64,000 bases of DNA, from the NCBI GenBank assembly GCA_900315485.1, contig OMZI01000006.1:1-64000 (forward strand), written 5' to 3'. The notes under the pieces are model-generated. The model was not told the origin of the DNA, ran no database searches, and was given only the letters and a program-made list of their open reading frames with translations. Position numbers and translations under genes: made by a program. The DNA comes from an uncultured Eubacteriales bacterium (GTDB lineage Bacteria; Bacillota; Clostridia; Peptostreptococcales; Anaerovoracaceae). Below, in pieces: positions 1 to 64,000 of this stretch (its first letter is position 1; every line of letters starts with the position of its first letter).

Positions 1-132
1 CCATTTGAATTATTTTTGAAATAGTTGTATCTTCACCTACTCTTGTGCTACGGCATTCTATATATCCCATCTCATTTATCGTAGCTGCGCTTACCGTATC
101 ACCTTCCTTTTTATCTACAGGAAGTGATTCAC
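1..132 (-). pseudogene. P-type metal ATPase internal fragment
   Basis: Read on the minus strand, this stretch encodes about 40 uninterrupted residues typical of the actuator domain of copper/heavy-metal P-type ATPases: an ESLPVDKKEGD segment, then ATINEMGYIE, then RVGEDTTISKII. In full ATPases a TGES loop comes first. Here the homology stops at the ES, where the sequence changes to that of a mobile-element protein on the other strand. The fragment runs off the left window edge, so the rest of the gene may lie outside. It could be an ATPase gene cut by a rearrangement or an assembly joint. Confidence 0.75.
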
Positions 133-662
133 AGTCAGGTTCCGGAGGTAACGACTCGACCGGCAGCAATGATTCAGATGATGAGGATGTTGTTGAGGAG
201 AATGCTTTCTCTACGCCGGGCAACGCTACTCTCGGAGATATGATCAAGAGCTCGGGATCCAAGGACTTCTATACGATTCGAACGGATAACGACAATACGT
301 TTTATCTGGTCATCGATCACTCCGGGAATATGGACAACGTTTACATGCTGTCTGCCATCGATGAAAACGATCTGAAGGATTTCCTGGAAGATGACGATGA
401 AAGCAGCGGAAGTCTTGTCCTGCCGGAGACAGTTCAGCCGGAGACTACGGAGAACGTACCGGAGACTACTGAAAAGGAGCAAAAGCAGGACCGCATTCCG
501 GGGATCATATCGCTCGTGCTTCTTGTGGCAGCAGGTATTGCCGGAGTAGTTCTGTTCAGGAGATATCGGAGAAACGCAGAGGAACCGGAGGATGACTATT
601 CGGAAAACATGGAAGGCGATGGACTTCCGACTGTAAATGAGGACGAAGAGTTCCTTGAGTAA
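45..662 (+). CDS. CD1107/DUF4366-family mobile element protein, 5' end replaced
   Basis: This is a membrane-anchored protein of unknown function that is standard cargo of clostridial conjugative elements. Family features start near residue 30: a Ser/Gly/Asp-rich linker, the core with FYTIRTDNDNTFYLVIDHSG and NVYMLSAIDENDL, a Glu/Thr/Pro-rich stalk, one membrane helix (about residues 150-170, IISLVLLVAAGIAGVVLF), and an acidic tail. Family members normally begin with a signal peptide. Here the first ~29 codons are antisense to a P-type ATPase fragment, the start would be a GTG at 45 without a ribosome binding site, and no signal peptide is evident. The genuine gene therefore begins around 130 and is probably 5'-truncated and not properly expressed. 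Confidence 0.7.
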   Translation: MLRHSIYPISFIVAALTVSPSFLSTGSDSQSGSGGNDSTGSNDSDDEDVVEENAFSTPGNATLGDMIKSSGSKDFYTIRTDNDNTFYLVIDHSGNMDNVYMLSAIDENDLKDFLEDDDESSGSLVLPETVQPETTENVPETTEKEQKQDRIPGIISLVLLVAAGIAGVVLFRRYRRNAEEPEDDYSENMEGDGLPTVNEDEEFLE

Positions 663-702
663 TGGACAGCCTGCTTTTGCAGGAGTAAGGAGAAAAACTG
701 AA

Positions 703-1707
703 ATGATGGATTTTAGTGAGTTTACAGAATATGTGAAGACACATATAACGGAGCATTTGCCGCCGGAGTATGGAGCGGCAGATATCCGGCTGGATGAAGT
801 CCAGAAGATGAATGAGCGCTATACGGGGCTGACCGTAAGGCTGGAAGACAAGGTATCTGCGCCTGTCGTCAATATGGAAATGTTTTATCAGCAGTACCAG
901 GACGACAGGCCGATCCCGGATGTAATGAAGGATATGGCAGAGATTGTGCCTGCATCGATCGATATCGATGTCATGAAGGATTACGAGCAGGTGAAGGACA
1001 AGCTGTTTATCAGACTGAATTCTCCGGAAGGCCATGACCAGATCATGGCAGACAGCCCGCACCGCATGGAAGCAGATCTCTTGATGACCTACCACATATA
1101 TATCCCGGACAGGGATGGAGACGGAGGCTTTATGTCAGCGCGGATAACCAATGACATGATGAAGGAGTTCGGCATCAGTCAGGAGCAGCTACATCAGGAT
1201 GCGATCGCAAGTACTGAGCAGATCTTTCAACCGAAGATCCAATCCATGATGGAGGCACTTACCGGCATTCCGGAAGAAGACCCACAGATGATGGTCGTGA
1301 CCAATGGAATTGGTTCACTCGGCGCCGGAGCTCTTTTCTGCAGCGGAGTGATGGACAAAGCTGCAGAGCATATGAAGGGCAATTACTTCATCCTACCATC
1401 ATCGATCCATGAAACGCTGGTCGTTCCGGACAACGGAAGCTTTGACCGGGCGGATCTGGAGAAGATGGTGAAGGAAGCCAATCGCACGGTTGTCGATCCG
1501 CAGGATCGACTGTCCGATTCCGTTTATCACTACGACAGCAAAGACCGCGTCTTTGAGAGAGCGGATGTCTACGAGAAGCGAACACAGGAGAAATCTGCAG
1601 AGAGAGGATCGATACTCGGAAAGTTGCAGGACAAGAAAGAGCAGATCGAACGCACCGCTCCGGGCATCAGTCAGAATAAGCAGCGTCAGGCTGGACTGGC
1701 GATCTAA
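703..1707 (+). CDS. DUF5688 family protein
   Basis: A cytoplasmic protein of about 334 residues resembling the DUF5688 family of clostridial integrative elements; its biochemical role is unknown. I chose ATG 703 because AAGGAG at 687-692 is well placed; an upstream in-frame start would run into the preceding gene. The body has no signal peptide or membrane helix. The last ~32 residues begin with SILGKLQDKKEQ, a C-terminal peptide that recurs in three other, unrelated proteins of this element. It lies directly downstream of the DUF4366 gene and upstream of the topoisomerase remnant, in the same direction. Confidence 0.65.
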   Translation: MMDFSEFTEYVKTHITEHLPPEYGAADIRLDEVQKMNERYTGLTVRLEDKVSAPVVNMEMFYQQYQDDRPIPDVMKDMAEIVPASIDIDVMKDYEQVKDKLFIRLNSPEGHDQIMADSPHRMEADLLMTYHIYIPDRDGDGGFMSARITNDMMKEFGISQEQLHQDAIASTEQIFQPKIQSMMEALTGIPEEDPQMMVVTNGIGSLGAGALFCSGVMDKAAEHMKGNYFILPSSIHETLVVPDNGSFDRADLEKMVKEANRTVVDPQDRLSDSVYHYDSKDRVFERADVYEKRTQEKSAERGSILGKLQDKKEQIERTAPGISQNKQRQAGLAI

Positions 1708-1722
1708 GGAGGGAGAGAGACC

Positions 1723-1872
1723 ATGACGAAGTATGAAGCACATGGAGGCAGAGAGACTGCCAGGAAGCAGCAGGAGCGTATCCGCTTCTACGAAAGCCGC
1801 GTGAAGGAAATGGACGCTGAACGCAGGAAGAAAGGCGAGAGTAAAGCCAGAAAGGAGCAGGCACAGAAATGA
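1723..1872 (+). CDS. small basic hypothetical protein (49 aa)
   Basis: A short gene with a strong ribosome binding site (AAGGAGGGAG, about 1707-1716) 6-7 bases before its ATG. Its stop codon overlaps the start of the next gene as ATGA (1869-1872). The product is highly charged, rich in Arg, Lys and Glu, and probably one long helix (RKQQERIRFYESRVKEMDAE). Small charged proteins of this type often sit before topB in such elements. I do not recognise a named family. The overlap and binding site argue that it is translated. Confidence 0.55.
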   Translation: MTKYEAHGGRETARKQQERIRFYESRVKEMDAERRKKGESKARKEQAQK

Positions 1873-2387
1873 GCAAAAGACCACTGATCATAGCCGAAAA
1901 ACCCAGCGTAGCGAAATCCCTTGCTAATGTCATCGGAGCCTATCAGGAGAAGAACGGCTACCTTGAAGGCAGGGAATGCATCGTCAGCTGGTGCCTCGGA
2001 CACCTGGCAGAATACGCCTTCCCAGAGAGCTATGACGAGAAGTATGCGGAATGGAATTTCGAAGACCTGCCGATCATCCCGGATCCGTGGAGACTGGCTG
2101 TGACAAAGGATAAAAAGAAGCAGTATACAGCGCTGAAGGAGCTGATGTGCAGGCAGGACATCGATTATGTGATCAACGCCTGCGATGCCGGACGTGAGGG
2201 AGAGCTGATCTTCCGAAGGGTATATCAGCTGGCGAAGTGCAAGCTCCCTGTGATGAGACTCTGGATCTCATCCATGGAGGATGAAGCGATAAGGGAAGGA
2301 GACATCGGCTCTATACAGCAGCACACCGATCACTTCGCCGCAGGATGCTGTCAATGTCATGGGGGATCTTATGCGCGGGCTGGATAG
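1869..2387 (+). pseudogene. topB: DNA topoisomerase III, N-terminal Toprim fragment
   Basis: The first ~140 codons encode the Toprim domain of a type IA topoisomerase of the TopB class: IIAEKPSVAKSLA at the N-terminus, CLGHLAEY, and the metal-binding DAGREGELIFRRVY. The segment ends with LWISSMEDEAIREG, after which a full enzyme would continue for several hundred residues including the catalytic tyrosine. Instead, from about 2,295 the DNA encodes a RadC-like protein in another frame, and the topB frame runs into about 28 meaningless residues. The gene has lost its strand-passage domains to a deletion and cannot make an active topoisomerase. Confidence 0.85.
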
Positions 2388-2943
2388 AGAGACCGTTTTT
2401 ATCATCAACATGGACAATAAGATGAGAGCCATAAATTACACGGCAGTCGCCCAGGGCGGCATCAATGCTTCCATGGTTCCAGTCGCGAACTGCTTCAAGG
2501 CGGCGCTGCTCTCGGCTAACGCTGCATGCGTTGCGCTATTACATAACCATCCGAGCGGAGATGCCACACCGTCGCAGGAAGATTTTGATGTAACAAAACG
2601 CATGGTTCAGGCGGGCAAATTGCTCGACATTCCCGTCATCGACCACATCATAATCGGCGCTTATCACGGTGAGCAGTTCAGCTTCCGGGAGAACTATCCG
2701 GACATGTTTTACGCTGAGCCGGATCTTTCGGTATTTCCGGAGATCGATACGAGCAAAGGCTGGCACGTGGCAGAAGAAAAGCCAGTATATGAAGCAGGGA
2801 ACAATAAAAGAAATCAAAACAATCAGGATGTGAAGGATCCTGCGAAGAAATCTGTAATCGAAAGACTATCCGAGAAGAAAGAGCAGGCAGCAGGAGTGGA
2901 TAGGGCTGCGCCTGTACATACAAAAAATGAATATTCGCTATAA
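2359..2943 (+). CDS. radC: RadC-like JAB/MPN-domain protein, 5' end affected by deletion
   Basis: A RadC-family protein with the JAMM metalloprotease-type motif HNHPSGDATPSQED at about residues 60-75. RadC-like genes are common cargo of conjugative elements; despite the name, no DNA repair role is firmly established. Recognisable RadC sequence begins upstream of the first ATG (TSALYSSTPITSPQDAVNV in the same frame from about 2300), and an in-frame TAA at 2290 lies just before it. The normal N-terminus is therefore gone and translation would start at ATG 2359 or depend on coupling to the topB remnant. The C-terminus carries the shared element peptide SVIERLSEKKEQ, 30 residues from the end. Confidence 0.75.
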   Translation: MGDLMRGLDRETVFIINMDNKMRAINYTAVAQGGINASMVPVANCFKAALLSANAACVALLHNHPSGDATPSQEDFDVTKRMVQAGKLLDIPVIDHIIIGAYHGEQFSFRENYPDMFYAEPDLSVFPEIDTSKGWHVAEEKPVYEAGNNKRNQNNQDVKDPAKKSVIERLSEKKEQAAGVDRAAPVHTKNEYSL

Positions 2944-2955
2944 CAGCATACAGCG

Positions 2956-2985
2956 CAGCCTCGTCAGACCGGCGAGGCTGATTTT
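2956..2985 (+). terminator. hairpin before the ardC-like gene
   Basis: CAGCCTCG (2956-2963) pairs perfectly with CGAGGCTG (2973-2980), followed by ATTTT. It lies just after the RadC-like stop and just before the GGAGGTG binding site of the next gene. It could be a weak terminator or attenuator; the U-run is short. Confidence 0.4.
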
Positions 2986-3000
2986 GGAGGTGAATACAGT

Positions 3001-4764
3001 ATGGCTGAAGAAGCTAGAAATAAATATCAGGAATGGGAGCAAAGGCGCAAAGAAAAGCTGGAAGAGATCACCGGCAGGATTGAGGAAGGAATGGCGCGCA
3101 TCATGGATTCTTCCGAGTTCAAAAACTACCTTTCGGTAATGGCGTCTTTCTACAATTATTCAGCTCGCAACACGCTCCTTATATTCATGCAGAAACCGGA
3201 TGCGACGCTTTGCGCGTCGTACACAGACTGGCAGCGCAAGTACAACCGCCAGGTCAATAAGGGTGAGAAGGGCATCCAGATCATTGCCCCGGCGCCATAC
3301 AAAATGAAGGTGGAAAGAGATCAGGTGGATACTGCGACAGGGCAGCCTGTTCTGGATGCTGACGGCAATCCGGTGAAAGCTGAAAAGGAGATTACAGTAC
3401 CGAGGTTCAAGGTCGTGAGTACATTTGACCTCAGCCAGACCAGCGGTGAGCCGTTGCCGGAGCTTGGCATCAAAGAACTGACAGCGGACGTGGAACACTA
3501 TGAGATGTTCATGGAGGCGATAAAGCGTATCTCACCTGTACCGATCCGCTTTGATGAGATCGAAGGCGGCGCAAAAGGTTATTACGATCCAGTCAAGAAG
3601 GAGATCGTTATCCAGAACGGCATGCCGCAGGAACAGACAATGAAAACATGCGTACACGAGCTAACGCACAGCCTGCTCCATGACAAAGATACTCTGAAAC
3701 TCAATGGAGAAGAGCTGAAGAAGGACCGTATGACCATAGAGATCGAAGCCGAGGCATGCGCTTTTGTCTGCCTTTCTCACTTTGGCTTTGAGGATGTCGG
3801 CGACTACAGCTTCCCGTATCTCACTTCATGGAGCAGCGGCAGGGATATGAAGGAGCTGCACGCATCGCTATCTACGATACAGCAGACATCATCACAGATC
3901 ATCTCGGGCATCGAAAAGGGCATGAGAGAACAGATGCTGGAACAGGATGTGGATCGCTTTGAGATCTACCAAATCCCAATCGGGAGCGAAAACCGTGACA
4001 AGAAGTTCGTCTCGATGGACGAGGTCACGAAGACTTACGGGGAGATCAGCCGCGACGATTACGCTCTGGTTTACACCTCTCCGCTGAAGGACGGTGAGAC
4101 GCTGGACAGTCTCTACGAGAAGTTCAATATCGACCCTCCGATGGATTATGCCGGTCACTCCATGTCCGTCAGCGATGTTGTCGTGCTTCATCAGAATCAT
4201 GAGGACAAGGCCTACTACGTGGACAGCATGGGATTCAAAGAGATTCCGTTTGCGCAGGGAGAACCATATGTGCCCGGCTGGGATAAGGATCAGCAGAGCA
4301 AGTCAGTACAGTATGTGGCCGGGATCGCAACACCGGGCGGATCAAAGGCGGCTATAGCAACTGAGAAGGGGTATTTTACCATCCAGCAGGATGGAAAAGA
4401 TTATAATTACACCTTTTATGACAAGGACTTCAAAGAGTACCACAGCGGTTCGTTGGTGGATTCAGGAATGAATCTGACGGAGGCGATAAAACATGTCCTG
4501 TGGCATTCCGGAGAGACGATAAGCAACGAGGCTGTTGTATACGGTGACATTGCAAGCAAGATCGATGAGATGCACAAAGCTTCGGAAGTAAGGTCGATAG
4601 ATGCTCCTTCGGCAGAAAGGATCGCGGATCAGCTACCGCAGCAGGGTAGACGGGAATCTATTCTAAGGTCACTCAGAGACAAGCAACAGAAGGTGAACGC
4701 AGAATTCGGATTTGACCGGCACGGACATAAGATCGATCAGAAACGAGGTGAGCAGACGTTATGA
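3001..4764 (+). CDS. ArdC-like antirestriction/zincin protein with YodL domain
   Basis: A polyvalent element protein. Residues about 1-100 resemble the ArdC N-terminal ssDNA-binding domain (YSARNTLLIFMQKPDAT, then YTDWQRKYNRQV). Residues about 165-270 form a zincin metallopeptidase domain with HELTHSLLHD and a downstream EAEACAFV glutamate. Residues about 325-420 form a YodL-type domain (YQIPIG, LYEKFNIDPP, GHSMSVSDVVVLH, YYVDSMGF). ArdC-type proteins are known to protect incoming conjugative DNA from restriction, and some are transferred with it. ATG 3001 is set by GGAGGTG at 2987-2993. The C-terminus carries SILRSLRDKQQK, the peptide shared with other element proteins. The stop overlaps the next start (ATGA). 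Confidence 0.8.
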   Translation: MAEEARNKYQEWEQRRKEKLEEITGRIEEGMARIMDSSEFKNYLSVMASFYNYSARNTLLIFMQKPDATLCASYTDWQRKYNRQVNKGEKGIQIIAPAPYKMKVERDQVDTATGQPVLDADGNPVKAEKEITVPRFKVVSTFDLSQTSGEPLPELGIKELTADVEHYEMFMEAIKRISPVPIRFDEIEGGAKGYYDPVKKEIVIQNGMPQEQTMKTCVHELTHSLLHDKDTLKLNGEELKKDRMTIEIEAEACAFVCLSHFGFEDVGDYSFPYLTSWSSGRDMKELHASLSTIQQTSSQIISGIEKGMREQMLEQDVDRFEIYQIPIGSENRDKKFVSMDEVTKTYGEISRDDYALVYTSPLKDGETLDSLYEKFNIDPPMDYAGHSMSVSDVVVLHQNHEDKAYYVDSMGFKEIPFAQGEPYVPGWDKDQQSKSVQYVAGIATPGGSKAAIATEKGYFTIQQDGKDYNYTFYDKDFKEYHSGSLVDSGMNLTEAIKHVLWHSGETISNEAVVYGDIASKIDEMHKASEVRSIDAPSAERIADQLPQQGRRESILRSLRDKQQKVNAEFGFDRHGHKIDQKRGEQTL

Positions 4765-5900
4765 GAAAGAATGTGAGAAATATACAAACGGCTGACAGCA
4801 GGATGGTTGTAGGGGCAGCATTTGCAGCAATAAGCCTGATTGTCATGGCATTGCTCGTGTTTACATGGATGCAGCCAGCTTTTGCTGCAGAAGGGGACGG
4901 AGCATCTGGTACCTCAGTAACGGTCACCATTAAAGCTGGCGAGCACGGTGTTGTTAACGAGAAAACCGGAGAGACCACTGAGACCGTATCCCAAGGGGAA
5001 GGTCTGAGGCTCGCAATCAGCTCTGAAGAAGGATATGTGATTGGCAGAGTTCTTTTGAATGATGAGCCGCTTGCAGCAAGCGACCTGAAAGAGTTGCTTG
5101 GTGAATCTGCAGGAGAGCTTGATCTGGAGGAACTGGACGACGATCTTTCAGTAGAAATCATTTTCATGACCACGTCGGAGTTTGAGATCCAGAAAGAGTA
5201 TGGGCAGGTAGCTGATGACCTAAACGGTGATGATACAGGGACGGATGATTCCCAACAGACATCTGATGATAGTGGAGAAGGCACGGATGAAATTTCAGGA
5301 GATACTTCTTCTGACACGAACACAGATCCATCTGATGGTACCGTGACAGATCCCGGAGATGACACGGAGGCGGATTTTACCGGCGATGAGTCTTCAGGTG
5401 ACGAAGACACTACGGGTGCAGACTCAGAATCTGTTGATGGGGACGATTCTTCTGAAGATTTGGACAGTCTCATAGATTCCACAGAAGCAGAAGATGGCGA
5501 CGATACAGATGACAGTATCAACTGGGGTACGACCGAAGATTCGGAGGACTCATCAGGTGATACAGGTACCACGGCAGTCGATGACACGGAAGTGACGACT
5601 GGAGAAGACGACTCAGCTTATGATGACAGCGAATCGGCTGATACGATAGATCAGGAATCGGATACCGAGAGTGAAACTAAAGTCAGCAGTCAGGCCGCTT
5701 ATATAGATACAGCGAAAGACGATTCTGACAGCACTGATGATGGAAAGGGAGATTATTACGATACACCGAAGACCGGGGATGAAAGGAACCCATGGATTTG
5801 GCTGGTGGTGCTGATCAGCGGACTTGTCATGATCGCTGTTTCTACCGGAATTCATATACGGAGTGCCATCCGTAAGCGAGACGGGAGGTGGAGCTCATGA
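4761..5900 (+). CDS. acidic cell-surface protein with sortase-type C-terminus
   Basis: A secreted, wall-attached protein of unknown ligand. A hydrophobic export segment covers about residues 15-42 and ends at AFAAEG, a plausible signal peptidase site. A small folded domain follows (about 45-145, including VTIKAGEHGVVNEKTGET), then about 170 residues very rich in Asp, Ser, Thr, Glu and Gly. The C-terminus has TPKTGD, a variant of the LPxTG sorting motif, then a hydrophobic helix (WIWLVVLISGLVMIAV) and a basic tail. Surface proteins on conjugative elements often aid donor-recipient contact; that role is inferred. Four-base overlaps link it to the genes on both sides. Confidence 0.75.
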   Translation: MRKNVRNIQTADSRMVVGAAFAAISLIVMALLVFTWMQPAFAAEGDGASGTSVTVTIKAGEHGVVNEKTGETTETVSQGEGLRLAISSEEGYVIGRVLLNDEPLAASDLKELLGESAGELDLEELDDDLSVEIIFMTTSEFEIQKEYGQVADDLNGDDTGTDDSQQTSDDSGEGTDEISGDTSSDTNTDPSDGTVTDPGDDTEADFTGDESSGDEDTTGADSESVDGDDSSEDLDSLIDSTEAEDGDDTDDSINWGTTEDSEDSSGDTGTTAVDDTEVTTGEDDSAYDDSESADTIDQESDTESETKVSSQAAYIDTAKDDSDSTDDGKGDYYDTPKTGDERNPWIWLVVLISGLVMIAVSTGIHIRSAIRKRDGRWSS

Positions 5901-7084
5901 AGACTTCAGGAACGCAGCTAAATGCTAAAGCCCGATGTATATCCTTTGTGCTGATCATGATGCTGATTATGGCACTCACACTGAACATGGGAACGTATGA
6001 TGCATATGCGCTCTCAGTGCCGAAGATCACCATCGATGCAGCAAGCCTGAAAGCAGACAGCGCAGATAACATCGTGATTACAGGTACAGTATCTCGGAGC
6101 AAGGGACAGGCAATCAACCTCCTGGCTGCAGACGGTGAAACAGTCCTTGCTCAGACGACTGCGGGGACCGGTGACGGATCATCTACATTTAAGTTATCAG
6201 TTCCTGCAAAATATGCGAATGATCACATGAGCGGTACCGGCTCGTTCAGTGTATATGTTCAGAGTCAAGCAGTGAAAGGATTGGCTGCATCAAAAAAAGC
6301 TGAGGCCAATGTTGTAGTCAGGATCCAGAAATCACAGACGATCACTGCTCCGTCAAGTATCACTCTGACCAACCTCAGGACATCGGATGTGATCAAGGCG
6401 AAGGCGTCGTCCGGGCTGAAACTGACTTATAAGAGCAGTAATTCACAGGTTGTTACCGTTAAGAGCAACGGTGAAATCAAGCGGAAGAAGAACGGCAAGG
6501 CAACGATCACTATCACGCAGGCGGGAAACAATAATTACAGCCCTGCTACCAAGACTGTTCAGGTCACATGCCGTAAAAGTACAAAGCAGGAGCAAATCGA
6601 TGGCGCTGTGGCCTGGGCAATCAAGATCGCGAATGACAACAGCTTCACCTATGGTACCGGTAGCGGGGCACATCATAACGGATGCTATTTCTGCGGGACG
6701 AACTACGGCCCGAGGAAATACATGAAGCCGAGCAAGAAATACAGGAAGACCTATTGTTGCAATCCGTTCGTACATGCAGCCTATGCACACGGAGCACAGC
6801 ATCCAAAAATGCTCAAATACTGCAGGAAGGCGTCTGCAATTGACATGACTAAGGCATCCTACTATAGATTTGGCTGCTGGAAGTGCGTTGGCAAACCAGC
6901 ATACAAGAATCTGCAAAAGGGAGATGTGCTTGTAAAGTCGACGCACGTAGCCATGTATATAGGAAAGGGCAAGATGGTAGAAGCCTCCGGTGGCAACTGG
7001 TCAGCTTCGTCCATCGCAGTCAAGAAGATGAGTAAGTCCCGGTATAACGGATTCACATATGTCATGCGCTACACCGGATACTGA
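5897..7084 (+). CDS. secreted NlpC/P60-like cell-wall hydrolase with Ig-like region
   Basis: An exported protein, probably a peptidoglycan hydrolase opening the wall for conjugation. Residues about 12-38 are a signal peptide. Residues about 40-225 form two beta-rich regions, the second bacterial Ig-like (QTITAPSSITLTNL, YKSSNSQVVTVKSNGEI). The C-terminal ~170 residues look like a cysteine peptidase fold: a Cys-Asn pair in YCCNPFVHAAYAHG and a His in STHVAMYIGKGKMVEA. The domain is unusually cysteine-rich (CYFCG, FGCWKCVG), which may mean disulfides or a metal site. ATG 5897 follows GGAGGTGGAG and overlaps the previous stop. Confidence 0.7.
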   Translation: MKTSGTQLNAKARCISFVLIMMLIMALTLNMGTYDAYALSVPKITIDAASLKADSADNIVITGTVSRSKGQAINLLAADGETVLAQTTAGTGDGSSTFKLSVPAKYANDHMSGTGSFSVYVQSQAVKGLAASKKAEANVVVRIQKSQTITAPSSITLTNLRTSDVIKAKASSGLKLTYKSSNSQVVTVKSNGEIKRKKNGKATITITQAGNNNYSPATKTVQVTCRKSTKQEQIDGAVAWAIKIANDNSFTYGTGSGAHHNGCYFCGTNYGPRKYMKPSKKYRKTYCCNPFVHAAYAHGAQHPKMLKYCRKASAIDMTKASYYRFGCWKCVGKPAYKNLQKGDVLVKSTHVAMYIGKGKMVEASGGNWSASSIAVKKMSKSRYNGFTYVMRYTGY

Positions 7085-7110
7085 TGACAAGAGAGAGGAG
7101 AAAAATCGAG

Positions 7111-7392
7111 ATGAGAATAGACTTCACAGAAGATGAGATGCTGATTATGGCGATGTATAAGGCAGATAGCAAGGACGCTAGTCTGGATCTGATGGAGGAA
7201 GCTTTGTTCGCTCTGGAACAGGATCCGGCAATGGCGGAGCTCATTGGGGAGACGATCAACAAGCTGACACAGCTGACGGACGAGGAATACCTTCAGGTGG
7301 ACTTCAGTGATTACGATCACCAGTTGGACAGCATAATGGATGAAGCCGATGAGCCAACCATTGAGTTGAATGCGACAGATGAGGGTGCGTGA
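7111..7392 (+). CDS. transposon-transfer assisting protein-like
   Basis: A small acidic protein of about 93 residues, similar in length and pattern to the transposon-transfer assisting family of Tn916/Tn1549-like elements: an N-terminal FTEDEMLIMAMY, a middle helix, and LTQLTDEEYLQVDF near the end. The molecular role of the family is not known. I prefer ATG 7111 over an upstream ATG at 7084, because GAGAGGAG at 7093-7100 is at the right distance and the conserved sequence starts there. Its stop overlaps the next gene by one base. Confidence 0.55.
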   Translation: MRIDFTEDEMLIMAMYKADSKDASLDLMEEALFALEQDPAMAELIGETINKLTQLTDEEYLQVDFSDYDHQLDSIMDEADEPTIELNATDEGA

Positions 7393-8282
7393 TGATTGCA
7401 GATGGCTTTGAGCTGTACAAGTTGAAAAATGATGGTCAGCTTCAAGAGCTCCAGTTCAGACCATACAGATATCTACGCGAGCACGGAATCGCTGCTCGGA
7501 TAGAAAGCTACGATCTCGTGCTTCGAGGAGAACTGAAGGATCATGAAAATGTAAAGATGCTCAAAGAACGATTGAGTAAAGAACTGCCTTCGGCTGAGCA
7601 TGCTCGCAGCTGTGGTTCTGAAATGGATGCTGCTCATGATCAGGCCAGCTTTTGCATAAATGTTGGCGACGTTATTGCTATTACAAGGAAAGGCCTTACC
7701 ACAGCTTACTACGTTGATCCTACACGGCTCATTCTGCTTCCGGACTTCTTTCATCAGCCTGCATCCGGCGCATTGATCACAATTGACACTGATAATTTCC
7801 CCTTAGACGGACGAAAAGGCAGCTGGATGACCATTGATACCTTGAGAATCGATGGCAAAAACCTGTTTCTGATGCAGAGCCAGGATTATGGCAAAGATGC
7901 CCCATTTGTCATCGTCGATGAAGCCGGAAAGGAATTTGCTGCAGATAAGAATGGCTTTACCGAGGATGTGATAGAGCAAATTCGGAGTTCTCTGAAAGAG
8001 CTAGAAGCAAGACAGACCGCCTCAACGATAGATGCTCCGGATAAGAAACCAAAGCTCGAAGTCTGGCAGCAATACTTTGAGAACGGAGAATATCTGCGAG
8101 CCGCAGAGATCACCGAAGAACAGAATTACAACATGATCGACGGCACAATGAATAACCGAGCACCGCGACGGTCTGTTCTGGAGCGACTGCAGGAAAAACA
8201 GACAGAAGTGAAGGGTATATCTGCTCCTGTGCCTTTTCCGGAAATCAATCTGGAAAATGATAACGAGCTTATTCGAAAATAA
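7392..8282 (+). CDS. YodL / DUF4316 domain protein
   Basis: A cytoplasmic polyvalent-type protein of about 296 residues. The N-terminus resembles a degenerate YodL domain (FELYKLKNDGQLQELQF, YDLVLRGEL). The middle contains a conserved element block (MTIDTLRIDGKNLFLMQSQDYG, then PFVIVDEAGKEFAA). The C-terminus matches DUF4316 (KLEVWQQYFENGEYLRAAE, NYNMIDGTMNNR). The function of these domains is unknown. It ends with the shared element peptide, here SVLERLQEKQTE, 36 residues from the C-terminus. It is the last gene of the leftward cargo operon; a hairpin follows at 8415. Confidence 0.65.
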   Translation: MIADGFELYKLKNDGQLQELQFRPYRYLREHGIAARIESYDLVLRGELKDHENVKMLKERLSKELPSAEHARSCGSEMDAAHDQASFCINVGDVIAITRKGLTTAYYVDPTRLILLPDFFHQPASGALITIDTDNFPLDGRKGSWMTIDTLRIDGKNLFLMQSQDYGKDAPFVIVDEAGKEFAADKNGFTEDVIEQIRSSLKELEARQTASTIDAPDKKPKLEVWQQYFENGEYLRAAEITEEQNYNMIDGTMNNRAPRRSVLERLQEKQTEVKGISAPVPFPEINLENDNELIRK

Positions 8283-8414
8283 CAGTGATTCAAACAAACA
8301 AATAGTGGCTGTTTTATAAATCGACATATACAGTTTCAGTTAATCGGTTAATTCGTTGTGTATCGCTCGATTATACGAACAAAAAGCAAATTCAAATTGC
8401 GCATAATAGAATTC

Positions 8415-8446
8415 AGTGCTATGCTCATTATGAGGTAGCACTTTTC
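8415..8446 (+). terminator. stem-loop at the end of the cargo operon
   Basis: AGTGCTA (8415-8421) pairs with TAGCACT (8436-8442), with an inner CTCAT/ATGAG stem, followed by TTTC. It probably ends transcription from the cargo operon. The U-run is short, so an operator role for the next gene is possible. Confidence 0.5.
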
Positions 8447-8467
8447 TTATGACTAAGGAGCTCTATT

Positions 8468-9688
8468 GTGAGGAAAGAAAGTATAAAGATAGAAGGATTC
8501 AAAAACATAGACAAGGTCAGTATTGAGCTTGGGGAAGGCATCACTGCGCTTGTATCACCAAACGGTTATGGCAAGTCTAATGCCATCGAGGCGATTCGAT
8601 TTGCCATGGATTTCATACATGCTGATCCTGATAGCAAGTCAGAAATGATGTCAAAGCTTTCCTGCGTTCCAATCAATAGGGACTTTGTAGGTAAAAACTT
8701 CTCTGTAGAGTTTTCATTTGTCCATGACTACGAGGACAGCTCATCAAAAGGAGTTTACGGTTTTGAATTCGAATGGCTGTATGACCCTGACCAAAGAGGT
8801 ATCGTTAAGGAGTGGCTGGAGATCCGCGAAGAGGAGAAATCTAAGCGGTTCAACAAAATGATAAGCCGCGATGGAAACGCTTATTATCGCTCGTCACCGA
8901 CCGGAAGATGCAGTACTCCGATAGAAGTTGCTCCGAATGAGCTGGTCATAAACCGCATAGCGCATGATTCTAAACTCTTTTATCACTCGATTGTCAGTGA
9001 ACTGAATCAGATAACCATGCATGACAATTTAACGGAACAGATCGATCTGCCAACGTTTCTATATGAACTGAAACAAAAGAATGCAACTCGTTTCCAGATA
9101 ATTGGGAGTGCTCTTACAACGGTCTTCGATGATATAGAAGCTATCGATGCCCAGCAGATCAGTGTCGCTAGGCAGCACGGTGTTAAGGCATCAAACAAAG
9201 TTCCATTTGTAAATGATAACAGTATGTACTCGCTGTATGTCAAAAAGAAAAGCCTGAATCAACCCATTGACTATAGATGCTTGTCCAGAGGGGAAAAAGC
9301 AGTCCTTATGATGATGGCGTGTCAGATGCTTTCAGAGCAAAGGGGCGATGTTCTGTTCTGCCTGGATGAACCGGAGAATTCCCTTCATCCTGAACTAATC
9401 CAATCATATATCGATTTGCTTGAGCAGCTTCAGTTATCCGCACCCGACTGCAGTATCCTGATCACAACTCAGAATCCGTTTATTCTTCAGTATCTTATGA
9501 CTCAAAAGATCTATATTGCTATACCGAATGAAAGAACTGCAGCTGACTTCAGAAAGATTAGTGACAAGCGCGTCAAGCAGCTTTGGAAGGACGCGGATTC
9601 ATGTAATGAGTCTGCAGGGCTATATATCCTAGATCTCTTATCATCAGACGAGGACGGGATCAAGCAGCTTAAGTCATATCTGGAATAA
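8468..9688 (+). CDS. AAA ATPase (RecF/OLD-like, AAA_15/AAA_21 type)
   Basis: A stand-alone ABC/SMC-like ATPase of 406 residues. It has a Walker A (SPNGYGKSNAIEAIRF, about residues 30-45), a signature-like LSRGEKAVLMMMACQM, a Walker B with the acidic pair in VLFCLDEPENSLHPEL, and a late histidine-type switch region (SILITTQNPFILQYL). Such proteins occur alone or with nucleases in anti-phage systems and on mobile elements. No nuclease or reverse transcriptase partner is adjacent. The start is GTG 8468 after AAGGAG (8456-8461). Its GC is lower than that of the cargo operon to its left, which suggests separate acquisition. Function unproven; defence is a guess. Confidence 0.7.
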   Translation: MRKESIKIEGFKNIDKVSIELGEGITALVSPNGYGKSNAIEAIRFAMDFIHADPDSKSEMMSKLSCVPINRDFVGKNFSVEFSFVHDYEDSSSKGVYGFEFEWLYDPDQRGIVKEWLEIREEEKSKRFNKMISRDGNAYYRSSPTGRCSTPIEVAPNELVINRIAHDSKLFYHSIVSELNQITMHDNLTEQIDLPTFLYELKQKNATRFQIIGSALTTVFDDIEAIDAQQISVARQHGVKASNKVPFVNDNSMYSLYVKKKSLNQPIDYRCLSRGEKAVLMMMACQMLSEQRGDVLFCLDEPENSLHPELIQSYIDLLEQLQLSAPDCSILITTQNPFILQYLMTQKIYIAIPNERTAADFRKISDKRVKQLWKDADSCNESAGLYILDLLSSDEDGIKQLKSYLE

Positions 9689-9724
9689 CAGAGAATTACA
9701 ATACAGCTGACGCACAGGGGTTAA

Positions 9725-11221
9725 TCATAAGAGCTCCTGTGCTTTTGTTTTATCTCGTGCCTGTTCTGGTGTCCCATCCAGAATGGCGTGGACATTTTTA
9801 CAGACGATGTCCAACTCCCGCAGGTATTTTTTCAGCTGCTTCTGATTGTTCCGCTGAGTGCGGTTTGCCTGATGCAGAAAGTCGCTCCAATAATCGTCTG
9901 TAATATCAGGTGCTATGATTTGTTCATTTGTATGGTGAATAGAATCGTCGAATCTGTCTATTACAGCTTCAGTCATTTTGCGTTCCTGCTCCAATTCCCA
10001 AAGTGTATTGTACCCATGTTCCTGCACATAGCAAATGGTCTTTGCCATTGTCTGTAGATTTGAAAGCTTGACCTTTCGGGCATAGGCCCTGCTCGCCTGA
10101 GCCTTAGCACACGACTGCAGATCAACGACCAGCTTTAGTTTTGTGCGAAAGCGCAGAACTGCAGCAAAGTCTTTTGTGTAGTCATAGGACGGATCATATT
10201 CCGGTGCCGTCTGAACAGACTTGGAGATTCCATGATCGGCTTTTTTATCAATACTCTCATTTCCAGGTAGCTGTTCGCCTCGGACACGTCCGGATTTGGC
10301 ATTACCTTCAAAAACTGGGATCAGAAAGTCTTCAGTATAATCATTACCGAGGTTTCTGCCGGTAATATATTTGCTGCGATCCGGATGCAGATAGCTGTAT
10401 CTGCCACGGCTGATTTTGAATCGTATACCATAATGCTTCTCCAGCTCTGCGCCGAATTCTTCCGGTGTGTGGGCATAGGAAGATACGTCTCTAATGGCAT
10501 CGCGAAGGATTTGCTTTTCTGTCTGAAAACGGGATTTCGCAGCGGTCGGTGTAGTTGCACTTTCAACAGCATTAATGACAACGCCCTCAATCTTCTTTCG
10601 ATACTCCCGATCAGATATCTTATCAGCAGCAGGGGAGAGAAGATCCACCTGATGAAGATGCTCACGCTCACAAATATCCATCAGAGTTTGCTGCATATGA
10701 GAAAGCAGCTTATCCGTGAGATGATGTTTGAAACCGGCACGGCTGTCGCAGGGACGTTCAGTGAAGTCGGTGGGTTCTATATCATCCTTCCTCACGCTGT
10801 TCAGAATAATATGCACATGTATATTACCGCTCTCATTGTGACCGTCGGTATGAGTACAAACCAAAGCTTGATGTCCAGCAAAATACTTCCGGGCAAATTC
10901 CATTCCGATCTCCTGCGCTTTGGCGCCCATGAGGCCGCGTTCTGTTTTATCCAAAGGATCAAAACTAATGATGTAGTGATGGGACTTGATCTCACGATCA
11001 CTACAGTTTTTGCAAAACGCTTTATTGACCTGATCACACTCCGCTGAGAATGTGAGTGGGTCACAGTTTAGTCCCTCAAGATAGATCTCATCACGGAGCA
11101 TCATGTGCCCATGATCATCGAGCAAAGGCTTCTGCGTGAATTCATCATGCTGGAATACCAGATACTCCAGTGCCTTGCTGTAATTCCTGTTCTTATTTGC
11201 GATGTGTTTCAGTATTGCCAT
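9725..11221 (-). CDS. MobA/VirD2-type relaxase
   Basis: The nicking enzyme for transfer of this element. The N-terminal domain has the early tyrosine region (NKNRNYSKALEYLVFQHDE) and the HxxxHxH metal site in HTDGHNESGNIHVHIILNSV at about residues 125-145. The C-terminal half is basic and helical with coiled-coil character. I chose ATG 11221 because AGGTGA lies about seven bases upstream; ten more codons are open to 11251. The start overlaps the 3' end of mobC, as usual for such operons. The two genes diverge from the recombinase operon, with the probable oriT between. Confidence 0.85.
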   Translation of the reverse strand: MAILKHIANKNRNYSKALEYLVFQHDEFTQKPLLDDHGHMMLRDEIYLEGLNCDPLTFSAECDQVNKAFCKNCSDREIKSHHYIISFDPLDKTERGLMGAKAQEIGMEFARKYFAGHQALVCTHTDGHNESGNIHVHIILNSVRKDDIEPTDFTERPCDSRAGFKHHLTDKLLSHMQQTLMDICEREHLHQVDLLSPAADKISDREYRKKIEGVVINAVESATTPTAAKSRFQTEKQILRDAIRDVSSYAHTPEEFGAELEKHYGIRFKISRGRYSYLHPDRSKYITGRNLGNDYTEDFLIPVFEGNAKSGRVRGEQLPGNESIDKKADHGISKSVQTAPEYDPSYDYTKDFAAVLRFRTKLKLVVDLQSCAKAQASRAYARKVKLSNLQTMAKTICYVQEHGYNTLWELEQERKMTEAVIDRFDDSIHHTNEQIIAPDITDDYWSDFLHQANRTQRNNQKQLKKYLRELDIVCKNVHAILDGTPEQARDKTKAQELL

Positions 11222-11585
11222 TATGTTCACCTGCCATTCTAAGGGCGACATTTCTTATCTCCATGATCCCGGATACCGCTTCGTTGATATCCTCCAGGAT
11301 CGACTTTGACTGAAGACCGCCTGTATTGAAGTAACGTGCAATCTGATTCAGATTATTTCCAATCGCACTTAACTCTCTCGTCAGTTTCTGAATCTCAGGA
11401 AAGTCTGCGACGATCCGATATTCTGTATTGATGCTGCCGTGAACTGCCTGTTGGCGAATGTATTCCGCCATAGACAGCCCTGCCTTTTCAGCATTTCTTA
11501 TCACTATGCTGTGCTGTGTCTCGCTTAACCGCACAGGGATCACGTGCAGCTTCGTTTGTGATTCGTTCTTCTTTGGTCTTGCCAT
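11193..11585 (-). CDS. mobC: MobC-like relaxosome accessory protein
   Basis: A 130-residue DNA-binding accessory protein expected to bind oriT and help the relaxase. The N-terminal half has a ribbon-helix-helix pattern (KLHVIPVRLSETQHSIVIRNAEKAGLSMAEYIRQQAV). The C-terminal half contains the family-typical LSAIGNNLNQIARYFN and a terminal helix. It overlaps the relaxase gene by about 29 bases and is first in the leftward mobilisation operon. Confidence 0.85.
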   Translation of the reverse strand: MARPKKNESQTKLHVIPVRLSETQHSIVIRNAEKAGLSMAEYIRQQAVHGSINTEYRIVADFPEIQKLTRELSAIGNNLNQIARYFNTGGLQSKSILEDINEAVSGIMEIRNVALRMAGEHNGNTETHRK

Positions 11586-11626
11586 AGTAGTCCTTTCCTG
11601 TAAAGGCGGTCGTATTAACAGAGGGT

Positions 11627-11646
11627 ATGGGGAGCGTTATCCCCAT
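11627..11646. other. probable oriT core inverted repeat
   Basis: ATGGGG (11627-11632) and CCCCAT (11641-11646) form a perfect inverted repeat with an 8-base spacer, about 40 bases upstream of mobC in the divergent gap. This position and structure are typical of oriT for MobA/MobC systems. The nick site cannot be placed from the sequence. Confidence 0.5.
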
Positions 11647-11740
11647 CAAGATGACAGGTATAGAAAAGCCGGTTTCGGGTTTTCGTATACGCTGGCGAAT
11701 CTTGCTCTATGCGACAGCAACCTATCTTGATTAAAAAAAT

Positions 11741-11849
11741 GCCTCTCACCTATACCGACAAAAAACGCGTTTAGGCAAACTCTTTTAAAAAAGTTTTTTG
11801 TTTGGAGCTTGCCTTTTTGAAGAATTTGTCGGTGTAAGTGAAGGGAGGC
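11741..11849 (+). promoter_or_regulatory. nested inverted repeats with internal terminator
   Basis: Outer arms 11741-11763 and 11825-11849 are imperfectly complementary over about 22 bases (GCCTCTCACCTATACCGACA against TTTGTCGGTGTAAGTGA plus GGGAGGC). Inside, AGGCAAACTC (11773-11782) pairs with GAGCTTGCCT (11805-11814) and is followed by TTTTT, a good intrinsic terminator. The outer right arm includes the GGGAGG binding site of the DUF6870-like gene. The layout suits an attenuator or a control of translation. Confidence 0.55.
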
Positions 11850-11857
11850 TTTGAAAA

Positions 11858-12142
11858 ATGAGATATGAAAATGCAGAAGATCTTAAGAGACAGCTTGTGA
11901 AAATGAAGAAGGAAGATATCAGGAGCATCAGTCCGGAGGACGTTATAGATATCCAGGATATCAAGATCGACAAAAGACTGCCGCCTCAGAAGAGGATTCT
12001 TTCCTTGCTGGAGCAAGTACCGAATCCATATGCCTACAAAGTAGGTGAGACTGTTGTGAAGGTGAGTTTCTCGGGGAACGGGAGGACGCTGCAGGACTGC
12101 ATGGAAGATTATCTGAAGGTGGACATGCTGTATCCAATGTGA
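11858..12142 (+). CDS. DUF6870-like small protein
   Basis: A 94-residue protein resembling the small DUF6870 family often placed before serine recombinases in clostridial elements. Family-like features are VIDIQDIKIDKRLPPQKRI, LEQVPNPYAYKVGETVVKVSFS, and a final TLQDCMEDYL helix. Its role is unknown; the position suggests a regulator or accessory of recombination. GGGAGG at 11843-11848 sets ATG 11858. It reads away from the mobilisation genes and is followed by about 115 bases before the recombinase operon. Confidence 0.55.
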   Translation: MRYENAEDLKRQLVKMKKEDIRSISPEDVIDIQDIKIDKRLPPQKRILSLLEQVPNPYAYKVGETVVKVSFSGNGRTLQDCMEDYLKVDMLYPM

Positions 12143-12213
12143 AATTTGGTTATTGTCAAAACAGAGAGACTGTGGTAGATTGTTCTTGGGTCATAATAAA
12201 CAAGACATATAAG

Positions 12214-12263
12214 AAGCCATTGATTTCTTTGTAATGACAGATTGCAAAGGAGGTCAATGGCTT
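12214..12263 (+). promoter_or_regulatory. hairpin covering the start of the recombinase operon
   Basis: AAGCCATTGA (12214-12223) is perfectly complementary to TCAATGGCTT (12254-12263). Inside, CTTTG (12227-12231) pairs with CAAAG (12245-12249). The 3' side holds both the AAAGGAGG binding site and ATG 12257 of the first recombinase. As RNA this would hide the start site, so translational control is likely. With the TTTT that follows the arm it could also act as a weak terminator. Confidence 0.55.
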
Positions 12264-13909
12264 TTATGCGTGCAAACAAAAAAGAAATCTACCATGCTGC
12301 GATATATCTGAGACTGTCCCGTGATGACGAGGGCAAGAAAGAGAGCGACAGCATCCATAATCAGCGTGAGCTGCTCAAATCTTATATCGAATCCCATCCT
12401 GACATCAAACTGTACGGTGAGTATTCCGATGACGGTTATACCGGCACTAACTTCGACAGACCCGGTTTTCAGAAAATGATGGATCTCGTCCAAAAGAATG
12501 TGATCGACTGTATCATCGTCAAGGATCTCTCACGGCTTGGCCGTAATTACATCGAGACCGGAAGATACATCGATCAGATCTTTCCTATGCTCGGAGTTCG
12601 ATTTATTTCCATCAATGACAATTACGACAGTGCCAGTGAGTCGAACGAAGCTGATGAGATCATCATTCCGTTCAAAAATCTGATCAACGACGCCTATTGC
12701 AGAGATATCTCCATGAAGGTCAGAAGCCAGCTAGATACCAAACGTAAGAACGGTAAGTTCGTCGGGAGCTTTGCTGCTTACGGGTACAAGAAAGATCCCA
12801 ATGATGTAAATAAACTGATCGTCGATGATAAGGCGGCGGAGGTCGTGAAGATGATCTTCAATCTGCGGCTTGAAGGATACAGCCCGGGACGCATCGCAGA
12901 CAAGCTGAACAATATGGGAATCGCATCGCCGCTGCAGTATAAGCGGTCCAGTGGTACCAATTTTGTTTGCAGCTATCTGAGCAGCGATAACCCGAGGTGG
13001 CATCATGGCAACGTGAAGAACGTGTTGACCAATGAGATATATATCGGTGTCCTGGCACAAGGCAAGAAGCGCAAGGTCAATTACAAAGTCAAGAAGCTTC
13101 AGCCGGTGGATGAAAAGGACTGGATCAAAGTCGAAGGCGTTGTTGAACCGATCATCTCAAAAGAGGTCTTCGACAGAGTGCAGTATATAGATCAGTTCGA
13201 TATGCGTACTGCTCCGGAGAAAGAAACCGTGAATCTTTTTTCCGGACTGGTGAAGTGCGGCGACTGCGGACAGAACATGATTCGCCACGTCACTCATACT
13301 GGGCGCAAGGATCATATCTATTACGAGTGCTCCTCAACGAAATATGGGCAGTGTTCCTATCATCGTATAAATGAAAAAACGCTGGAGAAAGCAGTCCGGG
13401 AAATAGTCCAGAATCAGATAGAACTGGTGCTGGACTTTGACCGGCTCGGACGAGCGATGGATCACCAGCCTTTGGAAGCCAGACGCGTTAAGGTGATCGA
13501 TGAGCAGATTGCAAATCTGGATAAGGAAGAAGCCAGATATCGGGGACTGAAGAAAAAACTCTTCGAGAACTATCATGACGGCATCATCGATCAGGAAGAC
13601 TACGACGAGCTTACCGTAAGCTACAACAACAAGATCAGTCAGATCGAAGAGACCAGAATTTCGCTGACAGAGAAAAAGGAGAACATCTTGAGCGAGCCGC
13701 TGCTGCCGTCAGACTGGATCTCGGAAGTCAGGAACTTCGGCAGTGTCCAGAAACTGACTCGCAAGGCACTTGTGATGATGGTTGATCAAATTATTATTCA
13801 CAGCAGATATGAGATCGAAGTCAAGTTCCATTACGGTGATGAGATCATGGCGCTCGCGGAGCTTCTTGGGAAGAAAGCGAGCTGTCAGAAAGGGGTGATC
13901 GCTGTATGA
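12257..13909 (+). CDS. large serine recombinase 1
   Basis: A site-specific recombinase of the resolvase/invertase superfamily, about 550 residues. The catalytic domain has the nucleophile serine in YLRLSRDDEG, the dimer region, SDDGYTGTNFDRPGF, and the arginine motif DLSRLGRNYIETG. The recombinase DNA-binding domain follows (YGYKKDP, YSPGRIADKLN), then a zinc ribbon (VKCGDCGQNM) and a long coiled coil (about 420-500). ATG 12257 follows AAAGGAGG closely; ATG 12266 is an alternative with more usual spacing. It is first of four overlapping recombinase genes, likely responsible for excision and integration of the element. Confidence 0.9.
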   Translation: MAFMRANKKEIYHAAIYLRLSRDDEGKKESDSIHNQRELLKSYIESHPDIKLYGEYSDDGYTGTNFDRPGFQKMMDLVQKNVIDCIIVKDLSRLGRNYIETGRYIDQIFPMLGVRFISINDNYDSASESNEADEIIIPFKNLINDAYCRDISMKVRSQLDTKRKNGKFVGSFAAYGYKKDPNDVNKLIVDDKAAEVVKMIFNLRLEGYSPGRIADKLNNMGIASPLQYKRSSGTNFVCSYLSSDNPRWHHGNVKNVLTNEIYIGVLAQGKKRKVNYKVKKLQPVDEKDWIKVEGVVEPIISKEVFDRVQYIDQFDMRTAPEKETVNLFSGLVKCGDCGQNMIRHVTHTGRKDHIYYECSSTKYGQCSYHRINEKTLEKAVREIVQNQIELVLDFDRLGRAMDHQPLEARRVKVIDEQIANLDKEEARYRGLKKKLFENYHDGIIDQEDYDELTVSYNNKISQIEETRISLTEKKENILSEPLLPSDWISEVRNFGSVQKLTRKALVMMVDQIIIHSRYEIEVKFHYGDEIMALAELLGKKASCQKGVIAV

Positions 13910-15405
13910 GATGTGCGAGCTATGTCAGAACGACCTGCTATGATCCGACAGTCGATGTGGGAAGCAGCCCGATGTCAGATCAGAGAGAGAGGATCCGTGA
14001 ATTCGCCAGAAAGCATCACTGGAGGATATCCAACCGGTATTCCGACCGCCTGCGAGATCGGAAAATGAACGACGGCTTTCAGGAATTCAAGAGGGATGCG
14101 CTGAACCGCACCTTCGACTGCATAATCGCAGATTCTATCTTTTATCTCGGTGCAGATGTGTATCAGACGATTCACTTCCTGAAAAAGTCATATTGCCCGG
14201 CGGGGCTAGAATTCGCTTTTGTGGATGATGACTTCTATTCCGGCGAGCATACTTCGGAAGAGATCTATAAGTACCTGAATGACAAGAGGACAGAGATCAA
14301 CGGCATAATGGCCAAGGTCAGAATGCAGGAGTCATCCGTCGAGTCATACTTCAGCGTTTATGGTTTTCGCTATTACAAAGATGAGCATAGGGTAGAGGTG
14401 GAGCCGCATGCAGTAGAGATCATACGGGAGATATACGAAAGACTCAGCAAGGGCGAAAAACCGCAGTCAATTGCAGATGATCTTACCAGTCGTGGCGAAG
14501 AAAGTCCTTCAGATTATTTCTGTAAGCAGCGTGGATGGCCGCTCAGGAGAAGCGGCAGGGAATGGAACAACAAGTCAATAAGAACGATCAGCACGAATAC
14601 CAAATATATCGGTAAATGGGACTGCTCCTATGATCCGGAAAAGCTGCAGATAAACTGCGGTGCCATTGTGGATCCAGAGCTCTTTGAAAAGGTACAGCAG
14701 ATAACACATGACCGGTATTATCAGTTGCCTACAAAGCGGCTGCCGTCACCTTATGCGAATCTGATGTGGGACAAGGAATCCGGAATGAAGATCCACTACT
14801 TCAACAACACTCGCACGAAGCATAGCGATGTTAGGTTCAAATATCCGAAGGAAAAGGACATCAAGTATGAGCGTGCGTATATGCCATATGCGGAATTCCA
14901 TGAGAAAGCACAGGATGCGCTGCTGCAGGAAAAGCTGGTTTGTGAGAATGTGCTTCGGATGCTGAATACGGAAATGTCAAAGGCATGGATCGCTGGAAGA
15001 ATGCAGGATATGCAGAGCGAGTTTCCGGGATTGCTCTCGCAGATGCAGTCGCTGGAGAACATCAGGATGGATGCATATGGCAAATATAGTAGCGGAGATC
15101 TTTCTGAAGAAGAGTACAAATCCATTGAAGCAGAAATCACCAGACAGCTGTCTGAGGTTGACGCCAAGACGATGAGGCTGTATGAGAGGATCCGGAAATT
15201 CAACCTGTCATATTCTGAGGACAATCCATGGATCCGCCTGTTCAGCACATTTGATGAGACAAGAAAACTCACGAGGAAATATGCGATCAGATATGTAGAC
15301 AAGCTTCTCATTTATCGTTTTGAGTCTGTAGAACTTGTTCCGCGTGAGAAGGAATGGAGGGACATATTCCCGGCAGAATGGCTGGAGGTGGAATGGGATG
15401 GCTAG
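13906..15405 (+). CDS. serine recombinase 2, catalytically degenerate
   Basis: A 499-residue member of the serine recombinase family that has lost its active site. The N-terminal motif that normally reads Y-x-R-x-S is YVRTTC, with threonine in place of the nucleophile. The usual DLSRLGRN is DSIFYLGADVY, so both catalytic arginines are gone. The recombinase domain (YGFRYYKDEHRVEVEPHAVEII, GEKPQSIADDL) and the C-terminal helical region remain, but no zinc-ribbon cysteine pairs are visible. The reading frame is intact and overlaps its neighbours by ATGA and about 8 bases, so it is probably kept for a structural or regulatory role, for example as a partner subunit or directionality factor. Confidence 0.85.
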   Translation: MRCASYVRTTCYDPTVDVGSSPMSDQRERIREFARKHHWRISNRYSDRLRDRKMNDGFQEFKRDALNRTFDCIIADSIFYLGADVYQTIHFLKKSYCPAGLEFAFVDDDFYSGEHTSEEIYKYLNDKRTEINGIMAKVRMQESSVESYFSVYGFRYYKDEHRVEVEPHAVEIIREIYERLSKGEKPQSIADDLTSRGEESPSDYFCKQRGWPLRRSGREWNNKSIRTISTNTKYIGKWDCSYDPEKLQINCGAIVDPELFEKVQQITHDRYYQLPTKRLPSPYANLMWDKESGMKIHYFNNTRTKHSDVRFKYPKEKDIKYERAYMPYAEFHEKAQDALLQEKLVCENVLRMLNTEMSKAWIAGRMQDMQSEFPGLLSQMQSLENIRMDAYGKYSSGDLSEEEYKSIEAEITRQLSEVDAKTMRLYERIRKFNLSYSEDNPWIRLFSTFDETRKLTRKYAIRYVDKLLIYRFESVELVPREKEWRDIFPAEWLEVEWDG

Positions 15406-17092
15406 ACCGAGCAGGAGAAATAATCAGAATAAAAAAGGACTTTCACAGATACCTGTAACTGTGGCGCCAAAGGTTGCAGCCGGAGCGTATATCCGCTTCT
15501 CTGTAGAGACCGAGGACGAAGGATCTACAGAAACACAGTTGGAACTGATCCGCAGTTTTGTCTCCAAGCAGGAAGGTTTGGAGCTTAAGGACATATATAT
15601 CGATAACGGCTACACCGGCACCAACTTTGACAGACCGGAGTTCCGTCGGCTTATGCAGGATGTGCAGAACGGGAAGATCCAGTGCATCGTCGTGAAGGAC
15701 TTGTCCCGGTTCGGAAGAAACTTCCTTGAAGCTGGATATTATATCGAGACGCTGCTGCCAAAGCTCAATGTCAGACTGATCGCGATCAATGATGACTTTG
15801 ACAGCAGCAGACAGCGTGACCAGGATGCGATATCAGTTCCGATCAAAAACATGGTCAATGAGATGTATGCCCGCGACTATTCCAAAAAGGTGAGCAAAGT
15901 CAACGAGGCAAGACGTAAGAGTGGAACGTATACCATTGAGACTTCTGTCTATGGGTATTCGGTGGATAAAGAAAACAATATCTTCGTCGTTAATCCGGAC
16001 ACTGCACCGATCGTACAGCTGATCTTCCGATGGTTCCTCGCAGGATATACTAGCGCGGAAATCGCAAAGCGTCTGAATGCGTTGGGCGTCATCACTCCGA
16101 TGGAATATAAGTGTGACAACGAATTCAAAAAGGAAATGACCGGGAAGCGGCTCTGGGATTCTAATAAGGTGCGAATGATCCTGAAGCGAGAGACCTACAT
16201 GGGCGACTGGTGCCTGGGTACGAAACTGACGGCGTTATATAAAAATTACAAGGATAAAAAGATCCCTCGCGAAGAATGGACAGTCTATAAAGACTACCAT
16301 GAGGCGCTTGTCACTAGAGAGGATTTCGCGGCTGTCAGGGAGATCATGGAAGAATCGCTGGCGAACAGGAGAGCAGTGATTAGGAAGGGACACGAGTTAA
16401 ATCCGGAGTTAGATAATTTGTTTACCAACATGGTCTATTGCGGACGCTGCGGCAGAAAGCTTCATCTGGAGACGAAAAGATATCCCAGTGGCAAAGTCAA
16501 ACTAGAAGGTGCTGCATACGTATGTAAAGGCAGGATCGGACCGGACAATGAGGACGGATGTTATCTCAGGATGGAACTGGATTCGCTGAAGATCATTGTC
16601 GCAGATCAGCTTCAGATGATCATAAACAGCATGGTCGATCAGGAAAAGATAATCAAGAAACTGCGAAAGAGGCGCAGCGACAAGAATCCGATCCACAGGT
16701 ATAAGAACAAGATCCAGAGTCTGACGTTCAAAGAACAGAAGGTAGCTGAAAAGATACAGAAGTTGTACGAGAATCTCGCGTCCGACCTAATCGATCAGGA
16801 TCAATACAAAGAACTCCGCCAGAAGTACCAGAAAGAACGGGATTCCATTGCAAAAGAAATGGAAAAGTATCAGAGCATGCTCAGGCAGGCCGAGGATAAG
16901 ATGAATCAGTTTTGTGATATGACAGAGATGCTTCGGCAGAAGTTCGAACACATGATACTGGATCGTGAGCTGCTCGAATATCTGGTAGAGAAGGTCATTG
17001 TGTATGAAGATCAGAGAGTGGAAATAATTCTACGCTGTAACGATGTGTTCGATGCAGTGGCGACGATGCTGGAAGGCGGTGATCCAAAATGA
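15398..17092 (+). CDS. large serine recombinase 3
   Basis: A 564-residue serine recombinase. After a basic N-terminal extension (MARPSRRNNQNKKG) comes the catalytic motif AYIRFSVETEDEGS, then DNGYTGTNFDRPEF, and DLSRFGRNFLEAG. The DNA-binding domain (YGYSVDKENN, YTSAEIAKRLNALG), a zinc ribbon (VYCGRCGRKL with a later VCKGRIG), and a coiled coil (about 430-520) follow. ATG 15398 is preferred because GGAGGTGG lies seven bases upstream; the upstream in-frame extension overlaps the previous gene. It overlaps the next gene by ATGA. Confidence 0.9.
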   Translation: MARPSRRNNQNKKGLSQIPVTVAPKVAAGAYIRFSVETEDEGSTETQLELIRSFVSKQEGLELKDIYIDNGYTGTNFDRPEFRRLMQDVQNGKIQCIVVKDLSRFGRNFLEAGYYIETLLPKLNVRLIAINDDFDSSRQRDQDAISVPIKNMVNEMYARDYSKKVSKVNEARRKSGTYTIETSVYGYSVDKENNIFVVNPDTAPIVQLIFRWFLAGYTSAEIAKRLNALGVITPMEYKCDNEFKKEMTGKRLWDSNKVRMILKRETYMGDWCLGTKLTALYKNYKDKKIPREEWTVYKDYHEALVTREDFAAVREIMEESLANRRAVIRKGHELNPELDNLFTNMVYCGRCGRKLHLETKRYPSGKVKLEGAAYVCKGRIGPDNEDGCYLRMELDSLKIIVADQLQMIINSMVDQEKIIKKLRKRRSDKNPIHRYKNKIQSLTFKEQKVAEKIQKLYENLASDLIDQDQYKELRQKYQKERDSIAKEMEKYQSMLRQAEDKMNQFCDMTEMLRQKFEHMILDRELLEYLVEKVIVYEDQRVEIILRCNDVFDAVATMLEGGDPK

Positions 17093-18741
17093 CAGGACTA
17101 TATCTTAGGCTATCCAGCGCAGACGGTGACCTTGGCTCGGACGGCAAAGATGAGAGCAACAGCATCGAGAATCAGCGGGCTATGCTTCTTGACTTCGTTA
17201 AGCGTAGAGACGATGTGAATAAGGATGTCGTTGAGTATATCGATGACGGATACACCGGCACTAATTTTGACAGGCCGGCTTTCAAAGAACTGATGGAGGA
17301 CATGAAGTCCGGGAAGATCGATACGCTGATTACAAAAGACCTATCAAGGCTTGGCAGGAACTACATCGAGGTTGGAGACTATATGGAGCAGATCTTTCCG
17401 CTGCTCGGCGTGCGGTATATCGCTGTCAACTCGAATTATGACAGCAACGACTACATCGGCAATACCATCGGTCTTGAGATGAGTGTCATGAATCTGGTGA
17501 ATGCTCTATATAGCAAAGATCTGTCCAAGAAGGTCAAGTCAGGTGTCGAAGCGAAATGGAAATCCGGTAAATCCACCAGCAGCAGGCCGCCATTTGGATA
17601 TCAGAGAGATCCTGACAACAAGACACAATGGATCATCGAGCCTGTCGCAGCAGCCATTGTCAGAAGGATATTTGACATGGCGCTGGAAGGAAGTACAACG
17701 AGAGATATCGTCAATACCCTGAATGATGACAAGGTTATCACTCCGGGGCAGTACCGGGAACAGTTTGGTTTTGTCAAGCGGGTAAACCGTAAGGTCAAGG
17801 ACGAAGAATGGATGTGGGAATACCGGATGGTCTGGAAGATCCTCAGGACATATGAGTACACCGGCGCACTCGTTCAGGGGAAGATCAGCAGGCTCTTGGT
17901 GGGCAGCGAAAGAACCAGAACGGTGCCTGCTGATGAACGGATCATATATGAAGGACACCACGAGGCCATCGTCACTCATGATGAATATGATAAAGCCAGG
18001 CTGATCATACGAAAGATGAAGCACGGCGGCGCGATCAACCATGATGATTATCCGCTTGGCCCTGTTCTGTACTGCGGCAACTGCGGTCTTAGGATGCATC
18101 ACCCGGATACGTTGGATCGGTATGTCGTCTGTAAGCATAAAGATGCTGCCGGTGCACATTCCAAATGTACTGACGACCGTTATCCGACGGACAAAATAGA
18201 TTTTTACGTCAGAAGCGCTTTAAGAAATCAGCTTCTGCAGATGGAGCAGCTAGCGGATGATCTCCGGGATAAAACAGAACAGAAGGTAAAGCCGGAAGAA
18301 AGTATCAAGACGATCGAAAAGAAAGTGAGGTCGCTGAAAGCAGAAAAGACGTCCATCTATGAATCATTTGCTGATGACCGGATGGATAGAGAACGCTATC
18401 TCAAGCGAAAGGGACAGATACAGGACAAGCTGGATAGCCTTGAACGGCAGAGGAAGGCTATAAAGGAGCGGACTGCCGGGGCAGATGCCCTGCAGCAGGA
18501 AGCCAATCAATACATGAAACTGGCTAAGGAACTGTATTCTTCATCAGAGCTTACCGAGGCAATCGTTGATGCGTTCATCGAGAGAGTCACGATCTACGAT
18601 GCAGAGCATATCGACATCAAATTCAAGTTCGGGGATCTGATCAAAAGGATCCTTGAGGAAAGTGAGAAACAGGACACAGATGAGGCTGACGAGCTGGAAC
18701 AGGAAGTCTGGCCGGACAACAGGGAGGAGGCGTCGGCATGA
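17089..18741 (+). CDS. large serine recombinase 4
   Basis: A 550-residue serine recombinase with an apparently complete active site: LYLRLSSADGDLG at the very N-terminus, DDGYTGTNFDRPAF, and DLSRLGRNYIEVG. The recombinase domain (FGYQRDPDNKTQ, STTRDIVNTLND), a zinc ribbon (LYCGNCGLRM, then YVVCKHKD) and a coiled coil (about 400-480) are present, and the tail is acidic. The start overlaps the previous stop and the stop overlaps the next start, each as ATGA, so the run is one translationally coupled operon. Confidence 0.9.
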   Translation: MTGLYLRLSSADGDLGSDGKDESNSIENQRAMLLDFVKRRDDVNKDVVEYIDDGYTGTNFDRPAFKELMEDMKSGKIDTLITKDLSRLGRNYIEVGDYMEQIFPLLGVRYIAVNSNYDSNDYIGNTIGLEMSVMNLVNALYSKDLSKKVKSGVEAKWKSGKSTSSRPPFGYQRDPDNKTQWIIEPVAAAIVRRIFDMALEGSTTRDIVNTLNDDKVITPGQYREQFGFVKRVNRKVKDEEWMWEYRMVWKILRTYEYTGALVQGKISRLLVGSERTRTVPADERIIYEGHHEAIVTHDEYDKARLIIRKMKHGGAINHDDYPLGPVLYCGNCGLRMHHPDTLDRYVVCKHKDAAGAHSKCTDDRYPTDKIDFYVRSALRNQLLQMEQLADDLRDKTEQKVKPEESIKTIEKKVRSLKAEKTSIYESFADDRMDRERYLKRKGQIQDKLDSLERQRKAIKERTAGADALQQEANQYMKLAKELYSSSELTEAIVDAFIERVTIYDAEHIDIKFKFGDLIKRILEESEKQDTDEADELEQEVWPDNREEASA

Positions 18742-19028
18742 TAATCAGAATGATACTAATACCGATCTATGTAGTTGTGACAGTGCTGCGGATCGGACTC
18801 AGTCTGATCTTGAAGCTGTCAGACTGGATATTCTATCTGCTGGGAATTCTCTTCCTGCTCGTAACTGCGTGCTGCTATTACATGCAGATCGAAAGCGGGG
18901 AAGGGCTTAAGCAGATGATCATAGGAAGCGGGATCATGTTTCTGATACCACAGGTAGCAACACTTCTCACAGGCGTTCTCGAAGTCGCCGGAGAAGTCAT
19001 CGGGGATAGAATCAGAGTGAATCGATAA
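18738..19028 (+). CDS. small membrane protein (CD1845-like)
   Basis: A 96-residue integral membrane protein. It is almost entirely hydrophobic in residues 1-45 (IPIYVVVTVLRIGLSLIL, FYLLGILFLLVTACC), with another segment at about 60-80. Similar small membrane proteins near recombinases on clostridial elements have been called CD1845-family; the match is by pattern only. It is coupled to the recombinase operon by ATGA. Role unknown. Confidence 0.5.
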   Translation: MIIRMILIPIYVVVTVLRIGLSLILKLSDWIFYLLGILFLLVTACCYYMQIESGEGLKQMIIGSGIMFLIPQVATLLTGVLEVAGEVIGDRIRVNR

Positions 19029-19046
19029 TCAGGAGGAACGATAGAA

Positions 19047-19475
19047 ATGAACAGCAGTGGAGAGAGAATCAAAGAAGCAAGAAATCTTAGAGGTATGACG
19101 CAGAAGGAGCTCGGCCTGGAAATGCATTATCCGTATAAGAGCGCAGATATCCGGATCGCGCAGTATGAATCCGGAACACGTGGTATCAAAAGAGACGTGA
19201 TCGATCAGCTTGCGGAGATACTGAAGGTGAACCCGGAGGCGCTGATCGGACCGGTCGGTTATGACCGGCAGGATGTTATGAGGATCCTGTTTGACCTTGA
19301 AAGCAAGGGGTATGATGTGGATATCCATAAGAAGGGCACACATATAGTCGTTGAGATCACGGCAGACAATCTTGCTGAACCGCTTACAGAGTGGAAGAAG
19401 ATGAAGACACGTCTCAAAATGGGGAGAATTTCTGAGAAAGCGTATGTTGAGTGGAAGTTCTGCTGGACGGAATAG
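19047..19475 (+). CDS. XRE-family HTH regulator
   Basis: A 142-residue DNA-binding protein with an N-terminal helix-turn-helix of Cro/CI type (RIKEARNLRGMTQKELGLEM, then IAQYESGTRGIKRDVIDQLAEIL). The C-terminal half (about 75-142) is a separate domain with no family I recognise. It has its own AGGAGG site (19032-19037) and is last in the recombinase operon, so it may regulate the element's excision genes. Confidence 0.8.
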   Translation: MNSSGERIKEARNLRGMTQKELGLEMHYPYKSADIRIAQYESGTRGIKRDVIDQLAEILKVNPEALIGPVGYDRQDVMRILFDLESKGYDVDIHKKGTHIVVEITADNLAEPLTEWKKMKTRLKMGRISEKAYVEWKFCWTE

Positions 19476-19548
19476 ATGATGAGCACTTCGTCTGAGCTCA
19501 AGTGCGCAAGTGTGCATGTGTGCAAAGGGAGCATGCTCAAGTATGCAA

Positions 19549-19598
19549 AATGGGTAAGCCGATGGCACTAACGCCAATCAGTTTACCCATTATTATTT
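19549..19598. terminator. bidirectional terminator between convergent XRE genes
   Basis: AATGGGTAA (19549-19557) pairs with TTACCCATT (19583-19591), with an inner GGC/GCC pairing, followed by ATTATTTTT. It lies between two convergent regulator genes. Just upstream (about 19,500-19,550) are short GTGTGCA-type direct repeats of unknown meaning. Confidence 0.7.
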
Positions 19599-19639
19599 TT
19601 GACTTAAACGCAAAAAGTGACGCGCTTTCTGAATTCTCA

Positions 19640-19981
19640 CTAAACATTTTCTGTTCGGAGTGTCTCCTTGAGATCACGGGCATTGCGCAAAAGGATATCC
19701 CGCTCCTTAGGGGTGCAGTCAGAGAGGATCTCTTTGAAGTCGATGTCATAGGAATCGAGAGAGATCTTGAGGCTGTCAAACAGCAATGCGTCCGGAGTCG
19801 TATCCAGCGCATTGGCGAGCTTCACGAATGTTGGAAGAGCAGGGGTCGCTCTGCCGGATTCAATATGACCGACGTGCGCCTGAGAGATATCAAGAATATC
19901 CGCAAGCTTCTCCTGAGAATATCCCTTCTTCAGTCTGGCGGCACGGACGCGCTTACCCATTTCTTTGAAATCAAGCTCCAC
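19640..19981 (-). CDS. XRE-family repressor
   Basis: A 113-residue repressor-like protein with a classic helix-turn-helix (RVRAARLKKGYSQEKLADIL, then SQAHVGHIESGRATPALPTFVKLANAL). The C-terminal ~40 residues (FKEILSDCTPKERDILLRNARDLKE) probably form a dimerisation helix. The start is taken as GTG 19981 because AAGGTG lies six bases upstream; a GTG at 19990 is also in frame. It diverges from the RepA-like gene, and the gap between them holds repeated operator-like sites, so it probably represses both itself and the second recombination module. Confidence 0.8.
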   Translation of the reverse strand: MELDFKEMGKRVRAARLKKGYSQEKLADILDISQAHVGHIESGRATPALPTFVKLANALDTTPDALLFDSLKISLDSYDIDFKEILSDCTPKERDILLRNARDLKETLRTENV

Positions 19982-19998
19982 AAAAATCACCTTCTATC

Positions 19999-20117
19999 AC
20001 AATGGATTATTAGTATTTGTACTAAACAAATCTTGTTAAGTACTTTTCCATTGTAATCTATTTTTTTGCGGATTATAATAAATATATATCATTAATATGA
20101 GAAAATTAGTACAAATA
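19999..20117. promoter_or_regulatory. divergent operator region with repeated dyads
   Basis: TATTTGTACTAA (20014-20025) and its exact reverse complement TTAGTACAAATA (20106-20117) flank the gap. The first copy is itself a dyad, TTAGTA-N4-TACTAA (20010-20025). ACAATGGA (19999-20006) and TCCATTGT (20047-20054) form a second inverted pair. These are good candidate sites for the XRE repressor. Confidence 0.6.
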
Positions 20118-20132
20118 ATAGGATTTTGCTTC

Positions 20133-21113
20133 ATGTGTGCAAGTGATAGAAACGGATATCAGATCCGATATTATGACTCGGTCAAAGCGACGAGCGTCTC
20201 ATGGCTATGGTATCCGTATATACCATACGGCAAAGTGACGATCGTACAGGGCGATCCGGGAGAAGGGAAAACGACCATGATGCTGCAGATTGCAGCGCTG
20301 CTCACCCGGGGAAAGAGCATCCCAGACGGAAAAGAACCGATCCAGCCGTCAAATGTCATCTTTCAGGGAGCAGAGGACGGCATTGCTGATACGATCAAAC
20401 CGCGCCTTATTGCAGCCGGGGCGGACTGCTCCAGAGTCGCTTTTATCGATACAAAGGGAAACGAAAAGCTCTCTCTGGCGGATGAGCGGTTTGAAAAAGC
20501 GATTCGAGACTGCAACGCGAAGCTTTTGATCATTGATCCCATGCAGGCGTTCATGGGAAGCGATGCGGACATAACGAAGCTTGGCGGTATCAGAGATGCC
20601 TTTGTAAGGATCACCGATGTAGCTGAGGAGACTGGATGTGCAGTTGTCATGATTGGACATATGAATAAAGGTTCCGGCAGCAAAGGTATCTATCGCGGAC
20701 TTGGAAGCATAGACGTCGCAGCTGCAGCAAGAAGTGTCCTACTCATAGGCCGCGATCAGGACGAACCGACGACAAGGGTCATGGTGCCAATCAAAAGCAG
20801 CCTGGCTCCGGAGGGTGATGCCTATTCCTTCGAGCTGGATCCCGATACCGGTTTTCATTGGCTGGGACCATGCAAGTATTCATCGGAAGAGATCCTGGGA
20901 ATGAACATTCACCGGGGCTCGAAAGTGGAGCGGGCAAAAGAGCATATCAGGATGATGCTCAAGGACAATGATATGCATGGCGAAGTGATACAGGAAAGAT
21001 TGCAGAAACTCGGTATAGGGAGGCGTACAGTCACAACTGCAAAAATAGAACTTGGTGTAGAGACATACAAAAACGGCAACGTATGGTTCTGGCATCTGGA
21101 TGATGAAGATTAG
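20133..21113 (+). CDS. RepA-like AAA ATPase (RecA-fold helicase)
   Basis: A RecA-fold ATPase similar to plasmid and phage replication helicases of the RepA/AAA_25 type. Walker A is QGDPGEGKTTMMLQIAALL, Walker B LLIIDPMQAFMG, and a sensor-like region VVMIGHMNKGSG and SIDVAAAARSVLLI follows. The C-terminus (about 250-326) looks like a small winged-helix region. ATG 20133 is preferred over ATG 20097, because TAGGA lies nine bases upstream and the earlier start would place an operator repeat inside the coding region. It leads the second recombinase module and may support replication of the excised circle. Confidence 0.75.
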   Translation: MCASDRNGYQIRYYDSVKATSVSWLWYPYIPYGKVTIVQGDPGEGKTTMMLQIAALLTRGKSIPDGKEPIQPSNVIFQGAEDGIADTIKPRLIAAGADCSRVAFIDTKGNEKLSLADERFEKAIRDCNAKLLIIDPMQAFMGSDADITKLGGIRDAFVRITDVAEETGCAVVMIGHMNKGSGSKGIYRGLGSIDVAAAARSVLLIGRDQDEPTTRVMVPIKSSLAPEGDAYSFELDPDTGFHWLGPCKYSSEEILGMNIHRGSKVERAKEHIRMMLKDNDMHGEVIQERLQKLGIGRRTVTTAKIELGVETYKNGNVWFWHLDDED

Positions 21114-21139
21114 TCAGCACAGAGTTAGAGGGTGAGTGA

Positions 21140-23083
21140 ATGGATGATAGAAATATCAGCCGCGATGAACAACGAGAACGCATAAGACAGCGAATCCAGC
21201 ACAGCAATTCGGAAGGGAAGCAAAGACTGGTGATCCCGGCAGAGGAGACAAAGTCTTTGACCAACGACGGCGTAGAGAAGAGGGTCTGCGCTTATTGTCG
21301 TGTTTCCACGGATGATCCGGCACAGACAACTTCCTATGAGTTGCAAAAGAAGCATTATGAGGAGCAGATCAACAGTACGCCCGGATGGATCTATGCCGGC
21401 ATCTATGCAGATGAAGGTATCAGTGCGACTTCGCTGAAGAATAGGGACGAATTCAACCGCATGATCGCGGATTGCTATAACGGCAAGATCGATGTGATCG
21501 TTACGAAGAACGTCTCACGTTTTGCCAGAAACGTCGTTGACTGTCTGAGCGTCGTGAGGATGCTGTCGCAGCTTAACCCTCCGGTCGGTGTCAAGTTCGA
21601 AACTGAAGGGTTCTTCTCTCTGGACAATACAAGTGAGATGATCCTGACTGTGCTCGCTGCAGCTGCGCAGGAGGAGTCCAAGCAGAAGAGCAATTCAATG
21701 AACTGGTCGCTGGAAAAGCGGTTCGATAACGGCAACTTCCTGACACCGGTGCTGCTCGGGTATGACCACGATGAGGATGGAAATCTGATCGTCAACCCAG
21801 ATGAAGCTATAACAGTCAAGATGATGTACTACTCGTACTTGGCAGGTTTTCCGCTAACAGAGATTGCGGATCTTCTGATGGAGCTGAATCGTCCAACAAA
21901 AAAAGGAAACATCAAGTGGACGGCATCATCGGTCCGTGCGATTCTGCAGAACGAACGTTACTGCGGAAACGTGCTGAGCTGGAAGACCTACACTTATAAC
22001 TTCTGGGAGCACAAAAAGCGTAAGAACAAAAAGAACCGAAAGCAGGTGCTGGAGATCGATCATCATGAAGGTATCGTCAGTCATGAGATATTCGATGCAG
22101 TCCAAGCGAAACTTGAGATGGATAAGTGGGTCAAGGAACGGCATCCATATCCAACACTGGACGTAGTTGACAGCGGAGCGCTGAAAGGATTTGTTTCGGT
22201 GAACCGGATCTGCAGGGGATTTACCGTAGAGGATTACCGTGAAGCATCGCGTAGCGCATATGATGATGTCCGCTCAGATGAGAACGAACCTGATTTTGAT
22301 AAACATATACTATCTGATGAGGACGAGAGAGTTCCATCCAGCCATTTCAATCTCGATGGATATGAAATCGCCAGGACGCAGTTTTTCTCTACAGCAGAGA
22401 AGCCAAAGATGACGATCGGCAGAAAGAAGCTGTCCTTCAATACCATTTGCTTAAAGAAGTTCAAAGATGTGGAATATGTTGAGCTTCTTATCAATACTGT
22501 GGAGAAATGTCTTGCAATCAGACCATGCAGCGAGAACAGTCCAAATGCGATCCGCTGGGGCAGGAAAAAGGATGACCGATGGGTAGCGATTACCCGGAGC
22601 ATAGCAGGTTTTGCTGCACCACTGATCGCAATTACCGGTTGGGATATGGAGAATCGCTACAGGCTTTGCGGGCAGTATCTGAGCGATGGAGAGACACAGA
22701 TGCTTTTATTCGACCTGTCGGAACCGGAGATCTTCCAACTGATTGAGAAAGATCCTGCAGATACCGAAACTGCAGCGGACAGCGGAGAAAAGCGTGTAGC
22801 TGACAATGACATTGTTGCAGATGAGGACGTGGTGCCGGAGGAAGAAGTGATCTCCGTCGTCGGAGAGGAGACCCTGTACCCGGAAGAATGGAAGATACGT
22901 TTTGGCGAAAACTTCAGGGAGCGGGCAGCTTCTTATTTTGAACGGATCCGTTATCAGGGTGACTGGGAGATACTCAGACCGGCGAGGGTTTATTCAACCG
23001 CCGGAGGTATCAGCCAGGCCATACTTTCGAAGGTGGAGGTGGAAACACAAAAACTGATTGAGGAAATGAGGTGTGCCGTATGA
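21140..23083 (+). CDS. serine recombinase 5 with novel C-terminal domain
   Basis: A 647-residue serine recombinase of a different branch from the four upstream. The catalytic domain starts after about 50 residues: CAYCRVSTDDPAQTTSYE and KNVSRFARNVVD are intact. The recombinase domain follows (LLGYDHDEDGNL, FPLTEIADLLMELN). Instead of the usual zinc ribbon and coiled coil, the protein continues with a domain at about 390-545 (FNLDGYEIARTQFF, LSFNTICLKKF, AIRWGRKK, GWDMENRYRL, LLFDLSEPEIF), an acidic linker and a YPEEW motif. The same domain makes up the two following proteins. The stop overlaps the next start. Confidence 0.85.
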   Translation: MDDRNISRDEQRERIRQRIQHSNSEGKQRLVIPAEETKSLTNDGVEKRVCAYCRVSTDDPAQTTSYELQKKHYEEQINSTPGWIYAGIYADEGISATSLKNRDEFNRMIADCYNGKIDVIVTKNVSRFARNVVDCLSVVRMLSQLNPPVGVKFETEGFFSLDNTSEMILTVLAAAAQEESKQKSNSMNWSLEKRFDNGNFLTPVLLGYDHDEDGNLIVNPDEAITVKMMYYSYLAGFPLTEIADLLMELNRPTKKGNIKWTASSVRAILQNERYCGNVLSWKTYTYNFWEHKKRKNKKNRKQVLEIDHHEGIVSHEIFDAVQAKLEMDKWVKERHPYPTLDVVDSGALKGFVSVNRICRGFTVEDYREASRSAYDDVRSDENEPDFDKHILSDEDERVPSSHFNLDGYEIARTQFFSTAEKPKMTIGRKKLSFNTICLKKFKDVEYVELLINTVEKCLAIRPCSENSPNAIRWGRKKDDRWVAITRSIAGFAAPLIAITGWDMENRYRLCGQYLSDGETQMLLFDLSEPEIFQLIEKDPADTETAADSGEKRVADNDIVADEDVVPEEEVISVVGEETLYPEEWKIRFGENFRERAASYFERIRYQGDWEILRPARVYSTAGGISQAILSKVEVETQKLIEEMRCAV

Positions 23084-23769
23084 GTGCAGATGAATATGCA
23101 ATGATGGAGAGAACTGCCGAGATCGAGGATACATTCAGTTACGATGGGTACCAGATCGCCCGGCGCGAGATGTTTGCGCACCTCAGAGAGCCTGCTGTCA
23201 CGATACGAAAGGACAGCATTACATTCAACACGGCCTGCATCAATGGGATGGAGGATGTCATATACATTCAGATCCTTGTGAATAGTGAACAGCACCGCAT
23301 GGCAATCCGTGCCTGTGATGAAAACGATAAGGACGCGATCCGGTGGTGTATTGCCAAGCCTGATAAACGGAAGACGAGGAAAATCACGAGCAAGCCGTTC
23401 TCTCAAAGGATCTACGATCTGCTAGGATGGGACCAAGGCTGCCGCTACAAGATTCTCGGACATCGGATCAGCTATGAAGGCGAAGTTCTGTATGTTTTTG
23501 AGCTGGACGAGATCGAAATCACCAAAGAGCGCAAGAGGAAGACCAAGGATGAAGTGCTGGCAGAAGCAGAGAATTCAGCTCTTACGCCGGAGCAGATCCA
23601 GGAGAGGGAAGCTGAAGCGCAGCGCATGGCCAAGACACCGTTCTACCCGGATGACTGGCACAACTCATTTGGTGTGCCGGTCGAAGAACACAGCAATGTG
23701 ACGCTGGACACGATCGATGGATTCAATTCTTATGATTCCATGGACCGCGAAGAGGAGAAGAAGGAATAA
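23080..23769 (+). CDS. recombinase-associated domain protein A
   Basis: A 229-residue protein that aligns with the C-terminal part of the preceding recombinase: YDGYQIARREMF, ITFNTACINGMEDVIYIQILVN, MAIRACDENDKDAIRW, IYDLLGWDQGCRYKILG, VLYVFELDEIEI, and a late FYPDDWHNSFG. It has no catalytic recombinase domain. ATG 23080 overlaps the recombinase stop as ATGA and is preceded by GAGG; an upstream GTG at 23071 is possible. It is probably a duplicated partner of the recombinase that works in the same complex; this is inference. Confidence 0.65.
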   Translation: MSADEYAMMERTAEIEDTFSYDGYQIARREMFAHLREPAVTIRKDSITFNTACINGMEDVIYIQILVNSEQHRMAIRACDENDKDAIRWCIAKPDKRKTRKITSKPFSQRIYDLLGWDQGCRYKILGHRISYEGEVLYVFELDEIEITKERKRKTKDEVLAEAENSALTPEQIQEREAEAQRMAKTPFYPDDWHNSFGVPVEEHSNVTLDTIDGFNSYDSMDREEEKKE

Positions 23770-23773
23770 AGAT

Positions 23774-24169
23774 ATGAGTGAAACAAGACTTGAGAATAAA
23801 GCCGGTTTGTCGTTCTCACTGAGACGCGGCAGACTGCTGGTTTATCATGCCACGATCCAAATGCTGGGTGAACCGAGCTATATCCGATTCCTGCTGAACG
23901 CTAAAGACAGGAAGCTGGCAGTGCAGTGCTGCGAGGAGATCGACGGCAACAATTTTCGCGTTCCAGAAAATATCCAGGGAGTGGAGTATAAGTTTGAGAT
24001 TTCCAGCGTGACATTCTTGTCGCTGATCTATAAGAACTGCAGGTGGGACGATACAAAGACCTACGCCTGCTACGGAATATATCATCCGAAATACCGTCTT
24101 GTGGACTTCAACCTGGCGGAGGCCAAGGAGATAAAACCGGAGCAGTTCGTGGATCCGGAGAACTTATGA
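23774..24169 (+). CDS. recombinase-associated domain protein B
   Basis: A 131-residue protein with a shorter copy of the same domain: FSLRRGRLLVYHATIQMLG, YIRFLLNAKDRKLAVQCCEE, IYKNCRWDDTKTYACYGIY. It lacks the acidic linker and tail. AAGGAAT upstream supports ATG 23774. It is the last gene of the second recombinase module; a hairpin and then gene remnants follow. Confidence 0.6.
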   Translation: MSETRLENKAGLSFSLRRGRLLVYHATIQMLGEPSYIRFLLNAKDRKLAVQCCEEIDGNNFRVPENIQGVEYKFEISSVTFLSLIYKNCRWDDTKTYACYGIYHPKYRLVDFNLAEAKEIKPEQFVDPENL

Positions 24170-24214
24170 TCATCTGCACTCGTATAAGTACTAATTCAGG
24201 GTGCTTCATAACAT

Positions 24215-24252
24215 GCCTAATGTCGTAGCTAACAGCCGAAATGATGTTAGGC
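24215..24252. repeat. hairpin at the module boundary
   Basis: GCCTAATGTC (24215-24224) pairs with GATGTTAGGC (24243-24252) over 10 positions with two G-U pairs as RNA. No U-run follows, so it is not a standard terminator. An attachment-site or structured RNA role is possible. Confidence 0.4.
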
Positions 24253-24406
24253 GAGGAATTGTTCATAGTAGTTCGAGAAAAGCTCAGAACTCAAAATAGA
24301 AGACCAACCGCGTAGGTCAAGCATGCAGCCATTGCACACTTGAAATAGAAACAGAATAGGAGAAAATGCATTTCGCGAAAAAAATCCCGAAAGCATTGCA
24401 ATCAGA

Positions 24407-24433
24407 GCTTTTGACGATGTCAAAGGCTTTTTT
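24407..24433 (+). terminator. intrinsic terminator
   Basis: GCTTTTGAC (24407-24415) pairs with GTCAAAGGC (24419-24427) with a GAT loop and is followed by TTTTTT. Confidence 0.7.
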
Positions 24434-24580
24434 ATTGCCCCTAAAATAAAACTTTCGGTCAACAGATCCGCCCTATGTTCATGTTTAGCTTTTTCCAAAG
24501 AGCGGATGCCGAAAACATTGAAATTCCAAGGCATACAAAAAATCAGCCTGAGGCTGAAAAAAGTTACTCGGACCACTTGA

Positions 24581-24802
24581 CAACACCGAGGACCTAGACC
24601 ACTTGTTGTTGGTGAGCTGGCAGAGCATGATGGCTTAAGCTGTGCTATAAAAGATTTGGACCACAATTGGGTTGTCACATATGATGCGAATGATTTGATT
24701 AAAACATTATATGAAGGATATACAGTGAAAGACATTATGCTCGGATATAGCGCTGGCAACGAGAGAAAGACCGGGCATGAGTATCTTATTACGAACATAT
24801 GA
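24581..24802 (+). pseudogene. DNA methylase-like C-terminal scrap (possibly D12 class)
   Basis: An open frame without a start codon. Its last ~50 codons resemble the C-terminus of D12-class DNA adenine methylases: WVVTYDANDLIKTLYEGY, MLGYSAGNE, and a final GHEYLITN before the stop. The upstream part of the gene is missing and the sequence to its left is unrelated. The stop at 24800-24802 lies just before the next gene's binding site, so the methylase and ATPase genes may once have formed one operon. The family call rests on short motifs. Confidence 0.5.
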
Positions 24803-24819
24803 TAAAGGAGCCGAGAATA

Positions 24820-25839
24820 ATGTTCCGATCAATAACAATCAATGATTTTAGACAATTTCAGGGAAAAGAATTATTTCTCGGTAAATATGTTACTGTATTG
24901 GCAGGAAGAAATTCAACAGGAAAATCAACTATCCTTGGATTGCTTGCAAATTCATCTGAGATTAAAAAAACAGTTGGGGAAACGTATACTCAGAACAGAT
25001 TCCGCGCAGAGTTTAGTGAAATAATAAAAGGAAGCAAACAGTTTGACCAAACTGGATCAGGAAGATTTAAAATTGAAGTTGATGACGAAAAGGGAAGTGT
25101 TACTACCTGCGACTTTAGGACAGCATGGCAAAAATATGATAAAGAAGATGCTACAGCGGAACGATTTCGACTGATTCCTAAATGGACTAAAGAAGACGGA
25201 AGTACAACTGAAGCAAAATTGGAACGACCGGTTTTGTACTTAGGCTTATCAAGGCTCTTTCCAATCGGTGAGTCTCAGAAAATAGGAATTAAAAAGCCCA
25301 AGATTAAATTTGATAACGAAGAACATGAAAAATGGTTTATTGAGAACTATACAAAGATCCTGTCTATTAACGATGACGTACAAACCATTACAAATTATTC
25401 GATAGGAGAAACAGATAAGAAAGTTGGAATAGGAGTCACGACTGATAAATACGATTATCTGACAAATTCATCTGGACAGGACAATCTTGGTCAAATTCTC
25501 TTCAGCATATTGTCATTCAAGAGGATCAGTAAAAAGCTGGGGACTGAATGGAAAGGTGGGCTTTTACTAATAGATGAAATCGATGCAACATTGCACCCAA
25601 TTGCACAGAATCGCTTACTTGATCTATTAATCAGAGAAGCAAAAGCCTCAAAGTTTCAGGTTATCTTCACAACTCACAGTTTGAGTTTATTGAGACATAT
25701 TGCCGAGAAAACAGAACATAATGGTGAAAATGCGAATCAAAATATTGAGTTATATTACTTTACGACTGCTAACAAAATATTAGACATGCTAAGCAAGGTT
25801 CGATGCAGAGAAGAAGTATCGGGAACGGCTCCGGCGTGA
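24820..25839 (+). CDS. AAA ATPase, C-terminally truncated and fused out of frame
   Basis: An OLD/RecF-like ATPase with Walker A VLAGRNSTGKSTILGLL (about 25-42), a Walker B in GLLLIDEIDATLHP (about 250-263), and IFTTHSLSLLRHI. Homology ends near NIELYYFTTANKILDMLSKV, after which about 12 residues come from an unrelated gene in the wrong frame. Full-length proteins of this kind usually continue with another domain, so this copy is probably broken. ATG 24820 is set by AAAGGAG at 24804-24810. It is much more AT-rich than the chromosome to the right. It was probably part of a defence locus. Confidence 0.65.
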   Translation: MFRSITINDFRQFQGKELFLGKYVTVLAGRNSTGKSTILGLLANSSEIKKTVGETYTQNRFRAEFSEIIKGSKQFDQTGSGRFKIEVDDEKGSVTTCDFRTAWQKYDKEDATAERFRLIPKWTKEDGSTTEAKLERPVLYLGLSRLFPIGESQKIGIKKPKIKFDNEEHEKWFIENYTKILSINDDVQTITNYSIGETDKKVGIGVTTDKYDYLTNSSGQDNLGQILFSILSFKRISKKLGTEWKGGLLLIDEIDATLHPIAQNRLLDLLIREAKASKFQVIFTTHSLSLLRHIAEKTEHNGENANQNIELYYFTTANKILDMLSKVRCREEVSGTAPA

Positions 25840-26125
25840 GAAGCCGTGCAAAGGTTGTGGCGCAACAATTGTATATTACGAAGATTGGGATCATATTCCG
25901 AATTACTGCAAAGAATGTAAAGATAGTTTTCAGTCGGACGGATATAAACTTCGATTTGATCCAAATCGAGGGAAGAACGATTTCTTATTTGAAAAGCACG
26001 ATGGGCACGGGCATGTCGTGATTGACGACAGTGGGAACGTTCATTATGTCCGCAATCAATATGATCCGAAGAAAAAGGGAGACAGAGACGCAGCGGTATC
26101 CTATGATGATAGAACAAGGCTGTGA
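25802..26125 (+). pseudogene. zinc-ribbon protein, 3' fragment
   Basis: In a different frame from the truncated ATPase, this stretch encodes about 107 residues to a stop, with no start codon: a basic lead-in (KKYRERLRREKP), a four-cysteine zinc ribbon (CKGCG, then CKEC about 24 residues on), and a polar tail with FEKHDGHGHVVIDDSG. A TAA lies just upstream in frame, so the N-terminal part is lost. I do not recognise the parent family. Confidence 0.5.
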
Positions 26126-26168
26126 GTATGGGCCGTAGACTAAGATAAGAACAAAGGAGAGAAAGACA

Positions 26169-26975
26169 ATGATTCTGGAATATCTGATATCAGATGAACA
26201 AAATGCGGATGCTTGCTTGGCTATCATTGATCAGACAAAGGCAGTGTCGAACAAGAAGCAGCTGATCGATTCCCACTACATAGTCACAGCCTTTTTGAAA
26301 AGCGACTCTGATACATCAGCAATTGCCTTATCTAAACTGCATGAGGATATAATGTTGGCAGTCGATTGTACGGTGCTCACGGATGAGAGCTCCGCATACT
26401 ACGATAGAGTGTTGTTTCCTTTGATTAACGAATTTGAGAGGAAGCTCAGGAAATTGCTATACTCCGCAAGCGTGATAAATGGCGTGGGGAATAACCAAAT
26501 TGCTGATCTTGAATCTAAGGACTTTGGCGAGCTGTTTACACTGCTCTTCCGGGATGATGAGTATTGGAAGAACGTGAAAGTCTTTGTCAATGACCAGAAG
26601 AAGGGAACCGTTGGATGGCAGGGCTTCGCCGGGGAGTTGCAGAGCTTCCTTCAGAGTGCAACAGAACAGCCATTGTGGGATAGGCTGCTTCCAGGAAAAG
26701 CTCCGTTACTGAGAGAAAGCTTCAGCGATGTCCAGAAATATCGGAATGATGTCATGCATGCCCACTACATCAAGCGGAAAGACTACCGTGACATCAAACG
26801 GTTGTTTACCAATATCAATGCTGAAATTGATGAGGCAATTGAGAGCCTTGCCAACGGAGCCTTGGTTCCCGAAACATACAATGAAGATCTGGAGAATGCA
26901 TTAGCGTATCTCACAGACCACGAAGAGAACTATATTACTGATCACGATGGAAATCGGATAATGCTGAAAATATAG
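26169..26975 (+). CDS. HEPN-like domain protein
   Basis: A 268-residue cytoplasmic protein with no close family I can name. The C-terminal half shows HEPN-type features: a helix FERKLRKLLYSASVING (about 95-110) and the R-N-x-x-x-H motif in VQKYRNDVMHAHYIKRKDY (about 195-213). HEPN domains are frequently RNases in toxin and abortive-infection systems, and RN-x3-H is their usual catalytic motif. The N-terminal ~80 residues are a separate helical region. It has an AAGGAG site (26154-26159) and sits among defence-like remnants, so an RNase-based defence role is a reasonable hypothesis. Confidence 0.6.
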   Translation: MILEYLISDEQNADACLAIIDQTKAVSNKKQLIDSHYIVTAFLKSDSDTSAIALSKLHEDIMLAVDCTVLTDESSAYYDRVLFPLINEFERKLRKLLYSASVINGVGNNQIADLESKDFGELFTLLFRDDEYWKNVKVFVNDQKKGTVGWQGFAGELQSFLQSATEQPLWDRLLPGKAPLLRESFSDVQKYRNDVMHAHYIKRKDYRDIKRLFTNINAEIDEAIESLANGALVPETYNEDLENALAYLTDHEENYITDHDGNRIMLKI

Positions 26976-27023
26976 GGTAAGGAATGCTGGTACAATAAGA
27001 TCGGAAGGCAGAGGTGATGAGGT

Positions 27024-27224
27024 ATGGAAACCCCAGATGTATCAACATTAAAAACCGAGATTGCTGTCCTCGAAGGAATTATCTGGGAAAAGAAGGAGCA
27101 GCTGCGAATTGCGGAAGCAATCGAAAAACAGAAAGACGATCTGTGGCGAAAGCATGTTGTGGTAACATCTCAACTGGTTGTTAATAATATTAAGCACAAG
27201 AACAATGTTGTACCAAAGGCATGA
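27024..27224 (+). CDS. small coiled-coil protein
   Basis: A 66-residue protein with a heptad-like helix (LKTEIAVLEGIIWEKKEQLRI) and a basic tail. GAGGT precedes ATG 27024. It lies 48 bases after the HEPN-like gene in the same direction and could be its partner. No family recognised. Confidence 0.4.
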   Translation: METPDVSTLKTEIAVLEGIIWEKKEQLRIAEAIEKQKDDLWRKHVVVTSQLVVNNIKHKNNVVPKA

Positions 27225-27298
27225 ATAATGATGGCATATTTGGTATAATTCTTGTTGTTCTCGATTAATGGTTTATTATTTCATGATAGGAACATGAG

Positions 27299-27796
27299 AT
27301 GACTTGTAGCGATATATTGAATTTGATTGCGATAGTTGTTATACCAATAGTTGCAGTATGGTTAGGCAAATACTTGCAAGATCGTGCCGAACTGCGTAAG
27401 GATAAAATGAATGTCTTCATGTCTGTTATGACATTTCGATATGGTTGGTCTCCAGAAGGTGTTAAGGCGCTAAATAGTATTCATATTGTTTTTTCTGATG
27501 ACAAGGACGTACGTGAATCCTGGAGAAAGTATTATATGGAACTATGCAAGCCTGTTCAAAATAATGAAGAGATGAAGCGGAGAGAAGATGCAATGTACAA
27601 TCTTCTCGAAAGTATGGCTAAGAATCTTGGATATTTGGATGAAATAACGAGAGAAGATATAAGAAATCCATATGTACCGCAAGCCATGATTGACACTATA
27701 AATACAAATACGGCGATGCAAGCAGGCATGCTTAATATCGTCCAGCAATGGAACTCAAGTATTGTGGAATCGGAAAAACATATAGAGACAGAATAG
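27299..27796 (+). CDS. DUF6680-like membrane-anchored protein
   Basis: A 165-residue protein with one N-terminal membrane helix (ILNLIAIVVIPIVAVWLG) followed by a cytosolic domain similar in pattern to DUF6680: FMSVMTFRYGWSPEGVKALNSIHIVFSDDKDVRESW, then LLESMAKNLGYLD and IRNPYVPQAM. The function is unknown; such proteins are scattered in accessory islands. It ends about 240 bases before the HipA-like pair. Confidence 0.55.
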   Translation: MTCSDILNLIAIVVIPIVAVWLGKYLQDRAELRKDKMNVFMSVMTFRYGWSPEGVKALNSIHIVFSDDKDVRESWRKYYMELCKPVQNNEEMKRREDAMYNLLESMAKNLGYLDEITREDIRNPYVPQAMIDTINTNTAMQAGMLNIVQQWNSSIVESEKHIETE

Positions 27797-28035
27797 GATA
27801 ACAGTATCAATAGGTTACCGAAAAATAGATAGAATTATATAGTAAATGGAACAATACAAAATGTAGTAAGTGGTTCGAATAAAATGCAATATAGCTGAGA
27901 CGTAAAAACTTGCTGCATTATAAAGATATGCATCATTTGCATTTCTATAAGATTATCCTTAATAATTATATAATCCATTTTATTTTTTACGGATTAACTA
28001 TTATATTGACAGGTAGATCATAATCAACATATCCA

Positions 28036-28830
28036 ATGCTTCAGGTAATAGAAATAATAGATCTTTTGGATCAAGGAGTAACAGAGCCAATAAAATGCAA
28101 GCTTTCTGATAACTCTATGGCAATAGTAAAGTATCCCAATAATGCTAGAGGGACTGCTGTCATTGTAAATGAGTTCATTGGATTCAGTTTAGCGAGAAAA
28201 ATTGGGATAACCGTTCCTGATTTTGGTATTTGCGAGTTATCCTTAGATGCAATTAATGCAATAAATGATTTAGAAGAAATAGATGAAAGAAATGCAGGAA
28301 AGTGCTTTTATACAGTAGAACTAAATAATACAGTACCTACCATTATAAGAGGCAGTGTAAAAAATAGAGAGACGGAAAAGATTATTTTATTAGATCATAT
28401 TTTGAATAATTTTGATAGACATGATGGCAATATTCTAATGAGTATAGCAACCGGTCTGTTATATATAATCGATTTTTCGCATATTTTCTCAAAAGGGCCT
28501 TATCCTAATTATGATTCTGACTATGTTCACAGAGGAAAGAATGATAATTTGTATCTCTATGATACTATTTTGAAAGAGAATAGAGATGTGTATGAAAATC
28601 TTTCTTTGTGGTGTGGATATGATGATAGACGTATGATGATTGAGGCTGAAAACATTCAAAACATACTGGACCGCCAATTCATAAAAGAAGTCCTTGATAG
28701 CATTCCACAAAGTTGGAGCGATGCAATTGGCGGAAAAGATATACTGCGTACTATAGAAGAGTTCATTAATTTTAGAGTATCGCATATTAATGAGATATGC
28801 AGTTACATTATTGCGGAGAATAGGAGATAG
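28036..28830 (+). CDS. HipA-like kinase
   Basis: A 264-residue protein resembling the compact HipA-like kinase family (HipA_2 type). The N-terminus has the nucleotide-binding strand region (KCKLSDNSMAIVKYPNN, then NEFIGFSLARKIGI). The catalytic loop reads HILNNFDRHDGNILM, and the metal-binding aspartate is in YIIDFSHIF. HipA kinases phosphorylate translation factors in toxin-antitoxin systems; the substrate of this branch is unknown. TTGACA at 28006-28011 is a possible -35 element, but no clear ribosome binding site precedes ATG 28036. It is two bases from the DUF3037 gene. AT-rich. Confidence 0.7.
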   Translation: MLQVIEIIDLLDQGVTEPIKCKLSDNSMAIVKYPNNARGTAVIVNEFIGFSLARKIGITVPDFGICELSLDAINAINDLEEIDERNAGKCFYTVELNNTVPTIIRGSVKNRETEKIILLDHILNNFDRHDGNILMSIATGLLYIIDFSHIFSKGPYPNYDSDYVHRGKNDNLYLYDTILKENRDVYENLSLWCGYDDRRMMIEAENIQNILDRQFIKEVLDSIPQSWSDAIGGKDILRTIEEFINFRVSHINEICSYIIAENRR

Positions 28831-28832
28831 TT

Positions 28833-29582
28833 ATGGAAAAAATAATGAAATATTCAGTTTTGCGTTATTCTCCTACTATTATTTCAGGTGAACAGATTAA
28901 TTTGGGAATAATATTTGATGCACCTGCAGATAATTATCGTGAATTCAGATACACCAAGAAGTTTAATAGGTTAACGTCTTTCGATGATGAAATAGATATT
29001 AATATTGTAAAGGCATTAATGAGAAACATTAAAGAAGATGTCGAAGGAACAGTGATGTCCTCTGGTGTGTTTGATATTGAAGAATATGTAAAGTTTTTTA
29101 TTAATGATTTTCATTTTGAGAAGCCAAAGAAGATTTTATATGATGATATTAGAGAAGTAACTGAATCTGTGAACAAAACATATTTCAGATTTGATTATGA
29201 TAAGAAAGATCGTCCTACTGGAGCAGATGATAAAAGAATGTTTGCAAGACTGATAAGGGATTCAGGGAAGAGTGTTCAACTTAATCAAAAAGTATCTGGA
29301 AAATTTGATGAAATCATTACCTATGACTTAATCACGAACGATTATAAGGTGAAATTCTTTGACTTTGATAACAAAGACCTTAGTAAATCCATTAACACAG
29401 CTAAAACATGGGCATGGAATGGGGCTCATAATTCGGGAAAAGATGTCCTGATAGTCTACCGCTATGATGATAAAGAAGTTGAAAACGATGTTCATTTCAA
29501 ATCAATTATGAGAATTCTGCAAGAGTCTGGGATAAAGGTAGTAGATGTAGAAAATGGACTGAAACTATTTCAGGAAAACTGA
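28833..29582 (+). CDS. DUF3037 family protein
   Basis: A 249-residue protein with the DUF3037 N-terminal signature (KYSVLRYSPTIISGEQINLGIIFD). DUF3037 genes are commonly paired with HipA-like kinases, as here, and the two-base gap implies co-translation. The role may be antitoxin, substrate or adaptor; the sequence cannot decide. The C-terminal half (about 150-245) has a mixed alpha/beta pattern with AKTWAWNGAHNSGKDVLIVYR. A terminator follows at 29656. Confidence 0.7.
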   Translation: MEKIMKYSVLRYSPTIISGEQINLGIIFDAPADNYREFRYTKKFNRLTSFDDEIDINIVKALMRNIKEDVEGTVMSSGVFDIEEYVKFFINDFHFEKPKKILYDDIREVTESVNKTYFRFDYDKKDRPTGADDKRMFARLIRDSGKSVQLNQKVSGKFDEIITYDLITNDYKVKFFDFDNKDLSKSINTAKTWAWNGAHNSGKDVLIVYRYDDKEVENDVHFKSIMRILQESGIKVVDVENGLKLFQEN

Positions 29583-29655
29583 TAATTAGATATATACCGA
29601 ATACTTAAAGCGGAATAAAATTACCATTATTCCATTAATGAAATGAGTGTGATAT

Positions 29656-29688
29656 AAGCGTGCACAACAGATGCTGTGTACGCTTTTT
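29656..29688 (+). terminator. terminator at the island/core boundary
   Basis: AAGCGTGCACA (29656-29666) pairs with TGTGTACGCTT (29675-29685) with one mismatch and is followed by TTT. Base composition changes from AT-rich to GC-richer just after it. Confidence 0.65.
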
Positions 29689-29735
29689 ACGAAAGAGCTA
29701 AACCTCATATTTCTATAGACTTAAGGAGAACATTA

Positions 29736-30464
29736 ATGAAACTTCTCATCATCCGGCATGGGGATCCGGACTACAAGAATGATACGCTGACCGAAAAGGG
29801 GTGGCGCGAGGCTGAGTGCCTTGCTGAGATGCTCTCCAAGCATGACATCACTGCCTTATACATGTCCCCGCTTGGCAGAGCAAAGGACACTGCTTCGGTT
29901 ACCCTTAAGAAGATGGGGCGTGATGCAGAGGTGATGCCATGGCTGCGTGAATTCGATACACGCATATCCAGACCGGATGATCCTGAAAAACCACGCATAT
30001 CGTGGGACTGGCTTCCGCAGGACTGGACAGTAGACCCGCGGATGTATCAGGCAGACCATTGGTATGAAAATGAGCACTTCGCCGACAGTGGCGTATTCGA
30101 GGAATACACTCATGTAACAGAACAGTTCGATGAACTTCTCGCGAGACACGGATACAGGCGTGAAGGCGGCTACTACCGCGTAGAGAGGCCTAATCACGAT
30201 ACCATAGCTCTGTTCTGCCATTTCGGCGTTGAGAGTGTGCTCCTGAGTCACCTATGGGGTGTATCTCCGATGGTCGTGTGGCATGGCCTATGTGCGCAGC
30301 CGTCATCGGTCACAACACTTGTAACTGAGGAAAGACGTGAGGGGATAGCCTCGTTCAGGATGCTGTCGTTCGGTGAGACGACGCATTTATATACTCACAA
30401 TGAGGAACCGTCATTTGCGGCCCGGTTCTGCGAGTGCTACACTGATGATACCAGGCATGACTGA
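29736..30464 (+). CDS. histidine phosphatase family protein
   Basis: A phosphoglycerate mutase-like phosphatase of 242 residues. The catalytic histidine is in LLIIRHGDPDY at the N-terminus. The second phosphate-pocket residues are in SPLGRAKDT and the late histidine in ALFCHFGVESVLLSHL. The substrate is unknown; the insert around 70-130 (SWDWLPQDW) is typical of a branch found in Clostridia. ATG 29736 follows AAGGAG at 29723-29728. It is the first gene of chromosome-like composition after the accessory island. Confidence 0.8.
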   Translation: MKLLIIRHGDPDYKNDTLTEKGWREAECLAEMLSKHDITALYMSPLGRAKDTASVTLKKMGRDAEVMPWLREFDTRISRPDDPEKPRISWDWLPQDWTVDPRMYQADHWYENEHFADSGVFEEYTHVTEQFDELLARHGYRREGGYYRVERPNHDTIALFCHFGVESVLLSHLWGVSPMVVWHGLCAQPSSVTTLVTEERREGIASFRMLSFGETTHLYTHNEEPSFAARFCECYTDDTRHD

Positions 30465-30513
30465 GATATACTCATTATAGAGAGTCTTGGGTGAATGAAC
30501 GGGGGTGATCACT

Positions 30514-31074
30514 ATGACTGGAAAGAAGAAGTTGCTGACTGCTGCAATCATTATGATCCTTGCTGCATCTCTGGCTCTTGCTGCCTGCAGTCCGGATAAG
30601 CCTGCAGAGCAGAGCGATGATGCTGCAGAGCAGGGTACGGATACAATAGAACAGGGCTGGGAATACTTTGATACAGTCAATCCACTCGGACAGACTTACA
30701 GCGATCTCAGCGGGCGGTATGAATCTCTGGAAGAATCCGGAGTCTTTGACGGGGGCGTTGTACTGCAGGCAAACAAGCAGGAGTTCTACATCGGTTTCCC
30801 GAAATATTCCAAGGACGAGATAGAAGATACAGACACATGCACTTCCGTATACGGCACGCTTGAGACTGTATTCGGCATAACTAAATCATATGCCTCAGAT
30901 GATCTTGAGAACATTTTGTCCGTCACCTGGAAAGAGGATTATGATAATGCATTCTATGCTGAGGCTGAAAGGCCGGACGGCAAGTATATAATAGTACTGA
31001 ATGTAGAGACGATAAATGAGCTGTACAGCCCGTTTACAACAGTAAGTGTGTTCACACAGAACGCTGAAAGTTAG
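30514..31074 (+). CDS. lipoprotein of unknown function
   Basis: A 186-residue lipoprotein. The signal peptide (about 1-25, KKLLTAAIIMILAASLALAAC) ends in a lipobox with the acylated cysteine, followed by a short acidic linker (EQSDDAAEQGTD) and a folded domain (about 45-186) of mixed alpha/beta pattern. No family recognised. GGGGGTGAT precedes ATG 30514. A terminator follows at 31097. Confidence 0.7.
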   Translation: MTGKKKLLTAAIIMILAASLALAACSPDKPAEQSDDAAEQGTDTIEQGWEYFDTVNPLGQTYSDLSGRYESLEESGVFDGGVVLQANKQEFYIGFPKYSKDEIEDTDTCTSVYGTLETVFGITKSYASDDLENILSVTWKEDYDNAFYAEAERPDGKYIIVLNVETINELYSPFTTVSVFTQNAES

Positions 31075-31096
31075 CGGAATGATCGCGCATAAATGT

Positions 31097-31131
31097 AAAC
31101 TGCCGGTAGATTGATTCATGCCGGCAGTTTT
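31097..31131 (+). terminator. intrinsic terminator
   Basis: AAACTGCCGG (31097-31106) and CCGGCAGTTT (31121-31130) form a perfect 10-bp stem with the T-run on the 3' side. It ends the lipoprotein gene. Confidence 0.8.
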
Positions 31132-31164
31132 GCTATCTTTGCTCTACGAGGGGAGGTGATAAGC

Positions 31165-32031
31165 ATGACACCGAGATTTGGCAAATATATAAGACAACTT
31201 CGCACGGACAATGGAATGACGCAGGCTGCTCTGGCGGCCAGGCTGCATGTTACGGACAAGGCAGTCTCCAAGTGGGAACGTGACCTGTCATACCCGGATA
31301 TAAGCCTCTTCCCGCGGCTTGCAGAAGTACTGGGCGTGAGCGTAAGTGAGCTTATCAGTGCAGCTGATAACGGCGGAGAGCCTGAACAGCTGACTCAGAT
31401 ATACCGGGTATCCCACGATATCCGTACACCTATACATATAATCATCGGATGCACTGACCTTGTAGAGAGGTATGCGGACGACCCTGATCAGAGAAGAAGA
31501 TACCTTGAATTCATACGCATCTCCGGTAAGTATCTTCTGGAGAGATGCGAGCAGCTCGGGAAGACTGCTTCACATCCTGATGACAATGCTGCAGACCTCG
31601 AGGAATACTTCCGTACTCATGCAGACAGCACCAGCCGTGCAGGATATGATTTTACCGGCAAGCGTATCCTGATCGTAGATGACATGGAACTCAACCGTGA
31701 GATCGCGGGTGAGATCATAAGAGAATCAGGTGCGGAGACAGTGTACTGCGGTGATGGGCTTGAATGCGTCACGATGATCGAGTCGTCACCTGCCGGGTTC
31801 TTTGACCTGATACTCATGGACCTGTCAATGCCTGTCATGGACGGGATACAGGCCACTGAGAAAATAAGGAGCTTAGCTGACAGCATCAAATCCAAGATAC
31901 CTGTAATTGCCATGACAGCTAATGTATCTGACAATGACAGGAAGAAGGCGTTTGATGCCGGAATGAACGGATTTGCAGAAAAGCCTATAGACACAGACGC
32001 CCTCTATGAACTTATGAAGCAGAATCTGTAA
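31165..32031 (+). CDS. HTH - HisKA - receiver hybrid regulator
   Basis: A 288-residue fusion. Residues 3-65 are an XRE helix-turn-helix (YIRQLRTDNGMTQAALAARL, AVSKWERDLSYPD). Residues about 78-140 are a histidine kinase dimerisation domain with the H-box VSHDIRTPIHIIIGC. Residues about 165-288 are a receiver with all key residues: the DD pair in ILIVDDMELNRE, the acceptor Asp in DLILMDLSMPVMDG, Thr in AMTANV and Lys in AEKPID. The HATPase_c domain that would phosphorylate the histidine is absent, so phosphate must come from another kinase or from small-molecule donors. GGGAGGTGAT sets ATG 31165. The DNA targets are unknown. Confidence 0.8.
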   Translation: MTPRFGKYIRQLRTDNGMTQAALAARLHVTDKAVSKWERDLSYPDISLFPRLAEVLGVSVSELISAADNGGEPEQLTQIYRVSHDIRTPIHIIIGCTDLVERYADDPDQRRRYLEFIRISGKYLLERCEQLGKTASHPDDNAADLEEYFRTHADSTSRAGYDFTGKRILIVDDMELNREIAGEIIRESGAETVYCGDGLECVTMIESSPAGFFDLILMDLSMPVMDGIQATEKIRSLADSIKSKIPVIAMTANVSDNDRKKAFDAGMNGFAEKPIDTDALYELMKQNL

Positions 32032-32056
32032 TTCCGATGCTCTTTTCCCCTGAATT

Positions 32057-32090
32057 GACCGCTGTACGGTAATGCCTGCAGCGGTCTTTT
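32057..32090 (+). terminator. intrinsic terminator
   Basis: GACCGCTG (32057-32064) pairs with CAGCGGTC (32079-32086), followed by TTTT. It ends the hybrid regulator gene. The 338-base gap to 32,370 otherwise holds only the promoter and palindrome listed next. Confidence 0.8.
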
Positions 32091-32245
32091 CATGCGTGAA
32101 AAGGAAATGGCAAGGGAAAACAAGGGGAAAGACTTATGTTTACTGTAACATAATTATAGTAAAACAGACTCGGACAAAGGAGAATCAGATGCCCCGGACT
32201 GTGTGATTTCTTTCTGAAATTATTGTGAAGTCATATCCTGTGCAG

Positions 32246-32275
32246 TTGAAAAAGTATCCTTCTGTTTGCTATAAT
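32246..32275 (+). promoter_or_regulatory. sigma-70-type promoter
   Basis: TTGAAA (32246-32251) and TATAAT (32270-32275) are separated by 18 bases. It reads towards the SH3/lysozyme-like gene, with a 5' leader of about 90 bases. Confidence 0.7.
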
Positions 32276-32303
32276 ATGTACTGCGTTTACAATAAATTTT
32301 TAG

Positions 32304-32323
32304 ATGTAAAGGCTACTTTACAT
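32304..32323. promoter_or_regulatory. ATGTAAAG-N4-CTTTACAT palindrome
   Basis: A perfect 8-bp inverted repeat with a 4-base spacer in the leader just after the expected transcription start, followed by TTTTTG. It could be an operator or an AT-rich attenuator hairpin. A near copy lies at 36522-36540. Confidence 0.5.
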
Positions 32324-32369
32324 TTTTGTTATAGGCTGAAAAAGGGACGGAAATACAGGGTAAAGACTG

Positions 32370-33176
32370 ATGGAAGCAGTATTACAGGGAAACGCAGCGG
32401 TCAAGAATTACAACAGTAAACACTTCAGACCTGAGATCAGGAAGGGTCTGTCCAGGGCTGTACTGAAGAACATTGTTGCGATCGAAATGATAATCGCAGC
32501 AGTCCTTTGCTGTATTCTTTTCCTGACCTGCTGGAACAGGGCCATAAATGCAAGAGAGCAGGCTGTAATTACGAGTTTTACCGATTTTGATTCTCAGAAT
32601 TTTGCTGCTATGGCAGGACATTCTATCAATGCAGCTGAGGAAGAGGTCAAGAAGGAAGTAGATCAGAGTGTGTGGGCTACTCAGGGAGTATATTTCCGTA
32701 CTGGCCCGGGAACTGAGTATGAGGCTGCCGGGACCCTTGACAAGTATCAGGGTGTTCAGAGGATCGGCATCACATACAATGAGTGGAGCCAGGTCAAGGT
32801 GGACGGTGATGAGTACTATGTCTACAGTGATTTCCTGACTACTGAAGCGCCGCTTATCACGGCTACAGGAGCTAAGGGCGAATATCAGAGATATGCTCTG
32901 TCTCTTCTGTCTGAGTTCGGATGGGCGGATACTGAGATCACTCCGCTTATCAATCTGTGGAACAGGGAATCCGGATGGAATCCAAGTTCACATAACAGAA
33001 GCTCGGGTGCACATGGTATACCTCAGGCTCTGCCGGCGAGCAAGATGGCTGCATACGGAAGTGACTACTACACCAATGGAAAGACCCAGATCAGATGGGG
33101 CCTCAACTACATAGCCGGAAGATATGGGTCGCCTTCAAGAGCGTGGGCTCATTTCAGATCACATAACTGGTATTGA
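32370..33176 (+). CDS. membrane-anchored SH3/lysozyme-like cell-wall protein
   Basis: A 268-residue exported protein, probably a peptidoglycan-lytic enzyme. One membrane helix lies at about 35-55 (NIVAIEMIIAAVLCCILFLTC), so the protein is either anchored or cleaved there. A bacterial SH3 domain follows (about 105-155, VYFRTGPGTEYEAAGTL, YYVYSDFL). A C-terminal lysozyme/transglycosylase-like domain has a glutamate in LWNRESGWNP and the family-typical GAHGIPQALPASKMAAYG and RWGLNYIAGRYGSPSRAWAHF. The start is ATG 32370 with a weak binding site. The tail ends exactly at the conserved NWY. Confidence 0.75.
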   Translation: MEAVLQGNAAVKNYNSKHFRPEIRKGLSRAVLKNIVAIEMIIAAVLCCILFLTCWNRAINAREQAVITSFTDFDSQNFAAMAGHSINAAEEEVKKEVDQSVWATQGVYFRTGPGTEYEAAGTLDKYQGVQRIGITYNEWSQVKVDGDEYYVYSDFLTTEAPLITATGAKGEYQRYALSLLSEFGWADTEITPLINLWNRESGWNPSSHNRSSGAHGIPQALPASKMAAYGSDYYTNGKTQIRWGLNYIAGRYGSPSRAWAHFRSHNWY

Positions 33177-33220
33177 TGACTTCCTGCAGATGGTTAAGCA
33201 GATCGGAGCGGTACTGAACT

Positions 33221-33832
33221 ATGGATAACAGAGAAAAGACTGCAATAGTATTCATGGCTGACGGCATGGAGATGTGCGAGTGCCTCATCACTGTGGACAT
33301 TCTCAGAAGAGCAGGCGTTAAAGTTATCACTGCATCTGTAATGAAGGACAGGACCGTTACTGCATCACATCAGGTAAGGATAGAGGCCGATGTGCTTGCA
33401 GCCGATGCTGACTTTGCAGCCGCAGATATAATTATCCTTCCGGGTGGAAGAGTCGGAACTGAGAACCTTGCTGCTTCGGATATAGTAACAGGACAGTGCA
33501 GCAGATATGCCGGCGACAGCAGCAGATATGTAGCTGCTATATGTGCAGCGCCAAGTGTGCTGTCCGGTATCGGAATCCTGGACGGAAGGAAGGCGACATG
33601 CCATCCGGACTTTTCTGAAAAGGTGCAGGCAGGATCCAGTATCAGTGACGGCAATGCGGATATATCACCGCTTGTCACACTTACACATGAGAGTGTGACC
33701 GTTGACGGGAACATAATTACCGGGCAGGGACTCGGGGCGACGATGGACTTTGCCCTGTGCATTACAGAGATCCTTGCCGGGAAGGAAACTGCAGACGGGA
33801 TCGCTGCGGCGACCTGCTACAGATACAGATAG
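33221..33832 (+). CDS. DJ-1/PfpI family protein
   Basis: A 203-residue protein of the DJ-1/ThiJ/PfpI superfamily with the Glu in FMADGMEMCE and the nucleophile-elbow cysteine in AAICAAPSVL (about residue 108). Members include deglycases, glyoxalase III-type enzymes and chaperones; the exact activity cannot be read from the sequence. GGAG precedes ATG 33221 at a somewhat long distance. The next gene follows by three bases. Confidence 0.85.
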   Translation: MDNREKTAIVFMADGMEMCECLITVDILRRAGVKVITASVMKDRTVTASHQVRIEADVLAADADFAAADIIILPGGRVGTENLAASDIVTGQCSRYAGDSSRYVAAICAAPSVLSGIGILDGRKATCHPDFSEKVQAGSSISDGNADISPLVTLTHESVTVDGNIITGQGLGATMDFALCITEILAGKETADGIAAATCYRYR

Positions 33833-33835
33833 ACA

Positions 33836-35044
33836 GTGAAGAAGAGAAAACACACAATATGGTTCATAATAGCGGGAGCAGTGCTGATAGCGGCACTGCT
33901 TTTTATGCTGCCTGCTTCGCTGGACAGATCGGGAAAAGACACAGGGCAGGACAAGGTGGCTGGAGAGAATGCAGCTGAAAATGAGCAGCAGGAAGATGAT
34001 GCCGTGCCTGATGCTGTCATATTCTGCGCTTCTGATTATCAGGCGGAACCGGGATGGGATGCACCATCGGCAAATCTTTCCGCTATCCTTGATGCTGCGG
34101 TATCAGGTATCAATGGCTTCATTATGTGCGGAGACTACACTAACGATGCCAGGCTGTATGATTACCAGCTGAGCCCGGATGAATCGATATCTGAGATCAG
34201 AGGCATTGTCAGAGACAAGGCACCTGACGTCTCAGAAGACAGCATGATATTCATCCAGGGCAACCACGATGCGATGACAGATGAGATATCCTCATCCGGG
34301 CTTCATGAGTTCGATGACTATCTCGTGTATGTCCTCAATACACAGAATGATTTTCCATGGAAGCAGGGGAAGACAGCCGGAGCGCTGAGCAAGGTGAAGG
34401 CCTCTTCGGAAGCTCTCGGGGCATGCCTCACAGAGCTGGCTGACAGGGGAGAGACAAGACCTGTCATAATAGCCGGACACGTCCCGCTCCATTTCACTGC
34501 AAGGACTTCATCAAGGCATACGACCGGCGACAACATGTACTCATCGCTTGTATTCGATGTTGTCAATGAGGCGGGAAAGGACCTGGATATCATATACCTG
34601 TTCGGGCACAACCATTCCAAGGGATGGGACTGCTACATGGGAGGAAGCTCTGTAATGAGAAAAGCAGGTGACTCTGTACTCATACCTGAACTGAATGAGA
34701 CCTCCGTCACAACAGATAAGTACACGGAAGAAACTCTGACATTCACTTACATGAATGCCGGGTATACCGGGTACTACATGAATTGCGGACCGGAGGAGCT
34801 GAACAAAGGCACATGGAAAGAGTATGATGCAGCGGATACTGCTCTGACCGGAACTGTTATTGAGATATATGGTGACAGGGTGGAAATAAGCAGATACGCT
34901 GCGGACGGACTTCATGATCTCAGCAGCGCAGGTGAAGCTGACCCGTATAATGGCGGTATAGATGCCGGGCTTATTGACGAAAGCCGGTACGGCAGAGAAA
35001 TAAAGAGCCCGCAGATCATAAAGAGACATGCGGGCACCAACTGA
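33836..35044 (+). CDS. membrane-anchored metallophosphoesterase
   Basis: A 402-residue calcineurin-like phosphoesterase facing outward. Residues 1-28 form a signal anchor (IWFIIAGAVLIAALLFMLP), followed by an acidic linker. Metal-binding motifs are FCASDYQAEPG (a variant of the usual DxH), GDYTND, QGNHDAMTD, IIAGHVPLHF and LFGHNHSKG. The first motif having D-Y instead of D-x-H is unusual. The start is GTG 33836, three bases after the DJ-1 gene, so the two are probably co-translated. A terminator at 35103 lies inside the 3' end of the opposing gene. Confidence 0.75.
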   Translation: MKKRKHTIWFIIAGAVLIAALLFMLPASLDRSGKDTGQDKVAGENAAENEQQEDDAVPDAVIFCASDYQAEPGWDAPSANLSAILDAAVSGINGFIMCGDYTNDARLYDYQLSPDESISEIRGIVRDKAPDVSEDSMIFIQGNHDAMTDEISSSGLHEFDDYLVYVLNTQNDFPWKQGKTAGALSKVKASSEALGACLTELADRGETRPVIIAGHVPLHFTARTSSRHTTGDNMYSSLVFDVVNEAGKDLDIIYLFGHNHSKGWDCYMGGSSVMRKAGDSVLIPELNETSVTTDKYTEETLTFTYMNAGYTGYYMNCGPEELNKGTWKEYDAADTALTGTVIEIYGDRVEISRYAADGLHDLSSAGEADPYNGGIDAGLIDESRYGREIKSPQIIKRHAGTN

Positions 35045-35081
35045 TACAGTATCTGCAGAGAGCCGGTATATATGCCGGATG

Positions 35082-35792
35082 TTATTCCAGAAGTACGGAA
35101 GGCTCGCAGCCGATGGCGGCTGCGAGTTTTATTATGCTCTCAAATGCAGCTTTGTTTATATCCTTCTGTCTCTGTTCGTACTGCTGAATGGTCCTGACAG
35201 GGACTCCGCTGGCTGCTGCAAGGCCGCTCTGACTGTAGCCGCTTCTGAGCCTCAGGGTCTTGAGCCTGGTCTCTCCCGAAGCGCGTGAAGCAGAGACTGC
35301 CTCTTCGAGGCGGTAACTGAACTCCTGATAATGCTCTTCGTTCATGTGATCAGGGATGGTCAGTGTGTCCATCCAGTCAAGCGACTCTCTGATGCTGCGT
35401 ATCTCTGAATCCCTGAATCCGTCGCATAATGTGATCATCTCCTTCAGCGGTACTGCGCTTACGATATCTGAGAAAGGGAGCGAGCTCTCCATCTGAAATC
35501 TTCCGAGCGCGTGTCCTGCCCAGTATTCACGGCTTCTCCCGGAAGTGTATCTGTAGCTGATACGCTCTGCGTTGATGCCGCTGGTCTCAAGCACTCTGTA
35601 TCCGAGCTCAACACCGGATATTCCTGCAATGAGCTTAAGGTTTCCGTTGCCGAACTCTGAAGCGAGTCCTGTGGAAATGAACAGCTCAAAGAAGGCGTCT
35701 GCATCCTGCCTGAGGTCGTGTACGGCGAAGTCGAGCATATGCGCCATGGTTCCTGCTGCTTTTTCGGTTATTGCCTCTGTGTATGAACTCAT
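35082..35792 (-). CDS. HTH antitoxin-like regulator with large N-terminal domain
   Basis: A 236-residue protein with an unusual layout: the helix-turn-helix is at the C-terminus (LKTLRLRSGYSQSGLAAASG, VRTIQQYEQRQKDINKAAFESIIKLAAAI), after ~175 residues of a helical domain of the DUF3990-associated type (AHMLDFAVHDLRQDADAFFELFI). AGAGGAT sets the start at 35792. It lies 8 bases after the DUF3990 gene on the same strand, consistent with an antitoxin or autoregulator of that toxin. Confidence 0.7.
   Translation of the reverse strand: MSSYTEAITEKAAGTMAHMLDFAVHDLRQDADAFFELFISTGLASEFGNGNLKLIAGISGVELGYRVLETSGINAERISYRYTSGRSREYWAGHALGRFQMESSLPFSDIVSAVPLKEMITLCDGFRDSEIRSIRESLDWMDTLTIPDHMNEEHYQEFSYRLEEAVSASRASGETRLKTLRLRSGYSQSGLAAASGVPVRTIQQYEQRQKDINKAAFESIIKLAAAIGCEPSVLLE
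35103..35130 (+). terminator. terminator overlapping the opposing gene's 3' end
   Basis: CTCGCAGCC (35103-35111) pairs with GGCTGCGAG (35118-35126), followed by TTTT. It ends the metallophosphoesterase transcript while lying within the coding end of the minus-strand HTH gene. Confidence 0.7.
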
Positions 35793-35800
35793 ATGATCCT

Positions 35801-36496
35801 CTAATATATGAGACGGCTGTCGTATGGGCGGATCCTCTCGTTGATAATATCCCTTACATACAGTTCGCCTGCATCTCCCGGTGTCTTTCCTTTGCTTCCT
35901 GCGTGATGTGCCGCAAACTCAGATACCGCTTTGCGTTCTCTGGCCATAGCGGAAGGGAAGTATTCGCTTCCAGGTGCGACCGAATATCCGTTGAACAGGA
36001 TCCTGTCGAACGCGCGGTTGCTCTTGAGGACGAACTGCCTGCCTGTATCTGAGAGCCTTATTGCATCATTCAGTTCCCGGTAGGAGATGTTTCCGCTGAG
36101 AAAGCTCTGTGCGAACCAGAAATTGCAGTTATCTGCCCTGAATCCTATTATGCAGTCGCAGTTCTGATAGTCTGCGCCGAAAGCTGACCGTATATACTCC
36201 TTGGCCTGATAGGCCTCCGAGGAATCTGCGTCGAATTCGCGGAAACTGAGAAGCACCGCGAGCCAGTGAAGGATGCAGTACTCGGGACTGTTGAGATTGA
36301 TGACTCTGAGACCGCTGGTTTCTATGGTATATGTGTTCACAAAGCCGTCTGAAGACATGCCGGCAGCCCATTCACCGGCAAAGTCCGGGTTGTCCGTGCA
36401 GTAGAAACCGAGCCCGTAATCATTGAAAGGCGAGCCTGCTCCGAACTTCGGAGTCCTTACTATACCTGATGAGCCATGATAGATCTTTCTCTGCAT
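35801..36496 (-). CDS. DUF3990 ADP-ribosyltransferase-like toxin
   Basis: A 231-residue protein of the DUF3990 family, which belongs to the ADP-ribosyltransferase fold. Visible features are the N-terminal KIYHGSSGIV, the GLGFYCTDNPDFAGEWA segment, IGFRADN, and a C-terminal basic region. DUF3990 proteins are typically toxins of two-gene modules; NAD-dependent modification of a host target is inferred. ATG 36496 is chosen because AGAGGA lies 8-9 bases upstream; an upstream extension to 36574 would cover the operator palindromes. It is first in the operon, with the HTH gene second. Confidence 0.7.
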   Translation of the reverse strand: MQRKIYHGSSGIVRTPKFGAGSPFNDYGLGFYCTDNPDFAGEWAAGMSSDGFVNTYTIETSGLRVINLNSPEYCILHWLAVLLSFREFDADSSEAYQAKEYIRSAFGADYQNCDCIIGFRADNCNFWFAQSFLSGNISYRELNDAIRLSDTGRQFVLKSNRAFDRILFNGYSVAPGSEYFPSAMARERKAVSEFAAHHAGSKGKTPGDAGELYVRDIINERIRPYDSRLIY

Positions 36497-36521
36497 CTGC
36501 TGTCCTCTGATGAGTCTCTGT

Positions 36522-36568
36522 TGTAAAGAACGTTTTACATTTATAACTATACTCCTGTGGGAGTATAA
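36522..36568. promoter_or_regulatory. two palindromes between the toxin operon and nagB
   Basis: TATACTCC-TGTG-GGAGTATA (36549-36568) is a perfect inverted repeat. TTGTAAAG-N4-TTTTACAT (about 36521-36540) is an imperfect one matching the palindrome at 32304 with one change per arm. They sit between divergent genes and are likely operators, the first probably for the toxin operon's HTH protein. Confidence 0.55.
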
Positions 36569-36594
36569 AATCAAGAAAATTGGTTAGAAGCTAT

Positions 36595-36624
36595 TTACAC
36601 AACCTTTTTTGGGATGGTATACTG
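36595..36624 (+). promoter_or_regulatory. nagB promoter
   Basis: TTTACA (36595-36600) and TATACT (36619-36624) are 18 bases apart, with TG just upstream of the -10. It reads into nagB. Confidence 0.7.
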
Positions 36625-36632
36625 CGCGTGGA

Positions 36633-36689
36633 CCGGTGAGAAACCGGTGCAGAAACCAAAACGTTAAATACCGTCCGGTATACGGACGC
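36633..36689 (+). promoter_or_regulatory. nagB leader with alternative hairpins
   Basis: ACCGGT-GAGAA-ACCGGT (36633-36649) forms one stem. Further on, ATACCG-TC-CGGTAT (36669-36682) and CGTCCG-GTATA-CGGACG (36673-36689) overlap and exclude each other, suggesting a possible switch in the leader. No known riboswitch class is recognised. Confidence 0.4.
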
Positions 36690-36731
36690 GGGACAAGTAA
36701 TAGAGATCATAACAGAAAAAGGAGTAGAACA

Positions 36732-37535
36732 ATGAGAGTAGTAATTCAGGACGATTACAACAAGATGTGCAAGTGGGCTGCAGACTACATCGCAGCCAAG
36801 ATCAATGCTCACAATGCAGGCCCTGAGGCAGACAGACCGTTCATCCTTGGACTTCCTACAGGAAGCTCCCCAATCGGCGTTTACAAGGAACTTATCGCAA
36901 AGAACAAGGCAGGCGAGCTGAGCTTTGCAAACGTTGTCACATTCAACATGGACGAGTACCTCGGACTTCCTCATGAGCACGACCAGAGCTACTGGTACTT
37001 CATGCATGACAACTTCTTCGATCATCTTGTTGACATGAAGCCTGAGAACATCAACATCCTCAACGGAATGACAGACGATCCTGAAGGCGAGTGCGCACGC
37101 TATGAGGAGAAGATCGCAAGCTACGGCGGCATCGACCTCTTCATGGGCGGAATCGGTGTTGACGGACACCTCGCATTCAACGAGCCTTTCACATCCCTGA
37201 CATCCCGTACAGGACTGAGAGATCTCACTACAGATACAAGAATCGTTAACTCCAGATTCTTCGGAAATGACCCTGAGGCAGTTCCTGCACAGGCTCTCTC
37301 CGTAGGAATCGGAACAGTAACAGACAGCAAGGAAGTTCTCGTACTGATCAGCGGCCACAACAAGGCAAGAGCTATGGCAGCTGTAGTAGAGGGCGGAGTA
37401 AGCCAGAAGTGGACATGCTCAGCACTTCAGATGCACAACGGCGCTATCATCGCATGTGATGAAGAGGCCTGCGGCGAGCTGACTGTAGACACTTACAAGT
37501 ACTTCCTCGATATCGAGAAGAGCCAGAGACTGTAA
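36732..37535 (+). CDS. nagB: glucosamine-6-phosphate deaminase
   Basis: Converts glucosamine 6-phosphate to fructose 6-phosphate and ammonia in amino-sugar catabolism. At 267 residues it has the usual length and motifs: LGLPTGSSPIGVYKELI (phosphate binding), FNMDEYLGLP with the catalytic Asp, the MGGIGVDGHLAFNEP loop with the His-Glu pair, and VGIGTVTDSKEVLVLISG. AAAGGAG precedes ATG 36732. It is followed by glmM and a GlmU-like gene, so this locus joins breakdown and synthesis steps of amino-sugar phosphates. Confidence 0.95.
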   Translation: MRVVIQDDYNKMCKWAADYIAAKINAHNAGPEADRPFILGLPTGSSPIGVYKELIAKNKAGELSFANVVTFNMDEYLGLPHEHDQSYWYFMHDNFFDHLVDMKPENINILNGMTDDPEGECARYEEKIASYGGIDLFMGGIGVDGHLAFNEPFTSLTSRTGLRDLTTDTRIVNSRFFGNDPEAVPAQALSVGIGTVTDSKEVLVLISGHNKARAMAAVVEGGVSQKWTCSALQMHNGAIIACDEEACGELTVDTYKYFLDIEKSQRL

Positions 37536-37536
37536 T

Positions 37537-37614
37537 GTGTCACTGGGGTTCATCCCCGGCTGATACAAATAGATTGCTGTGGGGTGTGTCAAAAAGGACC
37601 GTCCCCGCTGACAC
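37537..37614. repeat. two GTGTCA...TGACAC palindromic repeat units
   Basis: Unit 1 (37537-37566) has GTGTCA...TGATAC arms with GGGG/CCCC inside. Unit 2 (37586-37614) has GTGTCA...TGACAC arms with GGAC-C-GTCC inside. Repeats of this style occur widely in Firmicutes genomes and resemble REP-like elements. They fill the nagB-glmM gap. Confidence 0.6.
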
Positions 37615-37628
37615 AAAGGAGAATAGAA

Positions 37629-38978
37629 ATGGGTAAGTATTTCGGTACTGACGGCTTCAGAGGCGAAGCCAACAAGAATCTGACATTTGAGCACGCTATC
37701 AAGATCGGCCGCTTCCTCGGCTGGTATTACGGCAAGAGACTTGACAAGAAGGCCAAGGTAGTTATCGGCAAGGACACAAGAAGATCGAGCTACATGTTCG
37801 AGTACGCTCTGTGCACGGGCCTCATGGCAAGCGGTGCAGATGCATACATCATGCACGTAACAACGACACCTTCTGTTTCATACATCGCAAGAGTAGATGA
37901 CTTCGACTGCGGTATCATGATCAGTGCTTCGCACAATCCGTACTATGACAACGGCATCAAGATCGTCAACAACAACGGCGAGAAGATGGATGAGGAGACA
38001 CTGCTGAGGATCGAGGCTTTCATCGACGGCGAGATGGAGCTTCCTCTTGCTGAGAGAGATGAGATCGGCCGCACTGTAGACTACGTCAGCGGACGTAACA
38101 GATACGTCGGATACCTCATCTCGATGTCAAAGTACAGCTTTAAGGATGTCAAGGTAGGTCTTGACGTTGCCAACGGTGCTGCATGGCAGCTTGCCAAGGG
38201 CGTATTCGATGCTCTCGGCGCTAAGACTTATGTCATGAACGACGAACCGGACGGCTACAACATCAACACAAACTGCGGCTCGACTCACATCGAGCACTTG
38301 CAGAAGTTCGTGGTAGACAACGGACTTGACGTAGGTTTTGCATACGACGGAGATGCTGACAGATGTCTCTGCGTGGACGAGAAGGGCAATGTCATCACAG
38401 GTGACCACATCCTCTACATCTACGGACTCTACATGAAGGAGAGAGGAAAGCTCCTGAACAACAAGGTCGTCACTACCGTAATGTCCAACTTCGGTCTCTA
38501 CAAGGCTCTTGATGCAGTAGGCATCGAGTATGACAAGACCAAGGTCGGCGACAAGTACGTATATGAGAACATGGTACAGACCGGCAACCGTATCGGCGGT
38601 GAGCAGAGCGGACACATCATCTTCACCAAGTACGCTACTACAGGTGACGGAATCCTTACATCCCTCAAGATGATGGAGGTAATGCTGGCAAAGAAGAAGA
38701 AAATGAGCGAGCTTGCTGCTCCTGTAGTATTCTATCCACAGGTCCTCAAGAACGTAAGAGTAAAGAGCAAACCGGATGCACAGAACGATCCTGATGTCCA
38801 GGCTGCTGTTGCCAAGGTAGCTGAGGCTCTCGGTGATGACGGACGTATCCTCGTAAGAGAGTCCGGTACTGAGCCTGTTATCCGTGTAATGGTAGAGGCC
38901 ACAAGCGATGAGATCTGCGAGAAATACGTTGATCAGGTCATCGAAGTGATCAAGGACAAGGGACACATCGCAGAATAG
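37629..38978 (+). CDS. glmM: phosphoglucosamine mutase (GlmM family)
   Basis: Interconverts glucosamine 6-phosphate and glucosamine 1-phosphate for UDP-GlcNAc and wall synthesis. The 449-residue protein has the four alpha-D-phosphohexomutase domains: KYFGTDGFRG at the start, the catalytic phosphoserine in GIMISASHNPYYDNG, the metal loop in FAYDGDADRCL, the sugar loop GGEQSGHII, and the phosphate loop RESGTEPVIRVMVE. AAGGAG precedes ATG 37629. Between nagB and the hexapeptide protein it probably belongs to one amino-sugar operon. Confidence 0.9.
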   Translation: MGKYFGTDGFRGEANKNLTFEHAIKIGRFLGWYYGKRLDKKAKVVIGKDTRRSSYMFEYALCTGLMASGADAYIMHVTTTPSVSYIARVDDFDCGIMISASHNPYYDNGIKIVNNNGEKMDEETLLRIEAFIDGEMELPLAERDEIGRTVDYVSGRNRYVGYLISMSKYSFKDVKVGLDVANGAAWQLAKGVFDALGAKTYVMNDEPDGYNINTNCGSTHIEHLQKFVVDNGLDVGFAYDGDADRCLCVDEKGNVITGDHILYIYGLYMKERGKLLNNKVVTTVMSNFGLYKALDAVGIEYDKTKVGDKYVYENMVQTGNRIGGEQSGHIIFTKYATTGDGILTSLKMMEVMLAKKKKMSELAAPVVFYPQVLKNVRVKSKPDAQNDPDVQAAVAKVAEALGDDGRILVRESGTEPVIRVMVEATSDEICEKYVDQVIEVIKDKGHIAE

Positions 38979-39025
38979 GGGATCGTGTTTTATGCCCATT
39001 TCGTCTGATCTTCGCTCGAGTCCTC

Positions 39026-39096
39026 GACGCATATTGCTAAAGTCATGCGTCTGCAGGATCATCATAAGGGGGACCGTTTACGGGGGATTCCTTATG
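39026..39096 (+). promoter_or_regulatory. two hairpins in the leader of the GlmU-like gene
   Basis: GACGCAT (39026-39032) pairs with ATGCGTC (39045-39051), and CATAAGG (39063-39069) with CCTTATG (39090-39096). The 194-base gap after glmM has no gene. No U-run follows, so these are leader structures or repeats rather than terminators. Confidence 0.4.
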
Positions 39097-39172
39097 ATAG
39101 ATTCCCGCTCCGGTCAGCGAAATCAGGCATATATATAAACAAGATTATTCTGCTCACTAGGAGGAATAGAAA

Positions 39173-39835
39173 ATGTATACTATCACTGATTTATATGATC
39201 TTGACCATACACTGGCTAAGGATTATCTCTCGCAGTTCACATATCCTTGGGAAGCTCTCAAGGGCATCAAGGACATGATCATCGAGCTCGGAAAGACTCT
39301 TGACCCAGCTGAATACGATGAGGTAAGTGAGAACGTATGGGTCCACAAGACTGCCAAGGTATTCCCAAGCGCATACCTCGGATCACCATGCATCATCGGA
39401 CCTAACACAGAGGTAAGACACTGCGCATTTGTAAGAGGCTCCGCTCTTGTAGGAGCTGACTGCGTAGTCGGCAACTCAGTAGAGCTCAAGAACGTCATCC
39501 TCTTCGATCACGTTCAGACACCTCACTACAACTATGTAGGCGATTCTATCCTCGGCTACTACAGCCACATGGGAGCAGGCTCGATCACTTCCAACGTAAA
39601 GTCCGACAAGAAGCTCGTAGTTGTTCATAACGGCACAGAGGATATCGAGACAGGCATCAAGAAGTTCGGAGCAATGCTCGGCGACCACGTCGAGGTAGGC
39701 TGCAACTCAGTATGCAACCCTGGAACAGTCATCGGAAGATACAGCAACATCTATCCTACATCCTGCGTACGCGGAGTAGTGCCTGAAAAGAGCATCTACA
39801 AGAACAGCGGCGAAGTAGTAGAGAAGAGAGACTAG
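39173..39835 (+). CDS. GlmU-like left-handed beta-helix protein
   Basis: A 220-residue protein made of hexapeptide repeats (VWVHKTAKVFPSAYLGSPCI, IGPNTEVRHCAFVRG, VVGNSVELKNVILFD, HYNYVGDSILGYYSHMG), like the C-terminal half of GlmU-type nucleotidyltransferases. No pyrophosphorylase domain is present. The HYNYVGDSILG segment resembles the acetyl/uridyl acceptor region of GlmU homologues. It may be an acetyltransferase-like partner in UDP-GlcNAc synthesis, given nagB and glmM upstream. GGAGGAAT sets ATG 39173. Confidence 0.75.
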   Translation: MYTITDLYDLDHTLAKDYLSQFTYPWEALKGIKDMIIELGKTLDPAEYDEVSENVWVHKTAKVFPSAYLGSPCIIGPNTEVRHCAFVRGSALVGADCVVGNSVELKNVILFDHVQTPHYNYVGDSILGYYSHMGAGSITSNVKSDKKLVVVHNGTEDIETGIKKFGAMLGDHVEVGCNSVCNPGTVIGRYSNIYPTSCVRGVVPEKSIYKNSGEVVEKRD

Positions 39836-39929
39836 TTCCCGATACAGGAAGATATCTTTATTGAAGGAGTCTATATTAGACTGGATTCAGATTAGCGAAG
39901 AAATCCTGATTAGAGAATACTGATCATCA

Positions 39930-39978
39930 GAGCACCATATAAAGCTGCAAATACAATGCAGCATGTATGGTGCTCTTT
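39930..39978 (+). terminator. terminator of the amino-sugar cluster
   Basis: GAGCACCATA (39930-39939) pairs perfectly with TATGGTGCTC (39966-39975), with an inner GCTGC/GCAGC stem, followed by TTT. Confidence 0.75.
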
Positions 39979-40078
39979 GTTATGCATTCCGCATGCCTTT
40001 CGATGATATGAGGCCGGCCTATAACTCTTTGTTTATGCACTATGTGTGTACAATGCAAGCCAGCGGCAATATCCAGCA

Positions 40079-40121
40079 CGCGCGAGAGCACAACATACTC
40101 CACACACCTATATCTCGCGCG
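40079..40121. repeat. 9-bp GC-rich inverted repeat
   Basis: CGCGCGAGA (40079-40087) and TCTCGCGCG (40113-40121) are perfectly complementary around a 25-base spacer. Role unknown. Confidence 0.45.
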
Positions 40122-40217
40122 CGCTCAAAACCGAATCAGCCATTAATATACGCATGCCATTACCTGAAAGTGTCAGGACTAGATGCAAAAGAGTTTCCGA
40201 AGAGGGAGTTTTCTCAG

Positions 40218-40264
40218 AAAAGGTACCTATGAAGAATATTTTTATAATATGTGTACCTTTTTTT
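40218..40264. repeat. AAAAGGTAC inverted repeat, copy 1
   Basis: AAAAGGTAC (40218-40226) and GTACCTTTT (40253-40261) enclose an AT-rich loop; T-residues follow. The same arms recur at 40481-40524. Confidence 0.5.
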
Positions 40265-40480
40265 AGAAAACATTCTTCCACCATTCACGAAAGATGCCTA
40301 TCATTATAATACTCAGTAAACGAGAAGAAGCAGGCTGCTTACCTTCGACTTTTCACTTAGCCGCAAACCCTTGATTTTACTGGTGTTGCGGTACTGTAGC
40401 ATCTGGTTCGTCCGGATGCTTTCCGGATGGTACAGGAGCATGAGGAACTTCTGACTGATTTATCATGGAGCGGAATGGAG

Positions 40481-40524
40481 AAAAGGTACATATTTTTTAT
40501 TATTTGTATCAAATGGTACCTTTT
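40481..40524. repeat. AAAAGGTAC inverted repeat, copy 2
   Basis: AAAAGGTAC (40481-40489) and GTACCTTTT (40516-40524) enclose an AT-rich loop, the same arms as copy 1 about 260 bases away. The pair may mark a small mobile or regulatory unit. Confidence 0.5.
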
Positions 40525-40626
40525 GAGATTAGATTTCCCTCTTGCGTATGATTTCTGATCCAGAAGAACCTGCCTCAGTAACGGTGCTTAATAAATCAAA
40601 TGTGTGTGCTCCCGGAGAGGAGCAAT

Positions 40627-41421
40627 ATGATATATAAAGAAACACTTGAACGGATGAGAGAAGAACTCTGCGAACGCAGGGATGATTTGTGCTGCGAGAT
40701 GGATGGCCTTCCTGATGGGAACCTGAAGTGCGTAGGCAAAGGGAAGAAGAGGAAATACTATCAGAGACTTCCGGTCAAAGGATACCGGAAAAAGGAGCGC
40801 TGTTATGGTATCAAGAAAAAGCCTGAGATCCTGTATGGACTGGTGAGGAAAAGGTATATTACCAAAGCGCTGCCGGTCATAGAAAGAGACCTCAAGGCAA
40901 TCGATTCTGCGCTAAGGTGGTTCAGGCCTGCTGATGAGGACTCGGTCATGGAGAAGTTCACAGCAAAGTATCCTGAGCTAGCTGACGGGATCTACCGGTA
41001 TATTCCGGATGTTGAAGAATGGAAGAATGCTTTCAGGCCGATGGATGATTTTCACCCTGAGAATCTGAAGGCGGTCGATCCGCACGGAACGAGGAAGAGG
41101 TCAAATACTGAGCTGTATATTGCATCGAGGCTGGATCATTACGGGCTTGTCTACAGGCATGACTGTCCGACCGGTATTCCCGGACTGTACAGATATCCGG
41201 ATTTCCAGATCCTGCGGCCGAAGGATCTTAAGAAGATATACTGGGAACATTTCGGCATGATGGATGACTTGGAATACTTCATCGACTATAAGCGCAAAAT
41301 GGAGGAGTATGAAAAGTTCGGGATAGTCCCGTGGGATAATCTCATCATCACATACGGTAACTCGAAAAGCGGGATCGACGGCAAAATGATCGAATCGTTG
41401 ATCCGCGCATGGCTCCTGTGA
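40627..41421 (+). CDS. PD-(D/E)XK-like protein of unknown function
   Basis: A 264-residue protein with an N-terminal basic helical region (RRDDLCCEMDGLPDG, GKGKKRKYYQR) and a C-terminal domain that looks like a PD-(D/E)XK nuclease fold: Glu in RSNTELYIASRLDHYG, Asp in YRYPDFQILRP, Glu in YWEHFGMMDD, and a late NLIITYG strand. The family appears in many Clostridia with unknown role. GAGAGGAG sets ATG 40627. Nuclease activity is not certain because the active-site lysine is not obvious. Confidence 0.55.
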   Translation: MIYKETLERMREELCERRDDLCCEMDGLPDGNLKCVGKGKKRKYYQRLPVKGYRKKERCYGIKKKPEILYGLVRKRYITKALPVIERDLKAIDSALRWFRPADEDSVMEKFTAKYPELADGIYRYIPDVEEWKNAFRPMDDFHPENLKAVDPHGTRKRSNTELYIASRLDHYGLVYRHDCPTGIPGLYRYPDFQILRPKDLKKIYWEHFGMMDDLEYFIDYKRKMEEYEKFGIVPWDNLIITYGNSKSGIDGKMIESLIRAWLL

Positions 41422-41540
41422 CCATTCCATCATTGAAGAATTCGTGCGCAGATGATAAAATATAGTCCCTTGATTATCAGGGGGCTGAAATGTCAGAGAT
41501 TCATAATTGATTCAGATATATATATATTGGGAGGTGCACC

Positions 41541-42740
41541 ATGAGCACAGAGAGAAGAGTAGGTACAGTTTCCAGAGGTATCAGATGCCCGATCTTCCGC
41601 GAAGGCGATGACCTTGCGAGTCAGGTGGTAGACAGCGTCCTTGAAGCTGCTGAGGCTGAAGGCTTTGAAATCAGAGACAAGGATGTCGTATGCATCACTG
41701 AGTCTGTTGTCGCAAGATGCCAGGGCAACTATGCGAGCATCGATGCCGTCGCTGAGGATGTCAGAGCAAAACTCGGCGGGGATACGATCGGTATCATATG
41801 GCCGATCCTTTCAAGAAACAGATTCGCTATCTGTCTGAGAGGAATGGCAATGGGGGCTAAGAAGGTAGTTCTCATGCTCAGCTATCCGTCTGACGAGGTA
41901 GGAAACGCACTTCTTACTCTCGACCAGCTGGATGAGGCAGGGGTCAATCCATACAGCGACGTTCTCACTCTTGAGAAGTACAGAGAACTGTTCGGTGAGA
42001 ACAGACACCAGTTCACCGGTGTTGACTATGTTCAGTACTACGGCGACCTGATCAAGGAGATGGGCGCTGAGGCTGAGATCATTTTCGCAAACCACGCCGA
42101 AGAGATCCTCAATTACACTAACAATGTCATCGCCTGTGACATCCACACAAGAGCCCGCACCAAGAGAATACTCAGGAGCAAGGGCGCCAATGTTTACGGA
42201 ATGGACGAGATCCTGAATGCGCCTGTGAACGGCAGCGGCTTCAATGAGAAGTACGGACTGCTCGGATCCAACAAGGCTACAGAGGACAGCATCAAGCTCT
42301 TCCCTAGAGAGTGCAAGCTGCTTGTTAACCAGATCCAGACCATGATGAAGGAGAAGACAGGAAAGCACGTCGAGGTCATGGTATATGGAGACGGGGCGTT
42401 CAAGGACCCTGTAGGAAAGATCTGGGAGCTCGCAGACCCTGTAGTATCTCCGGGATACACAGCAGGACTCGAGGGTACGCCTAATGAGCTCAAACTCAAG
42501 TACCTTGCTGACAATGATTACTCCAACCTGTCAGGTGATGAGCTGAAAGTTGCGATCCTGAAGGCTATCGAGGAAAAGGAATCCGACCTTGTCGGCAACA
42601 TGGCTTCAGAGGGAACAACACCGAGAAGACTTACTGACCTGATTGGATCACTCTGCGACCTGACATCAGGTTCGGGAGACAAGGGTACACCTGTAGTACT
42701 CGTACAGGGCTACTTCGATAACTACACGACAGGGAAGTAG
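41541..42740 (+). CDS. coenzyme F420-0:glutamate ligase-like protein
   Basis: A 399-residue protein of the CofE-like family, with VVCITESVVARCQGNYASID near residue 48, IIWPILSRNRFAICLRGMAMG, and GDGAFKDPVGKIWELADPVVSPGYT in the C-terminal half. CofE adds glutamates to coenzyme F420, yet no F420 biosynthesis genes are visible here and most Clostridia do not make F420. This family branch probably ligates an amino acid to another substrate. GGGAGGTG precedes ATG 41541. It is a single-gene unit ended by the terminator at 42832. Confidence 0.75.
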   Translation: MSTERRVGTVSRGIRCPIFREGDDLASQVVDSVLEAAEAEGFEIRDKDVVCITESVVARCQGNYASIDAVAEDVRAKLGGDTIGIIWPILSRNRFAICLRGMAMGAKKVVLMLSYPSDEVGNALLTLDQLDEAGVNPYSDVLTLEKYRELFGENRHQFTGVDYVQYYGDLIKEMGAEAEIIFANHAEEILNYTNNVIACDIHTRARTKRILRSKGANVYGMDEILNAPVNGSGFNEKYGLLGSNKATEDSIKLFPRECKLLVNQIQTMMKEKTGKHVEVMVYGDGAFKDPVGKIWELADPVVSPGYTAGLEGTPNELKLKYLADNDYSNLSGDELKVAILKAIEEKESDLVGNMASEGTTPRRLTDLIGSLCDLTSGSGDKGTPVVLVQGYFDNYTTGK

Positions 42741-43201
42741 AATGATACGTGAGCGCACTTGTTATCAGTGATCAATGATTGATGACCGGCAAACAGTTAC
42801 AGGTGACAGCAAAGGAATTAATGATATACAGAGACCAGTCCAGCGGGGCTGGTCTTTTTTAGGGGAAACATAGGCAAAAATTATGTTTTACTATGTATGT
42901 TTTTCTATTTATTTTCTAAATTATTGTTGTTATAATAATAAACGGAGATATTTCGCTTATTATTAGTCAGTTATCACTAACAGGCGGATCCAATACCTGC
43001 AAGGCAGATATTTCAAGGAGTACAGAACTTTTTTATGAATAGCCCGCACGGGCAGTAAACGAAAGTAAACAGAATTCATTAATTAATAGACCACAGAAAG
43101 CAGAGATAGCATAATTCACATTTCTTACTTCCTGTAGAACCTTTGAAACTTATGATCAACATGGAACATAGACCTCAGAGTGAGATCAGAGAGGAGAGAA
43201 A
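42741..43201. other. intergenic region with terminator and AT-rich promoter zone
   Basis: No gene is seen. The terminator of the CofE-like gene lies at 42832. An AT-rich block with TATAAT at 42931-42936 is a likely promoter for the SARP-like regulator, which would then have a leader of about 260 bases. AGATATTTC occurs twice in this leader. Confidence 0.5.
42832..42860 (+). terminator. intrinsic terminator
   Basis: GACCAG (42833-42838) pairs with CTGGTC (42849-42854), followed by TTTTTT. Confidence 0.8.
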
Positions 43202-44449
43202 ATGAGCGATAAGTTAGTGCAGTTCGATAATGAGACAGCTGCCGGCGCCATAAATGTCGTGACGTTCGGCGGCTTTTCCGTTGCGTATAACGGCCGGGAA
43301 ATATCGTTCGGACAGCAGAATGAGTCTCAGATCGTGCACCTGCTGCAGCTTCTTCTTCACTGCCGTGACAAGGGCGTGACAAGGGACCTTGCAAAGGCAG
43401 AGCTTTTCAGAGACAGAGAGATAGACGATGTATCGCATTCAATAAGGAACATCATCTACAACCTCAGGAAGAAACTGAGAGAGTATGACCTGCCTGAAAG
43501 CCAGTTCGTCGTCAAGAGGAGTGGCAACTATTACTGGGCCGACGACATTCCGGTAGCCGAGGATGCGGCTGCATTCGAGGAGTCGTTCAATGAGGCGATG
43601 GCTGAAGAGGACCCGGACAGGAAACTTGAGCTGCTCGTAAGGACTATATATCTGTACAAGGGAAAATTTCTCGCAGACAACGAGGGCAGCGCGTGGGCAG
43701 CAAGTGAGGCAAAGCGATATAAAGACCTGTTCGCAATGTCTGTCAATGCCGCAGCTGAGCTGATGCGAAAAGCCCGCAGATATGACCTGATGCAGGAGAT
43801 AGGCGACTACGCATCGGAAGTGGATCCTTTTGCGGAATGGGAAATCATCACGCTTGAGGCACTGGCGGGACTTGGAAGATTTGACCGCACCGAGAGCTTT
43901 TACAGAGCGACGATCGACGCTTACTCTAATGAGTTCGGCGGCAAGACAAGCAGCTACGTAAGGGAGTTCATAAACAGGATAGGGCTCAGGCTTCTAATAA
44001 GGCATGAATCACTCGAAGAGATCAAGAACAAGCTGAAAGGTGATTCCGGCCATGAAAACACAGGATACTACTGCTCACTGCCGGTGTTCCAGGAGATATA
44101 CCGCATCACTGAGAGGATAATGGAGTATTCCGGTGACAGGATATTCATCATGCTGTGCACTATCGTGGATGGTAAGGGAAAACCTATGAACGGCGGGACC
44201 AGGCTCGAAGAGCTGTCAGCAAGGCTGAAGGACGCGATCCTGAATTCAGTCAGATATTCAGACACAGTCACAAGGTACGGCAAAGGCCAGTTCCTGGTGC
44301 TCCTGATAGATACGACGAAGGAGGGCTGTGAGACAGTCGAAAAGAGGATCAATTCAAAATTCATGAAGAACGGACAGAGAACAGGCGTCAGCTACTCTGT
44401 CAGCAATGTGATAGCACCGGCATTCTCAGAGGAGCTTAATATCATATAG
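43202..44449 (+). CDS. SARP/BTAD-type regulator with degenerate GGDEF-like domain
   Basis: A 415-residue regulator. Residues about 18-105 form an OmpR-like winged helix (VVTFGGFSVAYNGREI, HSIRNIIYNLRKKLREY, YYWADD). Residues about 110-260 form a bacterial transcriptional activator (BTAD) helical-repeat domain (LLVRTIYLYKGKFLADN, LEALAGLGRFDRTESFYRATI). The C-terminal ~140 residues resemble a GGDEF fold (DTVTRYGKGQFLVLLIDTT), with the signature reduced to GKGQF, so cyclic-dinucleotide synthesis is unlikely. Targets are unknown. GAGAGGAG precedes ATG 43202. Confidence 0.7.
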   Translation: MSDKLVQFDNETAAGAINVVTFGGFSVAYNGREISFGQQNESQIVHLLQLLLHCRDKGVTRDLAKAELFRDREIDDVSHSIRNIIYNLRKKLREYDLPESQFVVKRSGNYYWADDIPVAEDAAAFEESFNEAMAEEDPDRKLELLVRTIYLYKGKFLADNEGSAWAASEAKRYKDLFAMSVNAAAELMRKARRYDLMQEIGDYASEVDPFAEWEIITLEALAGLGRFDRTESFYRATIDAYSNEFGGKTSSYVREFINRIGLRLLIRHESLEEIKNKLKGDSGHENTGYYCSLPVFQEIYRITERIMEYSGDRIFIMLCTIVDGKGKPMNGGTRLEELSARLKDAILNSVRYSDTVTRYGKGQFLVLLIDTTKEGCETVEKRINSKFMKNGQRTGVSYSVSNVIAPAFSEELNII

Positions 44450-44475
44450 AGGTGTCTCGGGCGGCAGGAATACGC

Positions 44476-45453
44476 CTATGTGTCTAAGGCGGCGCTCTGG
44501 AAAGTATCTCTGTCAGCGAGTTCGCGGTTAATAGCGTTCAGGATGGTGCGCTTGCGGTAGCTCCACTCCGGTGAGATCAGAAGGCGTCTCGGAACATCGC
44601 CTGTCAGCCTGTGGATAGTGATCTCAGGCGGGATGATCTCGAGACAGCGGATAACGAGATCAACATATTCATCAATAGAGGTAAACGGAACATAGTCAGG
44701 CATCGTCTCTGCGAGGCGGGAAGTCCTGACTATATTCATTAGGTGGAGTTTTATGCCGAAAAGAGGGCGCTCGCAGACCCTGCGCACTGACTCGAGCATC
44801 ATGTCCTGCGTCTCGCCCGGAAGGCCGAGGATCAGGTGTGTCACGACTCTGATGCCGCGGGAGAGGAGCTCGTCCACGGCGCGCTCGTATGTCTCATATG
44901 TATAGCCTATGCCCATTGCATGAGATATCTCGTCATGAACAGTCTGAAGGCCGAGCTCGACCCACATGTAATGATCGCGGTTTATCTCTGACAGAAGATC
45001 CAGGACATCAGGCGGGAGGCAGTCAGGTCTTGTGGCTATGACGATGCCTTCGATGCGCGGGTCATCAAGAGCTGCATTGTAGAGGGTCCGCAGAGTCTCT
45101 GCCGGTGCATAGGTGTTGGTATGCGACTGGAAGTATGCAAGGTAGGCGGCATCCGGCCACTTATCTGACATAAGGGCTATCTGTTCGCTTATGGAGGAGG
45201 ATATCTGCGCAGTAAGAGCGGAGACTGCAACTGCAAGTTCTGCTTCTGCGTTTTCCGCATCTGAAAGGACGTTCAGATGAGCAGCGAGCTCGCCTGAACC
45301 TCCGCCCGAACAGAAGGCGCAGCCGCCGTATCCGCAGGTGCCGTCCCTGTTGGGACATGTAAAACCGGCATCGATCCCGAGTTTGATGGTTTTTCTGCCG
45401 AAATGACGCTTGAGTTCATCACTTATTGAGTTGAATCTTGTTCCACCTTGCAT
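44476..45453 (-). CDS. TIGR01212-type radical SAM protein
   Basis: A radical SAM enzyme of the YhcC/TIGR01212 family, 325 residues. The iron-sulfur cluster motif is in the variant CPNRDGTCGYGGCAFC, followed by YFQSHTNTYA, IVIATRPDCLP, WVELGLQTVHDE and THLILGLPGETQDM. The reaction of this family is not established. It diverges from queH across a short gap holding a TATAAT (45465-45470) for the plus strand. Confidence 0.9.
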   Translation of the reverse strand: MQGGTRFNSISDELKRHFGRKTIKLGIDAGFTCPNRDGTCGYGGCAFCSGGGSGELAAHLNVLSDAENAEAELAVAVSALTAQISSSISEQIALMSDKWPDAAYLAYFQSHTNTYAPAETLRTLYNAALDDPRIEGIVIATRPDCLPPDVLDLLSEINRDHYMWVELGLQTVHDEISHAMGIGYTYETYERAVDELLSRGIRVVTHLILGLPGETQDMMLESVRRVCERPLFGIKLHLMNIVRTSRLAETMPDYVPFTSIDEYVDLVIRCLEIIPPEITIHRLTGDVPRRLLISPEWSYRKRTILNAINRELADRDTFQSAALDT

Positions 45454-45580
45454 ATGTTATGTGCTATAATTTACGAGTGTATTTTTTGAACTGCTGCAGA
45501 GGCCTGATGCCTGTGCCATGCAGCGAGTGATATTGCTTACAGCGAGAGGCCACAGAGTGAAGGACGACTGCAGTACTGTA

Positions 45581-46222
45581 ATGAATATGAATTTCATGGC
45601 CGGAATGGAGAAGAGCGACAGCGAGCTGTTCCGCATATCTCCTGAGCAGCGCAAGCCGTCAATTCTTCTGCACGCATGCTGCGGACCTTGCTCGACAGCC
45701 TGTGTCGAGCGCCTGGCGCCTGATTATCAGATTACCGTGTACTATTATAATCCAAACATCACGGACAGGGAAGAATACTATCTGAGACGCGATACACTTA
45801 TGCAATTCATTAAGGCTTTCAACGAAGAACACAAGGATTCGTATTTTGTCAGCTATATGGAAGGCGAGTACGATCCTGAAAGATATATCGCAAAATGCGG
45901 ACCTCTTGCTGATGAGCCTGAAGGCGGCGCAAGATGCGACCTGTGTTTTGCCATGAGACTGGCAGAGACTGCACGGAAGGCGGGAGAGCTGGGCATTGAC
46001 TATTTCACGACGACGATGTCAGTCAGCCCGCACAAGAATTATGACAAGATCAAGACTCTCGGCATGTCGCTCGAGGAGCAGACAAGCTCGAGATTCCTGG
46101 ACATAGACTTCAAGAAGAAGAACGGGTTCGGCCGCAGCGTCGAGCTCAGCAGGCATTACGGTCTGTACAGGCAGAACTTCTGCGGATGCGAGTATGCCAG
46201 AGCAGCCATGAAGCAGAAATAA
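45581..46222 (+). CDS. queH: epoxyqueuosine reductase QueH
   Basis: Last step of queuosine synthesis: reduces epoxyqueuosine in tRNA. The protein has the QueH cysteine pair in LLHACCGPCS, ARCDLCFAMRL, TTTMSVSPHKN and a late QNFCGCEYA, giving four conserved cysteines for the cluster and catalytic centre. The start is uncertain: ATG 45581 is taken, with in-frame ATGs nearby (45587, 45596) and a weak binding site; an upstream extension to 45518 would overlap the promoter. It is followed by asnA. Confidence 0.9.
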   Translation: MNMNFMAGMEKSDSELFRISPEQRKPSILLHACCGPCSTACVERLAPDYQITVYYYNPNITDREEYYLRRDTLMQFIKAFNEEHKDSYFVSYMEGEYDPERYIAKCGPLADEPEGGARCDLCFAMRLAETARKAGELGIDYFTTTMSVSPHKNYDKIKTLGMSLEEQTSSRFLDIDFKKKNGFGRSVELSRHYGLYRQNFCGCEYARAAMKQK

Positions 46223-46238
46223 AAAAGGAGAAAATATC

Positions 46239-47249
46239 ATGAGCAAGTTATTCGTTCCAGATGGCTACAAGCCTATCCTTGATCCTACCGAGACGCAGAG
46301 GGCGATCGTCAGGATAAAGACTCACTTCCAGAGAGAGCTCGCATACTCGCTGAATCTCGGCAGAGTCAGCGCACCGCTTTTCGTTTTCCCTGAGACAGGT
46401 CTGAATGATAACCTGAACGGTGTTGAGAGAAGAGTAGACTTTACCATCAAGGATCTTGATGAGCGTCATGTTGAAGTCGTACAGTCACTTGCCAAATGGA
46501 AGAGAAATGCGCTCGGAAAATACGGAGTGCAGCCCGGCAGGGGCATTTACACTGACATGAATGCTATCAGAAGGGATGAGGAACTTGACAACATCCATTC
46601 GATATATGTTGACCAGTGGGACTGGGAGAAGGTCATCACAGCTGATCAGAGGAACAACGAGTTCCTTGAGCAGCAGGTAAGGATCATCTACAGATGTTTT
46701 CTTGAGCTGGCCGGATACATCAACGACCAGTATCCTGAGGTAAGAGTCGAGCTTTCTGAAAGGATCAAGTTCATTGACTCGCAGGACCTCGAAAACTGGT
46801 ATCCTGGCAGCACATCCAAGGAAAGAGAGAGATTTGCTGCAGAGGAGTTCGGAGCTATCTTCGTTAAGAGGATAGGAGGAGCTCTATTATCCGGAAAGCC
46901 GCATGACGGCCGCTCACCTGACTATGATGACTGGGAACTCAACGGAGACATCATTCTGTGGAACCCTGTACTTGAGGATGCCTTTGAGATCAGCTCGATG
47001 GGCATAAGAGTCAACAGCGAGTCCATGCTCAGACAGCTTGAGATCGACGGAAAGATGGACAGAAAGGACATGCCGTACCATCAGGGCGTTATCAACGGAA
47101 CACTTCCGCTGACCATCGGCGGCGGTATCGGTCAGAGCAGACTCTGCATGTTCTTCCTTAGAAAGGCTCACATCGGAGAGGTCCAGGTATCCGTATGGCC
47201 TGATGATATGGTTGAGGAATGCGCTGCAAACAACATCTTCCTGCTTTAA
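46239..47249 (+). CDS. asnA: aspartate-ammonia ligase
   Basis: Ammonia-dependent asparagine synthetase, related to class II aminoacyl-tRNA synthetases. The 336-residue protein has ETQRAIVRIKTHFQRELAYSLNL, VERRVDFTIKD, LAKWKRNALGKYG, DQWDWEKVI, SSMGIRVNSESM and GGGIGQSRLCMFFLRKAHIGEVQ. AAAGGAG sets ATG 46239, 17 bases after queH. A terminator follows at 47320. Confidence 0.95.
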   Translation: MSKLFVPDGYKPILDPTETQRAIVRIKTHFQRELAYSLNLGRVSAPLFVFPETGLNDNLNGVERRVDFTIKDLDERHVEVVQSLAKWKRNALGKYGVQPGRGIYTDMNAIRRDEELDNIHSIYVDQWDWEKVITADQRNNEFLEQQVRIIYRCFLELAGYINDQYPEVRVELSERIKFIDSQDLENWYPGSTSKERERFAAEEFGAIFVKRIGGALLSGKPHDGRSPDYDDWELNGDIILWNPVLEDAFEISSMGIRVNSESMLRQLEIDGKMDRKDMPYHQGVINGTLPLTIGGGIGQSRLCMFFLRKAHIGEVQVSVWPDDMVEECAANNIFLL

Positions 47250-47319
47250 TTCGGGGGTATACCGCAAAACTGATATTGTAAAGCAGTGCTGCGGACATGA
47301 TAATCAGCATAATAACCGA

Positions 47320-47348
47320 CTGCTGCCGCATTTTACGGCAGCAGTTTT
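47320..47348 (+). terminator. intrinsic terminator after asnA
   Basis: CTGCTGCCG (47320-47328) pairs with CGGCAGCAG (47336-47344), followed by TTTT. Confidence 0.85.
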
Positions 47349-47397
47349 ACGTAAGAAGCAGCAGTTTTGCGCCGGAAAATGTATAATAATAGCGTAA

Positions 47398-49380
47398 ATG
47401 AAATATATTGATGTAGTGATCGACAACAAGAGCAATAATACGGACACATTCTTCACCTATGCCGCGCCTGATGAGGTGGGGCCGGGTGCCCGTCTTACTG
47501 TGCCTTTCGCAAGGCGCAAAAAGCCTGTCGATGCCTACTGCATCAGAGAGAACCCGGCGCCGGCCTATGATGAGAGCAGGATCAGGGAGATCGCCTCGTA
47601 CGATCCGGAGCGCTCGCTGTCAGAGGAAATGATCGGTACTGCCGTGTGGATGCGGAAAAGATACGGCGTCAAGTACATAGATGCCGTCAAAATGTTCACG
47701 GTAGGCGGGAAGAAGATACCTGAGAGAAGGCCTTCCGGAAGGGAGCCTCAGGACCCTGAGTACACTCTGTCACCTGAGCAGCAGCATGCAGCTGAGAGGA
47801 TATGCAGGTATGTGCAGAAGCGTGAGTTCAGACCTTTTCTCATTAAAGGCGTGACCAACAGCGGCAAAACCGAAGTGTACATGCGTACTGTAGAGGAGGT
47901 GCTGAAGCAGGGCCGGACTGCAATAGTCCTGCTGCCTGAGATAGCGCTGTCTGCACAGGTCGAGAAGAGATTCGCTGAAAGATTCGGCGAAGACATGGTG
48001 GCGACGCTTCACAGCAGGCTGTCAACAAGCGCCAGACTCGGAGAATGGATCAGAATAAGGCGCGGGGAAGCGAGGATAGTTGTCGGTGCGAGGACATCTG
48101 TATTCGCACCGCTTGAGAACATAGGCGCGATAATAATAGACGAAGAGCACGAGACGACATACAAGTCTGACCACAATCCCAAGTATGAGACGGTCGATGT
48201 GGCTTACAGGAGAGCGCAGGCTCACGGAGCCGTACTGGTCCTCGGAAGCGCTACACCTTCTGTTACATCGTACAGCAGAGCGAAGGCGGGGATATACGAG
48301 CTCCTCGAGATGAAACAGAGGATAGGAAACAGCACTTTGCCTGTACTTGAGACTGTGGATATGAAGCAGGAGATACGGTCAGGCAACATGGGCGTTATCT
48401 CAAGGCGGCTGGCTGAGGAGACCGACAGGGAGCTTAAGCGGGGTGAGCAGGTCATACTCTTCCTGAACAGGAGGGGGTTTTCGACACAGATCCTGTGCCC
48501 GGACTGCGGTTATAAAATGACATGCCCGGACTGTGGCATTACCCTTACTTACCATAAGTCAGTTAATGCAGCTGTCTGCCACTACTGCGGAAGGAAGTTC
48601 CCGCTGCCTGAGAAGTGCCCGGACTGCGGCAACAAATTCATAAGATACACCGGCACCGGCACCGAGAAGGTGGAAGAGACGGTCAGGGAGCTGTGGCCGG
48701 ATGCGAGAGCTGCAAGGTTCGACCTTGATACTGCAGCGAAGACCGGCGATGCCGGCAGGGTCATAGCGGACTTTCAGAAGGGTAAGACGGATATACTCGT
48801 CGGGACTCAGATCCTTGCAAAGGGACTTGACTTCAGAAATGTCGGACTCGTCGGCATAATAAACGCAGACGTGAGTCTGAACATACCGGATTACAGATCT
48901 TCGGAGCGAACGTTCCAGCTGATAACACAGGTCGCAGGCAGGGCCGGAAGAGCCGGAGGAGAGAGCCGGGTCATCATACAGACATATGATCCGGACAGCG
49001 ATGTCATAAAGCAGGCTGCGGCGGGGGACTATGAAGCCTTCTATGAAGCTGAATTACTTCACAGAAATATTATGAATTATCCCCCATACTCTGATATAAT
49101 AGCTGTCGGCTTTGTATCGGAGTCGGCAGATGAAGCCTCTGCATATGCTGAAGCTTTCAGGAAGAGGCTCATGGGCCTCAGGTCGGCTCCGCAGGATGCA
49201 TCGGTTCTCAGAGTGAGGCTAGATGAGCGGAAGACTGACGGCAGATTCAGGGCGGAGTTCATCATCAAGGCTCCTGCCGGGAGCCGCGCGGGATACATAA
49301 GGGAATACATGGAATACCGCGACCGCATGATCGAATCAAAGTCGGAATGCTTTATAGAGATAGATGTGAACCCATATTAA
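47398..49380 (+). CDS. priA: primosomal protein N' (replication restart helicase)
   Basis: A 3'-5' helicase that reloads the replisome at stalled forks. At 660 residues it is somewhat shorter than many PriA proteins. It has Walker A GVTNSGKTEVY, the DEEH box in IIIDEEHETTYK, LGSATPSV, RRGFSTQ, the zinc-binding cysteines (LCPDCGYKMTCPDCG, VCHYCGRKF, KCPDCGNKF), and helicase motifs VGTQILAKGLDF and TQVAGRAGRAG. It heads the run priA-def-fmt-protease-rsmB-stp-prkC-rsgA-rpe. No strong binding site precedes ATG 47398. Confidence 0.95.
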   Translation: MKYIDVVIDNKSNNTDTFFTYAAPDEVGPGARLTVPFARRKKPVDAYCIRENPAPAYDESRIREIASYDPERSLSEEMIGTAVWMRKRYGVKYIDAVKMFTVGGKKIPERRPSGREPQDPEYTLSPEQQHAAERICRYVQKREFRPFLIKGVTNSGKTEVYMRTVEEVLKQGRTAIVLLPEIALSAQVEKRFAERFGEDMVATLHSRLSTSARLGEWIRIRRGEARIVVGARTSVFAPLENIGAIIIDEEHETTYKSDHNPKYETVDVAYRRAQAHGAVLVLGSATPSVTSYSRAKAGIYELLEMKQRIGNSTLPVLETVDMKQEIRSGNMGVISRRLAEETDRELKRGEQVILFLNRRGFSTQILCPDCGYKMTCPDCGITLTYHKSVNAAVCHYCGRKFPLPEKCPDCGNKFIRYTGTGTEKVEETVRELWPDARAARFDLDTAAKTGDAGRVIADFQKGKTDILVGTQILAKGLDFRNVGLVGIINADVSLNIPDYRSSERTFQLITQVAGRAGRAGGESRVIIQTYDPDSDVIKQAAAGDYEAFYEAELLHRNIMNYPPYSDIIAVGFVSESADEASAYAEAFRKRLMGLRSAPQDASVLRVRLDERKTDGRFRAEFIIKAPAGSRAGYIREYMEYRDRMIESKSECFIEIDVNPY

Positions 49381-49398
49381 CAGATACAGGAGATATAA

Positions 49399-49938
49399 AT
49401 GGCACTCAGAAATATCACAGTCAGAGGATCCGAGATCCTCACCAAGAAATGCAAGCCGATCAAGGCGATCACTCCGAGGATCCGCGAACTTGCGGAGGAC
49501 ATGGTCGAGACCATGATCGCTGCTGACGGAGTAGGCATCGCTGCACCTCAGGTAGGCGTGATGAAGAGGTTCTTCGTCGCTATGCCGCACGTGGACTCGG
49601 AAGACGAAGCTGTCAGGGATAAGGTCTACTACATGATCAACCCTGAGATCACATACAGGGAAGGCACACAGGAATCGAGCGAGGGCTGCCTCTCGGTACC
49701 GGGTTACATGGGTCTTGTCGACAGACCTGAGAAGATCAGGATCAAAGCGACTGACCTTGACGGAAATGAGCAGGAGTACGAGTTCGAGGGTTTTGCCGCA
49801 ACAGTATTCTGCCACGAGTATGACCATCTTGAGGGCATCCTCTATTCAGACATCGCCAAGGAGATGATGACTGTAGAGGAGTACTCTGAGAGACTCGAGG
49901 CGCTCAAGGAAGAGCATGCAGAGGATAAGGCTGAGTAG
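49399..49938 (+). CDS. def: peptide deformylase
   Basis: Removes the N-terminal formyl group from new proteins; metal-dependent. The 179-residue protein has the three motifs: GVGIAAPQVG, EGCLSVPGYMG with the metal-binding Cys, and CHEYDHLEGILYSD, where the usual HExDH holds the metal and catalytic Glu. AGGAG precedes ATG 49399, 18 bases after priA. It pairs with fmt. Confidence 0.95.
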   Translation: MALRNITVRGSEILTKKCKPIKAITPRIRELAEDMVETMIAADGVGIAAPQVGVMKRFFVAMPHVDSEDEAVRDKVYYMINPEITYREGTQESSEGCLSVPGYMGLVDRPEKIRIKATDLDGNEQEYEFEGFAATVFCHEYDHLEGILYSDIAKEMMTVEEYSERLEALKEEHAEDKAE

Positions 49939-49978
49939 CCGCTGGTTTTAGTTCAGATTAAGTAACAGGAGCTATAAA

Positions 49979-50920
49979 TTGCTGAAGATAGTTTTCATGG
50001 GAACGCCGGAATTCGCGGCGTATTCGCTCAGAGCTTTGATAGATGCAGGGTATGACATCCCGCTGGTCATCACACAGCCTGACAGAAGGGGCAACAGAAA
50101 CAGGATGATCCTGTCTGCCGTCAAGCAGCTTGCAGTGGAGAACGTACTTGAAGTCGCTCAGCCTGTCAGACTCAGAAAGGATGAAGAGCTTAAGGAGAGA
50201 CTCAGGAGCATCGCACCGGACATGATCGTGGTAGCTGCTTTCGGGCAGATCCTTCCTCGTGATGTCCTGGAGATACCTAGGCTCGGGTGCATCAATGTGC
50301 ACGGATCTCTTCTTCCTGACCTCAGAGGGGCTGCACCTATGCAGGCTGCTATCCTGAACGGGCATGATGAATCGGGAGTTACCATCATGCGCATGGAGGA
50401 GGGCCTTGACACAGGCGATATGATCAGCAAGGTCGTCTGCGATATCCGCGGAAAGGACATCACAGAGGTATCTCAGATCCTCGCAGAGGCAGGAGCTCAG
50501 CTGCTGGCTGAGACTATCCCGCACATCGCTGACGGGACTGCTGTTTATGAAAAACAGGATGACAGCAAGTCCTCTTATGCTAAAATGATAGATAAGACAG
50601 ACGGTATGACTGACTTCAACGAACCGGCAGAGGTCATCGAAAGGAAGATCAGGGCATATCTTGAATGGCCTGCATGCTACAGTTACCTTGACGGACTTCA
50701 GGTTAAGTTCTACAGGGCTGAGGCTCTTGAGGGCGATCCTGACGGAGAACCGGGAACTGTAAGCGAAACAGGCAAGGACTATTATGTTATAAACTGCTCT
50801 GAGGGCAGACTCAAGGTGTTTGAGCAGCAGCTCCAGGGCAAGAAGCGTATGGGCGCAGGAGACTTCATGAGAGGCCACAAACTGAGCAGAGGCGACCGCT
50901 TCACAGCTCAGCAGGCATAA
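49979..50920 (+). CDS. fmt: methionyl-tRNA formyltransferase
   Basis: Formylates initiator Met-tRNA using 10-formyltetrahydrofolate. The 313-residue protein has VFMGTPEFAAYSLRAL at the N-terminus, the catalytic INVHGSLLPDLRGAAPMQAAIL, MRMEEGLDTGDM, and the C-terminal OB-like domain. The start is TTG 49979 with ACAGGAG upstream. It follows def and precedes a zinc protease gene. Confidence 0.95.
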   Translation: MLKIVFMGTPEFAAYSLRALIDAGYDIPLVITQPDRRGNRNRMILSAVKQLAVENVLEVAQPVRLRKDEELKERLRSIAPDMIVVAAFGQILPRDVLEIPRLGCINVHGSLLPDLRGAAPMQAAILNGHDESGVTIMRMEEGLDTGDMISKVVCDIRGKDITEVSQILAEAGAQLLAETIPHIADGTAVYEKQDDSKSSYAKMIDKTDGMTDFNEPAEVIERKIRAYLEWPACYSYLDGLQVKFYRAEALEGDPDGEPGTVSETGKDYYVINCSEGRLKVFEQQLQGKKRMGAGDFMRGHKLSRGDRFTAQQA

Positions 50921-50933
50921 GGGAGGTATTGGA

Positions 50934-51641
50934 ATGTATTATTACTATGATTACTCGTGGTTTGTACTGATCCCGGCTTTGATCTTTACATTCATAACAC
51001 AGGCAAGGATCAGCAGCGCATACAGGACATACTCACGTGTAGCCAACAGCCGCGGGATAACAGGCGGCGATGCAGCAAGAAGGATGATGGATGCAAACGG
51101 ACTCGGGAATGTCCAGATCAAAATAGTAAACGGCGGCAATTCCCTTGTTAACTTCTATGATCCGAAAACCAAGACCCTTAATCTTTCAAGGGAAGTTTAC
51201 AGCACACCGTCTATCGCATCGATGTGCATCGCATGCCATGAGGTAGGACACGCCATCCAGGATGCAACGCACTATGCTCCGCTCACTTTCAGGAACAACA
51301 TAGTGCCTCTGGTGAATCTGACACAGATGATGTCATGGCCTCTTATCTTCTTCGGTCTGGTCGTGTCGACCATGTCACCGTACGGCAGCATGATGTTCCT
51401 CATCGGTGTAGGATGCTTCCTTTTCGTAATTCTTTTCCACCTCGTTACACTGCCGGTGGAATTCAACGCATCCAACAGAGCTCTTGAGCAGATGAGAGTT
51501 CTTAACATGGTCAATGAAAACGACTATACAGGATCAAGAGAAGTTCTCAGAGCTGCTGCAATGACATACGTTGCTGCACTCGCAACGGCTGTTTCCAGCC
51601 TTCTCAGAATTCTTGTTCTCGCAGGAGGCAGAAGAGACTGA
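50934..51641 (+). CDS. membrane zinc metallopeptidase (YugP-like)
   Basis: A 235-residue integral membrane protein of the neutral zinc metallopeptidase family (Zn_peptidase_2). It has an N-terminal membrane helix, a cytosolic segment with VNGGNSLVNFYDPKTKTLNLS, the zinc site CIACHEVGHAIQDA, and two or three more helices (SWPLIFFGLVVSTMSP, MFLIGVGCFLFVILFHLV, and the C-terminus). Its substrate is unknown; the position between fmt and rsmB is common in Clostridia. GGGAGG sets ATG 50934. Confidence 0.85.
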   Translation: MYYYYDYSWFVLIPALIFTFITQARISSAYRTYSRVANSRGITGGDAARRMMDANGLGNVQIKIVNGGNSLVNFYDPKTKTLNLSREVYSTPSIASMCIACHEVGHAIQDATHYAPLTFRNNIVPLVNLTQMMSWPLIFFGLVVSTMSPYGSMMFLIGVGCFLFVILFHLVTLPVEFNASNRALEQMRVLNMVNENDYTGSREVLRAAAMTYVAALATAVSSLLRILVLAGGRRD

Positions 51642-51643
51642 TC

Positions 51644-52960
51644 GTGAGTCATTCAGCGGACTGGTTGACGGCGTTTGAGGCTCTTAAGAGCGTTTATTCA
51701 GACGGCGCATATTCGAATATGGCATTAAACGAAGCTATCCCTCGGCACAAAGGCTGCAGGGATAGCTTTGTTCGCAATCTTGTAAAAGGAACGATAAGAC
51801 AGACCATCACCCTCGATCATATCATCGGGATGCTTGCATCCAACGGGCTTAAGGGTATAAAGACACGGACCCTGATAATCCTTAGGATGGGGATCTTCGC
51901 GATCCGTGAGATGGATTCGGTCCCGGACCACGCCGCAGTCAATGAGGCGGTGGCTCTTGCGCGCAAAACGGCCCGCGGGACTGACAGGTTCATCAATGCG
52001 GTCCTGAGGTCGTATCTCCGCAGAAGAGCGGAGTTTGAGGCGGATGGGACGCCGGCATTTATTGATAATATCGGGGACCCGGTGAAGAAGCTTTCCGTAC
52101 AGTATTCCATGCCTGAGGACCTGGTGGACCTCATAACATCGCAGTACGGTGATGAGGCCGAGAGTATCCTGCGCGGACTGAACGAGCCGCCGGAAATCAT
52201 TCTGAGGGTCAACACACTCAAGACTTCAAGAGACAGGCTTATCTCTGATCTTTCTGAACAGGGCATAACCGCAGGACCCGCAGAAGGATGCGATGCTGCA
52301 GTAGCTGCGTCGGGAAGAGGCATCATCGGATCTGAACTGTACAGGAAGGGGCACTTCACTGTGCAGAGCCTGTCATCCATGCTTGCAGTAAGCGCTCTGG
52401 CACCTGAACCGGGCAGCAGAGTCCTGGACATGTGTGCGGCGCCGGGCGGCAAGTCTACAATGATGGCTGAGATGATGAGCAATGAGGGTTCGGTCACTGC
52501 CTGTGACATCCATGAGCACAGGCTGGAGCTTATCAGGGCATCTGCCGCAAGGACAGGAGCGGATATCATTGAGACAAGGCTAATGGACGGGACTCAGTAT
52601 GACGGCAGCCTTGAAGGGCTGTTTGACTATGTGCTTGCAGATGTTCCGTGTTCGGGGCTCGGTGTCATGAGCACCAAGCCTGAAATAAGGCTGAGGACGG
52701 ATGTCAGCACATATGCCGGCCTTACTGACACGCAGCTTGAGATACTTGAGAACGCATTCAGATATACACGGCCGGGAGGGCGCATCTGCTACTCGACGTG
52801 CACTCTGAACAAGGATGAGAACGAGGGCGTCATCAGACGCTTTATGGACGAAGGGAAACCGCGCGCAGACGGTTTTGCCCGTATTGTTGAAATGCGCACG
52901 ATTTTGCCCTATAATAACTTGATAGGTTTTTATTACTGTATAATAGAGAAGAGTTTCTGA
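51644..52960 (+). CDS. rsmB: 16S rRNA (cytosine-967-C5)-methyltransferase
   Basis: Methylates C967 of 16S rRNA with S-adenosylmethionine. The 438-residue protein has the NusB-like N-terminal RNA-binding domain (about 1-140, AVNEAVALARKTARGTDRFINAVLRS), the SAM-binding VLDMCAAPGGKS, and the two catalytic cysteine motifs DVPCSGLGVM and CYSTCTLNKDEN. The start is GTG 51644, two bases after the protease gene. In many relatives rlmN comes next; here stp does. Confidence 0.95.
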   Translation: MSHSADWLTAFEALKSVYSDGAYSNMALNEAIPRHKGCRDSFVRNLVKGTIRQTITLDHIIGMLASNGLKGIKTRTLIILRMGIFAIREMDSVPDHAAVNEAVALARKTARGTDRFINAVLRSYLRRRAEFEADGTPAFIDNIGDPVKKLSVQYSMPEDLVDLITSQYGDEAESILRGLNEPPEIILRVNTLKTSRDRLISDLSEQGITAGPAEGCDAAVAASGRGIIGSELYRKGHFTVQSLSSMLAVSALAPEPGSRVLDMCAAPGGKSTMMAEMMSNEGSVTACDIHEHRLELIRASAARTGADIIETRLMDGTQYDGSLEGLFDYVLADVPCSGLGVMSTKPEIRLRTDVSTYAGLTDTQLEILENAFRYTRPGGRICYSTCTLNKDENEGVIRRFMDEGKPRADGFARIVEMRTILPYNNLIGFYYCIIEKSF

Positions 52961-53020
52961 TTCTTCATCTGCAGTAGGAACACAATAATAAAACAAATAC
53001 AACAACGGAGAAGGGATCAT

Positions 53021-53755
53021 ATGAGAATTGGTTATATGACTGACGGCGGCCGGAGGAGACCTACCAACGAAGACGCTGTCAAGGTGATGGAGGACGTCAG
53101 CTTCTTCATGCTGGCTGACGGAGTCGGGGGCAACAGATCCGGCGAGATCGCAAGCCAGTCTGCTCTCGATGCACTTGAGAAATTCATCAGACATAATCCT
53201 CCTGAATGGCTTGACGGACGCGATGAGATCTTCAGATATCTCAGAGCCGCAGTCAGATACGTCAATCAGTTCATTATCAGGCTGTCGGAGTCCAAGCCGC
53301 AGTACAGCGGAATGGCTACAACGCTCACTTTTGTGTACATCAGAGACGGAGAGATGTACGTTGCGAACGTCGGCGACAGCAGAGTGTATCTGATTCATGA
53401 CGGACTCATACAGCAGATAACGGATGATCACACCTATGTGAATGATCTTGTAAAGATGGGGGCTATTTCGAGAGAGGAAGCTCATCACCACGCCAGGAAG
53501 AACGTTATCACCAGAGCGATAGGGGCTAATGCCAACAACGAGCCTGACTGCTTCAGCGTGCCGGTCAACAGCGGAGACAGAGTTCTGCTCTGCAGCGACG
53601 GGTTATATGATGAGGTCGACGACGAGACCATCCTGCACACTGTAGGAAGATTCGACGACATGATGATATGTGCGGAGGATCTGGTCTCACTGGCTAATGA
53701 CAATGGCGGTAACGATAATATCTCTGTTATATGCATTAATTTAGCGGAGGATTGA
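53021..53755 (+). CDS. stp: PP2C-family serine/threonine phosphatase
   Basis: The phosphatase partner of the PASTA kinase. The 244-residue protein has the metal-binding residues in RRPTNEDAVK, MLADGVGGNRSGEIAS, ATTLTFVYI, VANVGDSRVYLI, LLCSDGLYDEV and GGNDNISVICI. AGAAGGGA precedes ATG 53021, and the kinase gene follows four bases after its stop. Together they set reversible phosphorylation of wall and division proteins. Confidence 0.95.
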   Translation: MRIGYMTDGGRRRPTNEDAVKVMEDVSFFMLADGVGGNRSGEIASQSALDALEKFIRHNPPEWLDGRDEIFRYLRAAVRYVNQFIIRLSESKPQYSGMATTLTFVYIRDGEMYVANVGDSRVYLIHDGLIQQITDDHTYVNDLVKMGAISREEAHHHARKNVITRAIGANANNEPDCFSVPVNSGDRVLLCSDGLYDEVDDETILHTVGRFDDMMICAEDLVSLANDNGGNDNISVICINLAED

Positions 53756-53759
53756 TCAA

Positions 53760-55484
53760 ATGAGCAGCAGATTACTTTCAGGCCGATACGAGCTGCTTGA
53801 GAAGATCGGTGACGGTGGTATGGCTGTCGTTTACAAGGGTAAAGACAGACTGCTAAACAGATTCATCGCGATCAAGATACTCAGACCGGAATTTACCAAG
53901 GACGCTACTTTCGTCGAGAATTTCAAGAGGGAATCCCAGGCGGCAGCGGGCCTTACACATCCTAATATAGTCGGTGTCTATGACGTAGGCAGAGAGGGCA
54001 ACATAAACTACATAGTTATGGAGCTCATCGAAGGACGCACTCTCAACGATATCATCGAAGATGAGGCTCCGATGGATTACAGGAAGGTGATCGACATCAG
54101 CAAACAGGTAGCATCTGCGCTGAAGGTCGCTCACAAGAACAAGATAATCCACAGAGACGTCAAGCCGCACAACATAATGATCACCAACGACGGCATCGTC
54201 AAGCTGGCTGACTTCGGTATCGCAAGAGCTGTCAACGACGCAACTCTTTCGACCGGCAGCAAGATCGTCGGATCCGTCCACTACTTCTCGCCTGAGCAGG
54301 CAAGAGGAAATTATGTTGATGAGAGATCAGACATCTATTCACTCGGTATCGTTATGTATGAGATGCTGACAGGCAAAGTGCCGTTCGACGGAGAGAATCC
54401 TGTCACAGTAGCTCTCAAGCACATCAACGAGGAGATCACTCCTCCTAGCGAGCTTGTAGCGGGGATCCCGCCTGCACTCGAGAGATGTGTAATGAAGGCT
54501 ACCAGCAAGTATCAGACAAACAGATACTCAAGTGCCGAAGAGATGATCGAGGAACTCGACAATATCTCTTTCGTTACTGACGTGGCCGGAACATCGGTCT
54601 TCGCATCTACGGATGTCATCGAGAAGAACAGAAAGAGAAAGGCTGCTGAAGAGGCTGAAGAAGAAGCCGCTGCCAGCAGGAAGAAAAAGAAAAAGAAAAA
54701 AGGCAAGAGAAACGCGATCATTGCAGCTGTGATCATTCTTCTGCTCGCTGCAGGCGGATGGTTCACAGCATGGAAGATGGGCGTATTCTCATCCACCAAG
54801 CCTGCACCTGATCTCAGAGGTCTGTCGATCGAGGAAGCAACTGCGAAGGCCGCTGAAGAAGGCTTCAGCATCAAGCAGGGCAAGGATATTTACTCCAACG
54901 ACTATCCTGAAGGCAAGGTCTGCACACAGGACCCTGAACCTGGTCAGGAAACACCTAAGGAAGGAACCATTACGGTACATATTTCCAAGGGAAGCAAGGA
55001 AGGCGTCGTTCCTAATGTAGTAGGAATGAAGCAGGAGGATGTCGAAGAGTACCTCAAGGAGTACGGATATCTGCTCGGCAATGTCAAGATGGTAACGGAC
55101 CCTGCAGAAGAAGGAACTGTACTCGCTCAGGATCCTGAAAGAGGAACACCGCTTGACAAGGAAAGCAAGATAAACATCGAGGTTTCCGACGGTAAGGGCA
55201 CAGAGAAGGGAACTGTCCCTTCAGTCACAGGTCTCTCCCTTGAGGACGCCAAGAAACGCATCAAGGAAGAAGGCTTCAGAGTCGGAAGAGTTGATTACGA
55301 CTGGGATAACTCCATAGATAAGGGATACGTTATCTATCAGCAGTATCAGGCTAATTCACTCCTTGACAAGGGAACCAGCATTGACATCCAGGTCAGCTCC
55401 GGACCTGAACCGGTACCGGTAACGCCGGAAGAGACGGATACAGGTGAGCAGACCGAAGAACAGACGGAGACTCCTGAAGGTTAA
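53760..55484 (+). CDS. prkC: PASTA-domain serine/threonine kinase
   Basis: A membrane kinase that senses wall fragments. The 574-residue protein has a kinase domain (about 8-270) with GDGGMAVVYKG, Lys in AIKIL, HRDVKPHNIM, and DFGIARA, then a highly basic Lys/Arg tract (about 300-320), one membrane helix (AIIAAVIILLLAAGGWFTAW), and three PASTA repeats (about 345-560; each starts PxLRGLS, PNVVGMK or PSVTGLS). The Pro/Glu/Thr tail ends the protein. Co-transcribed with stp and rsgA. Confidence 0.95.
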   Translation: MSSRLLSGRYELLEKIGDGGMAVVYKGKDRLLNRFIAIKILRPEFTKDATFVENFKRESQAAAGLTHPNIVGVYDVGREGNINYIVMELIEGRTLNDIIEDEAPMDYRKVIDISKQVASALKVAHKNKIIHRDVKPHNIMITNDGIVKLADFGIARAVNDATLSTGSKIVGSVHYFSPEQARGNYVDERSDIYSLGIVMYEMLTGKVPFDGENPVTVALKHINEEITPPSELVAGIPPALERCVMKATSKYQTNRYSSAEEMIEELDNISFVTDVAGTSVFASTDVIEKNRKRKAAEEAEEEAAASRKKKKKKKGKRNAIIAAVIILLLAAGGWFTAWKMGVFSSTKPAPDLRGLSIEEATAKAAEEGFSIKQGKDIYSNDYPEGKVCTQDPEPGQETPKEGTITVHISKGSKEGVVPNVVGMKQEDVEEYLKEYGYLLGNVKMVTDPAEEGTVLAQDPERGTPLDKESKINIEVSDGKGTEKGTVPSVTGLSLEDAKKRIKEEGFRVGRVDYDWDNSIDKGYVIYQQYQANSLLDKGTSIDIQVSSGPEPVPVTPEETDTGEQTEEQTETPEG

Positions 55485-55499
55485 CGGAACAGGAACTGT

Positions 55500-56441
55500 A
55501 TGATCGGAAGAGTCATCAAGGGAATCGGAGGTTTCTACTTTGTCCATGACGGTGAGAAGGCCGTCATGGGCAAAGCCAGAGGCAACCTCAAGAGAAATAA
55601 AGAACTCATTTACGTCGGTGATATCGTAGACTTTGAGATCGATGAGCACGACTGCGACAATGAGTGCGTAATCAACCGGGTCGTAGAGAGACGCAATTTC
55701 ATGACAAGACCACCCGTATCGAACCTCGATATGCTGGTGGTCGTGTTTTCAGTTAAAGAACCTGATGTGAATTATCCTGTCATTGACAAACTGCTTGCAG
55801 GATGCGAACTCAAGGGCATCACCCCGGCTGTCTGCATAACCAAGAAGGACCTTGTCAGTGATGAGGAGCTTGAGGCTGCCATGGAGATATACAGAGATAT
55901 ATATCCGGTGGCTGCGGTAGACGGCAGTACAGGTGAAGGTCTGGAGGAACTGAGAGAGATCATCAGGGGCAGGAACGTCGCTCTTGCAGGACCTTCGGGC
56001 GTAGGAAAATCGACGCTTACCAATCTGCTGCACGGCGATGTGCCTGAGGCTGATTCAGAGACCGTTGAGGCGCAGGGCCGTACAGGCAGTTTTGCATCAA
56101 TACGCACCAGGGTCGAGACAGGCGGCATCAGCGACAAGACAGGAAGGGGACGCCACACCACGAGGCACGTGGAGATCTTCGACCTGGGAGACGGCACATA
56201 CCTCTATGACACGCCGGGCTTCACTTCTATCGACATGCCTGAGACCGAGGTTACTACCGTAAGGGAGCTTTTCCCTGAAATGAGAGAACCGGGGCAGCTC
56301 TGCAGATACAGGGACTGCCTTCACATAAACGAACCTGACTGTGAAGTCAAGGAAGCTCTCGAAAGAGGCGGGATTCACAGATCAAGATACAATTCATATC
56401 TAATGATGATCGAGGAGGTCAGAAAATGGAAAAAGCTTTGA
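55500..56441 (+). CDS. rsgA: ribosome small-subunit maturation GTPase
   Basis: A circularly permuted GTPase that checks late 30S assembly. The 313-residue protein has an OB domain (about 1-65), the G4 motif in CITKKDL, G1 in GPSGVGKSTLTNLL, G3 in YDTPGFTSID, and a zinc-binding C-terminal motif CRYRDCLHINEPDC. It is 15 bases after prkC and overlaps rpe by 16 bases. Confidence 0.95.
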   Translation: MIGRVIKGIGGFYFVHDGEKAVMGKARGNLKRNKELIYVGDIVDFEIDEHDCDNECVINRVVERRNFMTRPPVSNLDMLVVVFSVKEPDVNYPVIDKLLAGCELKGITPAVCITKKDLVSDEELEAAMEIYRDIYPVAAVDGSTGEGLEELREIIRGRNVALAGPSGVGKSTLTNLLHGDVPEADSETVEAQGRTGSFASIRTRVETGGISDKTGRGRHTTRHVEIFDLGDGTYLYDTPGFTSIDMPETEVTTVRELFPEMREPGQLCRYRDCLHINEPDCEVKEALERGGIHRSRYNSYLMMIEEVRKWKKL

Positions 56442-57076
56442 TATCCCCGTCCATACTTGCAGCTGACTTTGCAAGACTCGGCGCTGATGTCGCTGACGTG
56501 CAGAGCTGCGGTATCGATTACCTTCATATCGATGTTATGGACGGTGCTTTCGTTCCGAACATAAGCTTCGGACCGGATGTCATGAAAAGCCTGAACGGAA
56601 CAGCTGCAGTTCCTTATGATGTGCATCTGATGATCGAGGATCCGGACAGATACATCGAGAAATTTGTCACGGACAACACAGAGTTCATCACTGTACACTA
56701 TGAGGCATGCAGTGATCTTGCTGCTACGCTTGAGCACATTCACAGCCTGGGCGTAAAGGCTGGCGTTTCGATCAAGCCGGGAACAGAGCCGGAGGTACTT
56801 GATGACTATCTCAGGGATATCGACCTGATCCTTGTAATGTCTGTTGAGCCGGGATTTGGCGGACAGAAGTTCATGGACAGCTCTCTGCCTAAGATCAGCT
56901 ACTACAGCAGGAAGAAAGCCGAGAATGGATATTCTTATCTGATTGAGGTCGACGGCGGCATCGGACCTGCCAATGCTCATCTTGTAAGAGATGCAGGTGT
57001 AGAAGTCATCGTTGCAGGCTCTGCAGTATTCAAGGCAGCTGACAGAAAAGAGGCTGTTGCGGCTATCAAGGGCTAA
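56426..57076 (+). CDS. rpe: ribulose-phosphate 3-epimerase
   Basis: Interconverts ribulose 5-phosphate and xylulose 5-phosphate. The 216-residue TIM barrel has SPSILAADFARLG, HIDVMDGAFVPNISFG with the metal-binding His and Asp, YDVHLMIEDP, MSVEPGFGGQKF and EVDGGI. It overlaps rsgA and ends the operon; the thiamine pyrophosphokinase gene common next in relatives is absent. A terminator follows at 57107. Confidence 0.95.
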   Translation: MEKALISPSILAADFARLGADVADVQSCGIDYLHIDVMDGAFVPNISFGPDVMKSLNGTAAVPYDVHLMIEDPDRYIEKFVTDNTEFITVHYEACSDLAATLEHIHSLGVKAGVSIKPGTEPEVLDDYLRDIDLILVMSVEPGFGGQKFMDSSLPKISYYSRKKAENGYSYLIEVDGGIGPANAHLVRDAGVEVIVAGSAVFKAADRKEAVAAIKG

Positions 57077-57106
57077 CAGCAGGAGACCCGTATATAAGCT
57101 GATACT

Positions 57107-57135
57107 CAGCACCTCATGTCAGGTGCTGGGTTTTT
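57107..57135 (+). terminator. terminator of the stp-prkC-rsgA-rpe operon
   Basis: CAGCACCT (57107-57114) pairs with AGGTGCTG (57121-57128), followed by GGTTTTTAT. Confidence 0.8.
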
Positions 57136-57256
57136 ATATTCAGAATAAAAATGTTAATTTACAATATTCAAATGTTATCAAACACGAATGTGATAACGTA
57201 ATCCGTATGAACTGAAGCTCAGAAATGACGGTAGAATCACGGCAGGAGACACTGCT

Positions 57257-59701
57257 GTGATAAGAAGAAAGCTTTTCGCATATACAATGATGTTCGCAGC
57301 CGGCGTCTCTGCCGGCTTTTTTGTGTTCGAAAGGACCAGAATAGCCGGCGGGGCGCTTATCATGGTCAGCATCTGTGTGATGACATACACATGTTTTGAC
57401 CTGGAGGAAAATGAGCGAAGGAGACTGGCGGCATTCCTTGCCGCCGGTTTTGTCCTGTTCACATGCAGATATATCTCATACGGGTGCAGCCTTATATCAT
57501 CCTGTTACAGTGATGATGAGGAGATGACCTCTGTATGCGGCACAGCTGACTCTGTGACTATAAAGGATGAGGGCCTCAGGATAGTGCTCAGTGACACGGA
57601 CATTGCTGCATCAGGGGTCAGGGTGATAGTCAGCCTGTACAATGCGGGTGATACAGACATCCGGGAGATCCCGGGCAGGCGTATCACGGCGTACGGGAAG
57701 CTCAGAGAGCCGCCGGGTGCGGATAACCCCGGGTGTTTTGATTACCGCATATATCTGAGAAGCCGCGGCATCGGCTACGCATTCAGTGCGAAAAGCCTTG
57801 AGATATCTGATGACGGGCCGGTATCCGTGCGGACCCGCTACAAGAGGTGGCTCTTTGAAACAAGAGAGGACTTTCTGGACCGGTTCAGTGATCCGGAGGT
57901 AAGAGCCTTTATCAAGGGCGTTGTCTTCGGTGACAAGTCGGATATAAGCGAAGAGACTCTTGAGGATTTTACCGCTAACGGAACAGGCCACATCCTTGCG
58001 GTCAGCGGGCTCCATACGGGTTTTCTGTATTCGCTTTTAAGGTTCCTGCAGGGAAGGAGAAGAACGCTGCCGGCCGCGGCATTTGTGATCATGATACTGA
58101 TCATGTACGGCGATATGACATTGTGGAGCCCCTCGACAATGAGAGCTGTTACGGTGCTTACCGTAAGTCTTCTGTCGATGTATGCGAGGAGGCCTTTTGA
58201 CCTTCTCAGCGCAGTCAGCGCATCGGCTCTTCTTATTCTGGTCATCGAGCCTTACCAGCTTCTGAGCACGGGATTTCAGATGTCTTTCCTTGCTTTGCTC
58301 GGTATAGCGTTTCTTGCAGAGCCTCTCTCGCACTTCACGGGAGGGACTTATGCCGGCGACATGCTTGCTGCTGCAGTATCGGTCCAGGCAGGTATACTCC
58401 CGCTGACAGCGCTCGTCTTCCATCGCATCAACATTCTTTCGATATTCATAAACATTCCCGTGATCTTCATGGCGTCGGTCATCGTGCCCGGATGCATGAT
58501 GATCCTCTTCATAACGATGGCTGCAGGGACAGTACCCGGCTTTGCTGTCCTGATAATAGAAGGCCTGTCCGAGATCATTATGAGATTCAATTCTACAGTA
58601 TCTGCCGGAGGGTATTTTTCCGGCCTTATAACATCAGCCGGGATCCCTGTACTGGTGCTTGCGTATCTGTTTATGATGCTCACTGCTTCAGAGTGGACGA
58701 GGATAAAGCTGCTGAGGCGTGAATACCGCGGCCTTGTGAGAGCGTATCTGTGCATACTTGCATTCTCTGTCTGCCTGCTGCCGGCTGCGTATAACACATT
58801 TTCTGATGATGAGATCGTATTTGTGTCTGTCGGGCAGGGAGACTGCACTCACATCCGCGCAGGAGGCAAGGACATCCTGATAGACGGAGGCGGCGATACA
58901 GAGCGGAATATCGGTGAAGATGTTCTGATGCCTTATCTCCTTGCAAACGGCGCTGAGAGGGCAGAATTAGCCTGTGTCACGCATCTTCATACCGACCATG
59001 CCCTCGGCATCCTCCAGCTGTCTCAGGAATATCCCGTCGGCGCCATATGCATACCGTCGGATTACCGGAAATCCCTCGAAAGCCGGCAGAGAAGTACCGG
59101 GGATACGGAAGACATTTTGCCCGGGCTCATGAAAGAACAGGACAAGGTGCAGTTCATCGGACCCGGCTCACGCATACACATAACAGATGACGTCTACATA
59201 GATACCATATGGCCGGTCGAGGAGAGATCGGACGGAATAGATATCGATGATCCGAACGAGCACAATATGGTCTACATGATAAATTACCGGGGCATAAAGA
59301 TAATGGTAACAGGAGACCTGCTCGAGGAGGATGAGCTTAAAATGATCGAATACTACAGACATAAATCACTGACTTATGAAACAGGCGAAAAAGAACAAAC
59401 AGATGAAGAGGAGCAGGCAGCCGGAACGGACCATACTGGCATATCTATGCTGAAATGCGATGTTCTCAAGGTAGCACACCATGGCAGCAAGTCCAGCAGC
59501 AGTGAAGCATTTCTTGATGCAGTATCGCCATCGGTCGCGGTGATCCAGGTCGGAGCGAACAACTTCTACGGACACCCGCACCAGCAGACGATCGACCGGC
59601 TTGAGGCGCGCGGCATCCCCGTTTACCGCACAGATCTGAACGGAGCGGCAGGAATAGATATACGGGGCGGAAAGATACGGACCGTAGATACCATGCGGTG
59701 A
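57257..59701 (+). CDS. comEC: ComEC/Rec2 DNA uptake channel
   Basis: The membrane channel for single-stranded DNA in natural transformation. The 814-residue protein has an N-terminal DUF4131-like part (about 20-190), the Competence domain with many membrane helices (about 200-500; GVVFGDKSDISEE, GTGHILAVSGLHTGF), and a C-terminal metallo-beta-lactamase-like domain (about 520-800; SVGQGDCTHI, DGGGDTE, HLHTDHALGILQL, KVAHHGSKSS). The start is GTG 57257 after AGGAG. It is the only competence gene in this window; presence does not prove competence. Confidence 0.95.
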   Translation: MIRRKLFAYTMMFAAGVSAGFFVFERTRIAGGALIMVSICVMTYTCFDLEENERRRLAAFLAAGFVLFTCRYISYGCSLISSCYSDDEEMTSVCGTADSVTIKDEGLRIVLSDTDIAASGVRVIVSLYNAGDTDIREIPGRRITAYGKLREPPGADNPGCFDYRIYLRSRGIGYAFSAKSLEISDDGPVSVRTRYKRWLFETREDFLDRFSDPEVRAFIKGVVFGDKSDISEETLEDFTANGTGHILAVSGLHTGFLYSLLRFLQGRRRTLPAAAFVIMILIMYGDMTLWSPSTMRAVTVLTVSLLSMYARRPFDLLSAVSASALLILVIEPYQLLSTGFQMSFLALLGIAFLAEPLSHFTGGTYAGDMLAAAVSVQAGILPLTALVFHRINILSIFINIPVIFMASVIVPGCMMILFITMAAGTVPGFAVLIIEGLSEIIMRFNSTVSAGGYFSGLITSAGIPVLVLAYLFMMLTASEWTRIKLLRREYRGLVRAYLCILAFSVCLLPAAYNTFSDDEIVFVSVGQGDCTHIRAGGKDILIDGGGDTERNIGEDVLMPYLLANGAERAELACVTHLHTDHALGILQLSQEYPVGAICIPSDYRKSLESRQRSTGDTEDILPGLMKEQDKVQFIGPGSRIHITDDVYIDTIWPVEERSDGIDIDDPNEHNMVYMINYRGIKIMVTGDLLEEDELKMIEYYRHKSLTYETGEKEQTDEEEQAAGTDHTGISMLKCDVLKVAHHGSKSSSSEAFLDAVSPSVAVIQVGANNFYGHPHQQTIDRLEARGIPVYRTDLNGAAGIDIRGGKIRTVDTMR

Positions 59702-59719
59702 ATGTGTTAGAATTGTCCC

Positions 59720-60751
59720 ATGGCATATAAGGATTTTGTAAACGACTGGCGCAAGGGAATAACACGCGATGTCCTGTTCTTCTACGGGGCTGAGGATTAT
59801 CTGATGGACTGGGCTGTGAAGGAGATCGTAAACAAGTATGTTGACGAGGACTCACGCGGTCTTGATGTGAAGCGCATGGACGGGACGGCTGTCAGCGCAT
59901 ATGAGATCATGGGAGAGGCAAGAGCTTTCTCGATGTTCTCTGAGCGGAGGGTGATCATAGTGAAAGACTACCTGCCGCTGTACAGAAAGTCCGGTGATCC
60001 GGGAGCTGATGAGCTGCTGAAGTTCGCATCAGAGAAGCAGGATACTGCAGTTGTCATATTCCTGCTTGAGAGCAGGTATGCGGGCGACCTGACGGCTTTC
60101 GCCAAGAAGATGATAAAAGCGGCAGGAGCGTATGACTTTGCGCGTCTTGAGAAGGCAGACCTCAAGTCATTCATAAATAAGAGGGTGCACGCGGGCGGCA
60201 AGATGCTTGCGAGAAGGGAGCTTGAGTTCCTGATAGACATCTCCGGCTATTACAACAGGGAGAGCACCTACACTCTGACTCAGATGGATGCAGATGTGGG
60301 CAAGATCGTAAAGGCGGCGCCGGGCGATCAGATCACAGCAGAAGATATAGAAGAGCTTCTTACAGGCGACAGCGACAAGTTCACATTCAACCTTGTGGAT
60401 GCTGTGGTCAGCGGAAACAGGGCAAAAGCTCTTGCTATCACAGAGACGATCATCAATGAAGAGGATGGCGCCATTCCGGTCATAGCTCTTCTGACAAAGC
60501 AGTTTGAGATAATGTATGATGCGCTTGAACTGTCGCAGCATGGGATGAGCATATGGCAGATGGCCAAGGCCACAGGTGTAAATGAGTTCAGGTTCAAAAG
60601 AGCGTGGCAGGCAGCCGGTGCATACAGCCTGAGCCGCATCAGAAAACTCCTGACTGAGCTGTATAACATAGACAGAGATATAAAGAGGGGAGATATCGAC
60701 AAGGATACAGCGCTGGAACTGTTTGTTATGTCAGCAGCACCGGGAAGATAG
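59720..60751 (+). CDS. holA: DNA polymerase III subunit delta
   Basis: The clamp-loader subunit that opens the sliding clamp. The 343-residue protein has the family's N-terminal FFYGAEDYLMDWAVKEI, MDGTAVSAYEIMGEARAFSMFSERRVIIVKDY, and a C-terminal helical region with LLTELYNIDRDIKRGDIDKDTALELF. It lies 19 bases after comEC, a common arrangement. A bidirectional terminator follows. Confidence 0.95.
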   Translation: MAYKDFVNDWRKGITRDVLFFYGAEDYLMDWAVKEIVNKYVDEDSRGLDVKRMDGTAVSAYEIMGEARAFSMFSERRVIIVKDYLPLYRKSGDPGADELLKFASEKQDTAVVIFLLESRYAGDLTAFAKKMIKAAGAYDFARLEKADLKSFINKRVHAGGKMLARRELEFLIDISGYYNRESTYTLTQMDADVGKIVKAAPGDQITAEDIEELLTGDSDKFTFNLVDAVVSGNRAKALAITETIINEEDGAIPVIALLTKQFEIMYDALELSQHGMSIWQMAKATGVNEFRFKRAWQAAGAYSLSRIRKLLTELYNIDRDIKRGDIDKDTALELFVMSAAPGR

Positions 60752-60780
60752 CAGCGCGTTAATAGCTGTCATATAAGTAA

Positions 60781-60806
60781 AAGAGCAGGCTTTGATGCCT
60801 GCTCTT
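60781..60806. terminator. bidirectional terminator between holA and recN
   Basis: AAGAGCAGGC (60781-60790) pairs perfectly with GCCTGCTCTT (60797-60806) around a six-base loop; it serves both convergent genes. Confidence 0.85.
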
Positions 60807-60881
60807 GCTGTTTACATATAATGCAGCGATGTCAACTACATGGTTTCAGATCCGTGTGTTCCGGATGAGTGAATATTCGGT

Positions 60882-62513
60882 CTAATTTGACCCGTTTCGC
60901 GTGCTCTCGATCAGTTCTCTTGCTGCATCGAGTGCGCTTTCGCTGCCCGAGGAGCCGCTGAAGAGTGTTGCGACCATCTTCACTTTGCCCTCGGCATCGA
61001 GGTGGTCGATGCCTGTGTGAGACTTGTTGTCGCGGACAGTCTTGGAGATAAGATAGTTGTCATCTCCGTATGCTGCGATCTGCGGAAGGTGGGTGATCGC
61101 GATCAGCTGATGGTGCTCTGCGATCTCACTCATCTTTCTGCCCACGACAAGTGCGGTATGACCGCTGATTCCTGTGTCGATCTCATCGAATATCATGGTG
61201 TCGACCATGTCGCTGTCACCGATGATGTGCTTGAATGCGAGCATTATTCTCGAGATCTCACCGCCGGATGCGATCCTGGTGAGAGGCATGAGCGGTTCAC
61301 CAGGGTTAGTGGATATCATGAACTCGACAGTATCAAAGCCGAGCGGACCGATCTCGTCAGCACGTTCGATCCTTATGCTGAAATCCGAATTGGCGAACTC
61401 GAGGTCCCTGAGCTCCTTGATCATGGCTGATTCGAGCCTGGAAGCTATGATGTGTCTCAGTTCGCTGACGTGGGATGCCTGATCCTCAAGAAGTGCATAC
61501 TTCTTATCTGCGATCTCCTTAAGCCTTGATTTTTCAGCATCATAGTTTTCGATCAGCTGGAGCTTCTGCTCGAGCTCTTCGCCGTAACTTATGATCTCAG
61601 CCGGGGACATGTGGTATTTCCTTACCGCATCCTCGATATCTGCGAGCCTTTCTGAGATCCTGTCGAGGTCCTCATCCGACCAGCTGAAAGACTCGGTCAG
61701 TTCTCTCAGAGCTGATGAGACATCATCAAGCTCGTAATAAGCTGCGCGCGCTCTTTCGGAAAGGGCGGATATCCTGTCGCTGTATGATGCAACGGATTCA
61801 AGGTCGTCGCTTGCACGGCTGAGTGAACTGAGGACTGAGTCATCAGCTTCATGCAGCAGCTCATACGCCGAATGCACTGCGCCCGATATGCGCGCGCTGT
61901 TCTTGGCAATGTCAAGCTGCTCTTTCAGTTCCTCATCTTCTCCGGCTCTCAGATGGAGCGACTTTATATGGTCACACTCGAATCTGTAGTAATCCTGCTG
62001 CTTGAGAGCTTCCTTTTCAGTCCTGATCAGATCATCGTATTCTTTCCTGGCAGCGCGGTAGTCGTTGTACAGCAGCTCAAGCTTCTCAAGCTCAGGCGCA
62101 AGAGCCTCGCTGTGGAACCTGTCTGTGATGAGGATGTGGTTCTCAGGATCAAGGATCTGCTGGTTGTCGTACTGTCCGTGGATATCGACCCAGTCAGAGC
62201 AGAACTTCCTGATCTGCCCGAGAGTCACCATCTCGCCGTTCAGCTTGGAGACGGATTTGCCTGAAGCAAGTATCTCTCTCGAGATGATAACTTCCTCGCC
62301 GTCCTTCTCGCCGGCAATCTGAATGAGGGCACGGTCCGATCCGGTCCGCACCATCGATGTATCGGCACGGCCGCCGAGAACTGTGCTCACAGCAGTAACA
62401 AGCACGGATTTACCCGCGCCTGTCTCACCTGTGATAATATTCAGTCCGCTGCCGAGCTCAAACTGTATGTGCTCTATTGTGGCAAAATTGTCTATGATTA
62501 TGCGGTCTATCAT
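60882..62513 (-). CDS. recN: DNA repair protein RecN
   Basis: An SMC-like ATPase for double-strand break repair. The 543-residue protein has an N-terminal Walker A (NIITGETGAGKSVLVTAVS), IDNFATIEHIQFELG at the start, a central coiled coil (about 150-370), the signature LTRIASGGEISRIMLAFKHI, Walker B MIFDEIDTGISG, and AITHLPQIAAYGD. It lies five bases after argR on the same strand, a standard gene order. Confidence 0.95.
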   Translation of the reverse strand: MIDRIIIDNFATIEHIQFELGSGLNIITGETGAGKSVLVTAVSTVLGGRADTSMVRTGSDRALIQIAGEKDGEEVIISREILASGKSVSKLNGEMVTLGQIRKFCSDWVDIHGQYDNQQILDPENHILITDRFHSEALAPELEKLELLYNDYRAARKEYDDLIRTEKEALKQQDYYRFECDHIKSLHLRAGEDEELKEQLDIAKNSARISGAVHSAYELLHEADDSVLSSLSRASDDLESVASYSDRISALSERARAAYYELDDVSSALRELTESFSWSDEDLDRISERLADIEDAVRKYHMSPAEIISYGEELEQKLQLIENYDAEKSRLKEIADKKYALLEDQASHVSELRHIIASRLESAMIKELRDLEFANSDFSIRIERADEIGPLGFDTVEFMISTNPGEPLMPLTRIASGGEISRIMLAFKHIIGDSDMVDTMIFDEIDTGISGHTALVVGRKMSEIAEHHQLIAITHLPQIAAYGDDNYLISKTVRDNKSHTGIDHLDAEGKVKMVATLFSGSSGSESALDAARELIESTRNGSN

Positions 62514-62517
62514 GCCT

Positions 62518-62976
62518 TTATTCGTTGCTCTTCATTATTTTGTCGAATTCTGCGGTAACACTCCCGACGTTGTCTTCGTGATCAACGATAACAAGAAGGG
62601 TGTTGTCTCCTGAGATCGATCCCACGATATGCTCAAGGCTGAGGCAGTCGATGGCTTCGCCTGCAGCACCTGAACAGCCTGAAAGCGTTTTGACCACTAT
62701 GAGATTCTGTGCGCACTGATAGGATACGACGGATTCCCTGAATATGCGGATAAAACGCTCCGAAATAGGGCGGTTGTCGTAGTTTCCGGATATGTACTTA
62801 TATCTGCCGTCCTTGGTCTGGCCCTTGACGAGCTGCAGCTCGCGGATGTCGCGGGACACTGTAGCCTGAGTCACTGTATAGCCAGCCTGGCGCAGCAGTG
62901 CCAGCAGCTGGTCCTGAGTCTCTACCTCGTTGGTCTTGATGATCTCAAGTATCTTGTTCTGTCTTGATAGTCTCAT
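62518..62976 (-). CDS. argR: arginine repressor
   Basis: Arginine-responsive regulator of arginine synthesis and breakdown. The 152-residue protein has a winged helix (about 1-70; QDQLLALLRQAGYTVTQATVSRDIRELQLVK) and the C-terminal hexamer/arginine-binding domain (CSGAAGEAIDCL, IVGSISGDNTLLVIV). GGGAGGAT sets ATG 62976; the long upstream open frame is not coding. Putative ARG boxes upstream suggest it controls itself. Confidence 0.95.
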   Translation of the reverse strand: MRLSRQNKILEIIKTNEVETQDQLLALLRQAGYTVTQATVSRDIRELQLVKGQTKDGRYKYISGNYDNRPISERFIRIFRESVVSYQCAQNLIVVKTLSGCSGAAGEAIDCLSLEHIVGSISGDNTLLVIVDHEDNVGSVTAEFDKIMKSNE

Positions 62977-63289
62977 CTGATCCTCCCTGAATGGCTGCGC
63001 AAAATGCGCTGATAGTTTTGCGGTCTGATATAGATAATGCAGACCATACACAGAAAGTATAGCATAAAAATACGCTCGTTCGCATAAAAATGTAACTGTA
63101 GTGATCCTGCGGCAGTATCGCATGCAGGAAATGCTTGAAAAGAAGGTGACCGCAGGGTTGACAGCGTCTGCGGTGTTTTCCTGGAGTGTGAGGAAAGCAC
63201 CGGAAAAAACGAACAAAAAACGAACATGGACATACATGCGCCAAAATGGTAGAATTGCAGGGAAAATAAGACAGAAAAAAGGGGACAGA
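62977..63289. promoter_or_regulatory. argR-ruvC divergent region with putative ARG boxes
   Basis: Two direct copies of GCATAAAAAT (63062-63071 and 63082-63091) resemble Gram-positive ARG boxes. A minus-strand -10 TATACT lies at 63061-63056, right beside the first copy, so bound ArgR would cover the argR promoter. No gene is seen in the 313 bases; the ruvC promoter is presumably on the right side. Confidence 0.55.
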
Positions 63290-63775
63290 ATGAGGATTTT
63301 GGGCATAGACCCGGGATATGCTATCATGGGTTATGGCATACTGGATTACCGGGGCAACAAGTTCACTCCGGTGGCTTACGGATCGATCCTTACAGAGGCT
63401 CACACACCGAATGAAGAGAGGCTGATGAAGCTCTATGACGAGCTGACGGGTATAATCGCTGAGTATCAGCCGGATGAGGCCTCAATAGAGGAACTTTTCT
63501 ATAATACGAATGCCACAACTGCTATAATGGTAGGAGAAGCCAGAGGCATGGCGCTTCTCGCGTGTGCCAGGGCCGGCATAAGAATAAATGAATACACACC
63601 GCTGCAGATCAAGTCATCACTGACGGGATACGGAAGAGCGGACAAGAAACAGGTGCAGACCATGGTCAAGATGATCCTCGGGCTGGCGGAAGTGCCAAAG
63701 CCTGATGATACAGCTGACGCACTGGCTGCAGCTATTTGTCATGCTCACCATGCAGGCAGCAGGATACCGAGATAA
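63290..63775 (+). CDS. ruvC: Holliday junction endonuclease RuvC
   Basis: Resolves Holliday junctions by paired nicks. The 161-residue protein has the RNase H-like core with acidic residues in RILGIDPGYAIMGYG, ASIEELFYNTNATTAIMVGEARG, and KPDDTADALAAAICHAHH. AAAAGGGGA precedes ATG 63290; earlier in-frame starts would extend into the intergenic region. ruvA follows, as usual. Confidence 0.95.
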   Translation: MRILGIDPGYAIMGYGILDYRGNKFTPVAYGSILTEAHTPNEERLMKLYDELTGIIAEYQPDEASIEELFYNTNATTAIMVGEARGMALLACARAGIRINEYTPLQIKSSLTGYGRADKKQVQTMVKMILGLAEVPKPDDTADALAAAICHAHHAGSRIPR

Positions 63776-63786
63776 GGAAAACAGTT

Positions 63787-64000
63787 ATGATAAGATTTCT
63801 GAGAGGTGAATATCTCTATTACGAATCAGGCGCGATAGTCATCGAGACCAGGGCGGGGATAGGCTTCAGAGTATTCGTATCGGATACGAGCAGCCTCCTT
63901 ACTGCAAGGGAGGGCGACGAGATCACCGCCTATACCTATATGCAGGTCAAGGAAGACGGGATGGCTCTGTACGGATTTGCCGATACTGAAGGGCTGGCTC
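63787..64000 (+). CDS. ruvA: Holliday junction DNA helicase subunit RuvA (partial)
   Basis: The first ~71 codons of RuvA, cut by the right window edge. The N-terminal OB domain is recognisable: MIRFLRGEYLYYESGAIV, GIGFRVFVSDT, and AYTYMQVKEDGMALYGF. RuvA binds Holliday junctions and loads RuvB. ATG 63787 lies 11 bases after ruvC. Confidence 0.9.
   Translation, partial: MIRFLRGEYLYYESGAIVIETRAGIGFRVFVSDTSSLLTAREGDEITAYTYMQVKEDGMALYGFADTEGLA

Follow-up and report, generated by a model that had tools for sequence, protein, structure and literature searches.

Why should four genes of one mobile element, whose main domains differ, end in the same short peptide? The question arises from a stretch of 64,000 nucleotides (hereafter the window) of an uncultured Eubacteriales bacterium of the Anaerovoracaceae, in which a sequence-only reading had pointed to a motif 30-36 residues from the C-terminus of four proteins, S[IV][IL]xxLx[DE]K[KQ]. 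The four peptides are present, with motif starts at 1609, 2851, 4657 and 8172, all on the + strand, and the distances to the C-terminus are 32, 30, 35 and 36 residues, respectively.

The first carrier is the ORF of a DUF5688 protein (637..1707, +, 356 aa; PF18941, E 2.2e-70, residues 27-301), the tail of which (SILGKLQDKKEQ...GLAI, 1609..1704, +) lies outside the Pfam domain. The second is a RadC-like protein of 194 aa (2359..2943, +; PF04002, E 7e-32) ending in SVIERLSEKKEQ...EYSL (2851..2940, +), the start of which is lost in the window copy; in the relative G251 this frame is longer (255 aa). The topoisomerase III remnant at 1869..2387 (+; Toprim part only, PF01751, E 3.6e-12), which lacks the tail, corresponds to a gene that is intact in G251, and a blastn junction was located at window 2295-2299 vs C25rc 64036/65933. 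The third carrier (3001..4764, +, 587 aa) contains ArdcN, metallopeptidase families, YodL and LPD16 according to Pfam and ends in SILRSLRDKQQK...EQTL (4657..4761, +); a relative in L043 is 97% identical, and one locus was matched when this protein was used as query against the genome contigs. The fourth (7389..8282, +, 297 aa) shows YodL, LPD18 and DUF4316 in Pfam and ends in SVLERLQEKQTE (8172..8279, +). The domain names given to the carriers in the sequence-only reading were thus borne out; its statement that the main domains are unrelated is overstated because the third and fourth proteins each have a YodL domain.

Based on the gene order of G251 (CD1115 VirD4, CD1110 VirB4, topoisomerase III, then passengers, with the relaxase on the opposite strand), the window holds, from the contig start, the downstream half only of a Tn1549-type element. 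The element type is marked by a transposon-transfer assisting protein without tail (TTRAP, 7084..7392, +; PF14203, E 1.3e-10), which as a seed matched 6 of 398 genomes; the family of G337 comprised 3 genomes. Both were too few for use. A relaxase on the - strand (9725..11251; PF03432, E 1.7e-16) lacks the helix motif and ends in AQELL; it is labelled MOBP-type because it is related to the Tn1549 relaxase, the record of which is typed MOBP. No DUF3801 match was detected in the window genome, the assembly of which is 86% complete, and no RNA family reached gathering score in the window.

When the window was translated in six frames, the motif was matched by 4 of 1145 segments of at least 30 aa, namely the four named proteins, so no further window segment matches; the regular expression had been derived from these same tails. 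Similarly, a profile of the four tails found only those four places in its own genome at E<=10, a search that is circular for the tails themselves and informative for the absence of others. Against 148 related genomes the matches of this profile were mostly weak and scattered (32 genomes at E<=1) and are of no evidential use. In the YodL/DUF4316 protein the PF14195 match covers residues 234-267 and the motif begins at 262, therefore part of the tail is already contained in a Pfam model; the tail cannot be equated with DUF4316, since this is the single window carrier that passes the PF14195 cut-off of 25 (47.3 bits). Two shallow AlphaFold models were of low confidence (mean pLDDT 52 and 47) and too weak for a fold search; the low-confidence model of the ArdC/YodL protein places a lone helix at 548-568, followed mostly by coil.

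The window motif is real and represents one variant within a broader tail found in Tn1549-family elements, which consists of [K/R]PS[IV]xxxL, a basic linker and a terminal xE[LVRI]. In 37 loci seeded by topoisomerase III and VirB4, genes without tail, a loose form at -20..-45 was found in 30 of 483 ORFs, while none of the 363 chromosomal ORFs used as control has it (Fisher p 4e-8); an equal frequency outside conjugative elements, one of the two observations that had been proposed to speak against a conjugative role, was hence not seen in these controls. Inclusion of the window and of the plasmid loci brings the loose form to 45 of 787 ORFs. The tip, which was not included in the loose expression, ends 21 of the 30 loose-form ORFs vs 22 of the 453 others (p 3e-18). 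Among 1003 de-duplicated ORFs, 50 of 91 loose matches begin 20-39 residues from the end (six of the 50 were judged to be chance), and this positional histogram, together with the chromosomal controls, rules out chance or composition as the source of the tail. Since the expression was composed after the tails of L063-L070 were known, and those plasmid loci were found with carrier proteins, L071-L107 represent the cleaner test. No loose match was present in 20 of 45 loci after de-duplication (some of them duplicates, incomplete or with variants); the plasmid loci L067 and L069, of Ruminococcus albus and Oscillibacter, gave none. Six further plasmids were examined, and in L195, L198 and L199 no tail was seen at the C-termini inspected, including that of the DUF3801 protein of L199. 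The tips of the window tails (LAI, YSL, QTL and IRK) are off-consensus, and a profile of 28 rows (A5) finds two of the four: the DUF5688 tail (E 2.1e-7), which is itself among the rows, and the RadC-like tail (E 0.002), which is not; the other two gave no match at E<=0.3.

The profile training set comprised 47 tails, 37 without near-copies (ORF counts elsewhere are unpruned), with motif distances of 28-42 only and seven rows of the regular expression dropped by hand as chance; profile counts on the training loci are circular. In 398 genomes the tail profile gave 59 matches, which were grouped on single contigs (six on G320:C6, five on G337:C21 and five on G393:C18). In 20 regions around some of these matches, 25 of 26 profile-matched proteins have the tail at the C-terminus, the remaining match being internal (L190), and 15 of the regions include a VirD4, VirB4, VirB6, topoisomerase or relaxase homolog.

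The carriers span more than 20 Pfam domain families, including ArdA, ArdC, DarA_C, SNF2/methylase, RadC, DUF5688, HepT-like, DUF3801/PcfB and some MOBQ/MOBV relaxases; a Fic protein with the tip was also found. Carriers are often encoded by adjacent genes. Among the machine components VirB4, VirD4 and topoisomerase III, the motif is absent from all 78 homologs and the tip is present in one. Tail-bearing relaxases include the MOBQ proteins of L100 (PF03389, E 1e-88) and L085 (NF041496, E 5.8e-72; the tail in a P-I variant) and the MOBV protein of L187 (PF01076, 26.7 bits for a cut-off of 25.5), a tail-bearing relative of which (L065, 43% identical) is encoded by an insert interrupting a topoisomerase III gene. 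A set of 15 relaxases compared in this context (14 of 34 listed matches plus L108) was chosen by similarity and not randomly. ArdC-N, YodL, LPD and methylase/SNF2 polyvalent proteins of Tn1549-like elements, protein types also seen among the tail carriers, have been described as early effectors of invading elements, and the accessible part of that article makes no mention of a common tail (PMC5512222).

Altogether, it can be hypothesized, with a probability of about 0.6, that the tail is an element-specific C-terminal signal by which the VirD4/PcfB coupling complex recruits and translocates proteins. We infer a structure in three parts: a short helix located some 28-45 residues before the C-terminus ([K/R]-P/x-S-[IV]-x-x-x-[LI]), in which the serine is probably the N-cap, a flexible basic linker and the x-E-[LVRI] tip. 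In the Tn1549-type type IV secretion apparatus, a protein with this tail would dock on the VirD4 (CD1115 family) coupling complex; the probable contact site is one that it has in common with the same-tailed PcfB/DUF3801, or that PcfB presents. After docking, bearers may be unfolded and delivered to the recipient, either together with the relaxase-DNA complex or alongside it; there, ArdA/ArdC-type, DarA-like, methylase/SNF2, RadC and HepT-like proteins would shield the arriving element and help it to become established. In some elements the tail is found on the element's own MOBQ relaxase, and in some mobilizable elements on a MOBV or MOBQ relaxase, through which the latter could exploit the machine of an element already resident. 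Support for a C-terminal transfer signal is indirect and comes from the fact that some MOBQ/MOBV relaxases, one of them in an insert in which no VirB4 or VirD4 homolog was found, end in the same tail and that many carriers are of types predicted in print for delivery with the DNA. The linker also has the net positive charge of such signals (K+R 32% vs 13% in the background, D+E 13% vs 14%).

Against this reading stand the loci without a loose match, the plasmids without tail and the off-consensus tips of the window, and likewise the MOBP relaxases of the elements, which are the surest substrates: 0 of 12 showed the tail motif, and five share the tip only. One of the 12 fits the bare pattern S[IVLM]xxx[LIM], which is also met by 32 of 363 controls, and the MOBP relaxase of pEfmO_03 ends in a look-alike of the tail; no clear match was seen when MOBP relaxase and passenger tips of the same element were compared by eye. 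Among 17 usable PF03389 relaxases of the 398 genomes, from which L136 and L140 were excluded for broken frames, none has a KPS-type tail, three have the bare pattern and four the tip.

PcfB, a partner of VirD4 that is not known as a passenger, bears the tail as well. In 24 closed DUF3801-match ORFs of the 398 genomes (a set that leaves out L235 and includes L236, which is below the cut-off), the bare pattern occurs at -18..-48 in 12, vs 32 of 363 controls, seven more have it at -52/-53, and two have it as P-I. Tails of non-homologous proteins agree better within than between elements. When the PcfB tail was compared with the passengers of its own element, the sum observed over 12 elements was reached in 0 of 20000 permutations (control 13001/20000), and for 48 carriers of 18 elements under 20 family labels 2 of 3000 did so (control 853/3000); elements, passengers and carriers were hand-chosen, L068, L079 and L090 combine records of near-identical elements, the proteins of G446 are spread over different contigs, and the permutation counts are not exact probabilities because related elements are not independent. 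When the comparison is restricted to the eight Tn1549-like elements, 379 of 20000 permutations were as good as observed. In 4 of 12 elements only does the PcfB encoded by the element itself come out as best match; for the element type of the window it ranks 8 of 12, and better agreement within than between elements is not seen there. Divergent elements display a common form of their own, SLTKKLDKLEDKAQEINQQRE in PcfB and SLSDQLEEFDDKAKSLNEQRE in ArdC of pEfmO_03, and SKTMQERIANAKAK and SMTMKERIDKAKTK in pNP40.

These observations bear on a different explanation, in which the tail is a donor-side docking peptide that gathers PcfB, relaxases and accessory proteins on a coupling protein or relaxosome scaffold for DNA processing and protection at the machine, the bearers staying in the donor. 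The tail of PcfB, the gene of which lies directly upstream of VirD4 in annotated records, fits such docking at least as well as transfer, and the co-variation is compatible with any element-encoded partner; on the other hand, ArdA, ArdC, DarA_C, methylase/SNF2 and many other carriers are types argued to be useful in the recipient (in the accessible part of PMC5512222), and translocation itself usually proceeds by docking on a coupling protein. Retention in the donor is regarded as rather unlikely, although it is the strongest of the rival readings. A docking peptide for one common partner, the alternative named in the sequence-only reading, stays plausible.

A basic tail that holds proteins on the transferred strand by binding nucleic acid could be suggested by the excess of K+R in the linker and by the many DNA-related carriers. 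Conservation is nevertheless highest at the serine, the leucine five after and the tip, and lower for the basic residues as such, and DUF5688, HepT-like proteins and PcfB are not obviously DNA-binding, which makes this reading very improbable. Slightly less credible again is a degron or a chaperone/protease tag, by which a host protease or adaptor would read the tip and keep element proteins scarce or short-lived: C-terminal tags that are short and unstructured, with the last residues fixed, are typical of degrons, but a host reader is not expected to yield element-specific versions, the helix motif 30 residues upstream and the presence on relaxases and PcfB would be left unexplained, and the tail is missing from the chromosomal controls. 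The least probable proposal, common descent or module shuffling between neighbouring genes without present function, would agree with the adjacency of carriers, the run of 12 identical bases between the DUF5688 and RadC tails of the window and a possible common ancestry of the two YodL proteins, but conserved positions and last residues are kept while codons mostly differ (3-7 identical residues and 1-4 identical codons per window pair), and very different carriers keep equal spacing. Sharing of the tail by selection rather than chance is supported, selection being one of the two origins named in the sequence-only reading; as the window tails agree in amino acids and mostly not in codons, recent copying is not required.

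For a recruitment and translocation signal, several known systems offer comparison. Agrobacterium VirB/D4 signals (VirF, VirE2) are short, C-terminal and positively charged, like the tail described here, and to our knowledge lack both the S[IV]xxxL motif and the xE[LVRI] tip. Their positive charge is named in a reference title in the accessible part of PMC8406263. The BID domain with its positively charged tail, in Bartonella and other alphaproteobacterial systems, is a C-terminal signal common to relaxases, toxins and effectors, proposed to bind VirD4 and partly co-evolving with the coupling protein, according to the available portion of PMC6509941. The Tn1549-family tail is likewise C-terminal and basic, and is present on some MOBQ and MOBV relaxases besides other proteins; however, the BID fold comprises about 100 residues, whereas the Gram-positive tail, made up of motif, linker and tip, spans about 28-45 residues, and Pfam scans of the carriers (sequence profiles only) detected no BID family. 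F plasmid TraI (TSA/TSB) and pED208 protein transfer illustrate how a relaxase and other plasmid proteins pass via one coupling protein (accessible parts of PMC8406263 and PMC12624023), but the TraI signals of this Gram-negative plasmid are internal. Tn1549 and pCF10 type elements (CD1110 VirB4, CD1115 VirD4) have the same machine and gene order as the element family of the window, and no C-terminal signal is named for them in the accessible parts of PMC12857230 and PMC6514445. Searches of open-access articles brought up no description of the tail.

A C-terminal transfer tag common to otherwise unrelated proteins would be a kind of signal little known in Gram-positive conjugation, for which experimental evidence is limited according to the accessible part of a 2025 review (PMC12857230); for the relaxases of Tn916 and ICEBs1, which use a machine different from the Tn1549-type, the translocation signals were not yet known per the part available of a 2022 hybrid-ICE study (PMC9154091). 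Substrate choice in these systems is poorly known, and the question can be tested directly with a defined tag that spans about 28-45 residues and differs between elements. Such a tag would allow candidate passengers to be listed for a family that includes the vanB element Tn1549. The broader proposal, that Tn1549-family and related Gram-positive elements use a modular, element-specific boarding tag read by VirD4/PcfB to inject anti-defence, establishment and toxin-like proteins (HepT-like, Fic with the tip) with their DNA, and that mobilizable elements copy it onto unrelated relaxases, could equally turn out right or wrong; if right, the passenger set of such elements would be predictable from sequence alone. 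The tag would also provide a handle on such hitchhiking. It would furthermore suggest roles as coupling partners or passengers for DUF3801, DUF3849, DUF4316, DUF5688, DUF6674, LPD1 and LPD34; NCBIfam supplied a useful name for one of ten proteins.

The four C-terminal peptides of the window's element lie exactly where the sequence-only reading had placed them (1609-1704 in the DUF5688 protein, 2851-2940 in the RadC-like protein, 4657-4761 in the ArdC/YodL protein and 8172-8279 in the YodL/DUF4316 protein), a pattern built from them found no further match among 1145 six-frame segments of the window, and a search of the window's own genome with a profile of the four tails returned nothing beyond them at E<=10. 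The identities of the host proteins were confirmed by Pfam, but the claim that their main domains are unrelated held only in part, as the third and fourth proteins both contain YodL. In the fourth protein, the DUF4316 Pfam model stops partway through the tail motif. The gene that separates ArdC from NlpC/P60 (4761-5900) encodes a D/S/T-rich protein of 379 residues, which apparently has a membrane segment at its C-terminus, following PKTGD, and matches no Pfam family above cut-off.

The window is the start of a 76-kb contig of an incomplete genome, and the element is thus present as its downstream half only. A related element was found whole in a goat-gut Bacillota genome (G251), which has a gene similar to that of the 379-residue protein, an ArdC protein 97% identical to the window's, and genes for a PcfB/DUF3801-like protein, VirD4, VirB4, DUF5688, topoisomerase III, RadC, ArdC and YodL/DUF4316, with a relaxase on the opposite strand. 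Tn1549, as annotated in the Enterococcus plasmid pMG2200 (whose element we take to be Tn1549 from its vanB cargo), has a gene order close to this. About 1.9 kb of G251 sequence is absent from the window copy at 2295-2299. Most of the topoisomerase III gene is thereby missing and the RadC gene has lost its start (remnants at 1869-2943); the element is decaying, or else the assembly is faulty here. No DUF3801/PcfB match was detected in the whole of the window's genome (86% complete), and the upstream transfer genes may have been lost or left unbinned. In G251 the same four proteins are tailed, and a fifth carrier, the PcfB-like protein, has a variant end (KKSVRQRLQ...RGFER).

The tail is clearer in Tn1549 and its relatives, where [K/R]PS[IV]xxxL is followed by ~20 mostly basic residues and a terminal [D/E/G][L/M]E[L/V] or xER; the Tn1549 carriers are PcfB, an ArdA-ArdC-YodL protein and a 314-residue protein. 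Further loci were gathered with the tail-less seeds topoisomerase III and VirB4. Among 1003 de-duplicated ORFs, 50 of the 91 matches to a loose form of the motif start 20-39 residues from the C-terminus, with at most five in each other 20-residue bin up to 400 and a pooled remainder of eight; six of the 50 were judged by look to be chance. Two AlphaFold models from six-sequence alignments are of low confidence (mean pLDDT 52 and 47), and in both the motif is drawn as an isolated helix (residues 548-568 and 130-150; pLDDT of the block about 35-54) with mainly coil after it.

The frequency of the motif agrees with the proposed link to conjugative elements: across 400 kb of chromosomal DNA taken from four genomes, 0/363 ORFs have the loose form at -20 to -45, vs 30/483 ORFs of 37 loci (L071-L107) gathered with tail-less seeds after the first tails were known. 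The xE[LVRI] tip, absent from the loose pattern, ends 21 of these 30 matches vs 22 of the remaining 453 ORFs (p 3e-18) and 4 of the 363 control ORFs; with the window and plasmid loci added, 45 of 787 ORFs match, and the tip is found in 28/45 vs 33/742. A loose match is missing in 20 of 45 loci (after de-duplication); loci without one include some duplicates, some cut short and some with variants outside the pattern (e.g., L070, L085, L093). A tail profile, which picks up only two of the four window tails, matched 34 of 398 genomes of the phylum at E<=0.3, with matches clustered on single contigs. In 20 regions retrieved around a subset of these, the match is C-terminal in 25 of 26 matched proteins, and a VirD4, VirB4, VirB6, topoisomerase or relaxase homolog is present in 15. 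The sole internal match (L190 6980-7624, at -195) lies directly after a MobQ-like ORF and possibly represents the end of a relaxase that has been fused or shifted.

Carrier families assigned by Pfam above cut-off, many of whose domains co-occur in one protein, are RadC, DUF5688, ArdcN, YodL, LPD16, LPD18 and DUF4316 in the window and, elsewhere, DUF3801, ArdA, LPD25, DUF3846, DUF3849, MutS_I, LPD1, LPD34, SNF2-rel_dom with Eco57I, DarA_C, MobA_MobL, DUF6674, HepT-like, DUF3848 and Mob_Pre. The tail was on none of 21 VirD4, 31 VirB4 and 26 topoisomerase III homologs, one of which has the tip. A HepT-like ribonuclease family protein (L174 4418-4891, minus strand; PF01934, E 5e-16) bears the tail within a conjugative element and is a candidate for a delivered toxin-like protein.

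DUF3801 proteins lie directly upstream of VirD4 in annotated records. Among 24 closed ORFs with DUF3801 matches from the 398 genomes, S[IVLM]xxx[LIM] occurs at -18 to -48 in 12 (vs 32/363 controls) and at -52/-53 in seven more, the P-I form in two and an E[LVRI] end in 12. More distant plasmids have an altered motif, in several altered jointly across non-homologous proteins (PcfB and ArdC of pEfmO_03 and of pNP40; more weakly in E. avium and pCF10). When PcfB tails were permuted against passengers in 12 elements, the observed match was reached in 0/20000 shuffles (7/20000 without pEfmO_03, 379/20000 for the eight Tn1549-like elements alone, 13001/20000 for an upstream control stretch), the own PcfB being the single best match in 4/12. 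The window's element type is an exception: its own PcfB comes only eighth among the 12 as a match to its passengers. Shuffling 48 carriers from 18 elements within 20 family labels gave 2/3000 for the last 45 residues, 29/3000 for the last 14 and 853/3000 for the upstream control. The DUF3801 protein of the Lactococcus plasmid pBN62-65kb has neither motif nor tip; among the C-termini inspected, two other plasmids (L195, L198) have no tail, and in pBN62-65kb only a Fic protein has the tip. This Fic family protein (L199 27320-28246), ending DFDLEL, adjoins the relaxase gene.

Judged from sequence, the tail has the pattern expected of a signal that recruits proteins to the VirD4/PcfB coupling complex, since its carriers are the coupling-protein partner, some relaxases, and antirestriction and early-establishment proteins, channel ATPases and topoisomerase lack it, and its versions are element-specific. 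Recruitment would likely serve translocation; the tail would then act similarly to the alphaproteobacterial BID-plus-basic-tail signal (PMC6509941), without being a BID domain. Since PcfB is itself among the carriers, the strongest competing explanation is docking in the donor alone with no translocation. No account of the tail was found in the open-access full-text literature searched, which does not prove novelty.

Among relaxases, results were mixed, so the tail is no universal relaxase signal. From VirB4-seeded loci, one MOBQ relaxase (L100) has the tail and another (L085) the P-I variant; two MOBV relaxases (L187, L065) are tailed. The L065 relaxase belongs to a ~10-kb insert (L065 425-13065) in which neither a VirB4 nor a VirD4 homolog was found and which interrupts topoisomerase III in a Tn1549-like element; the tail of this relaxase is of the host element's type. 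Fifteen more relaxase or relaxase-like ORFs, chosen by similarity, include four with the S-I/S-V form, two with the P-I variant and nine with an E[LVRI] end. Two of these nine, ending SEMEL and TGLEL, have the tip without the helix motif and are encoded on small plasmids, of C. difficile (7.6 kb) and P. sordellii (9.8 kb), respectively. Among 17 usable PF03389 relaxases of the 398 genomes, the tip occurs in four, bare S[IVLM]xxx[LIM] in three and the KPS-type tail in none. In the elements' MOBP relaxases the loose motif is absent, and 5/12 end in E[LVRI] vs 5/363 controls (p 3e-6). Elsewhere in the window's genome, a MobA/MobL-like ORF of 365 residues (G000:C41:62551-63000) ends RHRTMER, resembling the tip.
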